Source of the DNA: Vulgatibacter incomptus
GTDB lineage: Bacteria; Myxococcota; Myxococcia; Myxococcales; Vulgatibacteraceae
Assembly (NCBI RefSeq): GCF_001263175.1
Contig: NZ_CP012332.1
Location: 552,001-616,000, forward strand
Direction: 5' to 3'
DNA length: 64,000 bases
Numbering within the stretch: position 1 is the first letter of the stretch; each line of letters begins with the position of its first letter. Below, one piece after another: positions 1 through 64,000 of the stretch. The translations under genes and the position numbers were made by a program. The notes below the pieces were generated by a model. That model worked only from the letters and a program-made list of their open reading frames with translations, had not been told where the DNA came from and did not search any database.

Positions 1-104
1 AGGACGGCGATGGCTTGGCATGGCTACGATTCGCGCCACGGAGCGGAGCCGGGCGCATGGCGCCGCATTCTACATCACAGGCCGTCCAGGTTTCAGCCTC
101 GGCC

Positions 105-2354
105 TCATTCTTGCCCGGCAATCTGCGTCGGAACCTCCAGTGGATAGCCCTGTGATCTCCTCCCCACTGCGCCGTATCCCCAGCAGTAGACTCTTCCCTC
201 GTAGTCGAGGCCACAGCCGCTTTGGGATCCCAAGCCGATATCGACGAATCGGAGCTGTTCTGAAAGCAGGATTGGAGTCGACTCGTAGCAGAGGAAGATA
301 TCGTTCCCGTGGGGGCATGCTTCTTTGCCGAGCTGCGCGAAGGCATTGGAGCCCCAGCACCAAGCCCGAGCATCTTCAGCCAACCCGCAGGAGAATCCGA
401 GCGATCCGAGCGAAACGGCCGTTTTGACGCGGGTGAACACGTGTCCGCCTTCGACAGGAATGGGAACGGAGGACGTCTCGCTCGTGCCGTTTCCAAGCTG
501 CCCGGTAATGTTCGAGCCCCAGCAGTATCCATCGCCCTCGCTGGTCAGCGCACAGGCGTGCCCCAACGAGCCGATCGCTCCGCCAGTCGAGGCGGAGATC
601 TCGACGAACGTTTCGCCACTCTGGACTTCGGTGAGTGCACTCGAGCTCGGCGGAGGACCTTCGTCCACCGGGTCACCGAGCTCCCTTCCCCAACAGTAGG
701 TCCGCTCGTCCAGTGCAATGCCGCAGGTCGTTCCTCCCACTCGTGAAGGCGAGGTCGAAATTTGGTGAAAGAGGAGCTCAGTCTGGACGGGCGTAGGCTC
801 CAAGACGGGGTCGGGAGGCTTGATTCCGAGCTGTCCGCGCAGGTTATTTCCCCAACAGAATGCCCCGCCGACGGGATCCAACGCACAGGTGTAGCCATAT
901 CCTGCGGAAACCGAAATAAACCGAAAGCCAAGCGATACAGCGTCGAGCGATAGGTCCCTGGTTCCATTGCCCAGCTGGCCCCAATCGTTGTCGCCGGTGC
1001 AAATGGTCTCTCCGGAAGTCGTGATCCCGCATGCATGTGAGTCACTGAAGCTCAGCGACTCGAAGCGATCGGGGGCCAGAAATGGCACGGCGGTTTGGGG
1101 TTGAGGCTCTTGACCGTCTGGAGTGGGTAGAGGGGCCCGCCAGAAGTACGCGCGTCCGTCTGCCGTGAGACCGCCTGCGGTATTTCCTCCGACGAACAGC
1201 TTCGACATTCGCGGGATTACCACATGGACTTGGACGTGTGTTTCCAGCGGACCAACGGTGGCCGAGATGCTCGTCGTCCCCACCTTTCGTCCAAAGACGG
1301 TGCCGTCGTCGAGGACGGCCGCGATCTCCGGATCGCTGGAGTGGAAAGTCGCCTCGCCGACCTCCATCGGAGCTCCGTTCTCGTCCAGCACGGTGGCTCG
1401 AAGCCGGTCTTTATCCCCCAGATCTACGTTCAGGGGATTGGGTTTCAGCTCGAGCGAAGTCGAATGGCCGGAGATTCGAATGCGCACCAAAGCTTCGAGC
1501 GCTTCGACACGCGCGAACACCGTTACAACTCCTGCCTGGCGTCCTGTGACCATTCCCGTCATCGAGAGAGCGATGAGCTCTGGCGGGCTGGCCTCCCACG
1601 TCACGGAAGTGTCGACGATCGGGGCTCCCCATGCGTCGGTTACCCGAGCCACGAGTTGGGCGCCTTCTCCGATGAAGAGCTCGCCTGGAGCGCCCTCGAT
1701 TCGAATGGATGCCGCGGGCGGCGGCGTCACTTCGACCTGAATCGAGCTACTGACTCCGTCCGAGGTGGCCGTGACGTTGGCCCGGCCGATCGCCTTCGCC
1801 GCAACGAGTCCGTCGCTTGAAACGGTTGCGACCTCGGGTGTATCCGAAGTCCATTCGACCTCGCGATCCTCGAGGACGTTTCCGTGTTCGCCTAGAACCG
1901 TGGCCTGCAGGCGTCTGCCTTGATGTACGAGTAGGGCGAGGGAATCTGGCTCGATCGTGATGCGAGCCACCTTCTCGACCTCGTCGATCGGAAGGACCAG
2001 GATCTGGCTCGTCCCCTCGATGCCATCGGCGCGGACCGAGACGACGACCTCGCCAGGCGAGATCGCTTCGACGAGGCCGTCGGACGAGACCGCCGCGACA
2101 TCGCTCGAGCTCGACGACCACTCGAGTCCTTCGACCGCGACTTGCAACCCAGACTCGGACCAAGCGGTCGCTCGAAGCTGAGCAACTTCTCCTGGGTGCA
2201 GTCGGATGGACTGAGGCTCAACTCTGATCGATGCGGCGACTTCGGGTTCAACTTCAACTGGAGGGGTGACGGGAAGCGATGCTCCGCACGCCAAGCAAAA
2301 CGCAAGGGTACCCACCATCAGCAGTCTGGTGGGCGTGGCGATAGGCCGTGCCAT
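105..2354 (-). CDS. Exported lipoprotein with Ig-like (BIG2) repeats and RCC1 propeller repeats
   Basis: The 749-residue product starts with a hydrophobic signal ending in a lipoprotein-like LAC site near residue 23, so it is probably a surface or periplasmic lipoprotein. Residues of roughly 40-375 hold about four BIG2-type Ig-like units, each ending in a pattern like V-A-x-V-S-S-D-G-x-V. Residues of roughly 380-740 hold RCC1-type repeats with the signature C-W-G-x-N-x-x-G-Q-L-G-N-G, expected to form a seven-bladed propeller. A GGAGGAG ribosome site lies about 8 bases before the ATG. RCC1 plus bacterial Ig domains is a known layout in myxobacterial exported proteins; the ligand is unknown. 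It is not linked by overlap to a neighbour. Confidence 0.85.
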   Translation of the reverse strand: MARPIATPTRLLMVGTLAFCLACGASLPVTPPVEVEPEVAASIRVEPQSIRLHPGEVAQLRATAWSESGLQVAVEGLEWSSSSSDVAAVSSDGLVEAISPGEVVVSVRADGIEGTSQILVLPIDEVEKVARITIEPDSLALLVHQGRRLQATVLGEHGNVLEDREVEWTSDTPEVATVSSDGLVAAKAIGRANVTATSDGVSSSIQVEVTPPPAASIRIEGAPGELFIGEGAQLVARVTDAWGAPIVDTSVTWEASPPELIALSMTGMVTGRQAGVVTVFARVEALEALVRIRISGHSTSLELKPNPLNVDLGDKDRLRATVLDENGAPMEVGEATFHSSDPEIAAVLDDGTVFGRKVGTTSISATVGPLETHVQVHVVIPRMSKLFVGGNTAGGLTADGRAYFWRAPLPTPDGQEPQPQTAVPFLAPDRFESLSFSDSHACGITTSGETICTGDNDWGQLGNGTRDLSLDAVSLGFRFISVSAGYGYTCALDPVGGAFCWGNNLRGQLGIKPPDPVLEPTPVQTELLFHQISTSPSRVGGTTCGIALDERTYCWGRELGDPVDEGPPPSSSALTEVQSGETFVEISASTGGAIGSLGHACALTSEGDGYCWGSNITGQLGNGTSETSSVPIPVEGGHVFTRVKTAVSLGSLGFSCGLAEDARAWCWGSNAFAQLGKEACPHGNDIFLCYESTPILLSEQLRFVDIGLGSQSGCGLDYEGRVYCWGYGAVGRRSQGYPLEVPTQIAGQE

Positions 2355-2427
2355 CGTTTTCTCTCCTCCCGTAGCCCTGTTCGCGGATCAGGTGGCCGCG
2401 GTTCGGGTAGAACCGCGGCCATTGTCG

Positions 2428-3480
2428 TTACCGTAGAGCAATTTTGCAGTGATGGATTCTCGCTTTCGAGGCGGGATGCAGTGGATCTGAATTATCGGAA
2501 TAGGTCTCGAGGTAGGCGAATCGATCCTGATCGATATCGTATGAATATACCCCGTTGCCTCTGTTTACCTCGCTGACCGAGGCGACGAGATAGGTGAACC
2601 CTGTCACAAGATCCGTGAGATAGATGGGGTCAATTCCATCTTCGGCGGGGCACGAGTCCCCGCTATACAGAACGAATCTGCCGGTCGCGTTGAGCCTCGG
2701 CTTGTGGTGCGAGAGGCAGGGGCCCGAGACGATCTCTTCCGACGTGGGATCGAAGACCGACCGGTAGGCGATAATCGATTCCCCGCTGCTGGTGATCTTC
2801 TCGTAAGCGACGAGGTCGCTGCCTACGCTGGGGCTCTCGAACCTCTCTCCGTCCTCCGGGCTGCCAAAATTCCCTTCCAACCCGAATAGAGGTCGAAAGG
2901 CAATCGTACCGTTGAGTTCGTAGGCAACCAATCCGCTGCGAATACTCGGATTTCTCCCAGTAGAAAAGTCGGTGAGGGTTGAATTGCTGAACTGGTACAG
3001 CTTCACTTTGTCGTTCGCCGACCAGACTGCGTTGCCTGAATGGAAGGAGGGAGCGGAGAGGCCAGCATTTGGCAAATACTCTGCCAAAATAAACTCGCTA
3101 TGATTCGTAACGCTCAGCGAAACGACCTTGTAGGGCAAGGTCTGCGAATCGGTCTTCACGGAGTAGATCAGCCTCGATGCGTGAAGAGCGAACCCCAGCG
3201 AACCCCCTGGCACTCCGACGAAGGTCGGGGTGCGATCTTGACCCACGACCATCGTTCGCTCGTCGGCGAACCGATTGAACGCGAGATTATTGATGGGGAT
3301 GCCGAACTCGTCGACGACCTGCGCCACAGCCACTCCGCCCCATTTCCCGCGGGTGGATTCCCATGCGTTACTCTCATCCTCCGTCACACAGCTCGTCGTA
3401 GGAAGCGGCGGCGTTGCGTATGCTGTGGCCGCGACGAAGCAAACAGCCAGCACGACCAGCTTCATGATACAAGTTTTCAT
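2428..3480 (-). CDS. Secreted protein of unknown function, possibly a beta-propeller
   Basis: The 350-residue product has a clean Sec signal peptide (hydrophobic segment followed by A-Y-A, cleavage near residue 22). The body is made of short beta-rich stretches that repeat forms such as 'LVAYE' and 'GxxFVLYSGD', reminiscent of TolB/WD-like propellers, but I do not recognise a named family. A GGGGGGA stretch lies just upstream of the ATG, and a good sigma-70-like promoter lies 77 bases upstream. It sits 73 bases upstream of the RCC1 lipoprotein on the same strand and could be co-transcribed with it. Confidence 0.75.
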   Translation of the reverse strand: MKTCIMKLVVLAVCFVAATAYATPPLPTTSCVTEDESNAWESTRGKWGGVAVAQVVDEFGIPINNLAFNRFADERTMVVGQDRTPTFVGVPGGSLGFALHASRLIYSVKTDSQTLPYKVVSLSVTNHSEFILAEYLPNAGLSAPSFHSGNAVWSANDKVKLYQFSNSTLTDFSTGRNPSIRSGLVAYELNGTIAFRPLFGLEGNFGSPEDGERFESPSVGSDLVAYEKITSSGESIIAYRSVFDPTSEEIVSGPCLSHHKPRLNATGRFVLYSGDSCPAEDGIDPIYLTDLVTGFTYLVASVSEVNRGNGVYSYDIDQDRFAYLETYSDNSDPLHPASKARIHHCKIALR

Positions 3481-3556
3481 TGAATCCCCCCGTGTGTGAA
3501 GGCCGCCGCCAGCCGCCCCGTACTTCGTTCCGGGCTGGCGTGGGCATTCAGCTCGA

Positions 3557-3585
3557 ACGCTAGCCGGCGTTCAATGTCTTGTCAA
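3557..3585 (-). promoter_or_regulatory. Sigma-70-like promoter for the secreted protein at 2428-3480
   Basis: On the minus strand a perfect -35 box TTGACA (3580-3585) is followed by a 17-base spacer and a -10 box TAGCGT (3557-3562). The predicted leader is about 70 bases. Confidence 0.6.
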
Positions 3586-3960
3586 TCTCGTCGATCCTAT
3601 ATGTAGGGAGCGCTGGAAATTTCCGGGTCAATTGGGGGCGTAGGTGTTCGGCCCTGATCACAGCTGTGCCAGAAAATGGTGAGCGCGCGTGAAGGCACGG
3701 CGTAGCCTCCAGCTCAACGCCTCAGATGAGCGGATGCGCTCTTCCCGCTGCCCCTCGATGGGACGCTGGGCGTGAGCTACTGGAGTCCGCTCATCGGTCG
3801 CTTCTCGGAGCGCGGGGTTTCGGCCGAGATGGAGCCCAGCCGGCGAAAGAGTGCCCGAGCCAGGTTGGAGCGGGAATACTAACCGGACGAGTGTTGCTCG
3901 ATCGGAAATAGGCCCTGACGCTCGTCGACCTTCAGCGGTTTCGGAAGGCCGACGCGGCTA
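3586..3960. other. Intergenic stretch with no supported gene
   Basis: The rest of the 3481-3960 gap contains only short open frames without ribosome sites or plausible composition. I see no RNA gene or repeat in it. Confidence 0.5.
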
Positions 3961-4299
3961 TCAGGCGACGAGCAGTCCGTCCCACATGTGGCTCTCCCGC
4001 TCCAGCACCTGCAGGCCGTCCGCCGGGCAGAGATAGGAGATCATCCGCGCCTTGACCCGGCGCAGATCCTCCCAGCTCGGCTGATCGTAGGTGGACGAGA
4101 GCCCGTGGAAGAAGCTGCGGGCCTTGAGCTGGACCATCCGCTGGATCTCGGCCTTGCTGGCGTTGGGCGCGGTGAACCGCATGCCCTTGCGGACCTGGGC
4201 CTCGCCATGCTGCGCGAACCAGGTGACGAGCGCGTCACGCACTTCGAGAACGGATGGAGCCCTGCACGCGGCGCGGCGCGCAAGCGATTCGACGATCAC
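3961..4299 (-). CDS. Small hypothetical protein
   Basis: The 112-residue product has a GTG start preceded by a G-rich ribosome site (GGGGGG, six bases before the start). It has no signal peptide or membrane segment. The composition is that of a normal soluble protein, with a charged helical middle ('ASKAEIQRMVQLKARSFF'). I do not recognise the family. It is isolated between the 3.5 kb gap and aconitase, which runs on the same strand and ends 90 bases after this gene's start. It may be a short regulator or adaptor, but nothing in the sequence shows that. Confidence 0.5.
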   Translation of the reverse strand: MIVESLARRAACRAPSVLEVRDALVTWFAQHGEAQVRKGMRFTAPNASKAEIQRMVQLKARSFFHGLSSTYDQPSWEDLRRVKARMISYLCPADGLQVLERESHMWDGLLVA

Positions 4300-4388
4300 G
4301 GTGTTCCCCCCGGAGAAACCTTGGAGGGCTAACTACCACACCGACCCACACGTTCAAGCGAGATCATGGGGAGCGACCCGGACGGGGT

Positions 4389-6353
4389 TCAGCGCTCGAC
4401 CTTTTGGCCCGCGCCGGGGCCGAGGCGCTCCTTCATCCAGTTGATCAGGCCGCCTTTTCGGAGGATTTCGACCTGTCTCGGCGAGAGGGAGTGGGTCACG
4501 AAGAAGGAGCGGCCGTCCGCACGGGCCTGGAGGTGCTTGCCGCTCTCGAGGCCGTCGAGGTCGATCGAGAGGGTGTCGCCCTTGGAGACGGCGTCGTAGT
4601 CGCCGGGATCGACGAAGGTGAGGGGAGCGATGCCGAAGTTCACCAGGTTCTGCGAGTGGATGCGGGCGAAGCTCTTGGCAATCACCGCGCGGAGGCCGAG
4701 GTAGCGAGGCGCCAGCGCGGCGTGTTCGCGGCTCGAGCCCTGGCCGTAGTTGCTTCCGCCGATCACGACGTGCCCGCCGTCGTCCCGGACCTTCATGGCG
4801 CGAGCCGCGTAGGTGGGATCGACCTGTTCGAAGGAGAACTCGCTGATCTTGGGGATGTTGCTCCGGTAGGGCAGGACGCGGGTGCCTGCAGGGAGAATCT
4901 CGTCGGTGGTGAGGTCGTCCCCCACCTTGAGGAGCACCGGCACCGAGAGCGAGGCGGGGAGGGGGCCGAGCTCCGGGAGCGATTTGATGTTGGGGCCGCG
5001 GACGAGCTCCGCCTTGCGCGCCTCTTCGGGCGGCAGCGGCGGCGTGATCAGCTCCATCCTCCCGAGGCCGTCGTAGGGCTCGCGCACCTTCGGATAGGGA
5101 AATTTCAGCGTCCGGGGATCGGTGATCTCGCCTTTGAGGGCGGAGGCGGCAGCGGTCTCGGGGCTCACCAGGTAGACCTGATCCTCCCGGGTCCCGGAGC
5201 GGCCGGGGAAGTTGCGGGGCACGGTGCGGAGGCTGATCCGATCGGTGGCCGGCGCCTGGCCCATCCCGATGCAGCCGTTGCACCCCGTCTGGTGCAGGCG
5301 CGCTCCGGCGGCGGTCAGGGAGACCAGGTGGCCGTCCGCGATCAACCTCGCGAGGATCTGCCTCGTGGTCGGGTTCACGTCGAAGGAGACCCGGTCGTGG
5401 GCGGTGCGGCCTTTCACGATCTCGGCCACCACGGCGAGGTCCCGGTAGCCGGGGTTCGCCGAAGAGCCGATGTAGGCCTGGTAGATCGGCCGGCCAGCCA
5501 CCTCGCTCACCGGGACCACGTTGCCCGGGCTCGAGGGGAGCGCGGTCAGCGGCTCGAGGCGCGACAGGTCGATCTCTTCCTCCACGTCGTAGCTCGCGCC
5601 GGGGTCGGGGAGCAGCTCCGTGTAGTCCTGCTCGCGGCCCTGGCTGCGCAGGTAGCGGCGCACCTCCTCGTCGGCGGGGAAGACAGTGGTGGTGGCGCCC
5701 AGTTCGGTGCCCATGTTGGCGAGGACGTGGCGGTCCATCGTCTGGAGCTGGGCGAGGCCGGGGCCGTGGTATTCGAGGATCCGCCCGACGCCGCCGCGCA
5801 CGCCGTGCCGGCGGAGGAGCTCGAGGATCACGTCCTTGGCGCTCACCCAGTCGGGGAGCTCGCCGACCAGGCGGATCCCCCAGATCTTCGGCATCACCAG
5901 GTGGTAGGGCTCGCCGGCCATCGCCATCGCCACCTCGAGTCCGCCGGCGCCCATGGCGAGCATCCCGATCGCGCCCGCGGCGGGCGTGTGGCTGTCGGAG
6001 CCGAGGAGGGTCTTGCCCGGCTTGCCGAAGCACTCCTGGTGAACGGGGTGACTCACACCGTTTCCCGGCCGGCTGTAGTAGAGGCCGAAGCGCTGGCAGG
6101 CGCTGCGCAGGAAGAGGTGGTCGTCCGCGTTCTTGAAGTCCTCCTGGACGATGTTGTGGTCGACGTATTGGGCGGAGAGCTCGGTGCGCACGCGGTCGAG
6201 GCCCATGGCCTCGAGCTCCAGCATCACCAGCGTGCCGGTGGCGTCCTGGGTGAGGGTCTGATCGATGCGCAGCGCGATCTCCTCCCCGGGGACCATCTGG
6301 CCTTTCACCAGGTGGCTGCGGATCAGCTTGTGGGAGACGTTGCTCGCGCCCAC
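4389..6353 (-). CDS. acn: Aconitate hydratase, putative/Aquifex-like branch
   Basis: The enzyme interconverts citrate and isocitrate in the TCA cycle. The 654-residue length and single chain fit the smaller bacterial aconitase branch rather than AcnA (about 890) or AcnB. Visible motifs are GSDSHTPAAGA in the substrate pocket, C-N-G-C (C358, C361) as cluster ligands, and the swivel-domain motif GSNYGQGSSREHA. The usual third ligand motif G-S-C-T-N appears as G-S-S-A-N, with Ser298 in the cysteine position. The open frame extends 43 codons upstream, but I chose the GTG at 6353 because GGAGG lies six bases before it and the conserved N-terminus begins there. The TonB-like gene is divergent. Confidence 0.93.
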   Translation of the reverse strand: MGASNVSHKLIRSHLVKGQMVPGEEIALRIDQTLTQDATGTLVMLELEAMGLDRVRTELSAQYVDHNIVQEDFKNADDHLFLRSACQRFGLYYSRPGNGVSHPVHQECFGKPGKTLLGSDSHTPAAGAIGMLAMGAGGLEVAMAMAGEPYHLVMPKIWGIRLVGELPDWVSAKDVILELLRRHGVRGGVGRILEYHGPGLAQLQTMDRHVLANMGTELGATTTVFPADEEVRRYLRSQGREQDYTELLPDPGASYDVEEEIDLSRLEPLTALPSSPGNVVPVSEVAGRPIYQAYIGSSANPGYRDLAVVAEIVKGRTAHDRVSFDVNPTTRQILARLIADGHLVSLTAAGARLHQTGCNGCIGMGQAPATDRISLRTVPRNFPGRSGTREDQVYLVSPETAAASALKGEITDPRTLKFPYPKVREPYDGLGRMELITPPLPPEEARKAELVRGPNIKSLPELGPLPASLSVPVLLKVGDDLTTDEILPAGTRVLPYRSNIPKISEFSFEQVDPTYAARAMKVRDDGGHVVIGGSNYGQGSSREHAALAPRYLGLRAVIAKSFARIHSQNLVNFGIAPLTFVDPGDYDAVSKGDTLSIDLDGLESGKHLQARADGRSFFVTHSLSPRQVEILRKGGLINWMKERLGPGAGQKVER

Positions 6354-6496
6354 GCGGGACCTCCGTTCTCGTGGCTCGCGAGGAAGGTAAACACCGCGTC
6401 CGGGTGGCCGCGGACGGTCGGGGGACCCTCGCAGGCCGATCCGCTGCTCGAGCATCGGGCGGAGGAGGCGCGGAAGCGGCATACTCCCGCCTGTCG

Positions 6497-7699
6497 ATGA
6501 GGCGAGCGGGCCAGGGGCGATCGAGGAAGCGGGTCTGGGCGATCGCCCTGGCGGTATCGCTTTTCGTCCACGTGGGTCTCCTCGTCCTCGCGGGCGTGCG
6601 CCGCCAGGCGCCTCGGTCGCCTCCCGAGCGCCCCGTGGAGATCGAGATCGTCCAGGTGGAGCCCACGCCGCCGCCGAAGCCGGAAGGCGGGAAGACGACC
6701 TCCGAGCGGGACGAGGACGATGCCGGGAAGCGCGTCGCCTCCGGGCGGCGCGGCGGATCGTTCGCGAAGGGAGGAAGGCCCGGTGGTGGGGCAGGCAATC
6801 GCTCCAGCGAAGGCAGCGCGCCGCAGATCGCCGCAGAGGCAGAACCCTCTGGGGGTCGCGAGGGGACGATCGAGGTGGTCGAGCCGGAGGAGCCGCTACC
6901 GCTTCGGCGCGACCGGGATCTCGAGCTCTTCCCGCTCCCCACCGCGCCCTCGGAAGGCCAGGAGCCTCCAGGGCAGGTGGTGGCGGTGGAGCCCGAAGGG
7001 CGTCGCATCGAAAAGCGCCTCGAGGAGCTCTTCGCGGAGGATCGCGCCGTCGAGACCGCCAAGAATCGCGCCGACCCCTACTGGTTCGACCTCCGCCGGC
7101 GCCTGGAGCGCGAGTTCTCCGTTCCTCTCGATCTCGTCGAGGACGGGCCCGGGAACGGGACCCTCGGCCTCCAGGGCGCGATCGACACCTACCGCGCCCA
7201 GGCGAAGGCCTACGCGAACTCCGGCAACCCCCATGGAGACGGCCCCCTCGTTCCCGGATCGAGGCGCGGGATGGCCCAGGAACTTCGCGACGAGCTGGCC
7301 GAGGGGGTCTTCGGGGAGCCGCTGGCCGAGGCGATCGGCGACCGCTCCCTCTTCTCCCGAGAGCTCGTCACGGTCGTCGAGCTCGAGCAGGCCTCCGACG
7401 GTTCGATCCTGGACGTGCGTCTGATCACGAAGAGCGGCAGCCCCGGTCACGACCAGATCGCTCTCGACCACATGAGGACCGACGGTGCCGCCGCGGCGTC
7501 CGACCTCGGCGCGCCGCCCGCGCAGGGCAGGCGGACGAGGTGGGCGTTTACCAGCTCGCTGTGGATCGTGCCGCCCCTGCCCATGGTGGGATGCGGCTTC
7601 GACGCGCAGTTCATGCCGACGACTTGCGTCTACCCTTTGAAGAAGAACCTGAAACACCGGGTCCGCCTCCTGGCGATCTACGAGCGACCCACGCGGTAG
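6497..7699 (+). CDS. TonB-like membrane-anchored protein
   Basis: The 400-residue product has a single N-terminal membrane helix (residues about 12-34, '[20 protein letters not shown]'). A Pro-rich segment follows (V-E-P-T-P-P-P-K-P), then a long charged linker and a C-terminal domain from about residue 265. That domain has the beta-strand pattern of TonB C-terminal domains ('[22 protein letters not shown]') but also a late Cys pair. This is the layout of TonB/GltJ-type energy-coupling proteins, which span the periplasm. No ExbB/ExbD genes lie nearby. The ATG at 6497 is the best match to the short basic N-terminus typical of the family; no strong ribosome site decides the start, and the frame stays open from 6371. 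Confidence 0.7.
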
Positions 7700-7769
7700 C
7701 CGCTGGCTTCCTCCTCGCCTCCCTTTGCGTTACAAACCCGCTCTTCTTCGAGAGCGAGGAGCTTGGGAC

Positions 7770-8969
7770 ATGCGTGAGGTCTTCATCTGCGCGGCGGTCC
7801 GTTCGCCGATCGGCCGCCTGCGCGGCAGCCTTCAGTCGGTGCGGCCGGACGATCTCGCGGGCCGGGTGATCCGCGGCCTGGTCGATCGGGCGGGGATCGC
7901 CCCGGACCGCATCGACGAGGTGATCCTGGGCTGCGCCAACCAGGCGGGCGAGGACAACCGCAACGTCGCCCGGATGGCGCTCCTCCTGGCGGGCCTCCCC
8001 CACGAGGTACCCGGCGTCACCGTGAACCGCCTCTGCGCCTCGGGCATGGAGGCCGTCACCCAGGCGGCCCGGATGATCGCCGTTGGCGACGCCGAGTTGG
8101 TGGTGGCGGGCGGCGTCGAGTCGATGACCCGCGCGCCGTGGGCGATGCCCAAGCCGGAGAACGGATACCCGACCGGGGGTGCACAGCTCTTCGACACGTC
8201 GCTGGGCTGGCGCTTCCCGAACCCCCGCATGGAGGCCCTCTTCCCCCTGGAGCAGATGGGGGAGACCGCCGAGAACGTCGCCGAGCGCTACGGGATCTCC
8301 CGGGAGGATCAGGACGCCTTCGCGCTGCGCTCGCACCAGAGGGCGGTGGCCGCCTGGGAGTCGGGGCGTTTCCGCGACGAGCTCCTGCCCATCGAGGTGC
8401 CGCAGAAGAAGGGCGAGGCCCTGGTGGTGGACCGCGACGAGGGGCCTCGGCCCGACACTACCCTCGAGAAGCTCGCGGCGCTGAAGCCCGCCTTCCGCAA
8501 GGGCGGCACCGTCACCGCCGGCAACTCCTCCACGCTCAACGACGGCGCCTCGGCGCTCTTGCTCGCATCTCCCGAGGCCGCAAAGGCGCACGGGCTCACG
8601 CCCGTGGCGCGCTTCGTGGGCGGGGCCAGCGCCGGCGTCGATCCTCGCTACATGGGCATCGGCCCGGTGCCCGCCACCCGCAAGCTCCTCGCCCGCGTCG
8701 GCCTGGAGGTGGGCGCCCTCGACCTCGTGGAGCTCAACGAAGCCTTCGCCGCTCAGGGCCTCGCCTGCATGCGGGAGCTCGGCCTCTCCGAGGAGAAGGT
8801 GAACGTGAACGGTGGCGCCATCGCCCTGGGGCACCCGCTGGGCTCCTCCGGCGCACGAATCCTCGCCACCCTCGTCCACGAGCTGCGCCGCCGCGGCGGC
8901 CGCTACGGCCTCGCCACCATGTGCGTGGGCGTGGGCCAGGGCGCGGCCGCTCTCGTCGAGCGCGTCTGA
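7770..8969 (+). CDS. Acetyl-CoA acyltransferase (thiolase)
   Basis: This 399-residue thiolase cleaves 3-ketoacyl-CoA, or condenses two acetyl-CoA. The catalytic triad is complete: Cys89 in N-R-L-C-A-S-G, His355 in G-H-P-L-G-S-S-G, and Cys385 in M-C-V-G-V-G-Q-G. The ATG at 7770 has GAGGAG eight bases upstream and opens the conserved first strand ([13 protein letters not shown]). It leads a four-gene set with aldehyde dehydrogenase, enoyl-CoA hydratase and a thioesterase on the same strand. It could serve fatty acid, aromatic or butanoate metabolism; the sequence alone does not separate these. Confidence 0.93.
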
Positions 8970-9059
8970 AGCAGGCCCGCTCCGCGGTGGCGGGGGCGGG
9001 GCCGTTGGGGTAAGAGGCAAGGCCCAACGGCGCCTCGGGGCGCCTATCGGAGGATGACG

Positions 9060-10538
9060 ATGGCGCTCAAGCTCCAGCACGCGAAGTTGCCCGCAGGGAA
9101 GCTGCTCGTCGGCGGCCGGTTCGTCGACGGCCGCTCGGAGACGAAGGTCGAGGTGGTCTACCCGGGCACGGGCGAGCAGGTGGCGGCCTTCCAGGGCGCC
9201 TCGGCCGAGGACGTCGACGCCGCGGTGAAGATCGCCCGGCAGGCCCTGACCCAGGGCCCCTGGACGACGAAGATCGCGCCCGCGGAGCGCGCCCGGATCC
9301 TGTGGCGGCTCTCCGAGCTCATGCTCGAGCACGCCAACGAGCTCGCCGAGCTGGAGACCGTCGACACCGGAAAGCCCATCGGCGAGACCACCGGCATCGA
9401 GGTCCCGCTCTCCGCCGAGATCTTCCAGTACTTCGCGGGCTGGTGCACCAAGATCCACGGCGAGACCATCCCGTCGCGCCCGGGTCTGATGAACTTCACG
9501 CTGCGCGAGCCGGTTGGCGTCGTCGGCGTGATCACGCCCTGGAACTTCCCGCTCCTCATGTCCACGTGGAAGCTCGCCGCCGCCCTGGCGTGCGGCAACG
9601 TGGTGATCCACAAGCCGTCGGAGCTCACGCCGCTCACCGCCCTGCGCATGGCAGAGCTCGCCCTCGAGGCGGGGCTGCCGGAGGGCGTGCTCCAGGTGCT
9701 CCCCGGCACCGGCCCCGAGGCCGGCGAGGCCATGGTGAAGCACCCCGGGATCGACAAGATCTCCTTCACCGGCTCCACCGCCGTCGGCCAGCGGATCATG
9801 CGGGAGGGCGCCTCCACCATGAAGCGCCTGACGCTCGAGCTCGGCGGCAAGAACCCCAACGTCGTCTTCGCCGACGCCGACCTCGACGCCGCCGTGAAGG
9901 GCGCGGTGAACGCGATCTTCTACAACAAGGGCGAGGTCTGCTCGGCCGGCTCGCGGCTCCTGGTGGAGCGCAGCATCAAGGACGAGTTCGTCGAGAAGGT
10001 CGCCGCCAGGGCCGAGAGGCTCATGGCCTCCCAGGGCGATCCCCTGTCAACCAAGACCCGCCTCGGTCCGCAGGTCTCCCAGGCGCACATGGAGAAGATC
10101 CTCGGCTACATCGAGAAGGGCCAGGCCGAGGGCGCCCGCCTCGTCTTCGGCGGCGCGCGGAACACCGACGCCGGCAAGGGCTTCTTCGTGAAGCCCACGA
10201 TCTTCGACGGCGTCACCAGCGAGATGACCATCGCCCGCGAGGAGATCTTCGGGCCGGTCGTGGCGACGATGGCCTTCGACTCGGTCGAGGAGGCCGCCGC
10301 CATCGGCAACGCCAGTGACTACGGCCTCGCCGCCGGCGTCTGGACCCGCGACGTGAAGAAGGCCCTGCGCACCGCCAAGGCGCTCAAGGCCGGCACCGTC
10401 TGGGTGAACGCCTACAACCTCTTCGACGCCGCGATGCCCTTCGGCGGCTTCAAGTCCTCGGGCTTCGGCAGGGAGCTCGGCGCCCACGCGATCGAGAGCT
10501 ACACGGAGCTGAAGACGGTGTGGGTCGATCTCACCTGA
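9060..10538 (+). CDS. NAD(P)-dependent aldehyde dehydrogenase
   Basis: The 492-residue ALDH-superfamily enzyme oxidises an aldehyde to the acid. The general base Glu260 lies in L-E-L-G-G-K-N-P and the nucleophile Cys294 in G-E-V-C-S-A-G-S. The Rossmann motif F-T-G-S-T-A-V-G and the G-P-W-N-F-P-like segment (T-P-W-N-F-P) are present. Two ATGs lie six bases apart. I chose 9060 because GGAGG at 9049-9053 abuts the first ATG but is properly spaced from the second. The closest recognisable relatives by motif are betaine/phenylacetaldehyde-type ALDHs; the substrate is unproven. Ninety bases separate it from the thiolase and nine from the hydratase, consistent with an operon. Confidence 0.92.
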   Translation: MALKLQHAKLPAGKLLVGGRFVDGRSETKVEVVYPGTGEQVAAFQGASAEDVDAAVKIARQALTQGPWTTKIAPAERARILWRLSELMLEHANELAELETVDTGKPIGETTGIEVPLSAEIFQYFAGWCTKIHGETIPSRPGLMNFTLREPVGVVGVITPWNFPLLMSTWKLAAALACGNVVIHKPSELTPLTALRMAELALEAGLPEGVLQVLPGTGPEAGEAMVKHPGIDKISFTGSTAVGQRIMREGASTMKRLTLELGGKNPNVVFADADLDAAVKGAVNAIFYNKGEVCSAGSRLLVERSIKDEFVEKVAARAERLMASQGDPLSTKTRLGPQVSQAHMEKILGYIEKGQAEGARLVFGGARNTDAGKGFFVKPTIFDGVTSEMTIAREEIFGPVVATMAFDSVEEAAAIGNASDYGLAAGVWTRDVKKALRTAKALKAGTVWVNAYNLFDAAMPFGGFKSSGFGRELGAHAIESYTELKTVWVDLT

Positions 10539-10547
10539 GGTGATGCA

Positions 10548-11372
10548 ATGAGCAACCGCGACTGGACCCAGCCTTCCGAAGATGCCCTCGTCACCTACCG
10601 TGCCGAGGGCGGCGTCGCCGTGATCACGCTGCAGGATCCGCCGGCGAACGCGTACTCGTATGCGATGTTCCGCCAGCTCGACGACGCGATCCTCCGGGCG
10701 CGTTTCGACCCCGAGGTGCACGTCCTCGTGCTCACCGGGGCGGGCGAGAAGATGTTCTGCGCCGGCGCGAACATCGAGATGCTCAAGTCGGTCGATCCGT
10801 ATTTCAAATACAACTTCTGCCTCCACGCCAACGAGACGCTCAACCGCCTGGAGCAGACGTCCAAGCTCGTGATCGCGGCGCTCAACGGGCACTGCGTGGG
10901 CGGCGGCCTCGAGATCGCCATGGCGGCAGACCTGCGCATCGCCAAGGCCGGCGGCGGCAAGATCGGCCTGCCCGAGGTGGCGCTCGGCGTGCTCCCCGGC
11001 ACCGGCGGCACCCAGCGCCTCTCGCGGCTCGTGGGCAAGTCCAAGGCCATCGAGTGGATGATCGAGGGCCTCAGCTTCACCTTCGAGCAGGCCCGCGACG
11101 AGGGCCTGGTGAACAAGCTCATCGAGGCGACCGACGCCGCCTCCTTCCTTGCCGGTGTGATCGACTACGCCAGGCGCTTCGTTCCGCCGGCTCGCGCATC
11201 CAAGGCGGTGGGCGGCATCAAGCGCGCCGTCCAGTCCGGCCTGGAGATGAGCTTCGAGAGCGGCCTCGCCCTCGAGCGGGAGTTGCAGCAGCAGCTCTTC
11301 CAGAGCGAGGACGCCAAGGAGGGCTTCCAGGCCTTCCTGGAGAAGCGGCCGCCGGCGTTCCGCGGGCGGTAG
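10548..11372 (+). CDS. Enoyl-CoA hydratase/isomerase family protein
   Basis: The 274-residue crotonase-fold protein has the oxyanion-hole segments 'FCAGANIEML' and 'GHCVGGGLEIAMA', and the loop G-V-L-P-G-T-G-G-T-Q-R-L. It would hydrate trans-2-enoyl-CoA, or act as a related crotonase. GAGGTGATGCA before the ATG gives a near-perfect ribosome site. It lies nine bases after the aldehyde dehydrogenase stop, so the two are almost certainly co-transcribed. A second hydratase gene occurs at 20419, and the two differ enough to be different paralogues. Confidence 0.92.
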   Translation: MSNRDWTQPSEDALVTYRAEGGVAVITLQDPPANAYSYAMFRQLDDAILRARFDPEVHVLVLTGAGEKMFCAGANIEMLKSVDPYFKYNFCLHANETLNRLEQTSKLVIAALNGHCVGGGLEIAMAADLRIAKAGGGKIGLPEVALGVLPGTGGTQRLSRLVGKSKAIEWMIEGLSFTFEQARDEGLVNKLIEATDAASFLAGVIDYARRFVPPARASKAVGGIKRAVQSGLEMSFESGLALERELQQQLFQSEDAKEGFQAFLEKRPPAFRGR

Positions 11373-11408
11373 CGGGCACATCGCGCTCTACGAGAAACGA
11401 GGAGTCAC

Positions 11409-11903
11409 ATGGAGATCGTCGACCCGCCCAAGAGGGCCAGCGAGTCGGTCACGGAGATGACCGAGATCGTCCTTCCTTCGGACGGCAACGCCCTGGGTAC
11501 CGCCTTCGGCGGCAGGGTGATGCAGTGGATCGACGTGTGCGCGGCGATCTCCTCGATGCGCCACTGCCGCAAGGTCGTGGTCACCGCGTCGATGGACGAG
11601 CTCCACTTCCACGCGCCGATCAAGGTCGGCGAGGTGGCCCACCTGCGCAGCCGGGTGAACGCCGCGTTCCGGCATTCACTCGAAGTAGGCGTCGAGGTCT
11701 ACAGCGAGGAGCCCATCTCCGGCGAGAGGCGCCACACCTGCTCGGCGCTCCTCACCTTCACGGCCCTCGACGCGGATGGGAGACCCGCCACCGTTCCGCC
11801 GCTCCTCGCGGAGACCCAGGAGGACCGCGACGCGCAGAAGGCGGCCGCCGATCGCCGCGAGAAGCGCCTCGCGAACCGCAAGCGGACGGCGCCGCCGGCC
11901 TGA
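11409..11903 (+). CDS. Acyl-CoA thioesterase, hotdog fold
   Basis: The 164-residue product matches the YciA/BACH type of hotdog thioesterases. It has the conserved 'GTAFGGRVMQWID' helix start and 'ASMDELHFHAPIKVGEV', and would hydrolyse acyl-CoA to free acid and CoA. The last 35 residues are a charged tail rich in Arg, Lys and Ala. The gene ends the thiolase operon 36 bases after the hydratase, with AACGAGGAG upstream of its ATG. A hairpin at 11957 follows. Confidence 0.88.
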   Translation: MEIVDPPKRASESVTEMTEIVLPSDGNALGTAFGGRVMQWIDVCAAISSMRHCRKVVVTASMDELHFHAPIKVGEVAHLRSRVNAAFRHSLEVGVEVYSEEPISGERRHTCSALLTFTALDADGRPATVPPLLAETQEDRDAQKAAADRREKRLANRKRTAPPA

Positions 11904-11956
11904 GCGGCAGCTGCATCCACGCCGTCTTTTTCGGCGGTGATTCATGCTGGGCTCCC

Positions 11957-11980
11957 GGCGCCTCCGTCGCAGGAGGCGCC
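11957..11980. terminator. Hairpin between convergent thioesterase and osmC genes
   Basis: A perfect 9-bp stem (GGCGCCTCC / GGAGGCGCC) with a 6-base loop lies between the two convergent genes. It has no T-tract, so it is a plausible bidirectional terminator at moderate confidence. Confidence 0.55.
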
Positions 11981-11993
11981 GATCGCTCGCGAC

Positions 11994-12422
11994 CTAATCG
12001 AGAGCGGCGTCGAGCTCGAACTCCAGATTTCCCTTGAGGGCCTTCGAGACCGGGCAGCCGTCCTTCGTGGCGAGGGCAAGGCGCTTGAACAGGCCTTCGT
12101 CCACGCCGGGCACGTTTCCGCGGGTGACGAGCTTCATCTTCGTGATCTGGTAGCCGCCTCCCTTCTCCTCGATGGTGCAGGCCGCCTCGGTCCGGATGCG
12201 GGTGGGCGGCTTGCCTTCCTTCTCCAGGGCGAAGGCCAGGGCCATGCTGAAGCACGCCGCCTCTGCCGCCGCGAGGAGCTCCTCGGGGTTCGTGCCTGGA
12301 TCGCTCCCGAAGCGGGTCCCGTAGGAGTAGGGGGCGTCGATCGCGCCGCTGGCGCCTCGGAACGATCCCTCCCCTGCCTTCAGCCCGCCTTCCCAGGTCG
12401 CACTCGCCTTCCTCGTCGGCAT
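11994..12422 (-). CDS. osmC: OsmC-family peroxiredoxin
   Basis: The 142-residue product is the full OsmC length. It carries the redox pair Cys57 (A-A-C-F-S-M-A-L) and Cys123 (D-G-C-P-V-S-K-A-L), the residues that reduce organic hydroperoxides in this family. The N-terminal 'ATWEGGLKAGEGSF' is typical of OsmC rather than Ohr. GAGGAG lies seven bases before the ATG. It converges on the thioesterase gene and stands alone; no OhrR-type regulator is adjacent. Confidence 0.92.
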   Translation of the reverse strand: MPTRKASATWEGGLKAGEGSFRGASGAIDAPYSYGTRFGSDPGTNPEELLAAAEAACFSMALAFALEKEGKPPTRIRTEAACTIEEKGGGYQITKMKLVTRGNVPGVDEGLFKRLALATKDGCPVSKALKGNLEFELDAALD

Positions 12423-12771
12423 CTTCGTTCTCCTCGTGGGATGACCGCCCTCGACCGGACGAGCGGAGATCGACGTTCGCTGGAGAGGGACACCGCGGCA
12501 AGGGAACGTTTGGGGGCTCCTTGGCTATCGGGCGAGCTTCCGAACTTCGCTCGGTAGGGGGGCGCGCTTGCCGCACAAATTGAAAGTTGGATCCCCGCGG
12601 ACGCGAGAATTGCTGGCGCTTGCCCCTCTTGATCGGTCTTGCCGCTCGAAATCGGTCTTGGTGGCACTCAAGATCACGACGATCGCTGGCTCCCACATCG
12701 GAGCCAAGTGGACGATTGAGTCCAGTACTGAATAGATTTTGCCATTTTCTTGGCGGCTCTCCCTCCTTGGC
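12423..12771. other. Intergenic stretch without a supported gene
   Basis: Between osmC and the promoter at 12772 I see no coding frame with a ribosome site, no RNA gene and no repeat. Part of it should hold the osmC promoter, which I could not place. Confidence 0.5.
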
Positions 12772-12800
12772 TTGACGATGCGCTAACGCCCCATTACGGT
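12772..12800 (+). promoter_or_regulatory. Sigma-70-like promoter for the CXXCH lipoprotein
   Basis: TTGACG (12772-12777), a 17-base spacer and TACGGT (12795-12800) lie 36 bases before the ATG at 12837, which has an AGGAGGAGGG ribosome site. Confidence 0.5.
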
Positions 12801-12836
12801 CAGCGACGCAACTTCACACCTGCAGGAGGAGGGACC

Positions 12837-14390
12837 ATGCGAGCTACACTCTGTGGTTTGTTGGGATGTGGTTTGGTTGCAGTGGGGGCAGGGACGATGG
12901 TCGCGTGCGGGAGCGACTCGTCCACGGGAGATGAGCCGGTCGGGACGAGCACAAGTGGCCTGACGCTCGACAAACACAGGTCGTTGGCGGTTACCGACGA
13001 AGACATCGTGAAGCGGTTCGAGCTGAAGGATGTACTCCAGCAGATCATCTCGACCGCCGGGCCGCTCGCAACCCCCATCACGCCGAAAGACCTGTTCCAG
13101 CAGTGGTGGGACACGGCCAACCTGAAGCCGGGCCTGGGGAGGGGGCCGCATTGCGACGACAACGGTGCGCCCGTGGGCGGGAGCTCCAAGTTCAACAACT
13201 TCGACTACGAATGCCCGCGTGGAGAAGGAGGAGAAGCCAGAGTCGATCCGTTCAACGGGCCGCTCTACAAGGCCATCGGACTCTTCAATCGCTTCGATCT
13301 GGCTCCCGAGGACGGCTCGAACTGCGGTGAGTACCGGATCGTCTTCGCAAGGGATTCGGGCAGAAGGAACCTCCTGATTTTCGAGGCCGTGCTCCCCAAC
13401 CCGGACCGAAAGCGGGGTTTGGAGGGCTGCCGCCCCGTGGTCGAGTTCTGGGCCAAACTCAGTGACACTTCCCTCTCCAACGCAGAGAGGGGCGACATGC
13501 TGAAGAAGTTCTACTTCGACGGTCTCTCCGGTTTCGAGCCTGTCGTCCACGCCTCCCACTATGGGGCCCAGCTTTTCGCCAGCAACTACGGTTCCGCCGC
13601 CGGTGGGCAGATCCGGACCAATCAGTTCATGGAAGGAAACTGGAATCTCAGGGAGTTCCGGCTCTTGAAGGACTGCCGTTGCGACTCGTGCAACCTCGCG
13701 ATCGTGCCTGCCACCGACAAGACCAATCCGGAAGGGTTTCTCTTCAATAGCCAGTCGACCGACTGGAGGGTCCCGGGTTTCCAAAACAATCTCGTTGCTG
13801 ATCTGCCCTCGTTGTCGAACCCGAACATCAACGAGTTCGGATACGAGGTCAAAGATGTCCACAACAGCGGTCAGAGCGTCCCGCAGACCCGTCAGCACGA
13901 CTACAACTTCCATGCGGATACCGCGTTCCGAAACCGGATCGCCACCGCCGTTAGCGCGAGCGGCCTGACTGCCCAGCACATCATCAACCGTGCGCAGGCC
14001 TTGTCTTGCGCCGGATGCCACGAGCTCTCCAACGGGAAGGCGATCGATCGCGATCACACGTGGCCCAGATCCCTAGGGTTTACCCACATCGATGAGAACC
14101 TTCGCGGAGGGTCTCGCTATCCGCTCTCCGACGCCTTGGAGAACGTCTTCCTCCCATACCGTCTCGAGAAGATGGAAGAGTTCCTGAGCACCCTCCACGA
14201 GGCCCCCCGCGAGCTTCGTAACCTGGAGCCCCGCCGTCTTCCGGAGCGTCTCATTCCGTCCAACGAAGACTGCGCCATGACGATCAAGATCCGCGATTTC
14301 CTTCTGATCAGGAAGGTCTGGCCGTGGGAGGAGGTCGAGAAGCTCAAGATTGATCTGGGGCCTCGAATCAACATCCGTCCGACCCACTAG
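12837..14390 (+). CDS. Lipoprotein with one CXXCH haem-binding motif
   Basis: The 517-residue product has a signal peptide ending in M-V-A-C (Cys24), followed by a Ser/Thr/Gly linker, so it is an exported lipoprotein. A C-A-G-C-H motif (Cys391, Cys394, His395) could bind one c-type haem covalently. A Cys-rich segment, 'DCRCDSCNLAI', lies near residues 278-288. I chose the ATG at 12837 because the signal peptide starts there and AGGAGGAGGG precedes it. No other family is recognised; it resembles uncharacterised myxobacterial proteins with a single late haem motif. It precedes two other lipoprotein genes on the same strand, but a strong hairpin separates them. Confidence 0.85.
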   Translation: MRATLCGLLGCGLVAVGAGTMVACGSDSSTGDEPVGTSTSGLTLDKHRSLAVTDEDIVKRFELKDVLQQIISTAGPLATPITPKDLFQQWWDTANLKPGLGRGPHCDDNGAPVGGSSKFNNFDYECPRGEGGEARVDPFNGPLYKAIGLFNRFDLAPEDGSNCGEYRIVFARDSGRRNLLIFEAVLPNPDRKRGLEGCRPVVEFWAKLSDTSLSNAERGDMLKKFYFDGLSGFEPVVHASHYGAQLFASNYGSAAGGQIRTNQFMEGNWNLREFRLLKDCRCDSCNLAIVPATDKTNPEGFLFNSQSTDWRVPGFQNNLVADLPSLSNPNINEFGYEVKDVHNSGQSVPQTRQHDYNFHADTAFRNRIATAVSASGLTAQHIINRAQALSCAGCHELSNGKAIDRDHTWPRSLGFTHIDENLRGGSRYPLSDALENVFLPYRLEKMEEFLSTLHEAPRELRNLEPRRLPERLIPSNEDCAMTIKIRDFLLIRKVWPWEEVEKLKIDLGPRINIRPTH

Positions 14391-14397
14391 TTCTCAT

Positions 14398-14437
14398 TGG
14401 AGCGGGGTTGCGGCTTGACCGTCGCAGCCCTGCTCCA
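14398..14437 (+). terminator. Strong hairpin terminator after the CXXCH lipoprotein
   Basis: A 15-bp stem with two G.U pairs (14398-14412 with 14423-14437) and a 10-base loop begins eight bases after the stop codon. No T-tract follows. Confidence 0.65.
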
Positions 14438-14484
14438 TGAGGAGCCAAGCCGGGTCGCCAGAGCAATCACCCAGGAGTTTCGAA

Positions 14485-15719
14485 ATGAGTGGATGGATGG
14501 CTAGACTTTGCGCCGTTGTCTTCACCATTGCTGCCGCTGGCGCGTGCGGCGGCGCAAAGACTCCCGATGGCCAGAGTGGCTCAGGCGGACACGCTGGAGC
14601 GGACAATGGCGGTGGTGGCTCCGCAGGCTCGTCGGGCTCTGGCGGAACTGGGGGAACGGCAGGCCAGGGGGCTCAGGGGGGACCGGAGGAAGCAGCGGAA
14701 CTGGAGGTACCGGAGGAACCGCAGGCTCGGGAGGCTCCGGCACAGGCGGAAGTGGCGGGGAGCACGGCTCCGGGACCTGCGACGATCCGTTCGACTTCAA
14801 CCTCCTCGCCGGTTCAGGAGAAAGGACCTCGGTCAGCTTGGAGGGAGATTATCCAGGGGGAACCGGAAGCCTGTCGGGAACCTGCGGAGGATCCGGACGA
14901 GCCGTCGTCTATCGGTATCTGCCCCCCGATGCGGGGACACTGAAGACTGCCCTCATGTCGGTCTCCAGTCACCTCGTTCTCTTCACGCGAGCGACGTGTG
15001 ACGATCCTTCGACCGAGCTGTCGTGCACCGAGCCGTCCAATACCGGGAGTACCCTGAGGGATGTCCAGCCGAATGTCCCAATTTACTTGATTGTCGGTGG
15101 ACCAGAGTCCGTCAGCAACGGTTGGTTCCAGCTCTTCGTGTCGTTCGACCCCTATCAGAAGGTGGGAGAGAACTGTACGTTCACCGGCAATAAATGTGCA
15201 CCGGGACTTTGGTGCGATCGCGATAATACCAGGACCTGCGTCGTCAATGTGCCGCCGGTTCTCGAGAGGGCGACCGTCCTTCGCGGAGGTACAAGCGAAA
15301 CCGACTTGATCGTTGGAGTCAACGCTACCGACGAGTACCAGCACATCAGTGCGGTCGAGCTTCAGGCTCGTGATAGCGACGGTGAGGCTGTCGTCGCATT
15401 TGGTTTTGAAGATGAGCCGGAGATTTTGAGGTTCGATACCTGGGGATTCGGGTTCGATGAAAAGAGGCTCTCTGAGAACAGATTCAGCGGTCTCGTCCAC
15501 ATCCCTGATTTCTTTGCCCGCACGCCAAGCGTGAGCGAGCTTCGCGTGACCATGCTCGACCATGCAAAGGGCCGTTCCAATTCCTTGACGATCGGCATTG
15601 AAACTCAGCCGGTGATGCTCGAGAACGAAGAGTGTGACCCGGATTGGCATTCCAATCGCTGCGCGGGCAATCTCGTCTGTGTTCGAAGCGGTAATACGGG
15701 CCGGTGTTCTCAGCCCTGA
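14485..15719 (+). CDS. Gly-rich lipoprotein with an apparent -1 frame break
   Basis: An ATG at 14485 with AGGAG upstream opens a signal peptide with the lipobox A-G-A-C, followed by a Gly/Ser/Thr linker. In that frame the linker degenerates after about 66 codons. The same kind of linker and a 345-residue Cys-containing body continue in the -1 frame from 14682 to 15719. Joined, the product would be 411 residues. The body has a Cys-rich patch ('CTFTGNKCAPGLWC') and beta-rich segments resembling pre-peptidase-type domains; the function is unknown. The join falls on G_GGG_GGA (14676-14682). This could be programmed frameshifting, a slipped-strand switch, or a missing G in the sequence. I count it as one gene. 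Confidence 0.7.
14676..14682 (+). other. In-phase G_GGG_GGA heptamer at the frame junction
   Basis: In the signal-peptide frame the codons are CAG-GGG-GGA, so the heptamer has the canonical X_XXY_YYZ phase of -1 ribosomal slippage. A one-base backward slip gives ACC-GGA-GGA next, the frame used by the rest of the gene. The same heptamer in the same phase occurs at 45700-45706. Confidence 0.55.
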
Positions 15720-15774
15720 TTGCCTTCTCGTGCAGTTGGCGGGCGGAGGTTGGGTAGAGGAACCTCTGTCTTTG

Positions 15775-15799
15775 GCCTTCCGACCGACTGGCGGAAGGC
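15775..15799 (+). terminator. Hairpin after the Gly-rich lipoprotein
   Basis: A perfect 8-bp stem, GCCTTCCG / CGGAAGGC, with a 9-base loop lies between two same-strand lipoprotein genes. It is followed by TATTG but no true T-tract. Confidence 0.5.
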
Positions 15800-15866
15800 T
15801 ATTGTCGGATCTCGACGCCTTGGGTTACCGTAGCCGATCCTCTCGATTCTTGTACCGGAGCTCCAG

Positions 15867-16736
15867 ATGCGTTTCTCGGTTCGAGTCGTCCTTGTGCAAT
15901 TCGTCTTCGTTGTCGCGCTGGGATGCGGAGGCTCCGGGGGAGGCGGTTCCGGGGGCGAGGGCGGCACTGTAGGCACAGGTGGTACGGGTGGTGGGAGCGG
16001 GGCCGATGGCGGAGGGCCCGGTACCGGCGGTTCCGCTGGTACGGGTGAACCGGGTCCCGAATACGTCGAACCGAAGAGCGAGCTCGCATTCGTCCGGATC
16101 CCCGGCGGGACGTTTATGCAGGGGTGCGCGACGGGAGACGCGGATTGTTTCGACTATGAGAAGCCGCCCCAGTTGATGGAGGTAGGGGCCTTCTCGATGG
16201 GCAAGACGCAGGTCACGGTCGTGGCATTCTCGAGATGTGTCGAGTCCGGCGTTTGCAAGGGGCAGGACGTCGGTACCTCTCCAATGTGCAATTGGAAGGC
16301 GTCAGGTTCCACTGGTAGAGAGAAGCATCCAGTGAATTGCGTCGATTTCAACACTGCCACGGCCTTCTGCGGGTGGATCGGCGGGAGGCTCCCTACTGCG
16401 ACCGAGTGGGAGTATGCCGCCAAGAGCGGGGAGGATGTGATCTACCCCTGGGGTAACGAGCAACCCAGCTCTTCCCTCGCGAACTATGCCGGTGGGGGAA
16501 CGACCCCTGTGGACCGTTTTCCTGCCGGCGCTACGAAGTGGGGCCTTTTCGACATGGCTGGAAATGTCGCGGAGTGGACGTCGAGTGACTTCCGCCCTTC
16601 GGAATTCGTACCCTGGGCGAAGGAGATGCGGGGAGGAAGTTGGAGCGCCACTCCAAGCGGCTTGCGGGCGTCAGGTCGCGGAACGGGCGATCCGCAGGAT
16701 CGGCAAACCGTCTCCGGGTTTCGTTGCGTCCGGTAG
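15867..16736 (+). CDS. FGE-sulfatase (SUMF1/EgtB-like) domain lipoprotein
   Basis: The 289-residue product has a signal peptide with lipobox A-L-G-C (Cys20) and a Gly-rich linker of about 50 residues. An FGE-sulfatase domain fills the rest, with 'FVRIPGGTFMQG', 'GGRLPTATEWEYAA', 'YPWGNE', 'DMAGNVAEW' and 'RGGSW'. The family includes formylglycine-generating enzymes and many non-catalytic or carbohydrate-binding relatives. The active-site cysteines of true FGE are not clearly placed, so catalysis should not be assumed. Here it is outside the cytoplasm. GGAG lies upstream of the ATG. Confidence 0.9.
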   Translation: MRFSVRVVLVQFVFVVALGCGGSGGGGSGGEGGTVGTGGTGGGSGADGGGPGTGGSAGTGEPGPEYVEPKSELAFVRIPGGTFMQGCATGDADCFDYEKPPQLMEVGAFSMGKTQVTVVAFSRCVESGVCKGQDVGTSPMCNWKASGSTGREKHPVNCVDFNTATAFCGWIGGRLPTATEWEYAAKSGEDVIYPWGNEQPSSSLANYAGGGTTPVDRFPAGATKWGLFDMAGNVAEWTSSDFRPSEFVPWAKEMRGGSWSATPSGLRASGRGTGDPQDRQTVSGFRCVR

Positions 16737-16879
16737 TCCTGGGAGGGCCGCGATCGGCTGCCGAGCATTTAACGAGCACCGACCATTTGGCGGACATTTG
16801 ACTGTTGGCCGCCTCCCCGGAGATCATCACGCTGAAGGGTGCCGCACCGGAGGGCTGCGAGCCTCCCAACGCGAGAGCC

Positions 16880-17917
16880 ATGCCGGAAGCACATCAGATC
16901 CAGGGTCGTCAGGACGGCGCCGCCGACCGGTGGATCGGGCGCGTCGTCGCCGACCGCTACCACGTCGCCGCCAAGCTCGGGAGCGGCGGATTTGGTCGGG
17001 TCTATCGGGCCATCGACCTCCGGGGCGACGTCTCCGTGGCGCTCAAGCTCATCGCGGCGCCCTTCTCCGACGCGGAGGAGGCGGCGTTTGCGGCTCGATT
17101 CGCCCAGGAACACGCGGCGATCGCCGGGCTCGATCATCCCCACGTCGTACGCCTGCTGGATCACGGCAGGGCGGAGCCGGGCACCTTCTTCGTCGCGATG
17201 GAGCACCTGGAGGGCCCGACGCTGGATGAGGTGATCCGCGCGGGCGGGGCGATGGAGGCCGAGAGGGTCGTCCGGATCTCGATTCAGCTCGCGAAGGCGA
17301 TCGGCGCTGCCCATGACCACGGCCTGGTCCACCGCGACCTCAAGCCGGCGAACGTGGTGCTCGTGCAGAGGCCCGGCGAGCCGGATTTCGTGAAGCTCCT
17401 CGACTTCGGTCTCGCGGGGCGGTCCGACATCGGCTCGTCAGGAGGAGACGGTACCTTCGGTGGCTCGCCGACCTACGTGGCGCCCGGCCAGGCCCGGGGC
17501 GAAGGGCCGGATCCGCGCGACGACGTCTACAGCCTGGGCGTGATCGTCTACGAGCTCACCTGCGGCAGGCCTCCCTTCTCCGGAGACTCGCCGATCTCGG
17601 TGGTCCTCCGGCACCTCGATGAGGCGCCGAAGCGGCCGCGGATGATCGACCGGGAGATCCCGGCGCCTCTCGAGGCGGCGATCCTCCGGGCCCTCGCGAA
17701 GGAGCGCGAAGAGCGCTTCCAGACGATGCGCGAGTGGATCGAGGCCCTCGACGACATCCGCGAGCGGACGACCCAGGTTCCAATCGCTCCGCGTCGGAGC
17801 AAGGTGCGCTGGCGAGGCCGAGCGTCGGCCCGCCTCGCGCGGACGCTGCTGATGCTCGTGTCCGTGGTGCTGACGGGACTTGCGGCCGCGAGAGCGTGCA
17901 CGCCTCTCGAGCCCTGA
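16880..17917 (+). CDS. Membrane-anchored Ser/Thr protein kinase with altered APE motif
   Basis: The 345-residue PknB-type kinase has an ATP loop L-G-S-G-G-F-G (residues 33-39), the VALK lysine, H-R-D-L-K-P-A-N (His151-Asp153) and D-F-G. A C-terminal membrane helix (L-M-L-V-S-V-V-L-T-G-L) makes it a cytoplasmic kinase tied to the membrane by its tail. The normally invariant A-P-E motif reads A-P-G (201-203), which removes the Glu that stabilises the activation segment. The frame is open upstream from a TTG at 16805; the ATG at 16880 fits the usual start, but its ribosome site is weak. No sensory domain is attached. It is convergent with the propeller gene. Confidence 0.88.
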   Translation: MPEAHQIQGRQDGAADRWIGRVVADRYHVAAKLGSGGFGRVYRAIDLRGDVSVALKLIAAPFSDAEEAAFAARFAQEHAAIAGLDHPHVVRLLDHGRAEPGTFFVAMEHLEGPTLDEVIRAGGAMEAERVVRISIQLAKAIGAAHDHGLVHRDLKPANVVLVQRPGEPDFVKLLDFGLAGRSDIGSSGGDGTFGGSPTYVAPGQARGEGPDPRDDVYSLGVIVYELTCGRPPFSGDSPISVVLRHLDEAPKRPRMIDREIPAPLEAAILRALAKEREERFQTMREWIEALDDIRERTTQVPIAPRRSKVRWRGRASARLARTLLMLVSVVLTGLAAARACTPLEP

Positions 17918-17953
17918 GCTTCTTTCGCTACGAAGCCGGAAGCGGTCGGTGCA

Positions 17954-19068
17954 TCAAGGCGCGTCCGGGCTCACGAGGAGGATGGTGCCGCGGCTCGAGG
18001 CGACGAGGAAGCGGCCGCCGGAGTGGGTGACCGCGACCGTCTCGTAGAGCCGATCGTCTTTGCGCACAGAGTGAAAGCTGCGGGTGCCGTCGGTGGTGAG
18101 CCACGCCGTGCCCTCCTCGCGGGCGACGACGAGGCCGGTGGTGGGGCCCATGAAGTCGACGAGCGTTTCACCCGTCGTGTCGAAGACGTGCTCCCATTCG
18201 GCGCCGTCGTCCCGAGAGACGTAGAGAGCGGACGCCGGGCGAGCCGGCTTTCCCGGCCCAGGGAGGCGATCGGCCCAGCGATCGATCGCCACCTGGAGGC
18301 CGCCGAAGTCCGCGCCGAAGCGGCCTGCGTGGGGGAGGCGCACGAAGGGCCTGCCGCCGGAGCCGGTCGCTTCTCGGGGGACGATCGAACGCCACGCCCG
18401 GGCGTCCACGGACGCGAAGGTGATCAGCTCGCCGTTCGGCTGGATCAGCAGGCGATCGCCGCGGAAGCCCGCCGACGTTGCCAGCATTTCGAGCGAGCCC
18501 TCCGCTGCCAAGGCGAGCAGCTCGGTCTTCACGACCTGTGGGAGGCGGAGGGGGTCCTCCGGGGCATCGAAGCGGTGGGCTAGGAGGAAGAGGCGGCCGT
18601 CCCGCTGAGACGCGTCGACGATGGCGGGCTCGCCCGGGACTTCGGCGCGCAGTGAGGCGGCGCCGTTTTCCGCGACGGAGAAGATCCTCCCGTCGTCCGT
18701 GGCGATCAGGAGGATTCCCTCGCTCCCCCGCAGGGCGCCCACGGCGCGGGCCGGGAGCTCGGCGCGCAGGGGCCAGGACTTGCCGCCATCCTTGGAGCAC
18801 GTGATCCGAGGCCCGTCGAAGGAGCAGGCGTCGGTCTCCCCGAAAGAGACCAGCCGCTCGATCCGCCCGAGCCCGGATTCGACCGCGTCCGGATCCCGCG
18901 TAGGCGCCTCCTGCGCGTCGACTCGAACGGGGGAGGTCCCGAGGGCTTGGCCGCAGGCCTGCCCAAGGCGTAGGCGAGGAGGGCCCCGAGCACCGCCGCG
19001 AGCGCACACGCCAGCAGGAGGGTCCACGAGAACCGCTTGCCGGGGTGTGCTTTTCGCGCGTCGGGCAT
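17954..19068 (-). CDS. Membrane-anchored propeller-like protein with an apparent frame break near its 5' end
   Basis: From the ATG at 19068 the first 35 codons encode a basic start and one membrane helix ('WTLLLACALAAVLGALLAYA') plus a Pro-rich segment. The remaining roughly 325 codons, with BNR/sortilin-like repeats such as 'SKDGGKSWPL' and 'SRDDGAEWEHVF', are in the -1 frame. The switch is most likely at the C5 run (G5 on the plus strand, 18929-18933). Joined, the protein would be an inner-membrane-anchored periplasmic propeller. One missing base in that homopolymer would explain the break; no canonical slippery heptamer is present here, unlike the two lipoprotein genes. The ligand is unknown. 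Confidence 0.65.
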
Positions 19069-19214
19069 CGGCAGGCTCCCTCCTTGCGCCGGATGGCATG
19101 GATCATAACCGTCCGACCGTGCCAACGGCACGTTCGCGGCGTCGGCCGCTGGGGAACGGGCCGGGCGCGCCGTTGCATCCCGCTCGAGTCACCGGGAGAC
19201 GAGGGCGCGGCCCA

Positions 19215-20243
19215 TCAGGGGACCAGCACCACCTTGCCGAACTGCGCCCGGTCGGCGAGGAGCTCGTGGGCCTTGGCCGCCTCCGAGAGCGGGAGCACCC
19301 GGTCGATTACGCCGTGGAGCTTTCGCTGCCCGAGCAGTTGGACGATGCGGAAGAGGTCGCCCTTGCTGCCCATGGTGGAGCCGAGGAGGGAGAGCCGGCG
19401 GTAGAAGAGGTGGCGCAGGTCTACGCCCACGTCGTAGCCGGTGGTGGCGCCGCAGGTGACGAGGCGGCCGCCGCTGTCGAGGGCGCGCATGCTCCCGGCC
19501 CAGGTGAGCTTGCCCACGTGGTCGAAGACGACGTCCACGCCGCGCCTGCCGGAGAAGCGGCGCGTCTCCGCGACGAAGTCCTGCTTCTCGTAGTTGATCG
19601 TGTGATCCGCGCCGAGCTCCCGCGCTTTCTCGAGCTTGGAGTCGCTGCCCGCCGTGGCGATGACCGTCGCCCCGATGAGCTTGGCGATCTGGATCGCAGC
19701 GCTGCCAACGCCGGAACCCGCCGCCTGGACGAGCACGAGCTCCCCGGGCTGCAGAGCGGCGCGCTTCACCAGCATCTCCCAAGCGGTGAGGAAGACGAGG
19801 GGCGCCGCAGCCGCCTCCTCCCAGGAGAGCCCCTTCGGCTTGGGGAGCACGTTGTGGTGGGGCACGCTGACGAGCTCCGCGTAGCCGCCGTCCCGGTGCT
19901 CGCCGACGATCTTGTAGGAGGGGCAGGCGTTGTCGCGGCCGGAGAGGCAGGCCTCGCACTGCATGCACGACTGGCCCGGCTGTACGATTACCTCGTCGCC
20001 CACCGAGATCCCGCGGACGTCGGAGCCGACGCTCTCGACGACGCCTGCGATGTCGGCGCCCAGGACGTGGGGGAACTCCACCGGGATCGACGGGATGCCC
20101 TCCCGGATCCAGAGGTCGAGGTGGTTGAGGGCGGTGGCCTTCACCCGCACCCGGACGTCGGACGGGCGGACCGCCGGGTCGGGGATCTCGGCCTGCTCCA
20201 GGACGTCGGGACCGCCATGGCGGCGAAAGACGACGGCGCGCAT
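19215..20243 (-). CDS. Zinc-type alcohol dehydrogenase / NADPH:quinone oxidoreductase family
   Basis: The 342-residue MDR-superfamily protein has a structural-zinc-like Cys cluster ('CMQCEACLSGRDNACPSYK') and the Rossmann motif A-A-G-S-G-V-G-S-A-A. The start M-R-A-V-V-F-R-R-H-G-G-P-D-V-L-E resembles crotonyl-CoA reductase-like and quinone reductase relatives. The ATG at 20243 has GGAGGAG seven bases upstream. It is divergent from the beta-oxidation pair at 20419. That suggests, but does not prove, a role with CoA thioesters or alkenals. Confidence 0.88.
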   Translation of the reverse strand: MRAVVFRRHGGPDVLEQAEIPDPAVRPSDVRVRVKATALNHLDLWIREGIPSIPVEFPHVLGADIAGVVESVGSDVRGISVGDEVIVQPGQSCMQCEACLSGRDNACPSYKIVGEHRDGGYAELVSVPHHNVLPKPKGLSWEEAAAAPLVFLTAWEMLVKRAALQPGELVLVQAAGSGVGSAAIQIAKLIGATVIATAGSDSKLEKARELGADHTINYEKQDFVAETRRFSGRRGVDVVFDHVGKLTWAGSMRALDSGGRLVTCGATTGYDVGVDLRHLFYRRLSLLGSTMGSKGDLFRIVQLLGQRKLHGVIDRVLPLSEAAKAHELLADRAQFGKVVLVP

Positions 20244-20418
20244 CGATGCTCTCCTCCTAGCGCGCAAGGAAGCACCTTCGCACGGCCCAGGCAAGCTCGA
20301 GCCCTTCGCGGGTCGCGTTCGTCGGATGGCGGAAACCGCTCGCCGTTTGGTGCAGCGTTCGCGCTAGACTGCGCCCCCGTTTCATCCGCACGGCCAGGCC
20401 GCGCGAGGAGCACGCAAG

Positions 20419-21195
20419 GTGAACGAGACGCGCACCATCCGCATCGAGGTGGACGAGGCAGGCATCGCCACGCTGACCCTCGATCGCCCCGAGGTCCGCA
20501 ACGCGATCGACCTCGAGATGATCCAGGAGCTGACCGCCTCCCTCGCGAGCCTGGCCGTGGACCCGCGGGTGCGGGTGCTGATCCTGAAGGGCGCCGGCGA
20601 CAAGGCCTTCGCGGGCGGCGCGGACATCGCCCAGCTCCGCGAGCGCCGGACCCTCGAGGCGCTGCAGCAGGTGAACGCCCGGCTCTTCCAGCAGCTGGAG
20701 GATTTTCCCCACCCGACGATCGCCGCCATCGAGGGCTTCGCCCTGGGCGGCGGTTGCGAGCTCGCGCTGGCCTGCGATCTGCGGGTCGCCGGCGAGACGG
20801 CGAAGCTCGGCTTCCCCGAGGTGGGCCTGGGGATCTTCCCCGCCGCCGGTGGGACGCACCGGCTCCCGAAGCTGGTGGGGCTGGGCAAGGCGAAGGAGCT
20901 CGTCTTCACCGGGCGGATCGTCGGCGCCGCACAGTCCCTCGAGCTGGGGCTGGTGGAGCACGTGACCCCTGCAGGCGGCGCGGAGGCGCGGGCGCGTGAG
21001 CTCGCGGCCGAGATCGCCAAGAACGGCGGCCTCGCCGTGCGAATCGCCAAGCTCGCGTTCAACGCGATCGCCCGGGGCAACGACCCCGAGCCCATCGAGA
21101 AGCTGGGGCAGGCAATCCTCTTCGAGTCGCAGGACAAGCTCGACCGGATGGGCGCCTTCCTCGAGAAGCGGAAGAAGAAGGAAAACCAGGGATGA
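20419..21195 (+). CDS. Enoyl-CoA hydratase
   Basis: The 258-residue crotonase has 'KAFAGGADIAQL' for the first oxyanion-hole strand and 'GFALGGGCELALACDLR' with the catalytic Glu region. The final helix carries the usual K-K-K tail. The start is GTG at 20419 with GAGGAG upstream. Its stop overlaps the ATG of the dehydrogenase by four bases (ATGA), so the two are translationally coupled. Together they perform hydration and oxidation of short-chain enoyl-CoA. Confidence 0.93.
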   Translation: MNETRTIRIEVDEAGIATLTLDRPEVRNAIDLEMIQELTASLASLAVDPRVRVLILKGAGDKAFAGGADIAQLRERRTLEALQQVNARLFQQLEDFPHPTIAAIEGFALGGGCELALACDLRVAGETAKLGFPEVGLGIFPAAGGTHRLPKLVGLGKAKELVFTGRIVGAAQSLELGLVEHVTPAGGAEARARELAAEIAKNGGLAVRIAKLAFNAIARGNDPEPIEKLGQAILFESQDKLDRMGAFLEKRKKKENQG

Positions 21196-22043
21196 ACGAG
21201 ATCAAGACGGTTGCGGTCCTCGGCGCGGGCACAATGGGCGCGGGGATCGCGCAGGTGGCCGCGGCGGCGGGCTGGCGGACCCTGCTCTTCGACGTGACGG
21301 CGGAGCGGGTAGAGGCGGGCCTCGGCAGGATCCGGGACACGCTCGAGAAGGGCGTGGAGAAGGGCAAGGTCGCGAAGGCCGACGCCGACGGGACGCTCTC
21401 GCGCCTCCACGGGATCACGAGCCTGGATCAGGCGGCCGACGTGGGCCTCGTGATCGAGGCGGTGCCGGAGGATCTCTCCCTCAAGGTGAAGGTCCTCGGC
21501 GAGGCGGCGAAGCACGTGGCGAAGGACGCGATCCTCGCCTCGAACACTTCGAGCCTCTGCCTCACCGAGCTGGCGGCGGCGCTTCCCGGGCCCGCGCGGG
21601 TCGTGGGGATGCACTTCTTCAATCCGGTGCCCCGGATGAAGCTCCTCGAGGTGGTGCGGGCGCACCAGACCTCCGACGAGACGCTGGAGGTGGTCCGGGA
21701 GGTCGGCACCCAGATGGGCAAGGAGGTGATCGTCGTCCGCGACATGCCGGGCTTCGCCTCCTCGCGCCTGGGGATCGCGCTGGGCATGGAGGCGATCCGG
21801 ATGCTGGAGGAGGGCGTCGCCACCGCTCCCGAGATCGACGCGGCGATGAAGCTGGGCTACGGCCACCCGATGGGGCCCCTCGAGCTCACCGACCTCGTGG
21901 GCCTCGACGTGCGCATGGCGATCGGCGAGTACCTCCATCGGGAGCTGGGCGGCGAGCAGTTCCGTCCGCCGCAGCTGCTCAAGCGCCTGGTCCGCGCGGG
22001 CAAGCTCGGCCGCAAGAGCGGCGAGGGCTTCTACAAGTACTAG
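21192..22043 (+). CDS. hbd: 3-hydroxybutyryl-CoA dehydrogenase
   Basis: The 283-residue product is the usual length for the single-domain enzyme. It has the NAD-binding G-A-G-T-M-G-A-G-I-A near residue 12, the His-Glu region 'HFFNPVPRMKLLEVV', the loop S-N-T-S-S-L, and the C-terminal 'GYGHPMGPLELTDLVG'. It oxidises 3-hydroxyacyl-CoA, most likely C4. It is coupled to the hydratase by a four-base overlap. A hairpin at 22058 ends the unit. Confidence 0.95.
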   Translation: MNEIKTVAVLGAGTMGAGIAQVAAAAGWRTLLFDVTAERVEAGLGRIRDTLEKGVEKGKVAKADADGTLSRLHGITSLDQAADVGLVIEAVPEDLSLKVKVLGEAAKHVAKDAILASNTSSLCLTELAAALPGPARVVGMHFFNPVPRMKLLEVVRAHQTSDETLEVVREVGTQMGKEVIVVRDMPGFASSRLGIALGMEAIRMLEEGVATAPEIDAAMKLGYGHPMGPLELTDLVGLDVRMAIGEYLHRELGGEQFRPPQLLKRLVRAGKLGRKSGEGFYKY

Positions 22044-22057
22044 ACGTCCGGTCCTTG

Positions 22058-22086
22058 CAGCCGGCCGGGCGTGCGCCGGCCCGCTG
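22058..22086 (+). terminator. Hairpin terminator after hbd
   Basis: A GC-rich stem of about 12 pairs with minor bulges, CAGCC-GGCCGG against its complement, starts 15 bases after the hbd stop. No T-tract. Confidence 0.5.
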
Positions 22087-22136
22087 TAGGCCATCGTCGT
22101 CCTTCCTACCCTTGGATCGGAGGAAGGAGCGGCGGA

Positions 22137-22994
22137 ATGGGGCGAGCGGGGCGGCCGGAACGGGGGCGACGAGAGGCACCGGCGCCTACCACCGCGGGGC
22201 GAACGGCGAGGGCCTCGCCCGCGATCCAATCCGGCCTCCAGCTCGAAGCCATCTGGAGCCAGGCGCTCCTGCGCCGCCTCCGCAGCCGCTGCCCGCAGCG
22301 GCTGGCGCTCCGGATCACCGACAACGTCCACACGATGCTGTCGTTCCGGCGCCGCGACGGTCTGCTGGAGGTGCGGCTCCACCACATGTTCCTGGTCGCG
22401 CCCGATCCGGTGGTGGCCTCGCTCGCGGCCTACATCCGGGGCAGTGAGCCGCGGGCCTCCGAAGTGCTCGACCGTTTCATCCTCCGGCACCGCTGGTTGA
22501 TTCGACGCGTGCCGCCCCACGTCCGGAGGAGCCGGGTGCCGATCCGGTCCCGGGGGCGTCATCACGACCTGGCCGCGCTCTTCGACGGCCTCAACCGGGA
22601 GCTACTCGGCGGGAAGGTGGACTGCGAGATCACGTGGGGTGCAGCGCCTCGTGTGAAGCTCCCGCGCAAGTCGATCAAGCTCGGCTCGTACTCGGCCGAT
22701 TCACGGCTGATCCGGATCCACCCGGCGCTCGACCAGGCGCACGTGCCCGGCTACTTCGTCCGGTGGATCGTCTTCCACGAGATGCTCCACCACCTCCACG
22801 GGATCACGAGGAAGGGCGGGCGGCGGTGCGTCCACTCGCCGGGCTTCTGCGCCGATGAGCAGCGCTATCCCGCCCTCGAGCGCTCGAGGGCCTGGGAGCG
22901 CGAGAACCTCGACGGGCTGCTCGCCTGGGAGCCCGAGGCGGAAGCAGGGGAGGACGTCGCGCAGCTCCGTGTCGCCGCCGGCGGCAGGCGCTGA
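22137..22994 (+). CDS. SprT-like metallopeptidase-fold protein
   Basis: The 285-residue basic protein has the zinc motif H-E-M-L-H (His214, Glu215, His218), followed by another His and 'HSPGFCADEQRYP'. This is the arrangement of SprT/Spartan-like domains (WLM-type minimal peptidases). The N-terminal 40 residues are Arg-rich and probably disordered or nucleic-acid-binding. The ATG at 22137 has GGAGGAAGGAG upstream. Whether it cleaves protein substrates, such as DNA-protein crosslinks, is inference from the family. Confidence 0.82.
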   Translation: MGRAGRPERGRREAPAPTTAGRTARASPAIQSGLQLEAIWSQALLRRLRSRCPQRLALRITDNVHTMLSFRRRDGLLEVRLHHMFLVAPDPVVASLAAYIRGSEPRASEVLDRFILRHRWLIRRVPPHVRRSRVPIRSRGRHHDLAALFDGLNRELLGGKVDCEITWGAAPRVKLPRKSIKLGSYSADSRLIRIHPALDQAHVPGYFVRWIVFHEMLHHLHGITRKGGRRCVHSPGFCADEQRYPALERSRAWERENLDGLLAWEPEAEAGEDVAQLRVAAGGRR

Positions 22995-22999
22995 GAGGT

Positions 23000-24223
23000 T
23001 CAGCGCGTGCCTTCTTTGTCCGGGGTGAAGAGCAGGCTCGACGCGTGGCGTGCCTCGGAGGGCCGCTTCTCCAGCATCCTCCCGAAGAACGCCCTGCAGA
23101 AGGGGATCCGCTGGACGGGCGCGCCGCTCGCCAGCATGCGCGCGGTGGACGCGGCCACCTGGGACCGATGCACCCGGCCGGTCGCCTCGAAGAGTCTCGC
23201 GGTGTCGAGCAACCATCCTGCGAAGAGCCCGCGCCGCCGATCGTCGAAGTAGCGATCGGCCTCGCGCTCCACCGCCGTAGCGAGGGCCTCCTCGCGCTGC
23301 AGGTCGCCCTGCGGACCTTCCAGGTAGAGCGGGCTCGAATGGACCGCCTCGAGCCGCGTCGAGAACGCCTGGATCTCTTCGCGCGGCGGGAACCACCGGC
23401 TGAGCTCGGGCTCCGCGAAGAGCGTCTCCGACTCGGCGACGAGCTCGTGGAGCTTGTCGTCCGGCGGCCGGCCCTCACCGCGAGGTGCCAGCGGAGGCGG
23501 CGTTTCGGCGGGAATCGGGCCGAGGACCTGTGCGGCCCAGGAGGGAAAGTCGGTCGGGCAGGCGCCACCTTTCCGCGCCGCCACCCGGGCGCGGTTCAGC
23601 GCGATCCGGGCCTCGTCGCGGCCGACCTCGAGGATGGTCACGCCGCCTTTGCGGGGCAGCTCGTCCGCGAGCTCCCGGAACCGCTTCCGCGACAGCTCGC
23701 CGAGGAGGAAGTCCGCGACTCCGCCTGTGTCGGAGACCACGATCTGCGCGAGCTCGATCCCTCGCCCGGGCAAGGTGCGGGTCCAGAAGACGGCCCGCTC
23801 GCCGAAGGCGTCGAGGCTGGAGAGGTAGACGGGGGGCTCGGCGGCGCCGGCGGCCTCGGTTGCCGGCCGCGGCTCGGGAGCGGGGCGGGCCGGGAGCCCG
23901 ACCTCCACGCCGCGCTGCTTGAGCGCGTGGGCGAGGCGCTTGGCCTCCTTCTGCAGCTCCTTGTCGCCCTGCGCCGCCGCCTCCACGAGGACCTCGAGGC
24001 GGTCGGCCTGGGCCGCCGCTCGCAGGAGGGCGCGGCCCAGCACCGGGGGCATCGCGAGGATTGCGTCGAGCTCCGCGTCCGCGATCTCGTCGGCGAGGCA
24101 GCGCGCCTCGTCCACCGCCTCGGGAGAGGCGCCGACCTTCTCGGCGATGGAGCGAGGGTTCCCCTCGGGATCTCGCAGCAGGTCGAGGACCCGGCGGGCG
24201 TCCAGTTCGGTTTTCTTCGTCAT
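23000..24223 (-). CDS. Hypothetical soluble protein
   Basis: The 407-residue product has no signal peptide or membrane helix. Residues of about 12-45 could form a helix-turn-helix-like pair ('NPRSIAEKVGASPEAVDEA'). Residues 95-125 are charged and may be coiled, and a Pro-rich linker separates them from a mostly helical C-terminal half. I do not recognise the family. It lies downstream of the malic enzyme gene on the same strand, but a hairpin in the gap argues for separate transcription. Confidence 0.75.
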   Translation of the reverse strand: MTKKTELDARRVLDLLRDPEGNPRSIAEKVGASPEAVDEARCLADEIADAELDAILAMPPVLGRALLRAAAQADRLEVLVEAAAQGDKELQKEAKRLAHALKQRGVEVGLPARPAPEPRPATEAAGAAEPPVYLSSLDAFGERAVFWTRTLPGRGIELAQIVVSDTGGVADFLLGELSRKRFRELADELPRKGGVTILEVGRDEARIALNRARVAARKGGACPTDFPSWAAQVLGPIPAETPPPLAPRGEGRPPDDKLHELVAESETLFAEPELSRWFPPREEIQAFSTRLEAVHSSPLYLEGPQGDLQREEALATAVEREADRYFDDRRRGLFAGWLLDTARLFEATGRVHRSQVAASTARMLASGAPVQRIPFCRAFFGRMLEKRPSEARHASSLLFTPDKEGTR

Positions 24224-24318
24224 GCGAGCCGATGACGCTAAGGCCCCGAACCGATCGGGTCAAGAATGCTCGCTCGCCGCGCGCAAATGAGCGCGCGGTA
24301 CATCGCTGCGCACGCATA

Positions 24319-24354
24319 CGAACGCCGGCGAAGGAGCTCCCGCGCCGGCGTTCG
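24319..24354. terminator. Hairpin between malic enzyme and the 407-residue hypothetical
   Basis: A perfect 12-bp stem (24319-24330 with 24343-24354) encloses a 12-base loop. On the minus strand it follows the malic enzyme stop, but there is no U-tract in that direction. A T6 run (24362-24367) lies only on the plus-strand side. Confidence 0.55.
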
Positions 24355-24365
24355 TTAGGACTTTT

Positions 24366-26651
24366 TTAGAAGCGGAAGTCCTCGCCCTGGGCCTTGAGCG
24401 CGGTGATCGTCGCGAGGTTCACGATGTCGTTCACGCTGGCGCCGAGCTGCACCACGTTCACGGCCTTGTTCATTCCGAGGAGGATCGGCCCGATCACCTC
24501 GGCACCGGCGAGGCGTGCGAGGAGCTTGTACGAGAGGTTGGCGGCGTCCAGGTTCGGGAAGACGAGGACGTTCGCCTCGCCCTTCAGCGTCGAGAAGGGG
24601 AAGATCTCCTCGCGCAGCTCCGGAACGAGCGCGGCGTCCACCTGCATCTCGCCGTCCACCACGAGGTCCGGGCGCTTCGCCTTGAGGATCCGCGTGGCCT
24701 CGGCCACCTTCGACGGGCTCGCCGTCGGCGACGAGCCGAAGTTCGCGTAGGAGAGCATCGCGACGCGCGGCTCGATGTCGAAATAGCGGGCCAGGTCGGC
24801 GGTGCGCGCCGCGATGTCGGCGAGCTGCGACGCAGTGGGGTCGGGGTTCACCGTGCAGTCCGCGAAGAACTTCACCTCGTTCTTCGTGGCTACCACGTAC
24901 ACGCCGGCGGCCGTCTCGCCCTCCGCGGTGCGGATCACCTGAAGCGGCGCCCGCAGCGCCTCCGGGTAGCTCATCGAGTGGCCGAGGACCATGCCGTCCG
25001 CCTTGCCATCGCGGATCATCATCGAGGCGAAGGTTGAGCGGGTGCGCACCAGCTTGCGGGCCTCGCGGCGGCCGATCCCCTTGCGCTGGCGCAGGGCCCA
25101 GAACTCCTCCACGTAGCGCTCGAAGTCCTCCGCCGTCTCCGGATCGATCACCTCGACGCCCTGGAGCTCTTCGATCTTGTGCTCGGTGATCATCCGGCGG
25201 ATCTCCGCCTCCGGCCCCATCAGGATCGGCTTGCAGATCCCGTCCGAGGCGAGGATGGCCGCCGCCTGCTGCACCTTGCTCGTGTTCCCCTCGGGGAAGA
25301 CGATCCGCACCGGCTGCTTCTTGGCCTTCTCCACCACCGCGCGCATCACGCCGTAGGCGCGGGACTGCGAGCGGCGCAGGCGCTCCCGGTACTCCTCGAG
25401 GTCCAGCTCGACCCGGTTGACGCCGTCCGCCATCGCCGCCGCCGCCACCGCCGGTGCAACCCAGAGGAGCACGCGCGTGTCGAAGGGGGTGGGGATGATG
25501 TAGTTCGGGCCGAACGCGAGCTTCGCGCCGCCGTACGCGCGCGTCACGTTCTCCGGCACTTCCTGCCGGGCGAGCTGGGCCAGCGCCTGGGCCGCCGCCA
25601 TCTTCATGCCCTCGGTGATCGCCTTCGCCCGAACGTCCAGGGCCCCGCGGAAGATGAAGGGGAAGCCGAGGACGTTGTTCACCTGGTTCGGGTAGTCGCT
25701 GCGGCCCGTGGCCATGATGATGTCCGACCGCGCCTCCACGGCCTCCGGGTACGAGATCTCCGGATCGGGGTTCGCGAGCGCGAAGACGATCGGGTTCTTC
25801 GCCATCGAGCGGATCATCTCCTGATCCACCAGGCCCTTGGCCGAGAGGCCGAGGAAGACGTCCGCGCCCTTCATCGCGTCGGCCAGCGTCCGGGCCGCGG
25901 TGGGCACCGCGAAGGCCGCCTTGTACGAGTTCATCCCCTCGGTGCGGCCCTCGAAGATCACACCCTTGGTGTCGACCATCATCAGGTTCTGCCGCTTCAC
26001 GCCCAGCGCGATGTAGAAGTTCGCGCACGCGATCGCCGAGGCGCCCGCGCCGCTCACCACCACCCGGAGCTGGTCCAGACTCTTGCCGGCGAGGTCCGCC
26101 GCGTTCAGCAGCGCCGCGCCCGAGATGATCGCCGTGCCGTGCTGGTCGTCGTGGAAGACCGGGATGTTCATCGAGGCCTTCAGCCGCTCCTCGAGCTCGA
26201 AGCACTCCGGCGACTTGATGTCCTCGAGGTTGATCCCGCCGAAGGTGGGCTCCAGCGCCTGGATCACCTTCACCATCGCGTCGACGTCCGTCACATCGAT
26301 CTCGATGTCGAAGACGTCGATGTCCGCGAACTTCTTGAAGAGGACGCCCTTGCCCTCCATCACCGGCTTGCCCGCGTGGGGGCCGATGTTGCCGAGGCCC
26401 AGCACCGCCGTGCCGTTCGAGATCACGCCCACCAGGTTTCCGCGGGCCGTGTACTTGTAGGAGAGGTCCGAGTCCTCGGCGATCTCCAGGCAGGGCTCTG
26501 CCACGCCGGGGGAGTAGGCCAGGGAGAGGTCGCGTGCGGTGGTCACCGCCTTGGTCGGGACCACCTCGATCTTCCCGGGGCGCCCGGACGAGTGGTAGTC
26601 GAGGGCGTCCTGCTTCTTGATCTTGCTGCCGGTGCCGAGATTCGTTGCCAT
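24366..26651 (-). CDS. maeB: NADP-dependent malic enzyme with C-terminal phosphotransacetylase-like domain
   Basis: The 761-residue MaeB-type enzyme decarboxylates malate to pyruvate with NADP reduction. Residues of about 1-430 are the malic enzyme core ('[13 protein letters not shown]', '[11 protein letters not shown]', '[14 protein letters not shown]'). Residues of about 435-761 are a phosphotransacetylase-like domain ('[15 protein letters not shown]', '[15 protein letters not shown]'). In MaeB that domain is usually regulatory (acetyl-CoA binding) rather than active. The start is ATG at 26651; the frame continues upstream, but the conserved N-terminus begins here. It is divergent from the MYXO-CTERM-like array. 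Confidence 0.94.
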
Positions 26652-26705
26652 GCGTGTGCGACCCGTCGGATGGCCGCCTGAGGCAGCCGGTGGAACGGGC
26701 ACAAA

Positions 26706-26734
26706 TAGTGCCCGAGCGAATCGTGCGCTACACT
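26706..26734 (+). promoter_or_regulatory. Array promoter 1 (drives 26809 and probably 27415)
   Basis: TAGTGC (26706-26711), a 17-base spacer containing GAGCGAATC, and TACACT (26729-26734) lie 74 bases before the start codon. Two further copies with nearly the same spacer stand before the third and fourth array genes. Confidence 0.65.
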
Positions 26735-26759
26735 ACACCTTCTCGGCCCGCGGTGTCGG

Positions 26760-26776
26760 CGCGTACGAGTGACGCG
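26760..26776 (+). promoter_or_regulatory. Leader hairpin of array gene 1
   Basis: CGCGT / ACGCG with a 7-base loop lies just upstream of the ribosome site. Hairpins at the matching position but with different stem sequences occur before array genes 2 and 3. Confidence 0.35.
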
Positions 26777-26808
26777 TCGCACAAACCGGAGGCTGGAGGG
26801 GAGGGCAC

Positions 26809-27342
26809 GTGGTCCGGTCGTTCGCGGTCGCCGTCGGAGCCGTAGTCGTCTTCTTCGCGTCCGTGGCGGGGGCGAAGTGTGGGGCACCTTGCGGTGATTA
26901 CCTCTGTCCGCAGGGGAGGGCCGCGCGGGCGTTTTCGGCCACAGTGACCGACGTGTCGGAGCGTGGGATGACCCTGCGGGTCGATGACACCTTCGGCTCG
27001 GTTGGCGTAAGCGAAGGGGACGAGCTGGATGAGAGATCGTACGGAGCCGTCCTCGGCGATCGGTACTTCGTCATCGTGGGGACTGACTCTGACCAGCATT
27101 TGATGCCCATCTACGAGGCCGGCCAGGTGCACTGCGTCGACGCGATGGTCCCTCTCGAACGCGCCGCATCGATCGCCCTCGCGCCGAGTTGCTACGACGA
27201 GGCACTGAAGGATGGTCTCATGCCCAAGTGCGACGACTGGGCCGGCTGCTCCTCGGGAGGCGGCGGCCCCGCCATCCTTACGGTTGGCGCCGCGGCGGCC
27301 CTCTTCGCTGCCCTCCGCTCGAGGCGGCGTAACCTGGCGTAG
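26809..27342 (+). CDS. Array protein 1 (subtype 1), MYXO-CTERM-like tail
   Basis: The 177-residue product has a Sec signal peptide ending S-V-A-G-A. Its body carries the family core 'ATVTDVS...MTLRVDDTFG', a G-D-E segment and 'GDRYFVIV'. The tail is C-S-S-G-G-G-G, a short hydrophobic helix and R-S-R-R-R. That tail has the three parts of a MYXO-CTERM sorting signal (Cys motif, membrane helix, Arg cluster). Subtype 1 also has the early C-x-x-x-C-G-x-Y-L-C-P cluster and a Cys after the core, suggesting disulfides. The start is GTG, chosen by alignment with its four paralogues and the GGAGGGGAGGG ribosome site. Function unknown; expected at the outer surface. Confidence 0.82.
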   Translation: MVRSFAVAVGAVVVFFASVAGAKCGAPCGDYLCPQGRAARAFSATVTDVSERGMTLRVDDTFGSVGVSEGDELDERSYGAVLGDRYFVIVGTDSDQHLMPIYEAGQVHCVDAMVPLERAASIALAPSCYDEALKDGLMPKCDDWAGCSSGGGGPAILTVGAAAALFAALRSRRRNLA

Positions 27343-27362
27343 CCGGTCGCGACGGCGGTGTC

Positions 27363-27384
27363 GTCGCGCCACAGGTGACGCGAC
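27363..27384 (+). promoter_or_regulatory. Leader hairpin of array gene 2
   Basis: GTCGCG / CGCGAC with a 10-base loop lies between genes 1 and 2. No -35/-10 pair of the array type precedes this gene, so it is probably read from promoter 1. Confidence 0.35.
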
Positions 27385-27414
27385 ACATCAGTCGGAGGCT
27401 GGAGGGGAGAGAAC

Positions 27415-28011
27415 ATGATCCGCTCGTTCGCCATAGCCGTGGGAGCCGTAGTCGTCTTCTTCGCGTCCGTGGCGGGGGCGGACTGCGCCCCTTCCATAGG
27501 CGAGGACCTCTGTCCCCCCGGTGGCGTCGCGCAGGCGTTCCTCGCCACCGTAACCGATGTGTCAATGGATGCGTTCCTTCGGGTCGATGCGTTGACCCTT
27601 CGGGTCGACGACAGCTTCGGCTCCGACTTCGGAGAATCCGTGGAAATGGACACCCGTCCGCGGCTGATACCCGACAGAGTTGGTCTCGGCGATCGGGTCC
27701 TCGTCATCGTGGCGTCCAAGGGCCGACCGCAGGCGCCCTGGGCGCTGATCCACGTCGACGAGGCCGGGATGGTCCATTTCTGGGGGGAACGCGCGACACT
27801 TCCGGCCGAACGGGCCGCGTCGATCGCCGTCTCGCCGAATTGCTACGCAGAGGCGAACACGGAAGCGCCCACGCCTGAGTGCCTCGACGATACCGTCACC
27901 ACCTCCACGAACAGCTGCTCGTCGGGAGGAGGCGCCCCCGGCATCCTCTCGGCTGGCGCTGCGATGGCCCTCCTCGCCGCCCTACGCTCGAGGCGTCGCG
28001 TCACCGCGTAG
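27415..28011 (+). CDS. Array protein 2 (subtype 2), MYXO-CTERM-like tail
   Basis: The 198-residue product has the same signal peptide and tail as its neighbours (C-S-S-G-G-G-A-P, helix, R-S-R-R-R). The centre differs: it has G-E-S-V-E-M-D-T-R-P in place of G-D-E, an added D-R-V-G-L-G-D-R-V-L-V-I-V block, and lacks two of the early cysteines and the mid-protein Cys. Protein 4 shares all these features, defining subtype 2. The ATG has GGAGGGGAGAG upstream and the gap to gene 1 is 72 bases. A G6A run at 27782-27788 is out of slippery phase and the frame is intact. Confidence 0.82.
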   Translation: MIRSFAIAVGAVVVFFASVAGADCAPSIGEDLCPPGGVAQAFLATVTDVSMDAFLRVDALTLRVDDSFGSDFGESVEMDTRPRLIPDRVGLGDRVLVIVASKGRPQAPWALIHVDEAGMVHFWGERATLPAERAASIAVSPNCYAEANTEAPTPECLDDTVTTSTNSCSSGGGAPGILSAGAAMALLAALRSRRRVTA

Positions 28012-28045
28012 TCGATTGGCAGTGTTTCCGGCGCCCGGGCGGAAC

Positions 28046-28074
28046 TAGTGCCAGGGCGAATCGTCGGCTACACT
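28046..28074 (+). promoter_or_regulatory. Array promoter 2 (drives 28147)
   Basis: TAGTGC (28046-28051), a 17-base spacer with GGGCGAATC, and TACACT (28069-28074) lie 72 bases before the ATG at 28147. Confidence 0.65.
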
Positions 28075-28095
28075 TCATGTTCTCGGCCTCGCGGT

Positions 28096-28117
28096 GTCGT
28101 CGCACACGTGGGACGAC
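28096..28117 (+). promoter_or_regulatory. Leader hairpin of array gene 3
   Basis: GTCGTC / GACGAC with a 10-base loop sits at the same place in the leader as the hairpins of genes 1 and 2, with a different stem sequence. Confidence 0.35.
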
Positions 28118-28146
28118 GCGCAATTCGAGGCCGGAGGGGAGAGCAC

Positions 28147-28686
28147 ATGGTCCGGTCGATCGCAGTCGCTGTGGGAGCCGTAGTCGTCTTCTCCGCGTCA
28201 GTGGCAGGGGCAACAGACTGTGTGCCACCCTGCGGCTGGGACGTCTGCCCGCCGGCGGGCGTCGATCAGGCGTACCTGGCCACGGTGACCGACGTCTCGT
28301 CGCACGGGATGACCCTGCGGGTCGATGACACCTTCGGCTCGTTTGGCGTACGCGAAGGGGACGAGATATTCGTGGGACCGGACGGAACCGTTGGCGATCG
28401 GTACTTCGTCGTCGTGGATGTCAATTCTCGCCCGCAGAGGCTGCGCGTGGACGGCGCCGGCCTCGTCCACCTTTGCGGGGGATATGAAAGGATTCCGGTC
28501 GAACGGGCGGCGTCGATCGCCCTCGCGTCGAATTGCTACGAAGAGGCAAAGAAGGAGGGGCTGATGGCCGAGTGCCCCGATGGAAGCGGCTGCTCCTCGG
28601 GAAGCGGTGGCCCGGCCGTCCTCACGGCTGGCGCCGTGGCTGCCCTCTTCGCCGCCCTCCGCTCGCGGCGTCGCATGATCCCGTAG
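28147..28686 (+). CDS. Array protein 3 (subtype 1), MYXO-CTERM-like tail
   Basis: The 179-residue product is the closest match to protein 1. It shares the C-V-P-P-C-G-W-D-V-C-P cluster, 'ATVTDVSSHGMTLRVDDTFG', an E-G-D-E segment, 'GDRYFVVV', and V-H-L-C in the middle. The tail is C-S-S-G-S-G-G-P, a hydrophobic helix and R-S-R-R-R. The frame is open for 33 codons upstream; the ATG at 28147 is set by the paralogue alignment and the GGAGGGGAGAG ribosome site. It has its own array-type promoter. Confidence 0.83.
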   Translation: MVRSIAVAVGAVVVFSASVAGATDCVPPCGWDVCPPAGVDQAYLATVTDVSSHGMTLRVDDTFGSFGVREGDEIFVGPDGTVGDRYFVVVDVNSRPQRLRVDGAGLVHLCGGYERIPVERAASIALASNCYEEAKKEGLMAECPDGSGCSSGSGGPAVLTAGAVAALFAALRSRRRMIP

Positions 28687-28803
28687 CCGACTCGCGGCCA
28701 TGTCTCGCCGCACCCGGGCGGGCGCTCATCGTTTGGCCGGGCTGCGGCGGTCGTCCGCGCCTCTTCCGGCCGCCTACGGAGACGACGCTCCGCTCGGGCA
28801 GAA

Positions 28804-28832
28804 TTGTGACCGAGCGAATCATCGGCTACGCT
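28804..28832 (+). promoter_or_regulatory. Array promoter 3 (drives 28907 and probably 29548)
   Basis: TTGTGA (28804-28809), a 17-base spacer with GAGCGAATC, and TACGCT (28827-28832) lie 74 bases before the ATG at 28907. The rest of the 28687-28906 gap holds nothing else I can support. Confidence 0.65.
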
Positions 28833-28906
28833 TGACCGTGTCGGCCTCGCAGTGTCGTCGCGTATGGGGACGCTTCGCATGACTCGAGGCTGGAAGGGGA
28901 GGGAAC

Positions 28907-29482
28907 ATGGTTCGCTCGTTCGCCGTCGCAGTGGGAGCCGTAGTCGTCTTCTTTGCGTCCGTGGCGGGGGCGCAATGCCTTCCTTCCATCGACTATGAGC
29001 TCTGTCCCCCGGGAGGCGTCGCGCGGCCGTTCCTGGCCACCGTGACCGCGGTGTCGGCGGATGGGTTGACCCTCCGGGTCGACGACCGTTTCGGCTCGGA
29101 GGGCGTCGGAGAATCGGTCGAGGTGAATACCCGGCCGGACATGTCACCCGACCGAGTCGGTCTCGGCGATCGGCTCCTCGTCATTCTGGCGGCCGACCGC
29201 GAACCGCAGGCGCCCTGGGCGCTGATGCGCGTCGACGACGCCGGAGTGGTCCATTTTGTGGGGGAACGCGCGGAGATCTCGGTCGAACGCGCCGCGTCGA
29301 TCGCCCTCTCGCCGGATTGCATCGATCAGGCGACCACGGAAGTGCCCGTCAAGGAGTGCCGCGATATGATCGCCGTCACCACCTGCTCTTCGGGAGGAGG
29401 AGGCGCGCCCGCCATCCTCACGGTCGGCGCCGTGGTGGCCCTCTTCGCCTCCCTCCGCTCACGGCGGCGCGTCAACGAGTAG
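28907..29482 (+). CDS. Array protein 4 (subtype 2), MYXO-CTERM-like tail
   Basis: The 191-residue product pairs with protein 2. Both have the early S-I-x-x-x-L-C-P-P-G-G-V-A, then G-E-S-V-E-x-x-T-R-P, a D-R-V-G-L-G-D-R block and 'PQAPWAL'. The tail is C-S-S-G-G-G-G-A-P, helix, R-S-R-R-R. The signal peptide is almost identical in sequence to that of protein 1, pointing to recent duplication or gene conversion. AAGGGGAGGG precedes the ATG. Confidence 0.83.
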   Translation: MVRSFAVAVGAVVVFFASVAGAQCLPSIDYELCPPGGVARPFLATVTAVSADGLTLRVDDRFGSEGVGESVEVNTRPDMSPDRVGLGDRLLVILAADREPQAPWALMRVDDAGVVHFVGERAEISVERAASIALSPDCIDQATTEVPVKECRDMIAVTTCSSGGGGAPAILTVGAVVALFASLRSRRRVNE

Positions 29483-29547
29483 CCGACTCGCGCTGCCGTC
29501 GCGCACGAGTGACACGACCTATGTTTCGAGGCTGCAGGGGAGAGCAC

Positions 29548-30114
29548 ATGGTCCGGTCGTTCGCCGTCGCTGTGGGAGCCGCAGTCGTTTCCTTTGCGTC
29601 CGTGGCGAGGGCGGACTGTGTGCCACCTTGCGGGAGCTACCTCTGCCCGTCCCCCGGGGTCGCGCAGGCCCTCCTGGTCACAGTGATCGAGGTCACCGAC
29701 GATTCGACCACCCTGCGGGTGGATGACACGTTCGGCTCGGACGGGGCTCGCGAGGGAGACGAATTGAGCGTGGAGCGATGGCAGGCGCCTATGGCCGAGC
29801 CTCGAAGCCGGTTCTACTTCGCCGTGCCGGCCCCGAGCGGGAGGTGGAACCCAGGTTCCCTGCTGCCGGTCGACGAGTCCGGCCAGGTCCGGTGTGAAGG
29901 CGGAAGGACGATCCCTCTCGAACGCGCCGCCGCCATGAGTCTCTCGGCGAACTGCGAACGGGAGGCGGCGGAGGAAGGGCTCATGCCGGAATGCCACGAC
30001 GTGATTTCCGCCGTCGGCTGCTCGTCGTGGGGCGGCGACCCCGCCGTTCTCCCGGTCGGCGCCGTGGCGGCGCTTCTCGCTGCTCTCCGCCTCCGGCGGC
30101 GCGCCATCGCTTAG
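29548..30114 (+). CDS. Array protein 5 (subtype 1, divergent), MYXO-CTERM-like tail
   Basis: The 188-residue product keeps the subtype 1 cluster C-V-P-P-C-G-S-Y-L-C-P, the core 'TTLRVDDTFG' and V-R-C. The strand after the core is replaced by an unrelated stretch around 'WQAPMAEPRSRFYF'. The tail also drifts: C-S-S-W-G-G-D-P, helix, R-L-R-R-R. The gap to gene 4 is only 65 bases and lacks an array promoter, so it is probably co-transcribed with gene 4. The ATG at 29548 is placed by the alignment and CAGGGGAGAG. Confidence 0.8.
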   Translation: MVRSFAVAVGAAVVSFASVARADCVPPCGSYLCPSPGVAQALLVTVIEVTDDSTTLRVDDTFGSDGAREGDELSVERWQAPMAEPRSRFYFAVPAPSGRWNPGSLLPVDESGQVRCEGGRTIPLERAAAMSLSANCEREAAEEGLMPECHDVISAVGCSSWGGDPAVLPVGAVAALLAALRLRRRAIA

Positions 30115-30192
30115 ACGACTCGCGGCGTCGCACCTCACGTGGCAAGACCTCCGCGGCCCACCTCGCCGAACCGCTCGTCGTCGGGACTCGCG

Positions 30193-30223
30193 CTGCCCCC
30201 GGGCCGGAGTGGTCCGGGGGCAG
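30193..30223. terminator. Bidirectional hairpin closing the array
   Basis: A perfect 10-bp stem, CTGCCCCCGG / CCGGGGGCAG, lies between the convergent array gene 5 and the Cys-rich repeat lipoprotein. No T-tract. Confidence 0.6.
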
Positions 30224-30237
30224 TAGGTGCGTGAGCG

Positions 30238-31917
30238 TCAGGGCGCTTCGTGGATCCAGAGGAAGAAGGGATCTGGCACCGGCGGCCCGTGCTCGAAGAC
30301 CCACACGCTGTAGCGGCCGGAGGCGGGCGCCGTCAGCACCATCCGAGGACATCCGCCCACTCCGCTCCTCATGTCCGAGTCGATCGGGCGGATGGAGGGA
30401 TCGTAGAGGTTGACGTAGGGCGGCGTCGGGGGTGGCCCGGGCGGCTGATGGCACTCGTAGGGAGCGCCCATGAAGAGATCGATGAGGTAGGAGTGTCCGG
30501 CCTCCGCTTGGAATGAGTAGACGAGCGCCTGTTGATTGAGGGATCGGGTGACCCACCGGCCGACCGGTACCGTCACGCCGAACGGCGCGCTCTGTTCCTG
30601 GTTGTTCGTGTCGAAGAACTCGATCTGGCAGGTGGCGCTGCAGCCCGAGCCGATGGAGGCGCCCCGGTCGTCGCAGGTCTCCGGCGGGTCGATGATGCCG
30701 TCGCCGCAGGTGATCAGGTGGCAGCTGCCGCCACGGGGCGGGCACGCGTAGCCCGGCTCCAGCCTGCACGTCGCGGAGCAGCCGTCCCCGTTCACGAGGT
30801 TTCCGTCGTCACATTCTTCGCCGGCGCCCCGGAGTCCGTCGCCGCAGACGTTCGCGGTGCAGAGTCGGCCCGGAACGGCGCAGGTGAATCCAGGCTCGAT
30901 CGTCTTGCAGTCTGCGCTGCAGCCATCGCCGCCCACATGGTTGCCGTCGTCGCAGGCTTCGGTCGGGCCCACGATGCCGTCGCCGCACCGATCCTTGGTG
31001 AAGACGATGACCGACGGGGCGGCGGTCCACGGCTGGCCATTTCGCGTGGAGGCCACGATCACGAGGAGCTGGCCGGGTTGGATCACGAGGTCCTGGACGT
31101 CGGGGTGAAAGGTGTCTCCCGATCCAACGTCACCTTCGAGGCAGTTCGAGGTCGGAGCCCAGGGATCGAAGGGGAAGCGGTAGGCGAGGAGCAGGCCGCT
31201 GTTGCTGTCGGCGAAGGTCGCGCGAGCATGGATGCGCTGGGCGAATCCCGTCGCGTTCACGATCGGGAAGGCCAGGAACAGGTCCGTCGAATCGGAATCC
31301 GGCAGACAGTCGCTGCCCGCGCGGCCCCACCAGTCCGGGCTTCGTGCCGTGGTCAGTGCGATGGATCCGCCGGGATTCGCGATCGGCTGGCCTTCCCAGG
31401 TGCACGTAGAGGAGCATCCGTCGCCCGACCGCGTGTTGCCGTCGTCGCATTCCTCTCCGGGATCGACGACCCCGTCGCCGCAGGAATGGCCGCCGCCCGT
31501 GCCGCCGGTGCCTGCCGTTCCGCCGCTGCCGCCCGTGCCGTCGTCGCCGGCCGTTCCGCCGATTCCGCCCGTGCCGTCGTCGCCGGCCGTTCCGCCGTTT
31601 CCGCCCGTGCCGTCGCTGCCGGCCGTTCCGCCGTTGCCGCCCGTGCCGTCGCTTCCGGCTGTTCCGCCGTTGCCGCCCGTGCCGTCGCTGCCGGCCGTTC
31701 CGCCGTTGCCGCCCGTGCCGTCGCTTCCGGCTGTGCCACCGCTGCCGCCCGTGCCGTCGCTGCCGGCCGTGCCGCCGCTGCCCGCCGTGCCACCGCTTCC
31801 GCCGGTGTTGGTGAGGCCGGGATCGTTCTGGCTGGTTCCGCACGCCGTCGCGCCGAGCAGCGCGACGGCCAGGATCAGGGTACCTCGCGTGAATGACGTC
31901 GACGCCTCCTGTTTCAT
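30238..31917 (-). CDS. Lipoprotein with Gly-rich linker and Myxococcus-type Cys-rich repeats
   Basis: The 559-residue product has a signal peptide with lipobox G-A-T-A-C and about 100 residues of 12-residue linker repeats (type GGTAGSDGTGGN). Four to five cysteine-rich units follow, of the form C-G-D-G-x-x-x-P-x-E-x-C-D-D-G-N-x-x-x-G-D-G-C-S. This is the DUF4215/myxobacterial disulfide repeat, found in exported myxobacterial proteins. Between the first and second repeats lies a beta-rich domain (residues about 165-255), and another ends the protein (from about residue 420). I chose the ATG at 31917 as the start of the signal peptide; the ribosome site is weak. Probably an adhesin-like surface protein. 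Confidence 0.87.
   Translation of the reverse strand: MKQEASTSFTRGTLILAVALLGATACGTSQNDPGLTNTGGSGGTAGSGGTAGSDGTGGSGGTAGSDGTGGNGGTAGSDGTGGNGGTAGSDGTGGNGGTAGSDGTGGNGGTAGDDGTGGIGGTAGDDGTGGSGGTAGTGGTGGGHSCGDGVVDPGEECDDGNTRSGDGCSSTCTWEGQPIANPGGSIALTTARSPDWWGRAGSDCLPDSDSTDLFLAFPIVNATGFAQRIHARATFADSNSGLLLAYRFPFDPWAPTSNCLEGDVGSGDTFHPDVQDLVIQPGQLLVIVASTRNGQPWTAAPSVIVFTKDRCGDGIVGPTEACDDGNHVGGDGCSADCKTIEPGFTCAVPGRLCTANVCGDGLRGAGEECDDGNLVNGDGCSATCRLEPGYACPPRGGSCHLITCGDGIIDPPETCDDRGASIGSGCSATCQIEFFDTNNQEQSAPFGVTVPVGRWVTRSLNQQALVYSFQAEAGHSYLIDLFMGAPYECHQPPGPPPTPPYVNLYDPSIRPIDSDMRSGVGGCPRMVLTAPASGRYSVWVFEHGPPVPDPFFLWIHEAP
31500..31803 (-). repeat. 36-bp tandem repeat coding for the lipoprotein linker, with 72-bp higher-order period
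   Basis: About eight 12-codon units repeat in frame. Two synonymous variants of the unit, one with CTGCCGGCC and one with CTTCCGGCT on the plus strand, alternate at least twice, giving a 72-bp super-unit. This suggests that the linker grew by duplication of unit pairs. Confidence 0.8.
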
Positions 31918-32060
31918 GAGCGAGGCGTCGAAGCGTATTTTCGGTTTCCGTCCGTTGTGAAGTCGCCACCCTCGGCAAATGTCCGCTGGTGGACAGATTC
32001 GAGAGCCCGAGACGTCAAGCGACGCGAGACGGGGTCGTGCGAAGGGGCGACGGGTCGGGC

Positions 32061-32867
32061 TCAGACCTCGGGCTTGGTGACCCGGAAGACGATCCACGGC
32101 GGGAGGAGGAGCCTCTCGAAGCCGACGAGGCCAACCTCGTCACAGAGCCGGCGTAGCTCCGCCTCCTCGAAGCGGCGGATGCCCACCTTGCGCTCCAGGC
32201 GGTCGAGGGGCTTGAGGCCCTCGAGAAGCGTGGCGCAGACGAAGGCGCCGCCCGGCGCGAGGGTACGGGCCACCTCGGCGAGGACCTGCGAGGGCTCGTC
32301 GTAGAGGTGCAGCGCGGCGACGTCGAGGACGCCGGCGAAGACCTCGTCGCGGAAGGGGAGGTGTGCGGCGTCGGCGCGGATGAGCTCGACGGTGGCGCCG
32401 CTCTCGCTGAGCTGGTGGTGGGCCTCCTCGAGCATCGCCGCGGAGCGATCGAGGCCGAAGACCGGGCCGGCGCCGGGTCGCATGGCGAGGTCGCGGGCGA
32501 GATGGCCGGTGCCGCACGAGAGGTCGAGGAGCGGCGCGCCCGGTGGTGGCGCGAGGAGGGCCCGGGCGAGGAAGCGCTCGCTCTCCGCGTCGAGGGAGAG
32601 GCGGGAGAGGGCGGGCCGCAGGCCGCGCTCGTAGAAGCGGGCGACCGGCCGGAGCTCCATGGCCCGCTGGGCGAGGGAGCGGCGCAGCGGAGGTGCGTGA
32701 TCCGGCGGCACGAGGAGGTCGAGGATCCCCTCGGCGAGGGGGTAGGCCATGTGGCAGGTGGCGCACCGGACGGGGCCGAAGCCCAGGAGCGCCTTGTCGC
32801 CTTCGGCCTCGAGGGGCCCGCCGCCGCATCGGGGGCAGCGGAGCAGGGCGAGGGAGGAACGTCTCAC
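32061..32867 (-). CDS. SAM-dependent methyltransferase with N-terminal zinc ribbon
   Basis: The 268-residue class I methyltransferase begins with a zinc-ribbon-like C-P-R-C plus C-A-T-C pair (residues about 11-38), as in RlmA and Trm112-linked enzymes. The SAM-binding motif I is L-D-L-S-C-G-T-G-H-L-A, followed by a D-R-S-A-A-M-L helix and 'DAAHLPFRDEVFAGVLDV'. The zinc ribbon suggests an rRNA or small-molecule substrate; neither can be chosen here. It runs on the same strand as the repeat lipoprotein, with 143 bases between them. Confidence 0.85.
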   Translation of the reverse strand: MRRSSLALLRCPRCGGGPLEAEGDKALLGFGPVRCATCHMAYPLAEGILDLLVPPDHAPPLRRSLAQRAMELRPVARFYERGLRPALSRLSLDAESERFLARALLAPPPGAPLLDLSCGTGHLARDLAMRPGAGPVFGLDRSAAMLEEAHHQLSESGATVELIRADAAHLPFRDEVFAGVLDVAALHLYDEPSQVLAEVARTLAPGGAFVCATLLEGLKPLDRLERKVGIRRFEEAELRRLCDEVGLVGFERLLLPPWIVFRVTKPEV

Positions 32868-33009
32868 GATTGGCCCACCCTACCAGCTCGGGCGGTGCCT
32901 ACCAGCGCAAAGCCGAGACGCTGCACCAGCGAGCGGCCCCGGTTGCGTAGCGCCCGAGCCCGTCCGTGGTAGGCTGATGCAAATTCGTTCAATCATGAGG
33001 GGGGTCGAG

Positions 33010-33480
33010 ATGCTCCGTTTCGCCAGCGTGTTTGTCGGAACCTTGGTGGCCGCGTTCTCGTTGCAGGGATGTGGGGGCAATCTCCCTGCGGGCAAGTCTT
33101 GCACGGCCGTAGCGTGCTCGGATTCGGTGCGCGTCGACCTCCAAGGGTTGGACGCGATCGAGCCCGTTCGCATCGAGGGCGCCTTCGTCGTCGGTGGCGA
33201 GCGACGCGAGTTCTGGTGCGATATCAGCGAGCATCAGGGCTCCCCGGACTGGACGGTCGGCTGCGACCAGAAGCGGGTCTGGATCAATGACATCGCCAGT
33301 GCCGCCCCGGAGGAGCTCGAGGTCGAGGTCGTCGTCGCCGCCGCCGACGGGGGCGACCTGGTTTTCCGCGGCAAGGTGCGACCGACCTACCACGTCGAGC
33401 AGGACTTCAACGGTCCCGGCTGCGGGACGTGCGCCCACGGGACGGCCACCGCGATCGTGGCTCCCGAAGGCGCACGCTGA
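33010..33480 (+). CDS. Small lipoprotein of unknown function
   Basis: The 156-residue product has a short signal peptide with lipobox S-L-Q-G-C. The mature part has Cys residues at both ends and a beta-rich centre ('EELEVEVVVAAADGGDLVF'). GAGGGGGG lies before the ATG at 33010; an in-frame ATG at 32995 is also possible. I do not recognise a family. It is convergent with the DUF2267 gene, with only 21 bases between. Confidence 0.75.
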   Translation: MLRFASVFVGTLVAAFSLQGCGGNLPAGKSCTAVACSDSVRVDLQGLDAIEPVRIEGAFVVGGERREFWCDISEHQGSPDWTVGCDQKRVWINDIASAAPEELEVEVVVAAADGGDLVFRGKVRPTYHVEQDFNGPGCGTCAHGTATAIVAPEGAR

Positions 33481-33501
33481 AGACGACGCGGCCCGTCGCC
33501 T

Positions 33502-33972
33502 CTAAATCGGCAGCATCCAAAGCTCCTTGAGGTCCCCGGGGAGCATGTTGCTGAAGTCCTCGAACTCGCCCTCGGAGATCTGGTTGCGCACCGCCGCGAC
33601 CACCGCGCGGATGATCGGCTCGACCTGGTCCACCGGCTTCTTCAGGTCGGCGGCCACGATCTGGAAGAGCTCGTCCTTGCCGTACTTCTCACTGGGCTTG
33701 CCCGCGTGGATGTTGCAGCTCACGAGCAGCTCGCGGAGCTTGAGCGGGAGCTGGGCCTCCAGATCCCGGGCCTCCTCGCCGAAGACCCGCCGCTCGAAGG
33801 CGCAGAGCACCGACACGGCGGCGCACTCGGCCATCTCCATGTCGAACTTGCCGATCTCGCACAGATCCTTGAGGAAGGCCTTGTAGGTGCTCCCGGTGCG
33901 CGACTCGTGGCGCTCGTGGCGGCGCTCGGGCGTCGGTGGCGGCCGCCGGCCTGGTTCCAATTCCTCTGCCAT
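33502..33972 (-). CDS. DUF2267-domain protein
   Basis: The 156-residue product resembles DUF2267 proteins, small helical domains related to the UbiQ/DUF2267 cytosolic family. It shows 'FERRVFGEEARDLEAQLP', 'KLRELLV' and the acidic C-terminal half. There is no signal peptide. The first 28 residues are charged and probably disordered. It has an exceptional ribosome site, a full GGAGGTGA, suggesting high expression. It lies downstream of uvrA on the same strand, 96 bases away. Confidence 0.75.
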   Translation of the reverse strand: MAEELEPGRRPPPTPERRHERHESRTGSTYKAFLKDLCEIGKFDMEMAECAAVSVLCAFERRVFGEEARDLEAQLPLKLRELLVSCNIHAGKPSEKYGKDELFQIVAADLKKPVDQVEPIIRAVVAAVRNQISEGEFEDFSNMLPGDLKELWMLPI

Positions 33973-33978
33973 CGAAAA

Positions 33979-33986
33979 TCACCTCC
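33979..33986 (-). promoter_or_regulatory. Full-consensus ribosome binding site
   Basis: GGAGGTGA, six bases before the ATG at 33972, is the full complement of the 16S rRNA tail. Confidence 0.75.
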
Positions 33987-34068
33987 GATCCGAATGGTGG
34001 GCACCGGATCGGGGTCGCGCACGGGGCCGCCAGCATGGGGGCGGCCGCGTTCGCACACGCAGCTCTCG

Positions 34069-36930
<2,862 letters not shown>

Positions 36931-37242
36931 CGTCAGGTGACCATCCGTTCAGGCAGGGGAGGCTTCGTATAGCCCGGCGCGGGCCACGCTGTCGAGGACC
37001 TCCAGTCGATGGGGATCAACCGACGGGAGCCTCACGGCCCTCCCGTCTTGGCCGGTCTTTTCGGCCGGCCGCCCGGCTCCCGCCCGGCCCCGACCGGCCG
37101 ACGGGACCCGACCCTCTCGCTGAAGTGCTACGGCGGGGCCGCATCGAAATGACTGATAGGCAACTTAACTTGACTTGATAGGTATGTCGGGCGACATCCC
37201 ATACGCCCCCATATGGGGACGAGTCCACGTCAGGAGCGCGAA
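36931..37242. other. 312-base gap upstream of the roadblock operon
   Basis: The gap is strikingly G+C-rich in its first two thirds and A+T-richer near 37150-37200. There, TTGACT (37170-37175) could be a -35 box, though no convincing -10 box follows at 17 bases. No coding frame is supported. Confidence 0.4.
37207..37218. promoter_or_regulatory. Perfect 12-bp palindrome upstream of the roadblock operon
   Basis: CCCCATATGGGG lies 25 bases before the ATG at 37243, between the likely promoter and the AGGAG ribosome site. It could be a repressor site or an RNA hairpin. Confidence 0.35.
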
Positions 37243-37650
37243 ATGGGAAGAATGGATGATGCTTGCAAGAACGTGGTGACCGCCGTCGAAGGCGCGATCG
37301 CTTGCGGCGTAGTCGACCTCGACACCGGGATGCTGCTCGGGATCAACAACGGCGCCCAGTACACCCAGACCCTGAACGAGATCGTCGCCGCGGCGACGAT
37401 GGACATGTTCCGCGGTCCGAACATCATGCGCATCCAGCAGATGGTGCGGGTCCACCGGGGCCTCCCGGAGAACGGCGAGAACTACTTCGACGAGGTCCAC
37501 ATCGTCTCGAAGAACAACTTCCACTTCGCGAAGACGCTGCGGGGCGGGCGGGCGGTCATCATGCTCGTCACCCGCAAGTCGACGAACATCGGCATGGGCT
37601 GGGCGCAGCTCCGGGCCGCGATCCCGTCGGTCGAGCCGCTGGTTCCGTAA
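37243..37650 (+). CDS. Roadblock/LC7-like protein 1
   Basis: The 135-residue product has the layout of roadblock/LC7 domains: a first helix, 'GAIACGVVDLDTGMLLGI', and a long central helix before two strands ('GENYFDEVHIVSKNNFHF', 'RAVIMLVT'). Such proteins regulate small Ras-like GTPases such as MglA in myxobacteria. No GTPase gene lies beside it. AGGAG precedes the ATG at 37243. A second, shorter roadblock-like gene follows 33 bases later, and then a DUF4388-like gene. Confidence 0.7.
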   Translation: MGRMDDACKNVVTAVEGAIACGVVDLDTGMLLGINNGAQYTQTLNEIVAAATMDMFRGPNIMRIQQMVRVHRGLPENGENYFDEVHIVSKNNFHFAKTLRGGRAVIMLVTRKSTNIGMGWAQLRAAIPSVEPLVP

Positions 37651-37683
37651 GCACTCTCCGTGCAAGGTGGGCGAGACCGGAAG

Positions 37684-38067
37684 ATGAGAGAGCTCCTCAC
37701 GCGAGCCTTCGAGCAGGTGCCCGGCTGCATCGCCGCTGCCGTGGCGGACTCGCGAGGCGGCGTGCACGCTGCCCTCCCCGACACCCCTTCGGTGGTCGAG
37801 AAGCTCGAGCTCGCCGCCGCTGCCGCGTCCTGCCTCTTCGACGCGTCCCGCGTCACTCACGCCGTGTCCCCGGAAGCCGCCGACGCCCCGTCGAACGAGC
37901 TCCCCAGGGAAGCGGTGATCGTCGCGGCCGACGAACTCCACGTATTCCAGCGCTGGAACGAGGACCTCGTCCTGATCGCAGTCTGCACGCTCGATCCCCG
38001 CTTCCTGGGAAAGATCCTCAGCGAGACTCGACACCTGCTCTCGGAAGCGCGGAGCGCGACGCGATGA
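37684..38067 (+). CDS. Roadblock/LC7-like protein 2
   Basis: The 127-residue product looks like a diverged roadblock domain: 'CIAAAVADSRGGVHAALP', a helix rich in Ala, then 'REAVIVAADELHVFQRW' and 'EDLVLIAVCTLDPRFLGK'. It may pair with protein 1 as a hetero-complex. Its stop codon overlaps the ATG of the next gene by four bases (ATGA). GGAAG lies before its own ATG. Confidence 0.6.
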   Translation: MRELLTRAFEQVPGCIAAAVADSRGGVHAALPDTPSVVEKLELAAAAASCLFDASRVTHAVSPEAADAPSNELPREAVIVAADELHVFQRWNEDLVLIAVCTLDPRFLGKILSETRHLLSEARSATR

Positions 38068-38885
38068 TCGCCGAGGTCAACACGCATTCCACCGACGACA
38101 CATCGTTTCTCGAGCGCGTCGAGGCGAGGGCCGAAGGCTCCACGGGCGCGCTTGTGTTCGGCGAGGAGGGTAAGATCCTCGTCGAGCAAGGAAGGATCGG
38201 CTGGGCGGCGGCGCGATCTCAGAAGCGGAAGCTGGGCGGGATCCTCCGCTCGCTCTGCGACGGCCGCGTCGAAGCGGAGGCCTTCGAACGAGCGTTCCGC
38301 CTCTGCCTCGAGAAGGCCTCCTCGCTGCGGGAAGGCCTCGTGGAGAACGGGCTCATCGACGCCGAGACCCTCCGCACGGGCCTCCAAATGCACATCGCCG
38401 AAGGGATCCGCGCGCTCAGCCGCCTCGACCTCGCCGACGCGATCTGGGTTCCCCACACCTTTCAGGAGTACGACGTCCGCTTCACCTTTCGCCCCATCGA
38501 GATCCTGAGCGCGATGGGAGGGCAGCTCTTTCCCGACCTCGCGCACGCGGCGGAGGACGACCTCGCCTGGTACCTCGAGGGCGGCGGGAGCGGCTTCGCG
38601 TTCATCCGTTCGGAGGCGCAAGCGCGGCCAGTGTCGATCGCCTCGCTGCGCGGGGAGACCTTCCGCATCCACGAGGTGCTGGAGCTCGGCAACTGGGCGA
38701 TCGGCGCCCTCGACATGACGCGAGCCCTCTCGGACGGGGGCGGGCTCGCCTCGATCTCCTGGCGTCCCGGGCGGAGCCTCGCCGCGTGGGAGGCCGGCCC
38801 GACGACCTTCGTCGCCACCTGCGGCGATCCCTCGGGCCTGGCCTTCCTGCTGTCACGGCACGTGCGTCGCCGGCGAGGCGCCTAG
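38064..38885 (+). CDS. DUF4388-like (PATAN-type) protein
   Basis: The 273-residue product has an N-terminal segment like DUF4388 ('TGALVFGEEGKILVEQGRIG'), a domain common in bacterial regulators linked to roadblock/GTPase systems. A helical segment follows, then a beta-rich half. The match is by pattern only. It overlaps roadblock protein 2 by four bases and the next gene starts one base after its stop, so all four genes probably share one transcript. Confidence 0.55.
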   Translation: MIAEVNTHSTDDTSFLERVEARAEGSTGALVFGEEGKILVEQGRIGWAAARSQKRKLGGILRSLCDGRVEAEAFERAFRLCLEKASSLREGLVENGLIDAETLRTGLQMHIAEGIRALSRLDLADAIWVPHTFQEYDVRFTFRPIEILSAMGGQLFPDLAHAAEDDLAWYLEGGGSGFAFIRSEAQARPVSIASLRGETFRIHEVLELGNWAIGALDMTRALSDGGGLASISWRPGRSLAAWEAGPTTFVATCGDPSGLAFLLSRHVRRRRGA

Positions 38886-38886
38886 A

Positions 38887-39705
38887 ATGAATGACGCGGA
38901 GGTCGTCCCGCCCTTGCCCGGGGTCGGGATCCCGCCGGATCAGCTCTGGCCGGGCCCCGAGGCCGTGCCGATCCTCGCATGCGCGCGATCGAGCCCGCAT
39001 CGCCCGCGCTGGGATCTCGTGGGGCGGCGCGGAAAGGAAGACGGAAGCGGTGGGACGGACGTCTTCGTGGTCGAGGCAGAGGGCTGGTGCCTGAAGACCT
39101 CGATGCGCAGGCGCTTCCCGAAGCGGCACGACGCGCAGGAGGCCATGCGGGTGCTGGGTGATTCCAAGCGCCGCCTCGGGGCTTGGATGCCGTCCCACTC
39201 GGCCCTCGCTGTCTCGGAGGGACACGGCGGGGATTGGTGGCTCTGGACGATCTGCCCCTGGCTCACGACCCTGCGCACGAGGATGACGGCTGCCGAGAGC
39301 CTGGGTGACGAGGCCGCCTTGGGAGCGGTCCTGGGGGTCTACGCCGAGGCCGCCACGGCCTCGCTGCGGATGGCGCTCGCGCAACACGTCGTCCTCGACG
39401 TCCATCCGAGCAACTTCGGCTTTGGCGGTCCCGCCCTCCACTACCTGGACGATCACATCGCCGTCGGCTCGAGCCTGCCGGGGATCGGGCACGCCCTGCT
39501 GCAGCGGATCGAGGAGTACGCCGAGCTGCCCGGCGCGATCGTCCGCTACCTCGCGCTCCTCGAGCGTGCCCTGCTCACCCTCTCGCCCATCGAGAGGGCC
39601 CAGATCGGCCTGGCCGAGGCCTTCGAGCAGACCCTGGCGCAGTCGGAAGGCGCACAGCGAGCGAAGGAGCGGCTCGTCCGCTTCTCCTCGCGCAACGCCC
39701 GCTAG
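38887..39705 (+). CDS. Hypothetical protein with kinase-like HPSN and DD motifs
   Basis: The 272-residue product has 'LDVHPSNFGF' (Asp171, His173, Asn176) and, 12 residues later, 'YLDDH' (Asp188, Asp189). This spacing resembles the catalytic loop and metal-binding Asp of choline/aminoglycoside kinase-like folds, such as H-x-D-x-x-x-x-N and D. The N-terminal half has 'VFVVEAEGWCLKTSMRRR', which could supply the Lys. A typical glycine loop is not evident. It starts one base after the DUF4388-like gene, and its 3' end overlaps the convergent flavodoxin-fold gene by four bases. The kinase link is inference. Confidence 0.6.
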   Translation: MNDAEVVPPLPGVGIPPDQLWPGPEAVPILACARSSPHRPRWDLVGRRGKEDGSGGTDVFVVEAEGWCLKTSMRRRFPKRHDAQEAMRVLGDSKRRLGAWMPSHSALAVSEGHGGDWWLWTICPWLTTLRTRMTAAESLGDEAALGAVLGVYAEAATASLRMALAQHVVLDVHPSNFGFGGPALHYLDDHIAVGSSLPGIGHALLQRIEEYAELPGAIVRYLALLERALLTLSPIERAQIGLAEAFEQTLAQSEGAQRAKERLVRFSSRNAR

Positions 39706-40421
39706 GCGAGGCGCGCGTCCGCCTGGGAGGGGCCGGGCGCGCGGAGTTTGGACGCCAGGTCGATCGCCCTCACGACGAGGGCGGTCGCTCCATCCGCGGA
39801 CTCCGGGAGGACGTGCAACAGGCGATCGGAGCGCTCGGCGCTGGACGCGAAGCAGCTGTCCGGAGGAGGACCGGCGATCGGAAACGGAGGCAGCGCGAAG
39901 CCGAGGCTGGCGAAGAACGCCACCAGCTCGGCCGCGGGCCCGCTCGCGACCTTCCAGGGCCCGCAAAGCAGGAAGGAAGCCACCTTGTTTCGGATGAGCT
40001 GGACCTGATCGACCTCTAGCGCGTGGCGAATGCAACCCAGCCGCTTCATGAAGCGGTCGAGCGGCTCGGCGAGGGCGCCGTCGTCCACCACGGAGGAGAT
40101 CACCACGACGTCCGCCCAGTCGACGAGCCGATCGTAGACGGGGCCGAGCTCGTCGCCCTCTCCTTCGGTCAGGAGACAAGGCCACCGACACTGGCGCTCG
40201 TTCGAGGGGCAGCCCTCGAAGCGAAGGGCGGTGAGGTCGACCCGCCGGATCTCGGCCCCGGAGGCCTCGGCTGCCTGCAACGCCAGATCGAGCAAGAGCC
40301 TCGCCGACGAATGCTGCCCCGGCGGCGTCGCACCGGCACTTAATCCAAGAACTCGAACGAGTGGCTCGCCCGAGCCGCGGACTTCCGTTAGCCTGTCGCC
40401 GACGCGGTGCAGCTTCACCAT
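39702..40421 (-). CDS. NADPH-dependent FMN reductase-like (flavodoxin-fold) protein
   Basis: The 239-residue product has a first strand and loop 'VRVLGLSAGATPPGQHSSA' of the phosphate-binding type used by FMN_red proteins. A Cys-rich segment follows (F-E-G-C-P-S-N-E-R-Q-C-R-W-P-C) and 'WADVVVISSVVDDGAL'. It may reduce or bind a flavin; the Cys segment could bind a metal or be redox-active. It is convergent with the kinase-like gene and divergent from the XRE regulator, sharing its 100-base promoter region. Confidence 0.6.
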   Translation of the reverse strand: MVKLHRVGDRLTEVRGSGEPLVRVLGLSAGATPPGQHSSARLLLDLALQAAEASGAEIRRVDLTALRFEGCPSNERQCRWPCLLTEGEGDELGPVYDRLVDWADVVVISSVVDDGALAEPLDRFMKRLGCIRHALEVDQVQLIRNKVASFLLCGPWKVASGPAAELVAFFASLGFALPPFPIAGPPPDSCFASSAERSDRLLHVLPESADGATALVVRAIDLASKLRAPGPSQADARLA

Positions 40422-40481
40422 GGCATCTGCCCTTTTTCCACGGAATCGCTGCCATCGTTACTGAAGCTTGCGGATCCAACT

Positions 40482-40497
40482 GTCAACTGTAGTTAAC
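40482..40497. promoter_or_regulatory. Candidate operator between divergent FMN-reductase-like and XRE genes
   Basis: GTCAACT-GT-AGTTAAC is a near-palindrome (six of seven positions per arm) placed 25 bases before the XRE start. A site like this is typical for autoregulation by an XRE dimer. Confidence 0.5.
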
Positions 40498-40521
40498 TTT
40501 CAGGCCAAAGGAACCTCCGTC

Positions 40522-40914
40522 ATGGCCCTTCCCTTCGATCTCGTCGTGTTCCGGTGCGAGCTGGGTCGCCAGATCCTGGCGGTGCGCCGGGAGGCGGGGC
40601 TCACGCAAGCCGAGCTCGCGAACCGGGCGGGTGTCTCCAACGAGTTCCTGAGCCGGATCGAGAACGGAACCGGGATTCCATCGCTCGAGACCATCGGTCG
40701 ACTGGCGGCGGCCCTCGGCCTGCCGGCATGCCAGCTCTTCCCGCCTGCCGAGGATCTGGGCGGCGCCGCCGCAAGCAGGCTCCTGCGCGTCGTCTCGAAG
40801 CTCGACGAAGGCGACCGCGAGCTGGTGGTCCGCCTGGCAGAGCAGGTCGCGAAGGCGCGCGAGGGTGCGGCCCCTGCCGGGCGCCAATCGCGATCTCGAT
40901 CGAGGAGCGGATAG
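40522..40914 (+). CDS. XRE-family transcriptional regulator
   Basis: The 130-residue product has a full XRE helix-turn-helix, 'RREAGLTQAELANRAGVSNE' (residues about 21-40), then 'FLSRIENGTGIPSLETIGRL'. The C-terminal 45 residues are charged, with a Ser/Arg-rich tail. I took the ATG at 40522; the palindrome at 40482 and divergent neighbour fit local autoregulation. It may also control the flavodoxin-fold gene. The ribosome site is only weakly visible. Confidence 0.85.
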   Translation: MALPFDLVVFRCELGRQILAVRREAGLTQAELANRAGVSNEFLSRIENGTGIPSLETIGRLAAALGLPACQLFPPAEDLGGAAASRLLRVVSKLDEGDRELVVRLAEQVAKAREGAAPAGRQSRSRSRSG

Positions 40915-41030
40915 GGGTATCCGCGGTCGATCGCTCTGCTCCTGACAGAACGTCTCGGGACGTGTAGGTTCGCGCCGCGTGTTGGACCGGGCCGACGGAC
41001 GAGGCCCGCACGAAGCGGCAGAGGATGGAC

Positions 41031-42206
41031 ATGGCAGAGTTCGACGAGAGCAGCACCGAGAGCAAGGAAGTCACGGCGGCCTTCGAGCAGTCGCCGGAGG
41101 CGCGTCCCGCCGCGATCACGGGCGAAGAGACCCCGGCGGACCTCCTCGCGACCGCGTTCCCCGCGTACGTGGGCCGGCAGGTCCGCGAGGCGGCGCGGCT
41201 GATGCGGCAGTCCGCCGACGGCGGCCACACGGTCTTCTGCACCATGTCGGGGGCGATGACCCCGGCGGGCCTCCACCGCTCCTGCATCGTGCCGCTGATG
41301 CAGCGGGGGATGATCGACGTCCTCACGACCACCGGTGCGAACCTCTATCACGACGCGCACCGGATCCTCGGCTACCGGATCCGCGAGATCGCGCCGGACG
41401 CCGGCGACACGATGTTGCGCGCCGCCCGAATCATCCGGATCTACGATCTGGCGTTCCACGAGGACGTGCTGCTGCACACGGATCGGCTCTTCGCCTGGCT
41501 GATGGCCAAGGAGGAGTTCCAGCGCACGATGACCACGGCGGAGTTCCACTACCTGCTGGGCAAGCACCTCCACGAGATCGAGACGAAGCTCGGCGTGGAC
41601 CAGCACTCCCTCCTGGCCACGGCGTACGAGTGCGGCGTGCCCATCTTCGTGGGCGCTCCCTCGGACGGCTCGATCTTCCTGAACGCGGTGCGGCTGCGGG
41701 CGGCGCTGGGCGAGAAGTTCAAGTTCGCCCTCGACGGCAACGCGGACGTCTACGCCATGGCCGCCCTCCAGTGGCAGGCGCAGACCGAGGGCGACACGGC
41801 GGTGTGGATTCTTGGCGGCGGCGTGCCCAAGAACTACACGCTCCAGGGCGAGCCCACGCTCAGCCAGATCCTCGAGCTCGACGCCCGCGGCTTCGACATC
41901 GATGTGCAGTTCTGCGTGGAGACCGTGGACAACGGCGCGCTCTCCTCCTGCCCGGCTGGCGAGGGCCACACCTGGGGCAAGGTCTCCGCCGAGTGCGTGG
42001 AGAACGCCTCGGCCTACGTGCGCGTGGACGTGACCGCGATCTTCCCCTGGATGGTCCATGCCCTCCTGCACGGGGGGCGGCGCCGGCCGCTCAAGCGGAT
42101 GTACGATCGGCTGCCGGAGGCGGTGGCCAAGCTGGACGCCGACGTGGGCGCCCAGCGCGAGAAGCTCCTGGAGGGAGTCTTCGAGACCCCTCGGGAGTTG
42201 AGGTAA
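41031..42206 (+). CDS. Deoxyhypusine synthase-like enzyme
   Basis: The 391-residue product belongs to the deoxyhypusine synthase family, which transfers an aminobutyl group from spermidine. The active-site lysine motif of the family (G-G-G-x-x-K) appears as G-G-G-V-P-K, Lys267. The late segment H-T-W-G-K matches the conserved W-G-K. Bacteria have no eIF5A, so the partner is probably a small amine (homospermidine-type reaction) or a different protein. That is inference. GAGG lies six bases before the ATG at 41031; an ATG six bases earlier is possible. No polyamine gene is adjacent. Confidence 0.85.
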   Translation: MAEFDESSTESKEVTAAFEQSPEARPAAITGEETPADLLATAFPAYVGRQVREAARLMRQSADGGHTVFCTMSGAMTPAGLHRSCIVPLMQRGMIDVLTTTGANLYHDAHRILGYRIREIAPDAGDTMLRAARIIRIYDLAFHEDVLLHTDRLFAWLMAKEEFQRTMTTAEFHYLLGKHLHEIETKLGVDQHSLLATAYECGVPIFVGAPSDGSIFLNAVRLRAALGEKFKFALDGNADVYAMAALQWQAQTEGDTAVWILGGGVPKNYTLQGEPTLSQILELDARGFDIDVQFCVETVDNGALSSCPAGEGHTWGKVSAECVENASAYVRVDVTAIFPWMVHALLHGGRRRPLKRMYDRLPEAVAKLDADVGAQREKLLEGVFETPRELR

Positions 42207-42228
42207 CGCCCAACGAGAGAGGAAGCCG

Positions 42229-42696
42229 ATGAACCCCAGGATGCGAGCGCTCTTCGAGGAATACGCCGAAGCCCATCGGCACCCGACGAACCGCCTCACC
42301 CACAAGATCGCGATCCCGATGATCGTCTTTCACATCATCGCGATGCTCATGTGGATCCCCCTGGGGACCGTCTTCGGCCTCCACCTCACCGCCGCCCACA
42401 TCGCCTTCGCCGGCGCGGTGGGCTGGTACCTCTCGCTGAACGTGAGGCTGGGCCTCATCATGGCCCTCCTCTACGCCCTCTGCTTCCCGCTCGCGGCGAT
42501 CTCGCCGTGGCCGGTGGTGGTGGGGATCGCGCTGGTGGGCTGGCTCGTCCAGCTCGCCGGGCACGTGGTGTGGGAGAAGCGGTCGCCGGCGTTCCTGCGG
42601 AACCTGCTCCAGGCCCTCGTCGGTCCGCTCTTCTTCGTCGCGTCGCTGACGGGCGACTGGCCCGAGAAGCGCAAGTCCCTCGCCGGGGCGCGCTGA
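42229..42696 (+). CDS. DUF962/Mpo1-like membrane protein
   Basis: The 155-residue product has about four membrane helices and the conserved start 'YAEAHRHPTNRLTHKIAIP', typical of the DUF962/Mpo1 family. Yeast Mpo1 is a dioxygenase of alpha-oxidation of phytosphingosine acids, and His residues here (H-R-H, H-K, W-Y) match its metal ligands. Its role in bacteria is unknown. It lies 22 bases after the deoxyhypusine synthase-like gene, probably in one transcript, and ends at a very strong hairpin. Confidence 0.8.
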   Translation: MNPRMRALFEEYAEAHRHPTNRLTHKIAIPMIVFHIIAMLMWIPLGTVFGLHLTAAHIAFAGAVGWYLSLNVRLGLIMALLYALCFPLAAISPWPVVVGIALVGWLVQLAGHVVWEKRSPAFLRNLLQALVGPLFFVASLTGDWPEKRKSLAGAR

Positions 42697-42705
42697 CGAG
42701 CGAGT

Positions 42706-42744
42706 GAAGGAATCGGCCCCGCCTGAAGCGGGCCCGATTCCTTC
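42706..42744 (+). terminator. Strong terminator hairpin
   Basis: An outer 11-bp stem (GAAGGAATCGG / CCGATTCCTTC), a C-C mismatch and an inner 5-bp stem (CCCGC / GCGGG) with a CTGAA loop start nine bases after the DUF962 stop. No T-tract follows. Confidence 0.7.
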
Positions 42745-42851
42745 AGCCGCGGTTCCCGCGGTCGCGCTCTTGGGTGGCTCCGCCTTCGGCTTCGCGTGCG
42801 CGGAAACGCTCGTCTTTTTCGTCTGCTCCGCCTTCGGCTCCGCGCGAGCGA

Positions 42852-43580
42852 CTACCTCGGCCTCAGCTTCGGATCCTTCGGCTTCGACGGCTGCGCCTCC
42901 TGCCTCGGCGGCGGATCGGCGTGGATCGGCCAGCCCTTCGCGAGGAGCGTCTCGCAGGTGGTCCCCGCCGGCACCGGCGTGTAGGCGAAGTTGCCGCCCA
43001 CCTTCTCCTCGGTGTCCTTGGCGACCAGGCCGATGCAGCCGCCCGACGTCTCGAGGATCTTCTGGGAGACGGAAGCCCGGAGCTCGCCGCGCAGCCCGCC
43101 GTCGACGAGCTTGCCCCTCGCGATCGACCGGCTCCGGCTCCCCACGTAGACCGTGCCGCCGCAGATCGGCGCGTCCACGGTCACGGTCGCGCCCGGCTTG
43201 CCGTCCCCGTCCACGTCCTCGGTGCTCCAAGTCGTCTCCCAGGGATCGGTCTCCCAGCGGTCGCCCTTCTTCCGGAAGGCGAACGTGGAGGGCGGCATCT
43301 TGGGGATGCCCTCGGGAAGGAAGAAGACGTGGACGCCGGCGAAGCGCGCGATCTCCAGCTTGCACTTCTGCTGGACCAGGCGGATCTCGTCGTCCGTCCG
43401 TACGACCCGGGCGATCTCGAAGATCTCGGTGCGGGTCTCGAGGGTGCCGAGGATCGGAACGGTCCTCGCGCCGATGATGAGCTCGTGACCTGCCCAGAGC
43501 TCCTCCTTTTCTGGTTTCGCCGAATCGGGGGGAACAGAAAGCGCAACCAGCCCAGCCGCCGCCAACCCAGCGAAGCGCAC
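42852..43580 (-). CDS. Exported hypothetical protein
   Basis: The 242-residue product starts at a GTG with GGGGGAGG a few bases upstream. Its short signal ('VRFAGLAAAGLVALSV') suggests export. The mature protein is beta-rich and contains an EF-hand-like 'DVDGDGKPGATV' loop and three spread cysteines. The frame continues upstream across the histidine kinase, which is a shadow. I do not recognise the family. It is divergent from the histidine kinase. Confidence 0.65.
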   Translation of the reverse strand: MRFAGLAAAGLVALSVPPDSAKPEKEELWAGHELIIGARTVPILGTLETRTEIFEIARVVRTDDEIRLVQQKCKLEIARFAGVHVFFLPEGIPKMPPSTFAFRKKGDRWETDPWETTWSTEDVDGDGKPGATVTVDAPICGGTVYVGSRSRSIARGKLVDGGLRGELRASVSQKILETSGGCIGLVAKDTEEKVGGNFAYTPVPAGTTCETLLAKGWPIHADPPPRQEAQPSKPKDPKLRPR

Positions 43581-43730
43581 CCAACCTCCCCCGATCCACT
43601 TCGGACCCCCGGATGGGACGAACGCATCGGGCGCCGTCCCATGTGCGGGCAGGGAACAAGGAGGTATCGTCAGACGCGGATGTCCGGCCGCCTCCCCCGA
43701 GCCGGGCAGACCGAACGAGACGGGGAAGCG

Positions 43731-45359
43731 ATGAACGAAGACGATCGCCCGGATCCGAAGGGCGAGACGACTCCCGTCGAGCCCGCCTCCAACGCGACCT
43801 CGCGCGACGAGGCGCGGTTCCGTGCGCTGATCGCGGCCAACAGCGACATCGTCTGGGAGGCCGATGAGGGCGGGCTCGTGGCGCCCCTGGTCGAGGAGCG
43901 GAGCTGGGAGGCCTTCACGGGCCAGACCGTCGCCGAGCAGCGCTCCCGCCCGGACGCCTTCCTCGACGTGATCCACCCCGACGACCGGGAGCGGATCTGG
44001 CGAGCGTTCTCGGAGGCCTGGGCCGAGGGCGGCAACTACGAGTGCGAGTACCGGCTGAGGCGAAGGGATGGCCCCTGGGTGCGGGTGGTCGATCGGGGCG
44101 TGTCCGTTCGAGTCCCCGGCGAAGGTCGGGGCGAGATCGTCGGGACGACCCAGATCGTCGAGGACGCGCGGCGGGCCGAGGAGCGGATGCGCTTCCTCCT
44201 CGACGCGAGCAAGCTGCTCTTCTCCCTCGACGCCGCGACGGCCGTGGAAGACCTGGTGCGCCTCGGCGTCCCGGAGATCTGCGACTGGTTCGCCGTCTCG
44301 ATCAAGGGAGACGAAGGCGTCGGGATCCGCACGAGCGCCCGCCCGGGAGGAACGGTCGAGGCCCCGCACGATGCGTATAGCAAGTTGCTTCGGAGTGTAT
44401 CCGAGAGCGGGAGGACCCTCTTCCTCCCGTTGGTGGACGAGGAGGGATTGCGGAAGCTCGGGCTCGGGAAGGAGGACTGCGCCTGGCTGCGGGAGCTCGG
44501 CCTGCGCTCCCTCCTCGTGGTGCCCATCCGCTCGCGGGAGCATCTCCTCGGCGCCATGGCGATGGCGACGACCCAGCGCCCGCTCCAGCTCGAGGATCTC
44601 GAGATGGCGCAGGAGCTCGCCCGCCGGATCGCCGCCGCCGTGGACAACGCGCGGCTCTACGCGGACGCCCAGGAGGCGATCCGCCTGCGGAACGAATTCC
44701 TCACCATCGCGTCCCACGAGCTGAAGACGCCGCTGACACCGTTCCTGCTGCAGCTCGAGGCGATCCGACGCAGGATGGACGAGCGGGTTCCGGAGTGGCT
44801 CCGCGACAAGCTCCAGATCCTCCGCAAGCAGGGCCTTCGCCTGTCGCGCCTCGTGGATCAGCTCCTCGGCGTCTCGAAGCTCACGACGAGCGAGATCGTG
44901 CTCGAGGAGGAGCGCGTCGACCTCGGGGAGCTGATCGGAGACGTGATCGACCGAGCGGACGAGCTGAGGATCCGCCAGGGCTGCACGATCGAGGCCGACG
45001 GGCCGGAGCGATTGGTCGGGAAGTGGGATCGGTCCCGGCTCGAGCAGGTGATCGCGAACCTCCTGAACAACGCCCTCAAATACGGCGCCGGTGCTCCGGT
45101 GCACGTCTCATGGGACGTCGACGGCGAATCGGCGGTCGTGAAGGTCCGCGATGAGGGGATCGGGATCGAAAGGGGCGATCAGGAGCGGATCTTCGGCCGC
45201 TTCGAGCGCGCCGTCTCCGCGAGGCACTACGGCGGTTTCGGCCTCGGCCTCTTCATCGTTCGCCAGCTCGTCGAGGCGATGGGCGCCACCGTCTCGGTCG
45301 ATTCGGAGCCGGGCGCCGGCGCCACGTTTTCCGTGACCTTGCCCCTCGCCCGCGAATGA
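43731..45359 (+). CDS. PAS-GAF sensor histidine kinase
   Basis: The 542-residue kinase has a PAS/PAC unit (residues about 25-150, 'HPDDRERIWRAF'), a GAF-like domain (about 165-310), and the kinase core. The H-box is A-S-H-E-L-K-T-P-L (His329), then the N-box 'NLLNNALKYG', the G1 box R-D-E-G-I-G-I-E and the G2 box G-F-G-L-G-L-F. No transmembrane helix is present, so it is a cytoplasmic sensor. No response regulator is adjacent, so the partner is encoded elsewhere. Confidence 0.92.
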   Translation: MNEDDRPDPKGETTPVEPASNATSRDEARFRALIAANSDIVWEADEGGLVAPLVEERSWEAFTGQTVAEQRSRPDAFLDVIHPDDRERIWRAFSEAWAEGGNYECEYRLRRRDGPWVRVVDRGVSVRVPGEGRGEIVGTTQIVEDARRAEERMRFLLDASKLLFSLDAATAVEDLVRLGVPEICDWFAVSIKGDEGVGIRTSARPGGTVEAPHDAYSKLLRSVSESGRTLFLPLVDEEGLRKLGLGKEDCAWLRELGLRSLLVVPIRSREHLLGAMAMATTQRPLQLEDLEMAQELARRIAAAVDNARLYADAQEAIRLRNEFLTIASHELKTPLTPFLLQLEAIRRRMDERVPEWLRDKLQILRKQGLRLSRLVDQLLGVSKLTTSEIVLEEERVDLGELIGDVIDRADELRIRQGCTIEADGPERLVGKWDRSRLEQVIANLLNNALKYGAGAPVHVSWDVDGESAVVKVRDEGIGIERGDQERIFGRFERAVSARHYGGFGLGLFIVRQLVEAMGATVSVDSEPGAGATFSVTLPLARE

Positions 45360-45577
45360 AGTCGGCTCTGGCTCCGCAGCGTTAGCGAGCCACCCTTGGT
45401 CGGGGCGTTGCCCTTTGCGGCCAGGCGACCTTCCTTGCGGATTCGATTCCACTCTTCCGTACGCACGCCCGCATCGCCGCAGGGGGCGCAGCCGGGCATT
45501 GCCTCGCCGGGCTGCCGTTCCCAAGCTTTGCCTCGACGCGCCCTCCGTCTGGCGAGGGCATGGTGGGGGGCGGGGCG

Positions 45578-48500
45578 ATGGGGTGGCAGAGGTCGAGGCG
45601 CGAGGTCTCTCGCGCCCGCATCGGAGAAGCGGCCCAGGTCGGCGCGGCGGTCGCAGCGCTCCTGGCGCTCGCGGCGCTGGTCTGGTTCTCCGGCTGCTCG
45701 GGGGGAAGGTAAAGCAGAGCCCGAACGATCTCTCGGCGCCAGGCGAGATCCGCTTCGGCGCGGTTGTGGTGGGGAATCGGGTCACCCGCACCATCGAGGT
45801 GTCGAATCGCGGGATCGGGCCCGTCTCCATCCTCTCGATCGATGCGGAGGGCGAGCTCTCGCCGGCATTCGTACTCCCCCAGCCGCCGCCCTCGAAGCTG
45901 CTCTCCGGCGACACGGTGAAGCTCGATTTTTCGTTCGCGCCGACGGAGGCCGGCCGCCTGGCGGGACGGGTGCTGCTGCACACCGACTCGGTGGAGAACG
46001 CGGAGCTCGCGATCGAGGTGAGCGGAGAGGGCGTTTATCCCTCGGTGAGCTGCAGCCAGCGGCTGGACTTCGGCCGGGTGGTGCTGAACCTCGACAAGGT
46101 CCTCCGTATCACCTGCGTCAACAACGGCGCGGTGGCGGCCCAGGTGCAGGTCGCCGGCACGACGGGTCGGGACGCGGATCTCTTCTCGGTGGGCGCGAAC
46201 CTTGTGTCCAACCCCGTGGAGATCGCAGCAGGCAAGAGCCAGCTCGTAGAGGTCCGCTACACCGCGCTGCGGCTGGGGCGCGCGGACGCACAGGCGCTCC
46301 TCCGCGTCACCGGGGCCGTGTCTCCCGACATCGCGGTCCAGCTGACGGGCGAGGGCTTCGCCAGCGATCTCGTCGCCGCGCCGAGCTGCCTGCGGTTCGA
46401 CGGGGTCTCCCCCGGCGGCCACGCCACGCGGCAGGTCATCGTCTACAACGGCGGGTCGCAGACGGTGACGTTCCAGCCGCTGCACCTGGTGGACGCGGCG
46501 GGTGTGTTCCGGATCGTCTCCGTGGAGGTCGAGGCGCAGGAAGTCCCCCTCGAGACCCTCGCGCCGAACGCCAGCGCCACGGTGAACGTGGAGTTCGCTC
46601 CGCGTGCCGTCGGGAGCTTTCGGGGAACCCTCGTCCTCCACAACGACGACCCCGTGAACTCCGGCCTCGAGGTCTGCCTCGAAGGGCAGGGCGGCGGCCC
46701 CAATCTCCTGGTTCGACCGGGTGTGATCGACTTCGGGCGGATCGCCACCGGCATGAGGGTGAGCACCTCGCTCTTCGCGATGAACGTGGGCACGGCGGAC
46801 GGCGGCCCGCTCGTGATCCGCAGGGTCTCGGTAGACGACGCCCACTTCTCGGTGGCGATGCCGCAGGTCACCCAGCTCTTGCCGAACGACGCCCCGGCGG
46901 TGATCGAGGTGGAGTTCCATCCGGACGAAGATGGGGAGTTCGCGGCCACGATCTCCATCGAGTCGAACGACGGCGATCAGCCGGTCTATTCGATCCCGGT
47001 CCGGGGCGACGCGAGGACCCTGCCCCCCTGCGATTACACGGTGGTGCCGGCGACGCTGCGCTTCGGCGCGGTGCAGGTCGGCGCGAGCGCGAAGCTCGTC
47101 GCGTCGGTTCGGAACACGGGGACCGCCGAGTGCATCTTCACCCAGGTCGGCATCGAGCCCGGCAGCGACTCCGCGTACTCGCTTCCCGACGGACGGATCC
47201 TCACGGTCTCGGTGCTCCCGGGCGATCGGATCACGATCCCGGTCCTGTTCGACGCGAGCCAGGCGGGCGATCACCAGGGCGCGGTGCAGTTCCAGGTGTC
47301 CAGGCCCGCGGCGCCGAACGGACGGATCCCCCTGGTCGCCACCGCCTTCAAGGGCTGCCTGATGGCGACGCCGGCGTCGGTCGACTTCGGGGAGAGGAGG
47401 CTCTCCTGCCCCGCGACCACGAAGTCGATCCTGGTCTCGAACAACTGCGAGGTTCCCGCCGTGATCAGCAGCGCCGCCGTCGGCGCGGGCTCCTACACCC
47501 CCGGCGAGTTCACGGTCACGGGGCTCTCCACGCCCTATACGCTCCAGGCCGGCAGGCGGGTCACCCTCACCGCGCGCTACACTCCGGTGGACGCCGGCGC
47601 CGACGGGGCCCCATACGAGATCGCCTCCAACATCCAGGCGCTCACGATCCCGCTCTTCGGAAAGGGGGCCACCGACGATACGCGGACCGACCGCTACACC
47701 CAGGACGCGAAGCCGATGGTCGACGTGCTCGTCGTCATGGACAACTCGGGCTCCATGACGGACAAGCAGGACCACGTACAGGACGAGAGCGCGCATTTCC
47801 TGCGCTACGCGATGGACCAGGGCCTCGACTTCCACGTCGGCGTCACCACCACCGGCATCATCCCGTCGGCGGGCTCGTGGACGAGGTGCCCGGGGGGCGT
47901 GGACGGAGGCGAGGCCGGCCGTCTCTTCCCCGCGAACGGGGAGCGCCCGCGCTGGGTGACACCCACGACCCCCAACGCGGAGTGGGTCTTCAACCAGAAC
48001 CTCGAGGTCGGGCTCTGCCACTGGGACGAGCACGGCCTGGAGGGCGGGTACCTGGCCCTCTCCAGCCCGCTGGTCGACCACGCCAAGGCGCCGAGGACCT
48101 CTTTGCCGAACGACGGGAACCTCGGGTTCTACCGGGACGAGGCGCGCCTGGCCGTGATCATCGTCTCGGACGAGGAGGATTCGTCGCCGAGCGATCCGGC
48201 CTTCTACTCGGCCTTCTTCCGGAACCTGAAGGGGCCTGGGCGCGAGGGCGACACCGCCGTACACGTCGTGGTCGGAGACGGGACCTGCGGCGTCGTCGCG
48301 GAGGACTCGCCGAGGTACATGCAGGTGGCGCGTGAGACGGGCGGCACGGTGACTCCGATCTGCATGAGCGACTGGGGCGCGGGCCTCGCCGCGCTGGCGG
48401 AGAGGAGCTTCGGGCACCGGCTGCGCTACCCGCTCACGGGGACACCGACTTCGGGGGTCACGGTCACGATCGACGGCCGGGTCGTCGCCACCGGCTGGCG

Positions 48501-48600
48501 TTACGACTCGGGCAGCAACTCGGTGATCTTCGACGAGGCAAGCGCTCCGGCTCCTGGTGCCACGATCGAGCTCCGCTACATTCCCGCCTGCGGCACCTGA
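45578..48600 (+). CDS. Giant lipoprotein with ASH-like Ig repeats and a von Willebrand A domain; apparent -1 frame break
   Basis: An ATG at 45578 opens a long N-terminal region ending in a signal peptide with lipobox F-S-G-C (Cys40), then TAA six codons later. The rest of the gene (964 residues from 45706) is in the -1 frame and directly continues the mature lipoprotein. It holds four to five 'choice-of-anchor'/ASH-like Ig repeats (pattern D-F-G-x-V-x-x-G). A VWA domain follows, with the MIDAS motif D-N-S-G-S-M and a late 'DEEDSSPSD' loop. Joined, the product would be 1007 residues. The junction is G_GGG_GGA (45700-45706), in slippery phase. An upstream ATG at 45560 is an alternative start. 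Recoding, slippage or a missing base are all possible. Confidence 0.75.
45700..45706 (+). other. In-phase G_GGG_GGA heptamer at the second frame junction
   Basis: Codons read TCG-GGG-GGA-AGG-TAA. A one-base backward slip on the heptamer gives AAG-GTA-AAG, the start of the 964-residue body. The zero-frame stop lies one codon further, a common arrangement at programmed -1 sites. Confidence 0.55.
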
Positions 48601-48622
48601 CGTTCCGCTACTCTACCGACCG

Positions 48623-49624
48623 GTGATCCCCTCCGAGCCCAGACGCCTCCGCTTCGCCGACCAGGTGCCTTCGCCGCTCTCGCCGGCGGAGGCACGGGCG
48701 CTCCGCGAGCGGGTGATCGCCAACGTCGAACGCGCCCTCTTCGGCAAGCGCGATGCGATCGAGCTCTGCCTGGCGGGCCTCGCCGCCCGCGGCCACCTGC
48801 TCATCGAGGACCTCCCTGGTGTCGGCAAGTCGACGCTCGCGCTCGGCCTCGCCCGCTCCCTGGACCTGCCCTTCGCGCGGATTCAGTTCACGAGCGATCT
48901 GCTCCCCTCCGACATCCTCGGCCTCTCCACCTGGGACGCGAAGAGCGCCTCGTTCACGTTCCGTCCCGGGCCGATCTTCCACTCCGTGATCCTGGCGGAC
49001 GAGCTGAACCGGACCCCGCCTCGAACCCAGTCGGCGCTGCTGGAGGCGATGGCGGAGGGGCAGGTGACGCTGGACGGAAGGACCACGTCGCTCCCCGACT
49101 CCTTCTTCGTTCTCGCCACCGTAAACCCGCGGGAGCAGCACGGCACCTATCCGCTGCCGGAGTCGCAGCTCGATCGCTTCCTGCTTCGTCTCACCCTGGG
49201 TTATCCGGACTCAGACTCGGAGCGAAGGCTCCTGCTGGGCCGGCGCGAGGAGGAGCCGGTGTCCACCCTCGGCCCCGTCGCGTCGGCAGACGACGTCCTG
49301 CGGCTGCAGCTCGCCGCCGCTCGGGTCCGGCTGGATCCGTCGATCGCCGACTACGTGCTGGCGATCGCCGCCGAGTCGCGATCCTCCGAGCGGTTCTCGC
49401 TGGGCCTGTCGACCCGCGGCGCCCTCGCCCTGGCCTCCGCCTCCCGCGGCCTGGCGATCCTCTCCGGCCGCGACTACGTGGTCCCGGCGGACGTGAAGCG
49501 GGTGGCGCCCTCGGTCCTCTCGCACCGGCTGGTCGCGGCGGGAGCGGACGCCTTCGACTCGGATCGCGGCGAGGCGGCTCGGCTGGTGGAGGAGCTCCTC
49601 GCGCGGATCCCCGTGCCGGAGTAG
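48623..49624 (+). CDS. MoxR-family AAA ATPase
   Basis: The 333-residue MoxR-type ATPase has Walker A 'GVGKST', Walker B 'ILADEL' followed by 'NRTPP', the 'EAMAEGQVTLDG' segment and the sensor 'ATVNPREQHGTYPLPE'. MoxR proteins act as chaperones with VWA-domain partners, and here a VWA lipoprotein and a DUF58-transglutaminase follow the classic order. The GTG at 48623 is a guess. A GTG at 48557 would overlap the lipoprotein gene, and neither has a clear ribosome site. Confidence 0.9.
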   Translation: MIPSEPRRLRFADQVPSPLSPAEARALRERVIANVERALFGKRDAIELCLAGLAARGHLLIEDLPGVGKSTLALGLARSLDLPFARIQFTSDLLPSDILGLSTWDAKSASFTFRPGPIFHSVILADELNRTPPRTQSALLEAMAEGQVTLDGRTTSLPDSFFVLATVNPREQHGTYPLPESQLDRFLLRLTLGYPDSDSERRLLLGRREEEPVSTLGPVASADDVLRLQLAAARVRLDPSIADYVLAIAAESRSSERFSLGLSTRGALALASASRGLAILSGRDYVVPADVKRVAPSVLSHRLVAAGADAFDSDRGEAARLVEELLARIPVPE

Positions 49625-49627
49625 GCC

Positions 49628-52600
49628 GTGCTCTCCTGGGCCCGCCTGCGCGCCACCGCGAGGCTCTGGTGGCACCTGATGCGCATGCAGCGCGTCACGC
49701 GTGACGGCTGGTTCTACGTGGGTTTCACGGTCGTCGTCGGGGCCGCGGCGATCAACACGGGCAACAACCTCCTGCACCTGGTGCTCGGTCTCCAGCTCTC
49801 GCTGATCGTCCTCTCGGCGCTGCTCTCCGAGTCGGCGCTGCGCGGCGTGGCGGTGGAGAGGAGCCTGCCGCGAAACGGGGTCGCCGGGGAGCCCTTCGAG
49901 GTCCGGCTCGCGGTCACCAATCGCAAGCGCCGCCTGGCGTCCCACGCGCTGGTGATCTCCGAGGTCGAGGGCCCGGCCGCCGGGATGCGCCGCTTCGTCT
50001 CGCGGATCGCGCCGGGAGGCGAGGCGCGGCTCTCGTATCGGCTGATGATTCCGCGCCGGGGCGACGCCGAGCTCGGCGCGATCCGGATCACGACGCGCTT
50101 TCCCTTCGGACTCTTCGAGAAGAGCCGGGAGCTGCGGCTGCCGCAGGCGCTGCCGATCCACCCGCCTGGCCTGCGGGCGCCTCGCGCTTCGGCCCGGACG
50201 TCGTCTGGCGCCGGCGAGCTCCCAGAGCCTCGGCCGGGGCAGGGCGCCGAGTTCCACGCCCTCCGCGAGCTCCGGCCCGGGGACGATCCCCGCCAGGTCC
50301 ACTGGCGCTCCACGGCGAGGACCGGGAGCCCGCGGGTGATCGAGCGCGAGCGCGAGCGACGACGGCGCGTGACCCTCCTCGTGGACACCCGCGGCGCCAC
50401 CCGGCACGAGGAGCTCGACGAGGCCGCGGAGTCCTCCCTCGCCCTCGCCCGCCGCCACCTGCGCGCTGGCTGCGAGGTCGGGATCGCCTGGCCGGGCGGC
50501 TCGGTGGAGCCCGGCCTCGGGGCTGCACACCTCCAGCGGCTGGGCGACGCCGCGGCGCGGCTGGGGCCCGGATCGGCCAACGCGCCGGCGCCCAGGGCGC
50601 ATCGGGGCGCCCAGGCCGTAGAGGTGCCAATCGTTCTCACTCGGGGTGTCGGGCGGGAAGGGCCGCGGATCGAGGACGAGCCCGGGCGCCTCGCCCAGGC
50701 ACACAAGGGGCCTAGCCTCCACGTCTTCCAGCGGGCGAGCCTCCTGGCCGCCTCCCTCGCGGCCTTCGGCTCCCTGGCCGTCTCGGGAGAGCTCGCCGGC
50801 TGGGCCGCCGCCATCTTCGCCGGGGCCGCGGCGCTCGGGCTCGTCGTCCGCGAGGGCGGCGCCGAACGCTTCCGGCTGGGAGCCAACGTGCTGGCCCTGG
50901 GGACCCTCGGGGTCCTGGCGCTCCAGGTGTTCACCGGAGCCACGAGCATCATCGTGGCAGCGCCCACCTTCGCCGTGGTGCTCGCGGCCTCCCGGCTCCT
51001 GGGGCGAAAGGGCCCCACCGACGACGCGCTCCTCCTCCTCGCCGCGCTGCTCATGCTGGCGGGCGGCGCCGCGCTGACCGGCGAGCTCTCCTACGGCCTC
51101 TTCTTCGCGGCGTTCTCGATCGCCGGCACCGTCGCGCTCTGCCTCACTCTCCTGCGGCGCGAGGTCGAGGCGGTGGACGGCGCGGGCGCGTCCCGCCGGA
51201 GAGGCACCGTCAGCGGCGCGCTGATCGGCGCCCTCGGCGCCCTCTCGCTCGCCGTGCTCGGAGGATCGGCGCTCGTCTTCGTGCTCTTCCCGCGGGTCTC
51301 GGCGGGTCTCGTCCGGCACGGCGCCGGGCACGCGAGGGTGGGGGGCGGCGCAGACCGAATCGAGCTCGGCGGCGTGGGCGTGCTCAAGGACGATCCCACG
51401 CCGGCCATGCGCGTCCGCTTCCCGGAAGGCGCGCCGGCGGGCGAGGTCTACTGGCGCACCACCACCTTCCAGCGCTGGGACGGCAGGGGATGGAGCCGCG
51501 GCGGGAGCAGTCGGCAGCCCGTGGCGGGCGGCGGCGGGCTCTACCTCCTGGGGCAGGCGCGGCGGGCCTCGGTCCAGGCGGAGGTCGAGCTCCTGGCCAG
51601 CGAGCCCGGCCTGCCGACGCCGGGGGAGCCCCTCGAGGTTCGCTTTCCCACGGATCCGCGCAGGCCGGCACCGCTCCTCCTCGAGGGCGTGGACGGGACC
51701 CTGGAGGTCGCCGGTGGCATGGAGTCCCGCTATACGATTCGCGCTGCGCTCCCAGGCGGACGTGCCGCCGGCCGAAGTCGTGCGATCGGTGCGCGGGACG
51801 AGCGCGAGCTGGCCGCCTACCTCGAGGTGCCGAGCGCCCTCGATCCCCGGATCGTCGCCCTAGCAGGGAGCTTCGACGAGGGCGATCCACGGGAGCTGGC
51901 CGACTCGATCGTGAGTCGCCTCGGGGAGGAGCTCCGCTACACGCGGGAGCTGCCGGGGGAGACGAGGGATCCGCTCGCGAACTTCCTCTTCGAGCGGAAG
52001 CAGGGACACTGTGAGTACTTCGCGAGCGCACTCGCGATCCTTTTGCGCCTGAAGGGCGTTCCGGCCCGGGTGGCCACCGGCTACTACGGCGCGAGCCGGG
52101 TCGATGGGAGCGACTACTGGATCGTCCGCCAGGGCGACGCCCACGCCTGGACCGAGGCGTGGATCGCGGACGCCGGCTGGGTGCGCTTCGACGCGACGCC
52201 GGCCACCGACCGCTCGGGCACCGCCGACGGCGTGGTGGCGCGGCTGTGGGAGCTCGTCGATCGGCTGCGCTACCGCTGGGGGAGCTGGGTGCTCGACTTC
52301 GATCGGGGCAGCCAGCGGGAGCTCGCCGAGAGCGTCGCCGAGGCCCTCGCGGCTAGGCAGGGCGCGGGCCGATCCCTGACGCCCGCGGCGCGCTTCGGCG
52401 TGGTCGCGCTCTGCCTCGGATTGGCGGCGTGGCTGCTCTTCCGCTTCAGGCAGCGGATGCGCGAGCCCGGAGTCGAGATCCCGTCGGCGCACCACCGCGA
52501 GGCCCTGCGCCTCGTCCGCGCCGTGAAGCGCGAGCTCGGCAGGCACGGCGTCCGGCTCCATCCGAGCGCGAGCGGCGCCGAGTGGGTCGATGCCGCCGCC

Positions 52601-52729
52601 CGGGATTTCCCCGAGAAACACGGCGCCGTCGAGGCGGCCGTCGCGGCCTACGAGGCCGCCCGCTTCGGCAACCGCGCGCTCACGCGTGCCGATGCCACAC
52701 GATTGCGCCGCGCGCTCCGGGGCAGGTGA
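49628..52729 (+). CDS. DUF58 domain fused to a TgpA-type transglutaminase
   Basis: The 1033-residue protein joins two proteins usually encoded by adjacent genes. Residues of about 1-340 carry two membrane helices and a DUF58 domain ('FHALRELRPGDDPRQVHW'). Residues of about 365-560 are a multi-helix DUF3488 membrane part. A transglutaminase-like domain (about 570-880) has the triad Cys795 (G-H-C-E-Y), His839 (H-A-W-T-E) and Asp855 (F-D-A-T-P). A final helix and a DUF4129-like tail end the protein. Transglutaminase folds in this family act in the periplasm. The start is GTG at 49628, four bases after the MoxR stop. A genuine fusion is likely, but a base error deleting a stop cannot be excluded. 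Confidence 0.87.
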   Translation: MLSWARLRATARLWWHLMRMQRVTRDGWFYVGFTVVVGAAAINTGNNLLHLVLGLQLSLIVLSALLSESALRGVAVERSLPRNGVAGEPFEVRLAVTNRKRRLASHALVISEVEGPAAGMRRFVSRIAPGGEARLSYRLMIPRRGDAELGAIRITTRFPFGLFEKSRELRLPQALPIHPPGLRAPRASARTSSGAGELPEPRPGQGAEFHALRELRPGDDPRQVHWRSTARTGSPRVIERERERRRRVTLLVDTRGATRHEELDEAAESSLALARRHLRAGCEVGIAWPGGSVEPGLGAAHLQRLGDAAARLGPGSANAPAPRAHRGAQAVEVPIVLTRGVGREGPRIEDEPGRLAQAHKGPSLHVFQRASLLAASLAAFGSLAVSGELAGWAAAIFAGAAALGLVVREGGAERFRLGANVLALGTLGVLALQVFTGATSIIVAAPTFAVVLAASRLLGRKGPTDDALLLLAALLMLAGGAALTGELSYGLFFAAFSIAGTVALCLTLLRREVEAVDGAGASRRRGTVSGALIGALGALSLAVLGGSALVFVLFPRVSAGLVRHGAGHARVGGGADRIELGGVGVLKDDPTPAMRVRFPEGAPAGEVYWRTTTFQRWDGRGWSRGGSSRQPVAGGGGLYLLGQARRASVQAEVELLASEPGLPTPGEPLEVRFPTDPRRPAPLLLEGVDGTLEVAGGMESRYTIRAALPGGRAAGRSRAIGARDERELAAYLEVPSALDPRIVALAGSFDEGDPRELADSIVSRLGEELRYTRELPGETRDPLANFLFERKQGHCEYFASALAILLRLKGVPARVATGYYGASRVDGSDYWIVRQGDAHAWTEAWIADAGWVRFDATPATDRSGTADGVVARLWELVDRLRYRWGSWVLDFDRGSQRELAESVAEALAARQGAGRSLTPAARFGVVALCLGLAAWLLFRFRQRMREPGVEIPSAHHREALRLVRAVKRELGRHGVRLHPSASGAEWVDAAARDFPEKHGAVEAAVAAYEAARFGNRALTRADATRLRRALRGR

Positions 52730-52808
52730 GGTCGCCACCGCCTACGTAGCGTTGGCAACCAGGAGCCGGGCTCGCGCTTCCGCGACGCCCGCATCGGAGC
52801 GACCTCGC

Positions 52809-54725
<1,917 letters not shown>

Positions 54726-54834
54726 CTGCCGATCCCAACATCGTGGAAGCGGCGCACCATACCCCGCGAACGCGGCATCGGCACGGACAAGCCGGCGCCA
54801 GGCGCCGGAATCCGTCACGGGTGCCTAGCCGGGG

Positions 54835-55551
54835 CTAATAGTCGAAGGGCACGTAGCTGGCGTCGGAGTAGCCCCAGCGGATGCATTGGATCAGATCGTC
54901 TGCGGCCCAGCGCAGGCCTTCATCCCAGCCGACCGGGCGGATCGGATCGACGCCCACCGCGCTCACGAGGGGCCCGCCGGTCGCGAGGCCGAAGAGGTTG
55001 AAGCGGATCCACGGCGAGAGCGCGAGGCCGGGCGTCTCCTCGACGCCCTGGATCAGCTCCAGCGGGCGCTCGTAGTACCAGATGCCCGCGATGCGGAAGA
55101 GCTCCCGGGCGTAGGCCTCCTTCTCCATCCAGCAGCGCTGCTCCTCGAGCGCCGGCGGATAGGCGGACGCCGGCGGGTACGCCTCGGCGTAGGGCTGGGA
55201 GTAGGGGTAGGCCTCCGAAGGCGCGGCAGGCTGCGCCGGCGCGGGTGGGGCCGCCGGGGCCCGGGCCGGAGCGGCGGGCGCCACGGGCTTGGGAAACGGG
55301 ACCTTCATCACGGTGAGGGAGCCGGTGGCGCCGGGCTCTTCAGGCCCCGATTCGATCCGGTACCAGCCGCCCGGGATCTGGATCGTCTCGCCGACGGGCG
55401 GCGGGGCAGGGAGGATCTCGGTCGTCGCCTCGCGGCTCGAGATCGTGCCGGAGACGTCCTGGCCCTGATCCTCCCCCGGAGGAGCGGCCAGGGCGTCCCC
55501 GCAGATCAGCAGGCCCGCCGCGAGGACCCCGAACGAGGAAGTGGCACGCAT
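54835..55551 (-). CDS. Exported Pro-rich hypothetical protein
   Basis: The 238-residue product has a signal peptide cut after A-L-A near residue 22. A Pro/Ala-rich linker with repeated 'PAxP' and Tyr/Pro pairs (residues about 85-140) follows. The C-terminal 100 residues look folded, with two Cys and several Trp/Tyr ('AGIWYYERPLELIQG'). I do not recognise the family. It is transcribed downstream of the HAD-like gene, 65 bases apart, and ends next to the ABC-F gene. Confidence 0.75.
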   Translation of the reverse strand: MRATSSFGVLAAGLLICGDALAAPPGEDQGQDVSGTISSREATTEILPAPPPVGETIQIPGGWYRIESGPEEPGATGSLTVMKVPFPKPVAPAAPARAPAAPPAPAQPAAPSEAYPYSQPYAEAYPPASAYPPALEEQRCWMEKEAYARELFRIAGIWYYERPLELIQGVEETPGLALSPWIRFNLFGLATGGPLVSAVGVDPIRPVGWDEGLRWAADDLIQCIRWGYSDASYVPFDY

Positions 55552-55616
55552 GCGAGCCTCCTTCCTCGAAAGCTAGGCGTGGAGTCAGGTCCGGACACGC
55601 CCCGAACCCTCCCGGG

Positions 55617-56672
55617 TCAGAACGGATCGCCCTCCGACTTCCGCTTCTTGGGTGCCTTCCGAGCGCTCCTCCACTTTCGGGGCGGCCCCTCCGCCCGGAG
55701 GATCGCGAGGTAGTCGGTGCTCGTGTTGCCGATTCGCGCCGGGCGGACGCCTGCCAGCATCCCGAGCCGCTGGAGGAAAGCCTCGATCGACGCGCCCGCC
55801 GGCCGGAGGGCCTCGAGCACCGCGTCCTGCGCCTCGAATGCCAGCCGGAGCGCCGAGACGTCGTGGGCGCTCGCGAGACCGCGGCGGACGAGATCCTGGA
55901 AGGAGTTGGCCAGGGAGACGAGCGAGTAGCCGTACCCCTGGGTGAGCTCGGCCGCGATGCGGGCCACCGCCACTGGACCGATCCGTCCATCGATCATCAG
56001 GAGGATGGCGGCCTGGAAGTAGTTGTAGATCGGCACGACCCTGCCGTCGTAGGCGTCGAAGCGGGCGGGGGGCGTGAACGAATCCAGGTGGATGAAGATC
56101 CGGTCCACCGCGGGAGGCCCCTTGGGGATCCTCACCGCGAGATCCAGGGTGCGGGCCGTGTCGTCGTCGTAGAGGCCGCAGTGGTCCAGGATCTGCGCGA
56201 GCTCGCTCACCGGGATCCTGCCCGCGATCAGATCCGCATAGAGCGAGTAGACGAAGGCGTCGGCCTCGGCGTCGTCGCCGAAGAGCGTCTCTCTCGAGGT
56301 CGGGCTCACCCGCGTCCGCCCGTCGAGGAGCGCCGGGAGCTTGTAGCCGACCTGATCGCGGATGGCCCGGAAGCGCCCGCGGAAGAGGTTCTCCATGTTG
56401 GGCTTCAGCACGAGCTCGTCGAGCTCCACGCCGTCGAGGCGCATCTTCTCCTCGAGGGTGCGCCGCATCTGCCTGGGCGAGCCGCTGATGATGCAGACCC
56501 GCGTCTCGCCCGCCGACTGGAGCTCACGCAGGAGAGCGGCGCTCCCTGCGACGTTGACCTTGGCGTTCGCCTTCTCGAGCGCCGTGCGGATGAGGCCGCG
56601 CAGGCTGTCGAAGTCGGTCCGAAGGTAGGTCTTGTCGAGATCCCAGCGGTAGACGTGCCGAACTTCCCCCAC
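55617..56672 (-). CDS. HAD-like phosphatase-fold protein (DUF2183/App1-like)
   Basis: The 351-residue protein has HAD motifs in order: W-D-L-D-K-T (motif I), I-I-S-G-S-P (motif II), a Lys around 'GYK', and G-D-D-A-E-A-D (motif IV). This fits the DUF2183/App1 phosphatidate-phosphatase-like branch, and the catalytic Asp pair is present. The C-terminal 80 residues are basic, with a poly-Lys end. The gene starts with GTG three bases after the plsX stop, and its GGAGG site overlaps the last plsX codons. A role in phospholipid metabolism next to plsX is attractive but unproven. Confidence 0.82.
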   Translation of the reverse strand: MGEVRHVYRWDLDKTYLRTDFDSLRGLIRTALEKANAKVNVAGSAALLRELQSAGETRVCIISGSPRQMRRTLEEKMRLDGVELDELVLKPNMENLFRGRFRAIRDQVGYKLPALLDGRTRVSPTSRETLFGDDAEADAFVYSLYADLIAGRIPVSELAQILDHCGLYDDDTARTLDLAVRIPKGPPAVDRIFIHLDSFTPPARFDAYDGRVVPIYNYFQAAILLMIDGRIGPVAVARIAAELTQGYGYSLVSLANSFQDLVRRGLASAHDVSALRLAFEAQDAVLEALRPAGASIEAFLQRLGMLAGVRPARIGNTSTDYLAILRAEGPPRKWRSARKAPKKRKSEGDPF

Positions 56673-56675
56673 TTC

Positions 56676-57728
56676 CTACCCCTCCGCCGCCATTCGAACG
56701 TCGTCCTCGGGCCAGGCGGCTTGGCCGCCCATCGCTCCGGTCAGATTCGCAACCACCGCCTTGGCCGCGACCTTTCCCGCGTTCACGAGGGCCTGCTCCC
56801 TCGAGCGGCCGTGGGCCTTGATCACCACGCGATCGAAGCCGAGGATCGGCGCGCCGCCGTATTGCTGCCAGTCGGTGACGCGCTTGAGCTGCCGGATCCC
56901 GCCGGAGAGCATGGTGATCCCCATCCTCCAGAGGAGCCGCTCCTTGTACGCGTAGCGCGCGAGCTCGAGGACCGTCTCCGAGACGCCCTCGAGCATCTTG
57001 ATCACGACGTTCCCCACGAAGCCGTTGGTCACCACCACGTCGGCGACGCCCCTGGGGATGTCCAGGCCCTCGATGTTCCCCACGAAGTCGATTCCGGGGA
57101 GGGTCCGCAGGAGTCGATGCGCCTCTACGACCTCGTCGGGCCCCTTCTCCTCCTCGGTGCCGGTGGAGAGGAGCGCGACACGAGGCATGGGGTTTCGGGA
57201 GATCACCCGGGCGTACGCCGATCCCAGCTCCGCGAAGGTGACCAGATCCTCCGCGGTGGCCTCGAGGCCGGCGCCCACGTCGAGGATCAGCGAGAAGGGA
57301 TCCGACTTGCCGCCCCGCCGCCGCTCGGTGGGGAAGACCGAGGCGAGCGCCGCCCGCTTCACCCCGGGGAGGAGGCGCATGGACTGTCGGCAGGCGAGGA
57401 CCGCGGCGCCCGTGTTCCCCGCCGTGACGAGCGCGTCGGCGACACCGTCCGCGACCAGCTTCGCCGCCACCGCGATCGACGCGTCGGACTTTCGCTCGAG
57501 GGCGATGGCAGGGATCTCTCCCATGCCGATCGCCTGAGACGCGTGGTGGACCGCGATGCGTTCCGGGTTGTGCCGGGATTGGGCGAGCAGCCCGGAGAGG
57601 ATCGGCTCGTCACCCACCAGGACGACCTGGAGCGTGGATTCCAGGGAGAGGCGGGCGGCGGCGCGCACGACTTCGGTCGGCGCGAAGTCTCCGCCCATGG
57701 CGTCGAACGCGATGGTGGGGCCAAGCAT
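56676..57728 (-). CDS. plsX: Phosphate acyltransferase
   Basis: PlsX makes acyl-phosphate from acyl-ACP at the membrane, the first step of glycerophospholipid synthesis. The 350-residue length is typical, and the start 'IAFDAMGGDFAP' is the signature of the family, with V-T-A-G-N-T-G-A and 'IEGLDIPRG' following. It is upstream of the HAD-like gene. No fabH or acpP follows, unlike the common plsX-fabH cluster, so the genomic arrangement is unusual. Confidence 0.96.
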   Translation of the reverse strand: MLGPTIAFDAMGGDFAPTEVVRAAARLSLESTLQVVLVGDEPILSGLLAQSRHNPERIAVHHASQAIGMGEIPAIALERKSDASIAVAAKLVADGVADALVTAGNTGAAVLACRQSMRLLPGVKRAALASVFPTERRRGGKSDPFSLILDVGAGLEATAEDLVTFAELGSAYARVISRNPMPRVALLSTGTEEEKGPDEVVEAHRLLRTLPGIDFVGNIEGLDIPRGVADVVVTNGFVGNVVIKMLEGVSETVLELARYAYKERLLWRMGITMLSGGIRQLKRVTDWQQYGGAPILGFDRVVIKAHGRSREQALVNAGKVAAKAVVANLTGAMGGQAAWPEDDVRMAAEG

Positions 57729-57862
57729 GGACCCATCGTAGCGGCGTGCTCTTCGCCGGACCACATTGGAGCTGCGAGGGGATGTCAGCCGTTGGATTCC
57801 CGCTGCGGGGCTGTCTTCTTTATGTGACGACGATCGGCACCCGTGGTCTTGGATGCCGTTCG

Positions 57863-57881
57863 CTCGCCCGGCTCGGGCGAG
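57863..57881 (-). terminator. Terminator hairpin 1 after the Cys-rich lipoprotein at 57942
   Basis: A perfect 8-bp stem, CTCGCCCG / CGGGCGAG with loop GCT, lies between the lipoprotein stop and plsX. Confidence 0.5.
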
Positions 57882-57893
57882 GGCGAAATGGGA

Positions 57894-57930
57894 CGCCTCG
57901 CGCCGCCGATTCGGGCGACGACGCGAGGCG
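57894..57930 (-). terminator. Terminator hairpin 2 after the Cys-rich lipoprotein
   Basis: A perfect 9-bp stem, CGCCTCGCG / CGCGAGGCG with a 19-base loop, sits directly downstream of the lipoprotein stop. Two hairpins in tandem suggest strong transcription termination. Confidence 0.55.
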
Positions 57931-57941
57931 GAGACGGAATT

Positions 57942-58457
57942 TCAGTGGAAGCAGGCGGCGTATTCCGGGCAGCCCATCAGGCAGGTGTTGGCCTGTAGGA
58001 GCTGGAGGCCGCACTTGCCCAGCAGGCAGACGAAGTCAGGCGGCATGAGCGCACATCCGCTCTGCATCGCGCAGGCGAGCACGGCGTTGTCACCCATGAG
58101 ACAGCCGCTCGCCACGTCGGGGCACTGCACGAGGCCTTCGGCGAGGCAGGTCGCGCATTCGTCCGAGGTCAGGTCGGCGAGGGTGCAGGCCGGGCCCGAG
58201 CTGCCTCCGGAGCCGCCCGTGGCGCCGCTTCCGCCCTCACCGCCGCTCCCGCCGGCTCCGCCGGTTTCGCCATCACCGCCGCTCCCGCCGACCGGGCCGG
58301 GCTCTCCGCCCTTACCGCCGGTGCCCCCATGCACGTCGCCGCCGGCGCCGCCGGTGCCGTTGCCCGAGGTCAAATCTTCGTCGCATCCCAGCCCGGTCCA
58401 GGCGAAGACGAGAAACGCCGAAGCGCACACGATGGCACTGCGGAACCTACGATTCAT
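57942..58457 (-). CDS. Gly-rich linker, Cys-rich lipoprotein 1
   Basis: The 171-residue product has a signal peptide with lipobox G-L-G-C, a Gly/Ser/Thr linker of about 65 residues, and a Cys-rich end (residues about 90-171, about 11 cysteines) with C-x-x-C spacing ('SDECATCLAEGLVQCPD'). It sits beside a second protein of the same plan and the same length on the same strand. The cysteines probably form disulfides. Function unknown. Confidence 0.8.
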   Translation of the reverse strand: MNRRFRSAIVCASAFLVFAWTGLGCDEDLTSGNGTGGAGGDVHGGTGGKGGEPGPVGGSGGDGETGGAGGSGGEGGSGATGGSGGSSGPACTLADLTSDECATCLAEGLVQCPDVASGCLMGDNAVLACAMQSGCALMPPDFVCLLGKCGLQLLQANTCLMGCPEYAACFH

Positions 58458-58502
58458 GGAAGCTCTCCTTTGGCGAGGCGCTCGGCGCGCCTCACGCGAT
58501 GC

Positions 58503-59018
58503 TCAGTTCCGACAAGCGTTGAAGCCATCGGCCGTGCAGTCGAAGTCGGTCAGGCACGCGATGTAGGAGTCGCTCCAGCTCTGGAAGGGGCACTGGGCCT
58601 TGCAGGTGGCGATGTCGATGGCCTGTCCGTTGACGGTGAACGGCGCCATCTCACAAGTCTTGTACACGTGGTCGCACATCCGATCGCACTCGCTCGTGTG
58701 CGAGCAGGCCTGGGCCCTCGTCGCGTCGCAGTCGGCGTCGGAGATGCACCCGACCATTCGGGACGGGAGTTGATTGCAGGCCGTCACGCAGCTCGCCAGG
58801 TCGTCCGCGCCAGCCAGCCGCAAGCCGCAGCCGTCCTCGAAGAGCCTGCCGCACATCTTGTCGCAGGGAGTCGCCTGGGGGCCTCCCCCGCTTCCACCTG
58901 CGTTTCCTCCGCCGGAACCGCCGGGCGAACCGTCGTCGGACGTATCACCGCACGCGGCCGAGACCGCGGCGAGGAGGAACACGACAGCGAGGAACATCGT
59001 CGAGACGACTCTGCGCAT
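58503..59018 (-). CDS. Gly-rich linker, Cys-rich lipoprotein 2
   Basis: The 171-residue product has a signal peptide with lipobox S-A-A-C and a shorter Gly-rich linker. A Cys-rich body follows, made of about four C-x-x-x-C repeats ('PCDKMCGRLFEDGC', 'ECDRMCDHVYKTC'), a pattern of helical disulfide hairpins. It lies 45 bases before lipoprotein 1, probably in one operon. The shared length is coincidental or reflects ancient duplication. Confidence 0.8.
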   Translation of the reverse strand: MRRVVSTMFLAVVFLLAAVSAACGDTSDDGSPGGSGGGNAGGSGGGPQATPCDKMCGRLFEDGCGLRLAGADDLASCVTACNQLPSRMVGCISDADCDATRAQACSHTSECDRMCDHVYKTCEMAPFTVNGQAIDIATCKAQCPFQSWSDSYIACLTDFDCTADGFNACRN

Positions 59019-59072
59019 CTGGGAGCTCCCTTCGGGCGTTTCGGCGAGCGTAGCGCGACGGTACGAGCCGGT

Positions 59073-60185
59073 TCAAGGAGCGCCGTCGTCCCCGTGCGAC
59101 GAAGTGTCGTCGAGACCGGCGCCGCAGGGCGGGAGCGCTTCGGCGGCTCGGCGGAGCTCGTCGGGATCCGAGCCCAGGCGGCGCACCGCCCATTCCGCGG
59201 CGTCGCGCACGCCTTCGTGCGGATCGTCGAGCCGCGTGGCGCACGCGTCGACCAGGGAGAGGTCTCCGCTCTCGCCCGCCGCGAGGAGGGCGTTGCGGAC
59301 CGTGCCGAAGTGCTTCGGGCGCGCCATCGCCGTCCCCCGGGCCCTCCCGCTCCACTCGGCGTGGTCCATCGAGATCAGCCGGGCCAGGGGTACGTCCCAC
59401 AGCGCTTGGGTGCGGGGAAGGAAGCCGGCCTCCCGGGTCGGCTCGGCGAAGCGCCGGTTCCATGGGCAGACCTCTTGGCAGGCGTCGCAGCCGAAGATCC
59501 AACCCGAGGTTCCCTCCTTGAGCTCGTCGGGCACCGCGCCGCGGTTCTCGATCGTCTGATAGGAGAGGCACCGGGACGCGTCGACCACGTAGGGCCGCGG
59601 AAAGGCGCGGGTGGGGCAGGACGGGAGGCAGGCCGCGCAGTCGCCGCAGAAGTCCCGATGCGGCTCGTCGTAGGGGAGACACTCCTGGTCGAGGACGAGC
59701 GCACCCAGGACTACCCAGCTCCCGTGGCTGCGCGTGATCAGGCAGCCGTTCTTGCCGATCCAGCCCAGCCCCGCCGCCTGCGCCCACGGCTTCTCCGCGA
59801 TCGGGCCCCAGTCCACCGAGCCGTAGGTGCGAACGCCGGGGTCGGCAGCGGCGAGCGCCTTGCGCAGCTTCCGGAGCTTGCGCCGGAGGATCGAGTGGTA
59901 GTCGGTGCCCCTCGCGTAGCGGGCGACTCGGCCGGGGCTCGCGGCGGGATCGAAGTAGGAGAGCGCGAAGACCGCCACCGTCTTCGCGCCGGGGAGGAGC
60001 AGGCGGGGATCCACGCGGCGCTCGTCCCGCATCCACTCCATATCGGCGTGGAGGCCCTCGGCGAAGTACTGTTCGAAGGGGGACGGATCCAGGGCGCGGG
60101 CGGGCGCGAGGCCCACCAGGTCGAAGCCGGCCTCGCGGCCGAGGCGCCGCAAGAGAGCGCCGCGATCCTCCGCAGACAACATCAT
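59073..60185 (-). CDS. queG: Epoxyqueuosine reductase
   Basis: QueG performs the last step of queuosine synthesis, reducing epoxyqueuosine in tRNA with a cobalamin and two [4Fe-4S] clusters. The 370-residue protein has both cluster motifs, C-G-D-C-A-A-C-L-P-S-C-P and C-D-A-C-Q-E-V-C-P-W-N, and the cobalamin-pocket segment 'SVDWGPIAEKPWAQ'. Its ATG overlaps the stop of the adenosyltransferase by four bases, so the two are translationally coupled. A HEAT-like C-terminal part is typical of the long QueG form. Confidence 0.95.
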   Translation of the reverse strand: MMLSAEDRGALLRRLGREAGFDLVGLAPARALDPSPFEQYFAEGLHADMEWMRDERRVDPRLLLPGAKTVAVFALSYFDPAASPGRVARYARGTDYHSILRRKLRKLRKALAAADPGVRTYGSVDWGPIAEKPWAQAAGLGWIGKNGCLITRSHGSWVVLGALVLDQECLPYDEPHRDFCGDCAACLPSCPTRAFPRPYVVDASRCLSYQTIENRGAVPDELKEGTSGWIFGCDACQEVCPWNRRFAEPTREAGFLPRTQALWDVPLARLISMDHAEWSGRARGTAMARPKHFGTVRNALLAAGESGDLSLVDACATRLDDPHEGVRDAAEWAVRRLGSDPDELRRAAEALPPCGAGLDDTSSHGDDGAP

Positions 60186-60748
60186 CCCTTTCGAAGCGGC
60201 GGGTTCCAGACCGGCTCGGCGATCCCGCTGCGGTGGTTCACCAGGCGCGCGAGCATGAAGAGCAGATCGGAGAGGCGGTTGAGGTAGGTGATGACCTCGG
60301 TCCGGACCTCCGCGTGGTCCGAGAAGGTGAGCACCCGCCGCTCCGCCCGCCGGCAGATCGTCCGGGCGAGGTGGAGGTGCGCTGCGCCCCGATGCCCGCC
60401 CGGGAGCACGAACTGCCGCAGCGGCGGCACCTCGGCGTCGATGGTGTCGATGGTCGACTCCATCCAGCTCACCTGGTCGGGGCCCACCGGGACCACCTGG
60501 CGCTTCACGGCGTCGGGGTCGGGCGTCGAGAGCTCGGCGCCGACGACGAAGAGCTCGTCCTGGATCTTCTTGATCCAGCCCTTGATCGCCTCGTCGCCGA
60601 TCTCGGCCTCGGCGATTCCGAGGGCGGCGTTCAGCTCGTCGACCGCGCCGTATGCCTCGACCCGCGGATCGTCCTTGCGGACGCGTCCGCCACCGAAGAG
60701 GCCCGTCTGCCCCTTGTCGCCGGTCTTCGTGTAGATGTGGAAGGTCAC
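60182..60748 (-). CDS. ATP:cob(I)alamin adenosyltransferase, PduO type
   Basis: The 188-residue enzyme attaches adenosyl to cobalamin. It has the family start 'IYTKTGDKGQTGLFGG' with the ATP-binding loop, 'VDELNAALGIA', and 'CRRAERRV' near the active site. The start is GTG at 60748, chosen because GGAGG lies six bases before it; the longer frame upstream is non-coding. Its overlap with queG links cobalamin activation to a cobalamin enzyme, though QueG uses cob(II)alamin rather than adenosyl-cobalamin. Confidence 0.93.
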   Translation of the reverse strand: MTFHIYTKTGDKGQTGLFGGGRVRKDDPRVEAYGAVDELNAALGIAEAEIGDEAIKGWIKKIQDELFVVGAELSTPDPDAVKRQVVPVGPDQVSWMESTIDTIDAEVPPLRQFVLPGGHRGAAHLHLARTICRRAERRVLTFSDHAEVRTEVITYLNRLSDLLFMLARLVNHRSGIAEPVWNPPLRKG

Positions 60749-60845
60749 GTTGCGCCTCCGTGCGAAGGCGGCACGATAACCGCTGGGGCGTGGGCGCGCA
60801 GCCCTTTCCCGGGGTGGGCGCGCCGAAAAGCGCGCTCCGTCCGAA

Positions 60846-61721
60846 TCAGGCCGCGCCGACCTTGCGCCGTCCGGCCTCGTCCAGCGCCGCTGCGATCCGG
60901 CGGCGGGAGAGGTCGGCATACTCCGCCTCCCGCTCGAAGCCGAGATAGCGCCTGCCGTTCGCCACTGCCGCGACGCCGGTGGTGCCGGAGCCGCTGAAGG
61001 GATCGAGGACCACGTCGCCGGGGTTGCTCGAACAGAGGATCACGCGCTCGAGCAGCGAGATCGGCTTCTGCGTGGGGTGGCCGCCGTGGGCCTTCTCGCC
61101 CTTGCCGGGGGTCGGGAGGCTCCAGGTCACCTGGGGGCCGCCCGCCTGCGGCGCCTCGAAGCCGAGGTTCCAGAGGTCGCGCATCTGCTTCCCGCCGTTC
61201 GTGGCCTTCATCTCCTGGTAGTTGAACGTGTGGAGGAGGCGCTTGCTCCGGCGCGGCGCGGCCCAGATCAGCAGCTCGGTCGAGTGGGTGAACGTGCGGC
61301 ACGCGAGGTTCGGCGCCGCGTTCGGCTTGAACCAGGTCACGGTGTTCAGCAGGTGGAAGTCGAGAGCCTGGAGCGCGAAGCCGATCGAGAAGATCACGTG
61401 CTGGGTTCCCGACACCCAGAGCGTCCCGCTCGGCTTCAGCACCCGCTGGGCCTGGGCGAGCCAGGCGCGCTGGAACGCGTGATCGGCGGCGAGGCCCTGC
61501 GAGGCGTCCCACGCGCCCTTGTCGACGCTCGCGCGCCTCCCACCCTTGCACGTGAACCCGCCGTTCGAGAGGTGGTAGGGCGGATCCGCGAAGACCAGGT
61601 CGACGCAGGCGTCCGGCAGATCCGCCAGGAGACGGAGGCTGTCCCCCTGCACCACGCGGAAGCTGCGGTCCTGGCCGACGGACTGGGGATAGAGGGCGAT
61701 GGGATCGAGGGTGGTGCGCAT
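60846..61721 (-). CDS. Orphan DpnA-like adenine DNA methyltransferase
   Basis: The 291-residue beta-class methylase has D-P-P-Y-H-L-S-N-G-G (motif IV) before D-P-F-S-G-S-G-T-T-G-V (motif I). Segments 'VDKGAWD', 'APNLACRTFTHSTELL' and 'FNYQEM' follow the DpnA (M.DpnIIB) pattern, which methylates adenine in GATC. I infer the target from that likeness. No restriction gene is adjacent, so it is a solitary methylase. The ATG at 61721 begins the conserved protein; the frame is open upstream. Confidence 0.87.
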   Translation of the reverse strand: MRTTLDPIALYPQSVGQDRSFRVVQGDSLRLLADLPDACVDLVFADPPYHLSNGGFTCKGGRRASVDKGAWDASQGLAADHAFQRAWLAQAQRVLKPSGTLWVSGTQHVIFSIGFALQALDFHLLNTVTWFKPNAAPNLACRTFTHSTELLIWAAPRRSKRLLHTFNYQEMKATNGGKQMRDLWNLGFEAPQAGGPQVTWSLPTPGKGEKAHGGHPTQKPISLLERVILCSSNPGDVVLDPFSGSGTTGVAAVANGRRYLGFEREAEYADLSRRRIAAALDEAGRRKVGAA

Positions 61722-61775
61722 CCGCCAACTCTCGCATGGCCGATCCGCGGTGCAAGGCGTGTGCACGCGCGAGCC

Positions 61776-61791
61776 TGTGGACAACTCCACA
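61776..61791. promoter_or_regulatory. Palindrome containing a DnaA-box-like sequence
   Basis: TGTGGA-CAAC-TCCACA is a perfect inverted repeat whose left part reads TGTGGACAA, one base from a DnaA box. It lies between the methylase and the cytochrome gene, in the methylase promoter region. A single box is not an origin. Confidence 0.3.
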
Positions 61792-61877
61792 GCGCGATCC
61801 GGAATGTCGCGCGTTCGATCCCGGCGCCCGATCTTGGGGCCCCCGTTCCGTCTCGCCTCCCGATGCGCCGACGAAGC

Positions 61878-62282
61878 TCAGCGCGCGATCGGCGGGAGCG
61901 GCTTGGGGATCGCCTGCCTCGGCGGAACCGGCGGCTCCTTGATCACTTTTCGCTTCGGGCTTGGATCGAAGGTGCGGATGAAGGCGACCAGACCGTCGAC
62001 CTGATCCGCCGTGAGCTGGTCGCCGAAGGCCCTCATCCGGGTCGTCGGCTTCCCTTCCTCGATCGCGCGCCGGATCTCCGCGTCGTCGTGGCGGTCCTGC
62101 CATTCCTCGTCGCGGAAGGAGCCGACTCCGTAGGCGCGTCCGAGCCTCGTGTCGCCGTCGCCTTCGCTTCCGTGGCAGCTCGCGCAGCTCTGCTCCCAGA
62201 GCTTCACGATCGCGGGGCCGATCGGCGCGGCGGCGGCGAGGGCAGGGGCCACGACGATGGCGGCGAGCAGAGGCTTGATCAC
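61878..62282 (-). CDS. Small monohaem cytochrome c
   Basis: The 134-residue product has a signal peptide (A-L-A-A-A-A near residue 19), a haem motif C-A-S-C-H near residue 34, and the distal Met region 'TTRMRAFGDQLTADQVD', matching cytochrome c class I. The basic Pro-rich tail is unusual. It would carry electrons in the periplasm. It is transcribed toward the methylase, 156 bases before its start. Confidence 0.9.
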   Translation of the reverse strand: MIKPLLAAIVVAPALAAAAPIGPAIVKLWEQSCASCHGSEGDGDTRLGRAYGVGSFRDEEWQDRHDDAEIRRAIEEGKPTTRMRAFGDQLTADQVDGLVAFIRTFDPSPKRKVIKEPPVPPRQAIPKPLPPIAR

Positions 62283-62406
62283 GGCGAGCTCCTGAAACCC
62301 GGGCGCTAGCCCGACTTCGACACGCTAGGGACCGACGGGAGCGCGATTCATTCCCGATCGGGCCGATTCCTTTGCGAACGCGCGATCCGATTGGAATAGA
62401 GGGCAG

Positions 62407-63795
<1,389 letters not shown>

Positions 63796-64000
63796 ATCCG
63801 GTCGATCCGCACCTGCTGCTCGTAGCGCCGGAAGAGCGGCGTGTACTCCTCGAGGGGAACGAAGCGCCGCTGGTCGGTGACGTGCACCCAGATGGTCGCG
63901 CCCGCCTCGCCCGCGCCGAAATACTTGGAGACCAGGCCGAGCGACTCGGTGGCGAAGTGTTCGACGCTCGCCGAGCGCAGCTTCTCGACGACGTGCACCA

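Follow-up and report, generated by a model that had tools for sequence, protein, structure and literature searches.

Closest described systems

In M. xanthus, the tail of TraA is cleaved by the myxosortase MrtX in a cysteine-dependent manner, and the protein is displayed at the surface via type II secretion (PMC11980579). Much of the cargo of this recently proven myxosortase pathway is without known function. A second point of reference is provided by the TIMPs, in which zinc is coordinated by the alpha-amino and carbonyl groups of the first residue, invariably a cysteine (PMC8494430). Here we present a computational analysis of a tandem gene array in Vulgatibacter incomptus, which represents a family of Myxococcales and whose 4.35-Mb genome is complete in a single contig. 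All positions refer to the window, i.e. the whole stretch of 64,000 nucleotides analysed (contig NZ_CP012332.1), unless a feature is said to lie elsewhere in the genome. The cargo family encoded by the array had no name before; its NTR-like fold and its MYXO-CTERM tag are themselves of known kinds. We lean towards regarding the five proteins as surface-anchored, disulfide-stabilised variants of an NTR-like binding module, sorted by MrtX and alike in the elements that export and anchor them.

The array and its coding features

The array consists of five consecutive open reading frames on the + strand, spanning positions 26809-30114 and encoding small exported paralogues:

g1, 26809-27342, + strand, 177 aa, GTG start; six-cysteine form of an exported MYXO-CTERM protein with a predicted NTR-like core
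g2, 27415-28011, + strand, 198 aa; four-cysteine form, Cys2 and Cys4 absent
g3, 28147-28686, + strand, 179 aa; six-cysteine form, mature core modelled at pLDDT 88
g4, 28907-29482, + strand, 191 aa; four-cysteine form
g5, 29548-30114, + strand, 188 aa; six-cysteine form, the oldest copy of the array by its core Ks of 0.87-1.09 against the others

The start of g3 is an ATG internal to a longer mechanically called reading frame, and each of the five genes is preceded by a purine-rich, ribosome-site-like GGGGAG stretch. Full-length g1 shares 55-63% identity with the other four proteins; for pairs of mature cores in the array the range is 37-65%. The alignment shows near-identical signal peptides, an invariant strand T-L-R-V-D-D-x-F-G-S and a common C-terminus of the form CSS-x(n)-hydrophobic-RxRRR. 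An earlier note made from the letters of this DNA had reported five neighbouring same-strand genes for proteins of 177-198 residues with just these shared elements (near-identical signal peptides, LRVDDxFG, CSS tails and Arg-rich ends), and its description holds in every one of these respects.

The genes around the array are ordinary and give no hint at its function: a fusion of malic enzyme and phosphotransacetylase lies upstream on the other strand, and genes for a DUF4215 cysteine-repeat protein and a methyltransferase follow downstream.

A 45-nt block, whose first copy stands at the beginning of the interval given in the earlier note, is repeated upstream of g1, g3 and g4 only:

Copy 1, 26704-26748, + strand, direct repeat (three copies); TAGTGC-17-TACACT, promoter-like by eye
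Copy 2, 28044-28088, + strand, 82% identical to copy 1
Copy 3, 28802-28846, + strand, 78% identical to copy 1; TTGTGA-17-TACGCT by eye

A scan for the Sigma-70 consensus called no promoter site, the 45-nt blocks included. If the block is a promoter, the transcription units would be g1-g2, g3 and g4-g5.

MYXO-CTERM-type tails and a candidate machinery to process them

The C-terminal tails of the array proteins were compared with the curated MYXO-CTERM models of NCBI:

g1 MYXO-CTERM tail, 27244-27339, + strand; TIGR03382 16.6 bits (cut-off 15.85), TIGR03901 18.3 bits (cut-off 20)
g2 MYXO-CTERM-like tail, 27916-28008, + strand; TIGR03901 18.0 bits (cut-off 20)
g3 MYXO-CTERM tail, 28591-28683, + strand; TIGR03901 20.1 bits (cut-off 20)
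g4 MYXO-CTERM-like tail, 29384-29479, + strand; TIGR03901 15.4 bits (cut-off 20)
g5 MYXO-CTERM-like tail, 30019-30111, + strand, with the motif GCSSWGG and the weakest of the five; TIGR03901 7.5 bits (cut-off 20)

Two of the five tails thus pass a curated cut-off (g3 that of TIGR03901, g1 that of TIGR03382), and those of g2, g4 and g5 fall below, g5 clearly so. The earlier note was right to liken the tail to the MYXO-CTERM signal; its further statement that the tail departs from that signal is not supported, given the scores of g3 and g1, the remaining three being the ones under the cut-offs. By inspection of the alignment, a signal peptide, a cysteine motif, a hydrophobic stretch and an Arg-rich C-terminus are present in all five proteins. 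The TIGR03901 cut-off is also passed by five other proteins of the genome.

The same genome encodes MrtX (NF040593, 358 bits against a cut-off of 180), which is one of its two CPBP-family proteases, and the type II secretin GspD (TIGR02517, 581.7 bits against a cut-off of 351). The earlier note had held that its sorting idea would fall if the genome had no myxosortase, and the presence of MrtX leaves that idea standing. By analogy with TraA, the array proteins are probably displayed on the cell surface through their MYXO-CTERM tag, and lipidation, cleavage by MrtX and surface display are presumably to be expected for them too. Anchoring as an ordinary lipoprotein, processed by Lgt and LspA at the N-terminus, was rejected, there being no lipobox L-x-[AG]-C in the array proteins, where the first cysteine is preceded by D, K or Q. 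The MXAN_6652 family (NF041894) was likewise set aside: the best of the five proteins scores 13.6 bits against a cut-off of 200, and the match lies mainly in the tail.

Relatives of the array proteins

A profile of the five proteins detects a sixth paralogue, built on the same plan, elsewhere in the genome (39860-40405, E 3.7e-21). In 195 Myxococcota genomes the same profile found one borderline full-length relative (L015), from another family, which, used as a query in turn, recovered five more in its own family and matched g5 back at E 7e-4. A wider search with a 12-sequence profile also reached two families labelled f4 and f2, among whose members is an adjacent pair in one genome (G161; L059 and L078). 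Scanning GTDB contigs with the array profile yielded no relative; a second contig scan with one of the relatives as the query found four loci, in metagenome-assembled genomes labelled Archangiaceae, Myxococcaceae, Proteobacteria and Deltaproteobacteria. The family is missing from most of the 195 Myxococcota genomes, and no member was found in G001, the one other genome of the same family compared. The weak profile hits L014, L016, L017 and L070-L076, in which the match is restricted wholly or for the most part to the C-terminal region of other proteins, were discarded, as was L018, no plausible member of the family. Judged by these sequence matches, the core is no orphan but belongs, as a diverged member, to a wider family in the Myxococcota; the profile search of Myxococcota genomes that the earlier note had proposed reveals distant relatives and a core family not confined to the array.

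Cysteine pattern of the core

Six core cysteines are found in 15 of the 17 aligned members, namely g1, g3, g5 and 12 other relatives. Three of them lie within the first dozen mature residues, one follows the V-x-C strand and two are located around the terminal helix region, so that the order is three N-terminal plus three C-terminal (C..C(x)C...VxC...C...C). A separate cysteine belonging to the sorting tag comes after the core, and some relatives have two in the tag. This gives a simple rule by which the fold cysteines, even in number, can be told from the one, sometimes two, of the tag.

The only exceptions among the 17 are g2 and g4, which are without the second N-terminal cysteine and that of V-x-C and have a loop in common. 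The cysteines that the earlier note had called extra in genes 1, 3 and 5 are indeed there, but they represent the state that distant relatives share, and it is g2 and g4 that are without two. The simplest reading of the pattern is that the six-cysteine form has three disulfides and that the g2/g4 type lacks the Cys2-Cys4 bond. Since g2 and g4 are sisters, the loss of both cysteines would represent one event, not two.

Duplication history and divergence of the core

The tree unites g2 and g4 with support of 97/98. Of the two subtypes proposed in the earlier note, 2/4 is therefore upheld, whereas genes 1, 3 and 5 do not form a supported clade, and the features common to these three are, as far as the sequences tell, only ancestral. 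Core Ks is lowest in same-subtype pairs (0.40 for g1-g3, 0.31 for g2-g4), that of g5 against all others is 0.87-1.09, and informative quartet sites of the core favour (g1,g3)(g2,g4) at 34:4:10. Given the Ks minima and the quartet sites, the 1-2-1-2-1 order can be explained by one duplication in which a pair of genes was copied next to an older g5. The earlier idea of a duplicated two-gene unit thus survives, but g5, being an older copy, does not fit an array made simply by repeating one unit.

Core Ka/Ks is about 0.8 in both g1-g3 and g2-g4 and never exceeds 1; for the signal peptide and tail it is 0.3-0.5 in the same pairs, a value based on few sites. By these ratios, the core evolves faster than the signal peptide or the tail, which is no proof of positive selection. 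Informative sites were too few to decide on gene conversion of the signal peptide and tail. With the core changing faster than the elements for export and anchoring, the array is most plausibly a small set of differing modules anchored at the cell surface.

The same divergence could reflect relaxed constraint after duplication if the proteins served structural or envelope-maintenance roles at the surface, the copies providing dose, not diversity. We regard this as rather unlikely. A core Ka/Ks below 1 fits it, as does the absence of the family from G001 and most of the 195 Myxococcota genomes, which marks the family as dispensable. However, all five reading frames, signal peptides, tails and LRVDDxFG strands are intact, and g2 and g4, missing the same two cysteines and sharing a loop, look like a retained alternative form.

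Predicted fold of the core

At the sequence level, the core remains without a named domain, in agreement with the earlier note, which had recognised none: a search with profiles gave no credible match to Pfam or PDB sequences, NCBIfam matches fall mainly in the tail, and a search of the anti-phage defence library PADLOC returned nothing. None of the Pfam models for NTR or TIMP matched the five array proteins or the sixth copy at E<=10. A match of g4 to potato inhibitor II (E 0.075) was dismissed as too short, comprising 13 residues and reflecting cysteine spacing only.

The structure of the core was predicted with AlphaFold2. A model of the g3 mature core, built from eight sequences, has a mean pLDDT of 87.7 and a pTM of 0.82, and a g4 model built from window sequences only is usable for the core (block pLDDT about 65-91 over residues 21-150). 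The g3 model comprises a short helix at the cysteine cluster, seven strands and two helices, i.e. an OB barrel plus helices. NTR modules account for most of the top structural matches of both models: C345C of complement, AceES-2 of hookworm and the NTR module of PCOLCE, with agrin NtA also among the best for g4. The alignments with them take in the cysteine segment, the barrel and the greater part of the helices; in the g3 model, about 100 of 129 residues are aligned. The best NTR matches have structural Z scores of 5-7.4, a range where only the common arrangement may be shared, and Foldseek found no match at E<=0.001 for either model; what these values indicate is thus fold likeness, not proof of descent. 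With this qualification, the predicted fold of the core resembles that of the netrin/TIMP-type (NTR) binding module of animals.

It is unlikely, in our estimate, that the core represents some other OB-fold, such as a CusF/SilB-like metal-binding or S1-like barrel, with the NTR likeness being that of a shared barrel only. Barrels of the CusF/SilB and S1 types do appear in the structural match lists, and no Z score reaches 8. But they align over about 55-81 residues of the barrel, against about 100 of 129 for NTR modules, whose alignments run from the cysteine segment into the C-terminal helices, and the cysteines occur at both ends of the core in the NTR-like 3+3 order.

Comparison with TIMPs

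Myxococcota do encode PF00965-type proteins, and a set of TIMP-like proteins collected from them was compared with the array family. The profiles align collinearly but weakly (32% probability, P 5e-4), so the likeness is suggestive only. Signal cleavage sites were placed by eye and by pattern. In each of the 18 sequences checked, the predicted site is separated from Cys1 by one residue (by two in g3); 17 of the 19 TIMP-like Myxococcota proteins, by contrast, have a cysteine at +1, directly after the A-x-A signal site. Identity with TIMPs was rejected on this ground, Cys1 not being at the predicted mature N-terminus, and on the lack of a PF00965 hit even at E 10. A search of the open-access literature on bacterial TIMP or NTR proteins returned nothing relevant.

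Tandem diverging copies are frequent among inhibitors, and together with the NTR/TIMP-like predicted fold and the cysteine cluster at the mature N-terminus this might speak for surface protease inhibitors acting as TIMPs do, the free amino group of the first cysteine entering the active site of a metalloprotease; such a mechanism is nevertheless very unlikely here, as residue 1 of TIMPs is invariably Cys (PMC8494430), and in the array family Cys1 is predicted to be preceded by one or two residues of the mature protein.

A possible route to the surface and a possible role

For the surface-anchored NTR-like modules that we favour, the following route can be envisaged. The precursor would be exported by Sec and cut by signal peptidase after A-x-A, and the mature core would then adopt the NTR (netrin/TIMP/C345C) fold, an OB barrel held by disulfides, three of them in g1, g3 and g5 and two in g2 and g4. 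The leftover cysteine, in the C-terminal CSS motif, would be the myxosortase site and is presumably lipidated; MrtX would remove the C-terminal helix together with the Arg-rich end, with transport to the outer surface provided by the type II system. There, binding faces that differ between the copies could meet candidate ligands on neighbouring cells, in the matrix or on proteases. A binding role is suggested by the predicted fold and by the divergence of the core.

A broader idea, namely that myxobacteria display tandem sets of NTR-fold proteins as a variable repertoire for recognition or inhibition, with six-cysteine and derived four-cysteine forms side by side and a mechanism other than that of TIMPs, is at present a speculation that we would not expect to hold. 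The array nonetheless bears on whether bacteria, like animals, employ modules of the NTR type for binding at the surface. For the myxosortase field, it also provides a compact family of cargo proteins whose fold is predicted and whose natural variants within one array make it a handy test case for the requirements of the enzyme.

Comparison with known systems

With the described substrates of MrtX (TIGR03901 and TIGR03382 proteins, including TraA of M. xanthus), the array proteins share the signal peptide, the cysteine motif, the hydrophobic helix and the Arg-rich end. They differ in a motif of the GCSS type in place of GCGC, in having three of five tails under the cut-offs, and in being small single-domain cargo encoded in tandem. 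The MXAN_6652 family resembles them in its MYXO-CTERM anchor and its size of about 200 aa. The TIMP-like proteins of Myxococcota (PF00965-type, e.g. L081 and L087) are exported, too, and show a similar strand order in the profile alignment, and in L087 even the C-terminus is of the Cys-hydrophobic-Arg kind; unlike the array proteins, which have X-Cys at the predicted mature N-terminus, they carry C-x-C from mature residue 1 and the pattern CGY...CSRT. Finally, the netrin-like (NTR) domains of animals, as exemplified by C345C of complement C3/C4/C5, PCOLCE, agrin NtA and AceES-2, are likened to the array proteins by the predicted architecture of the latter, an OB barrel with an N-terminal cysteine segment and C-terminal helices, and by the 3+3 order of the six cysteines in g1, g3 and g5. 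The array proteins stand apart from them as bacterial, single-domain proteins with a sorting-tag anchor, with no match to the Pfam NTR or TIMP models and with one disulfide apparently missing in two members.

Surroundings and possible origin of the sixth paralogue

The family copy lying outside the array (genome positions 39860-40405) has a purL-like coding sequence on one side and duplicated purL-like fragments on the other (locus L011, genome about 38.4-41.2 kb). The repeated pieces, by L011 positions of the two copies, are:

16-73 and 2627-2684, purL-like piece
796-931 and 2685-2820, purL-like piece
949-983 and 2846-2880, purL-like piece

The copies, about 1.9-2.6 kb apart and 90-95% and 86% identical, include the 3' end and terminator of the purL-like gene. 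It looks as if a partial duplication of this gene brought the sixth paralogue, with or inside the duplicated stretch.

Neighbouring, related and other genes

G161:C76:4494-5485, L059 and L078, adjoining relatives of the array proteins
Window 30238-32097, - strand, repeat protein adjoining the five-gene array
L012 289-1608, CAP/SCP-like protein
G182:C18:553756-554112, TIMP-like protein (L081/L087)

By eye, the L059/L078 pair is flanked by a rho-like gene and, on the opposite side, an M50 (RseP-like) protease gene; a rho-like gene also appears to precede L083, a relative from a different MAG. The repeat protein combines a long TGGxGGTAGSDG repeat with several DUF4215 cysteine repeats. The L012 protein, picked up solely via its MYXO-CTERM-like tail, carries a CAP/SCP-like domain (by eye) and a Gly-rich linker.

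The TIMP-like protein, which comes from Myxococcota and scores 27.5 bits against PF00965 (TIMP; cut-off 23.1), has a predicted mature N-terminal Cys and a C-terminal Cys-hydrophobic-Arg tail, and is a candidate for a genuine, surface-anchored TIMP in bacteria.
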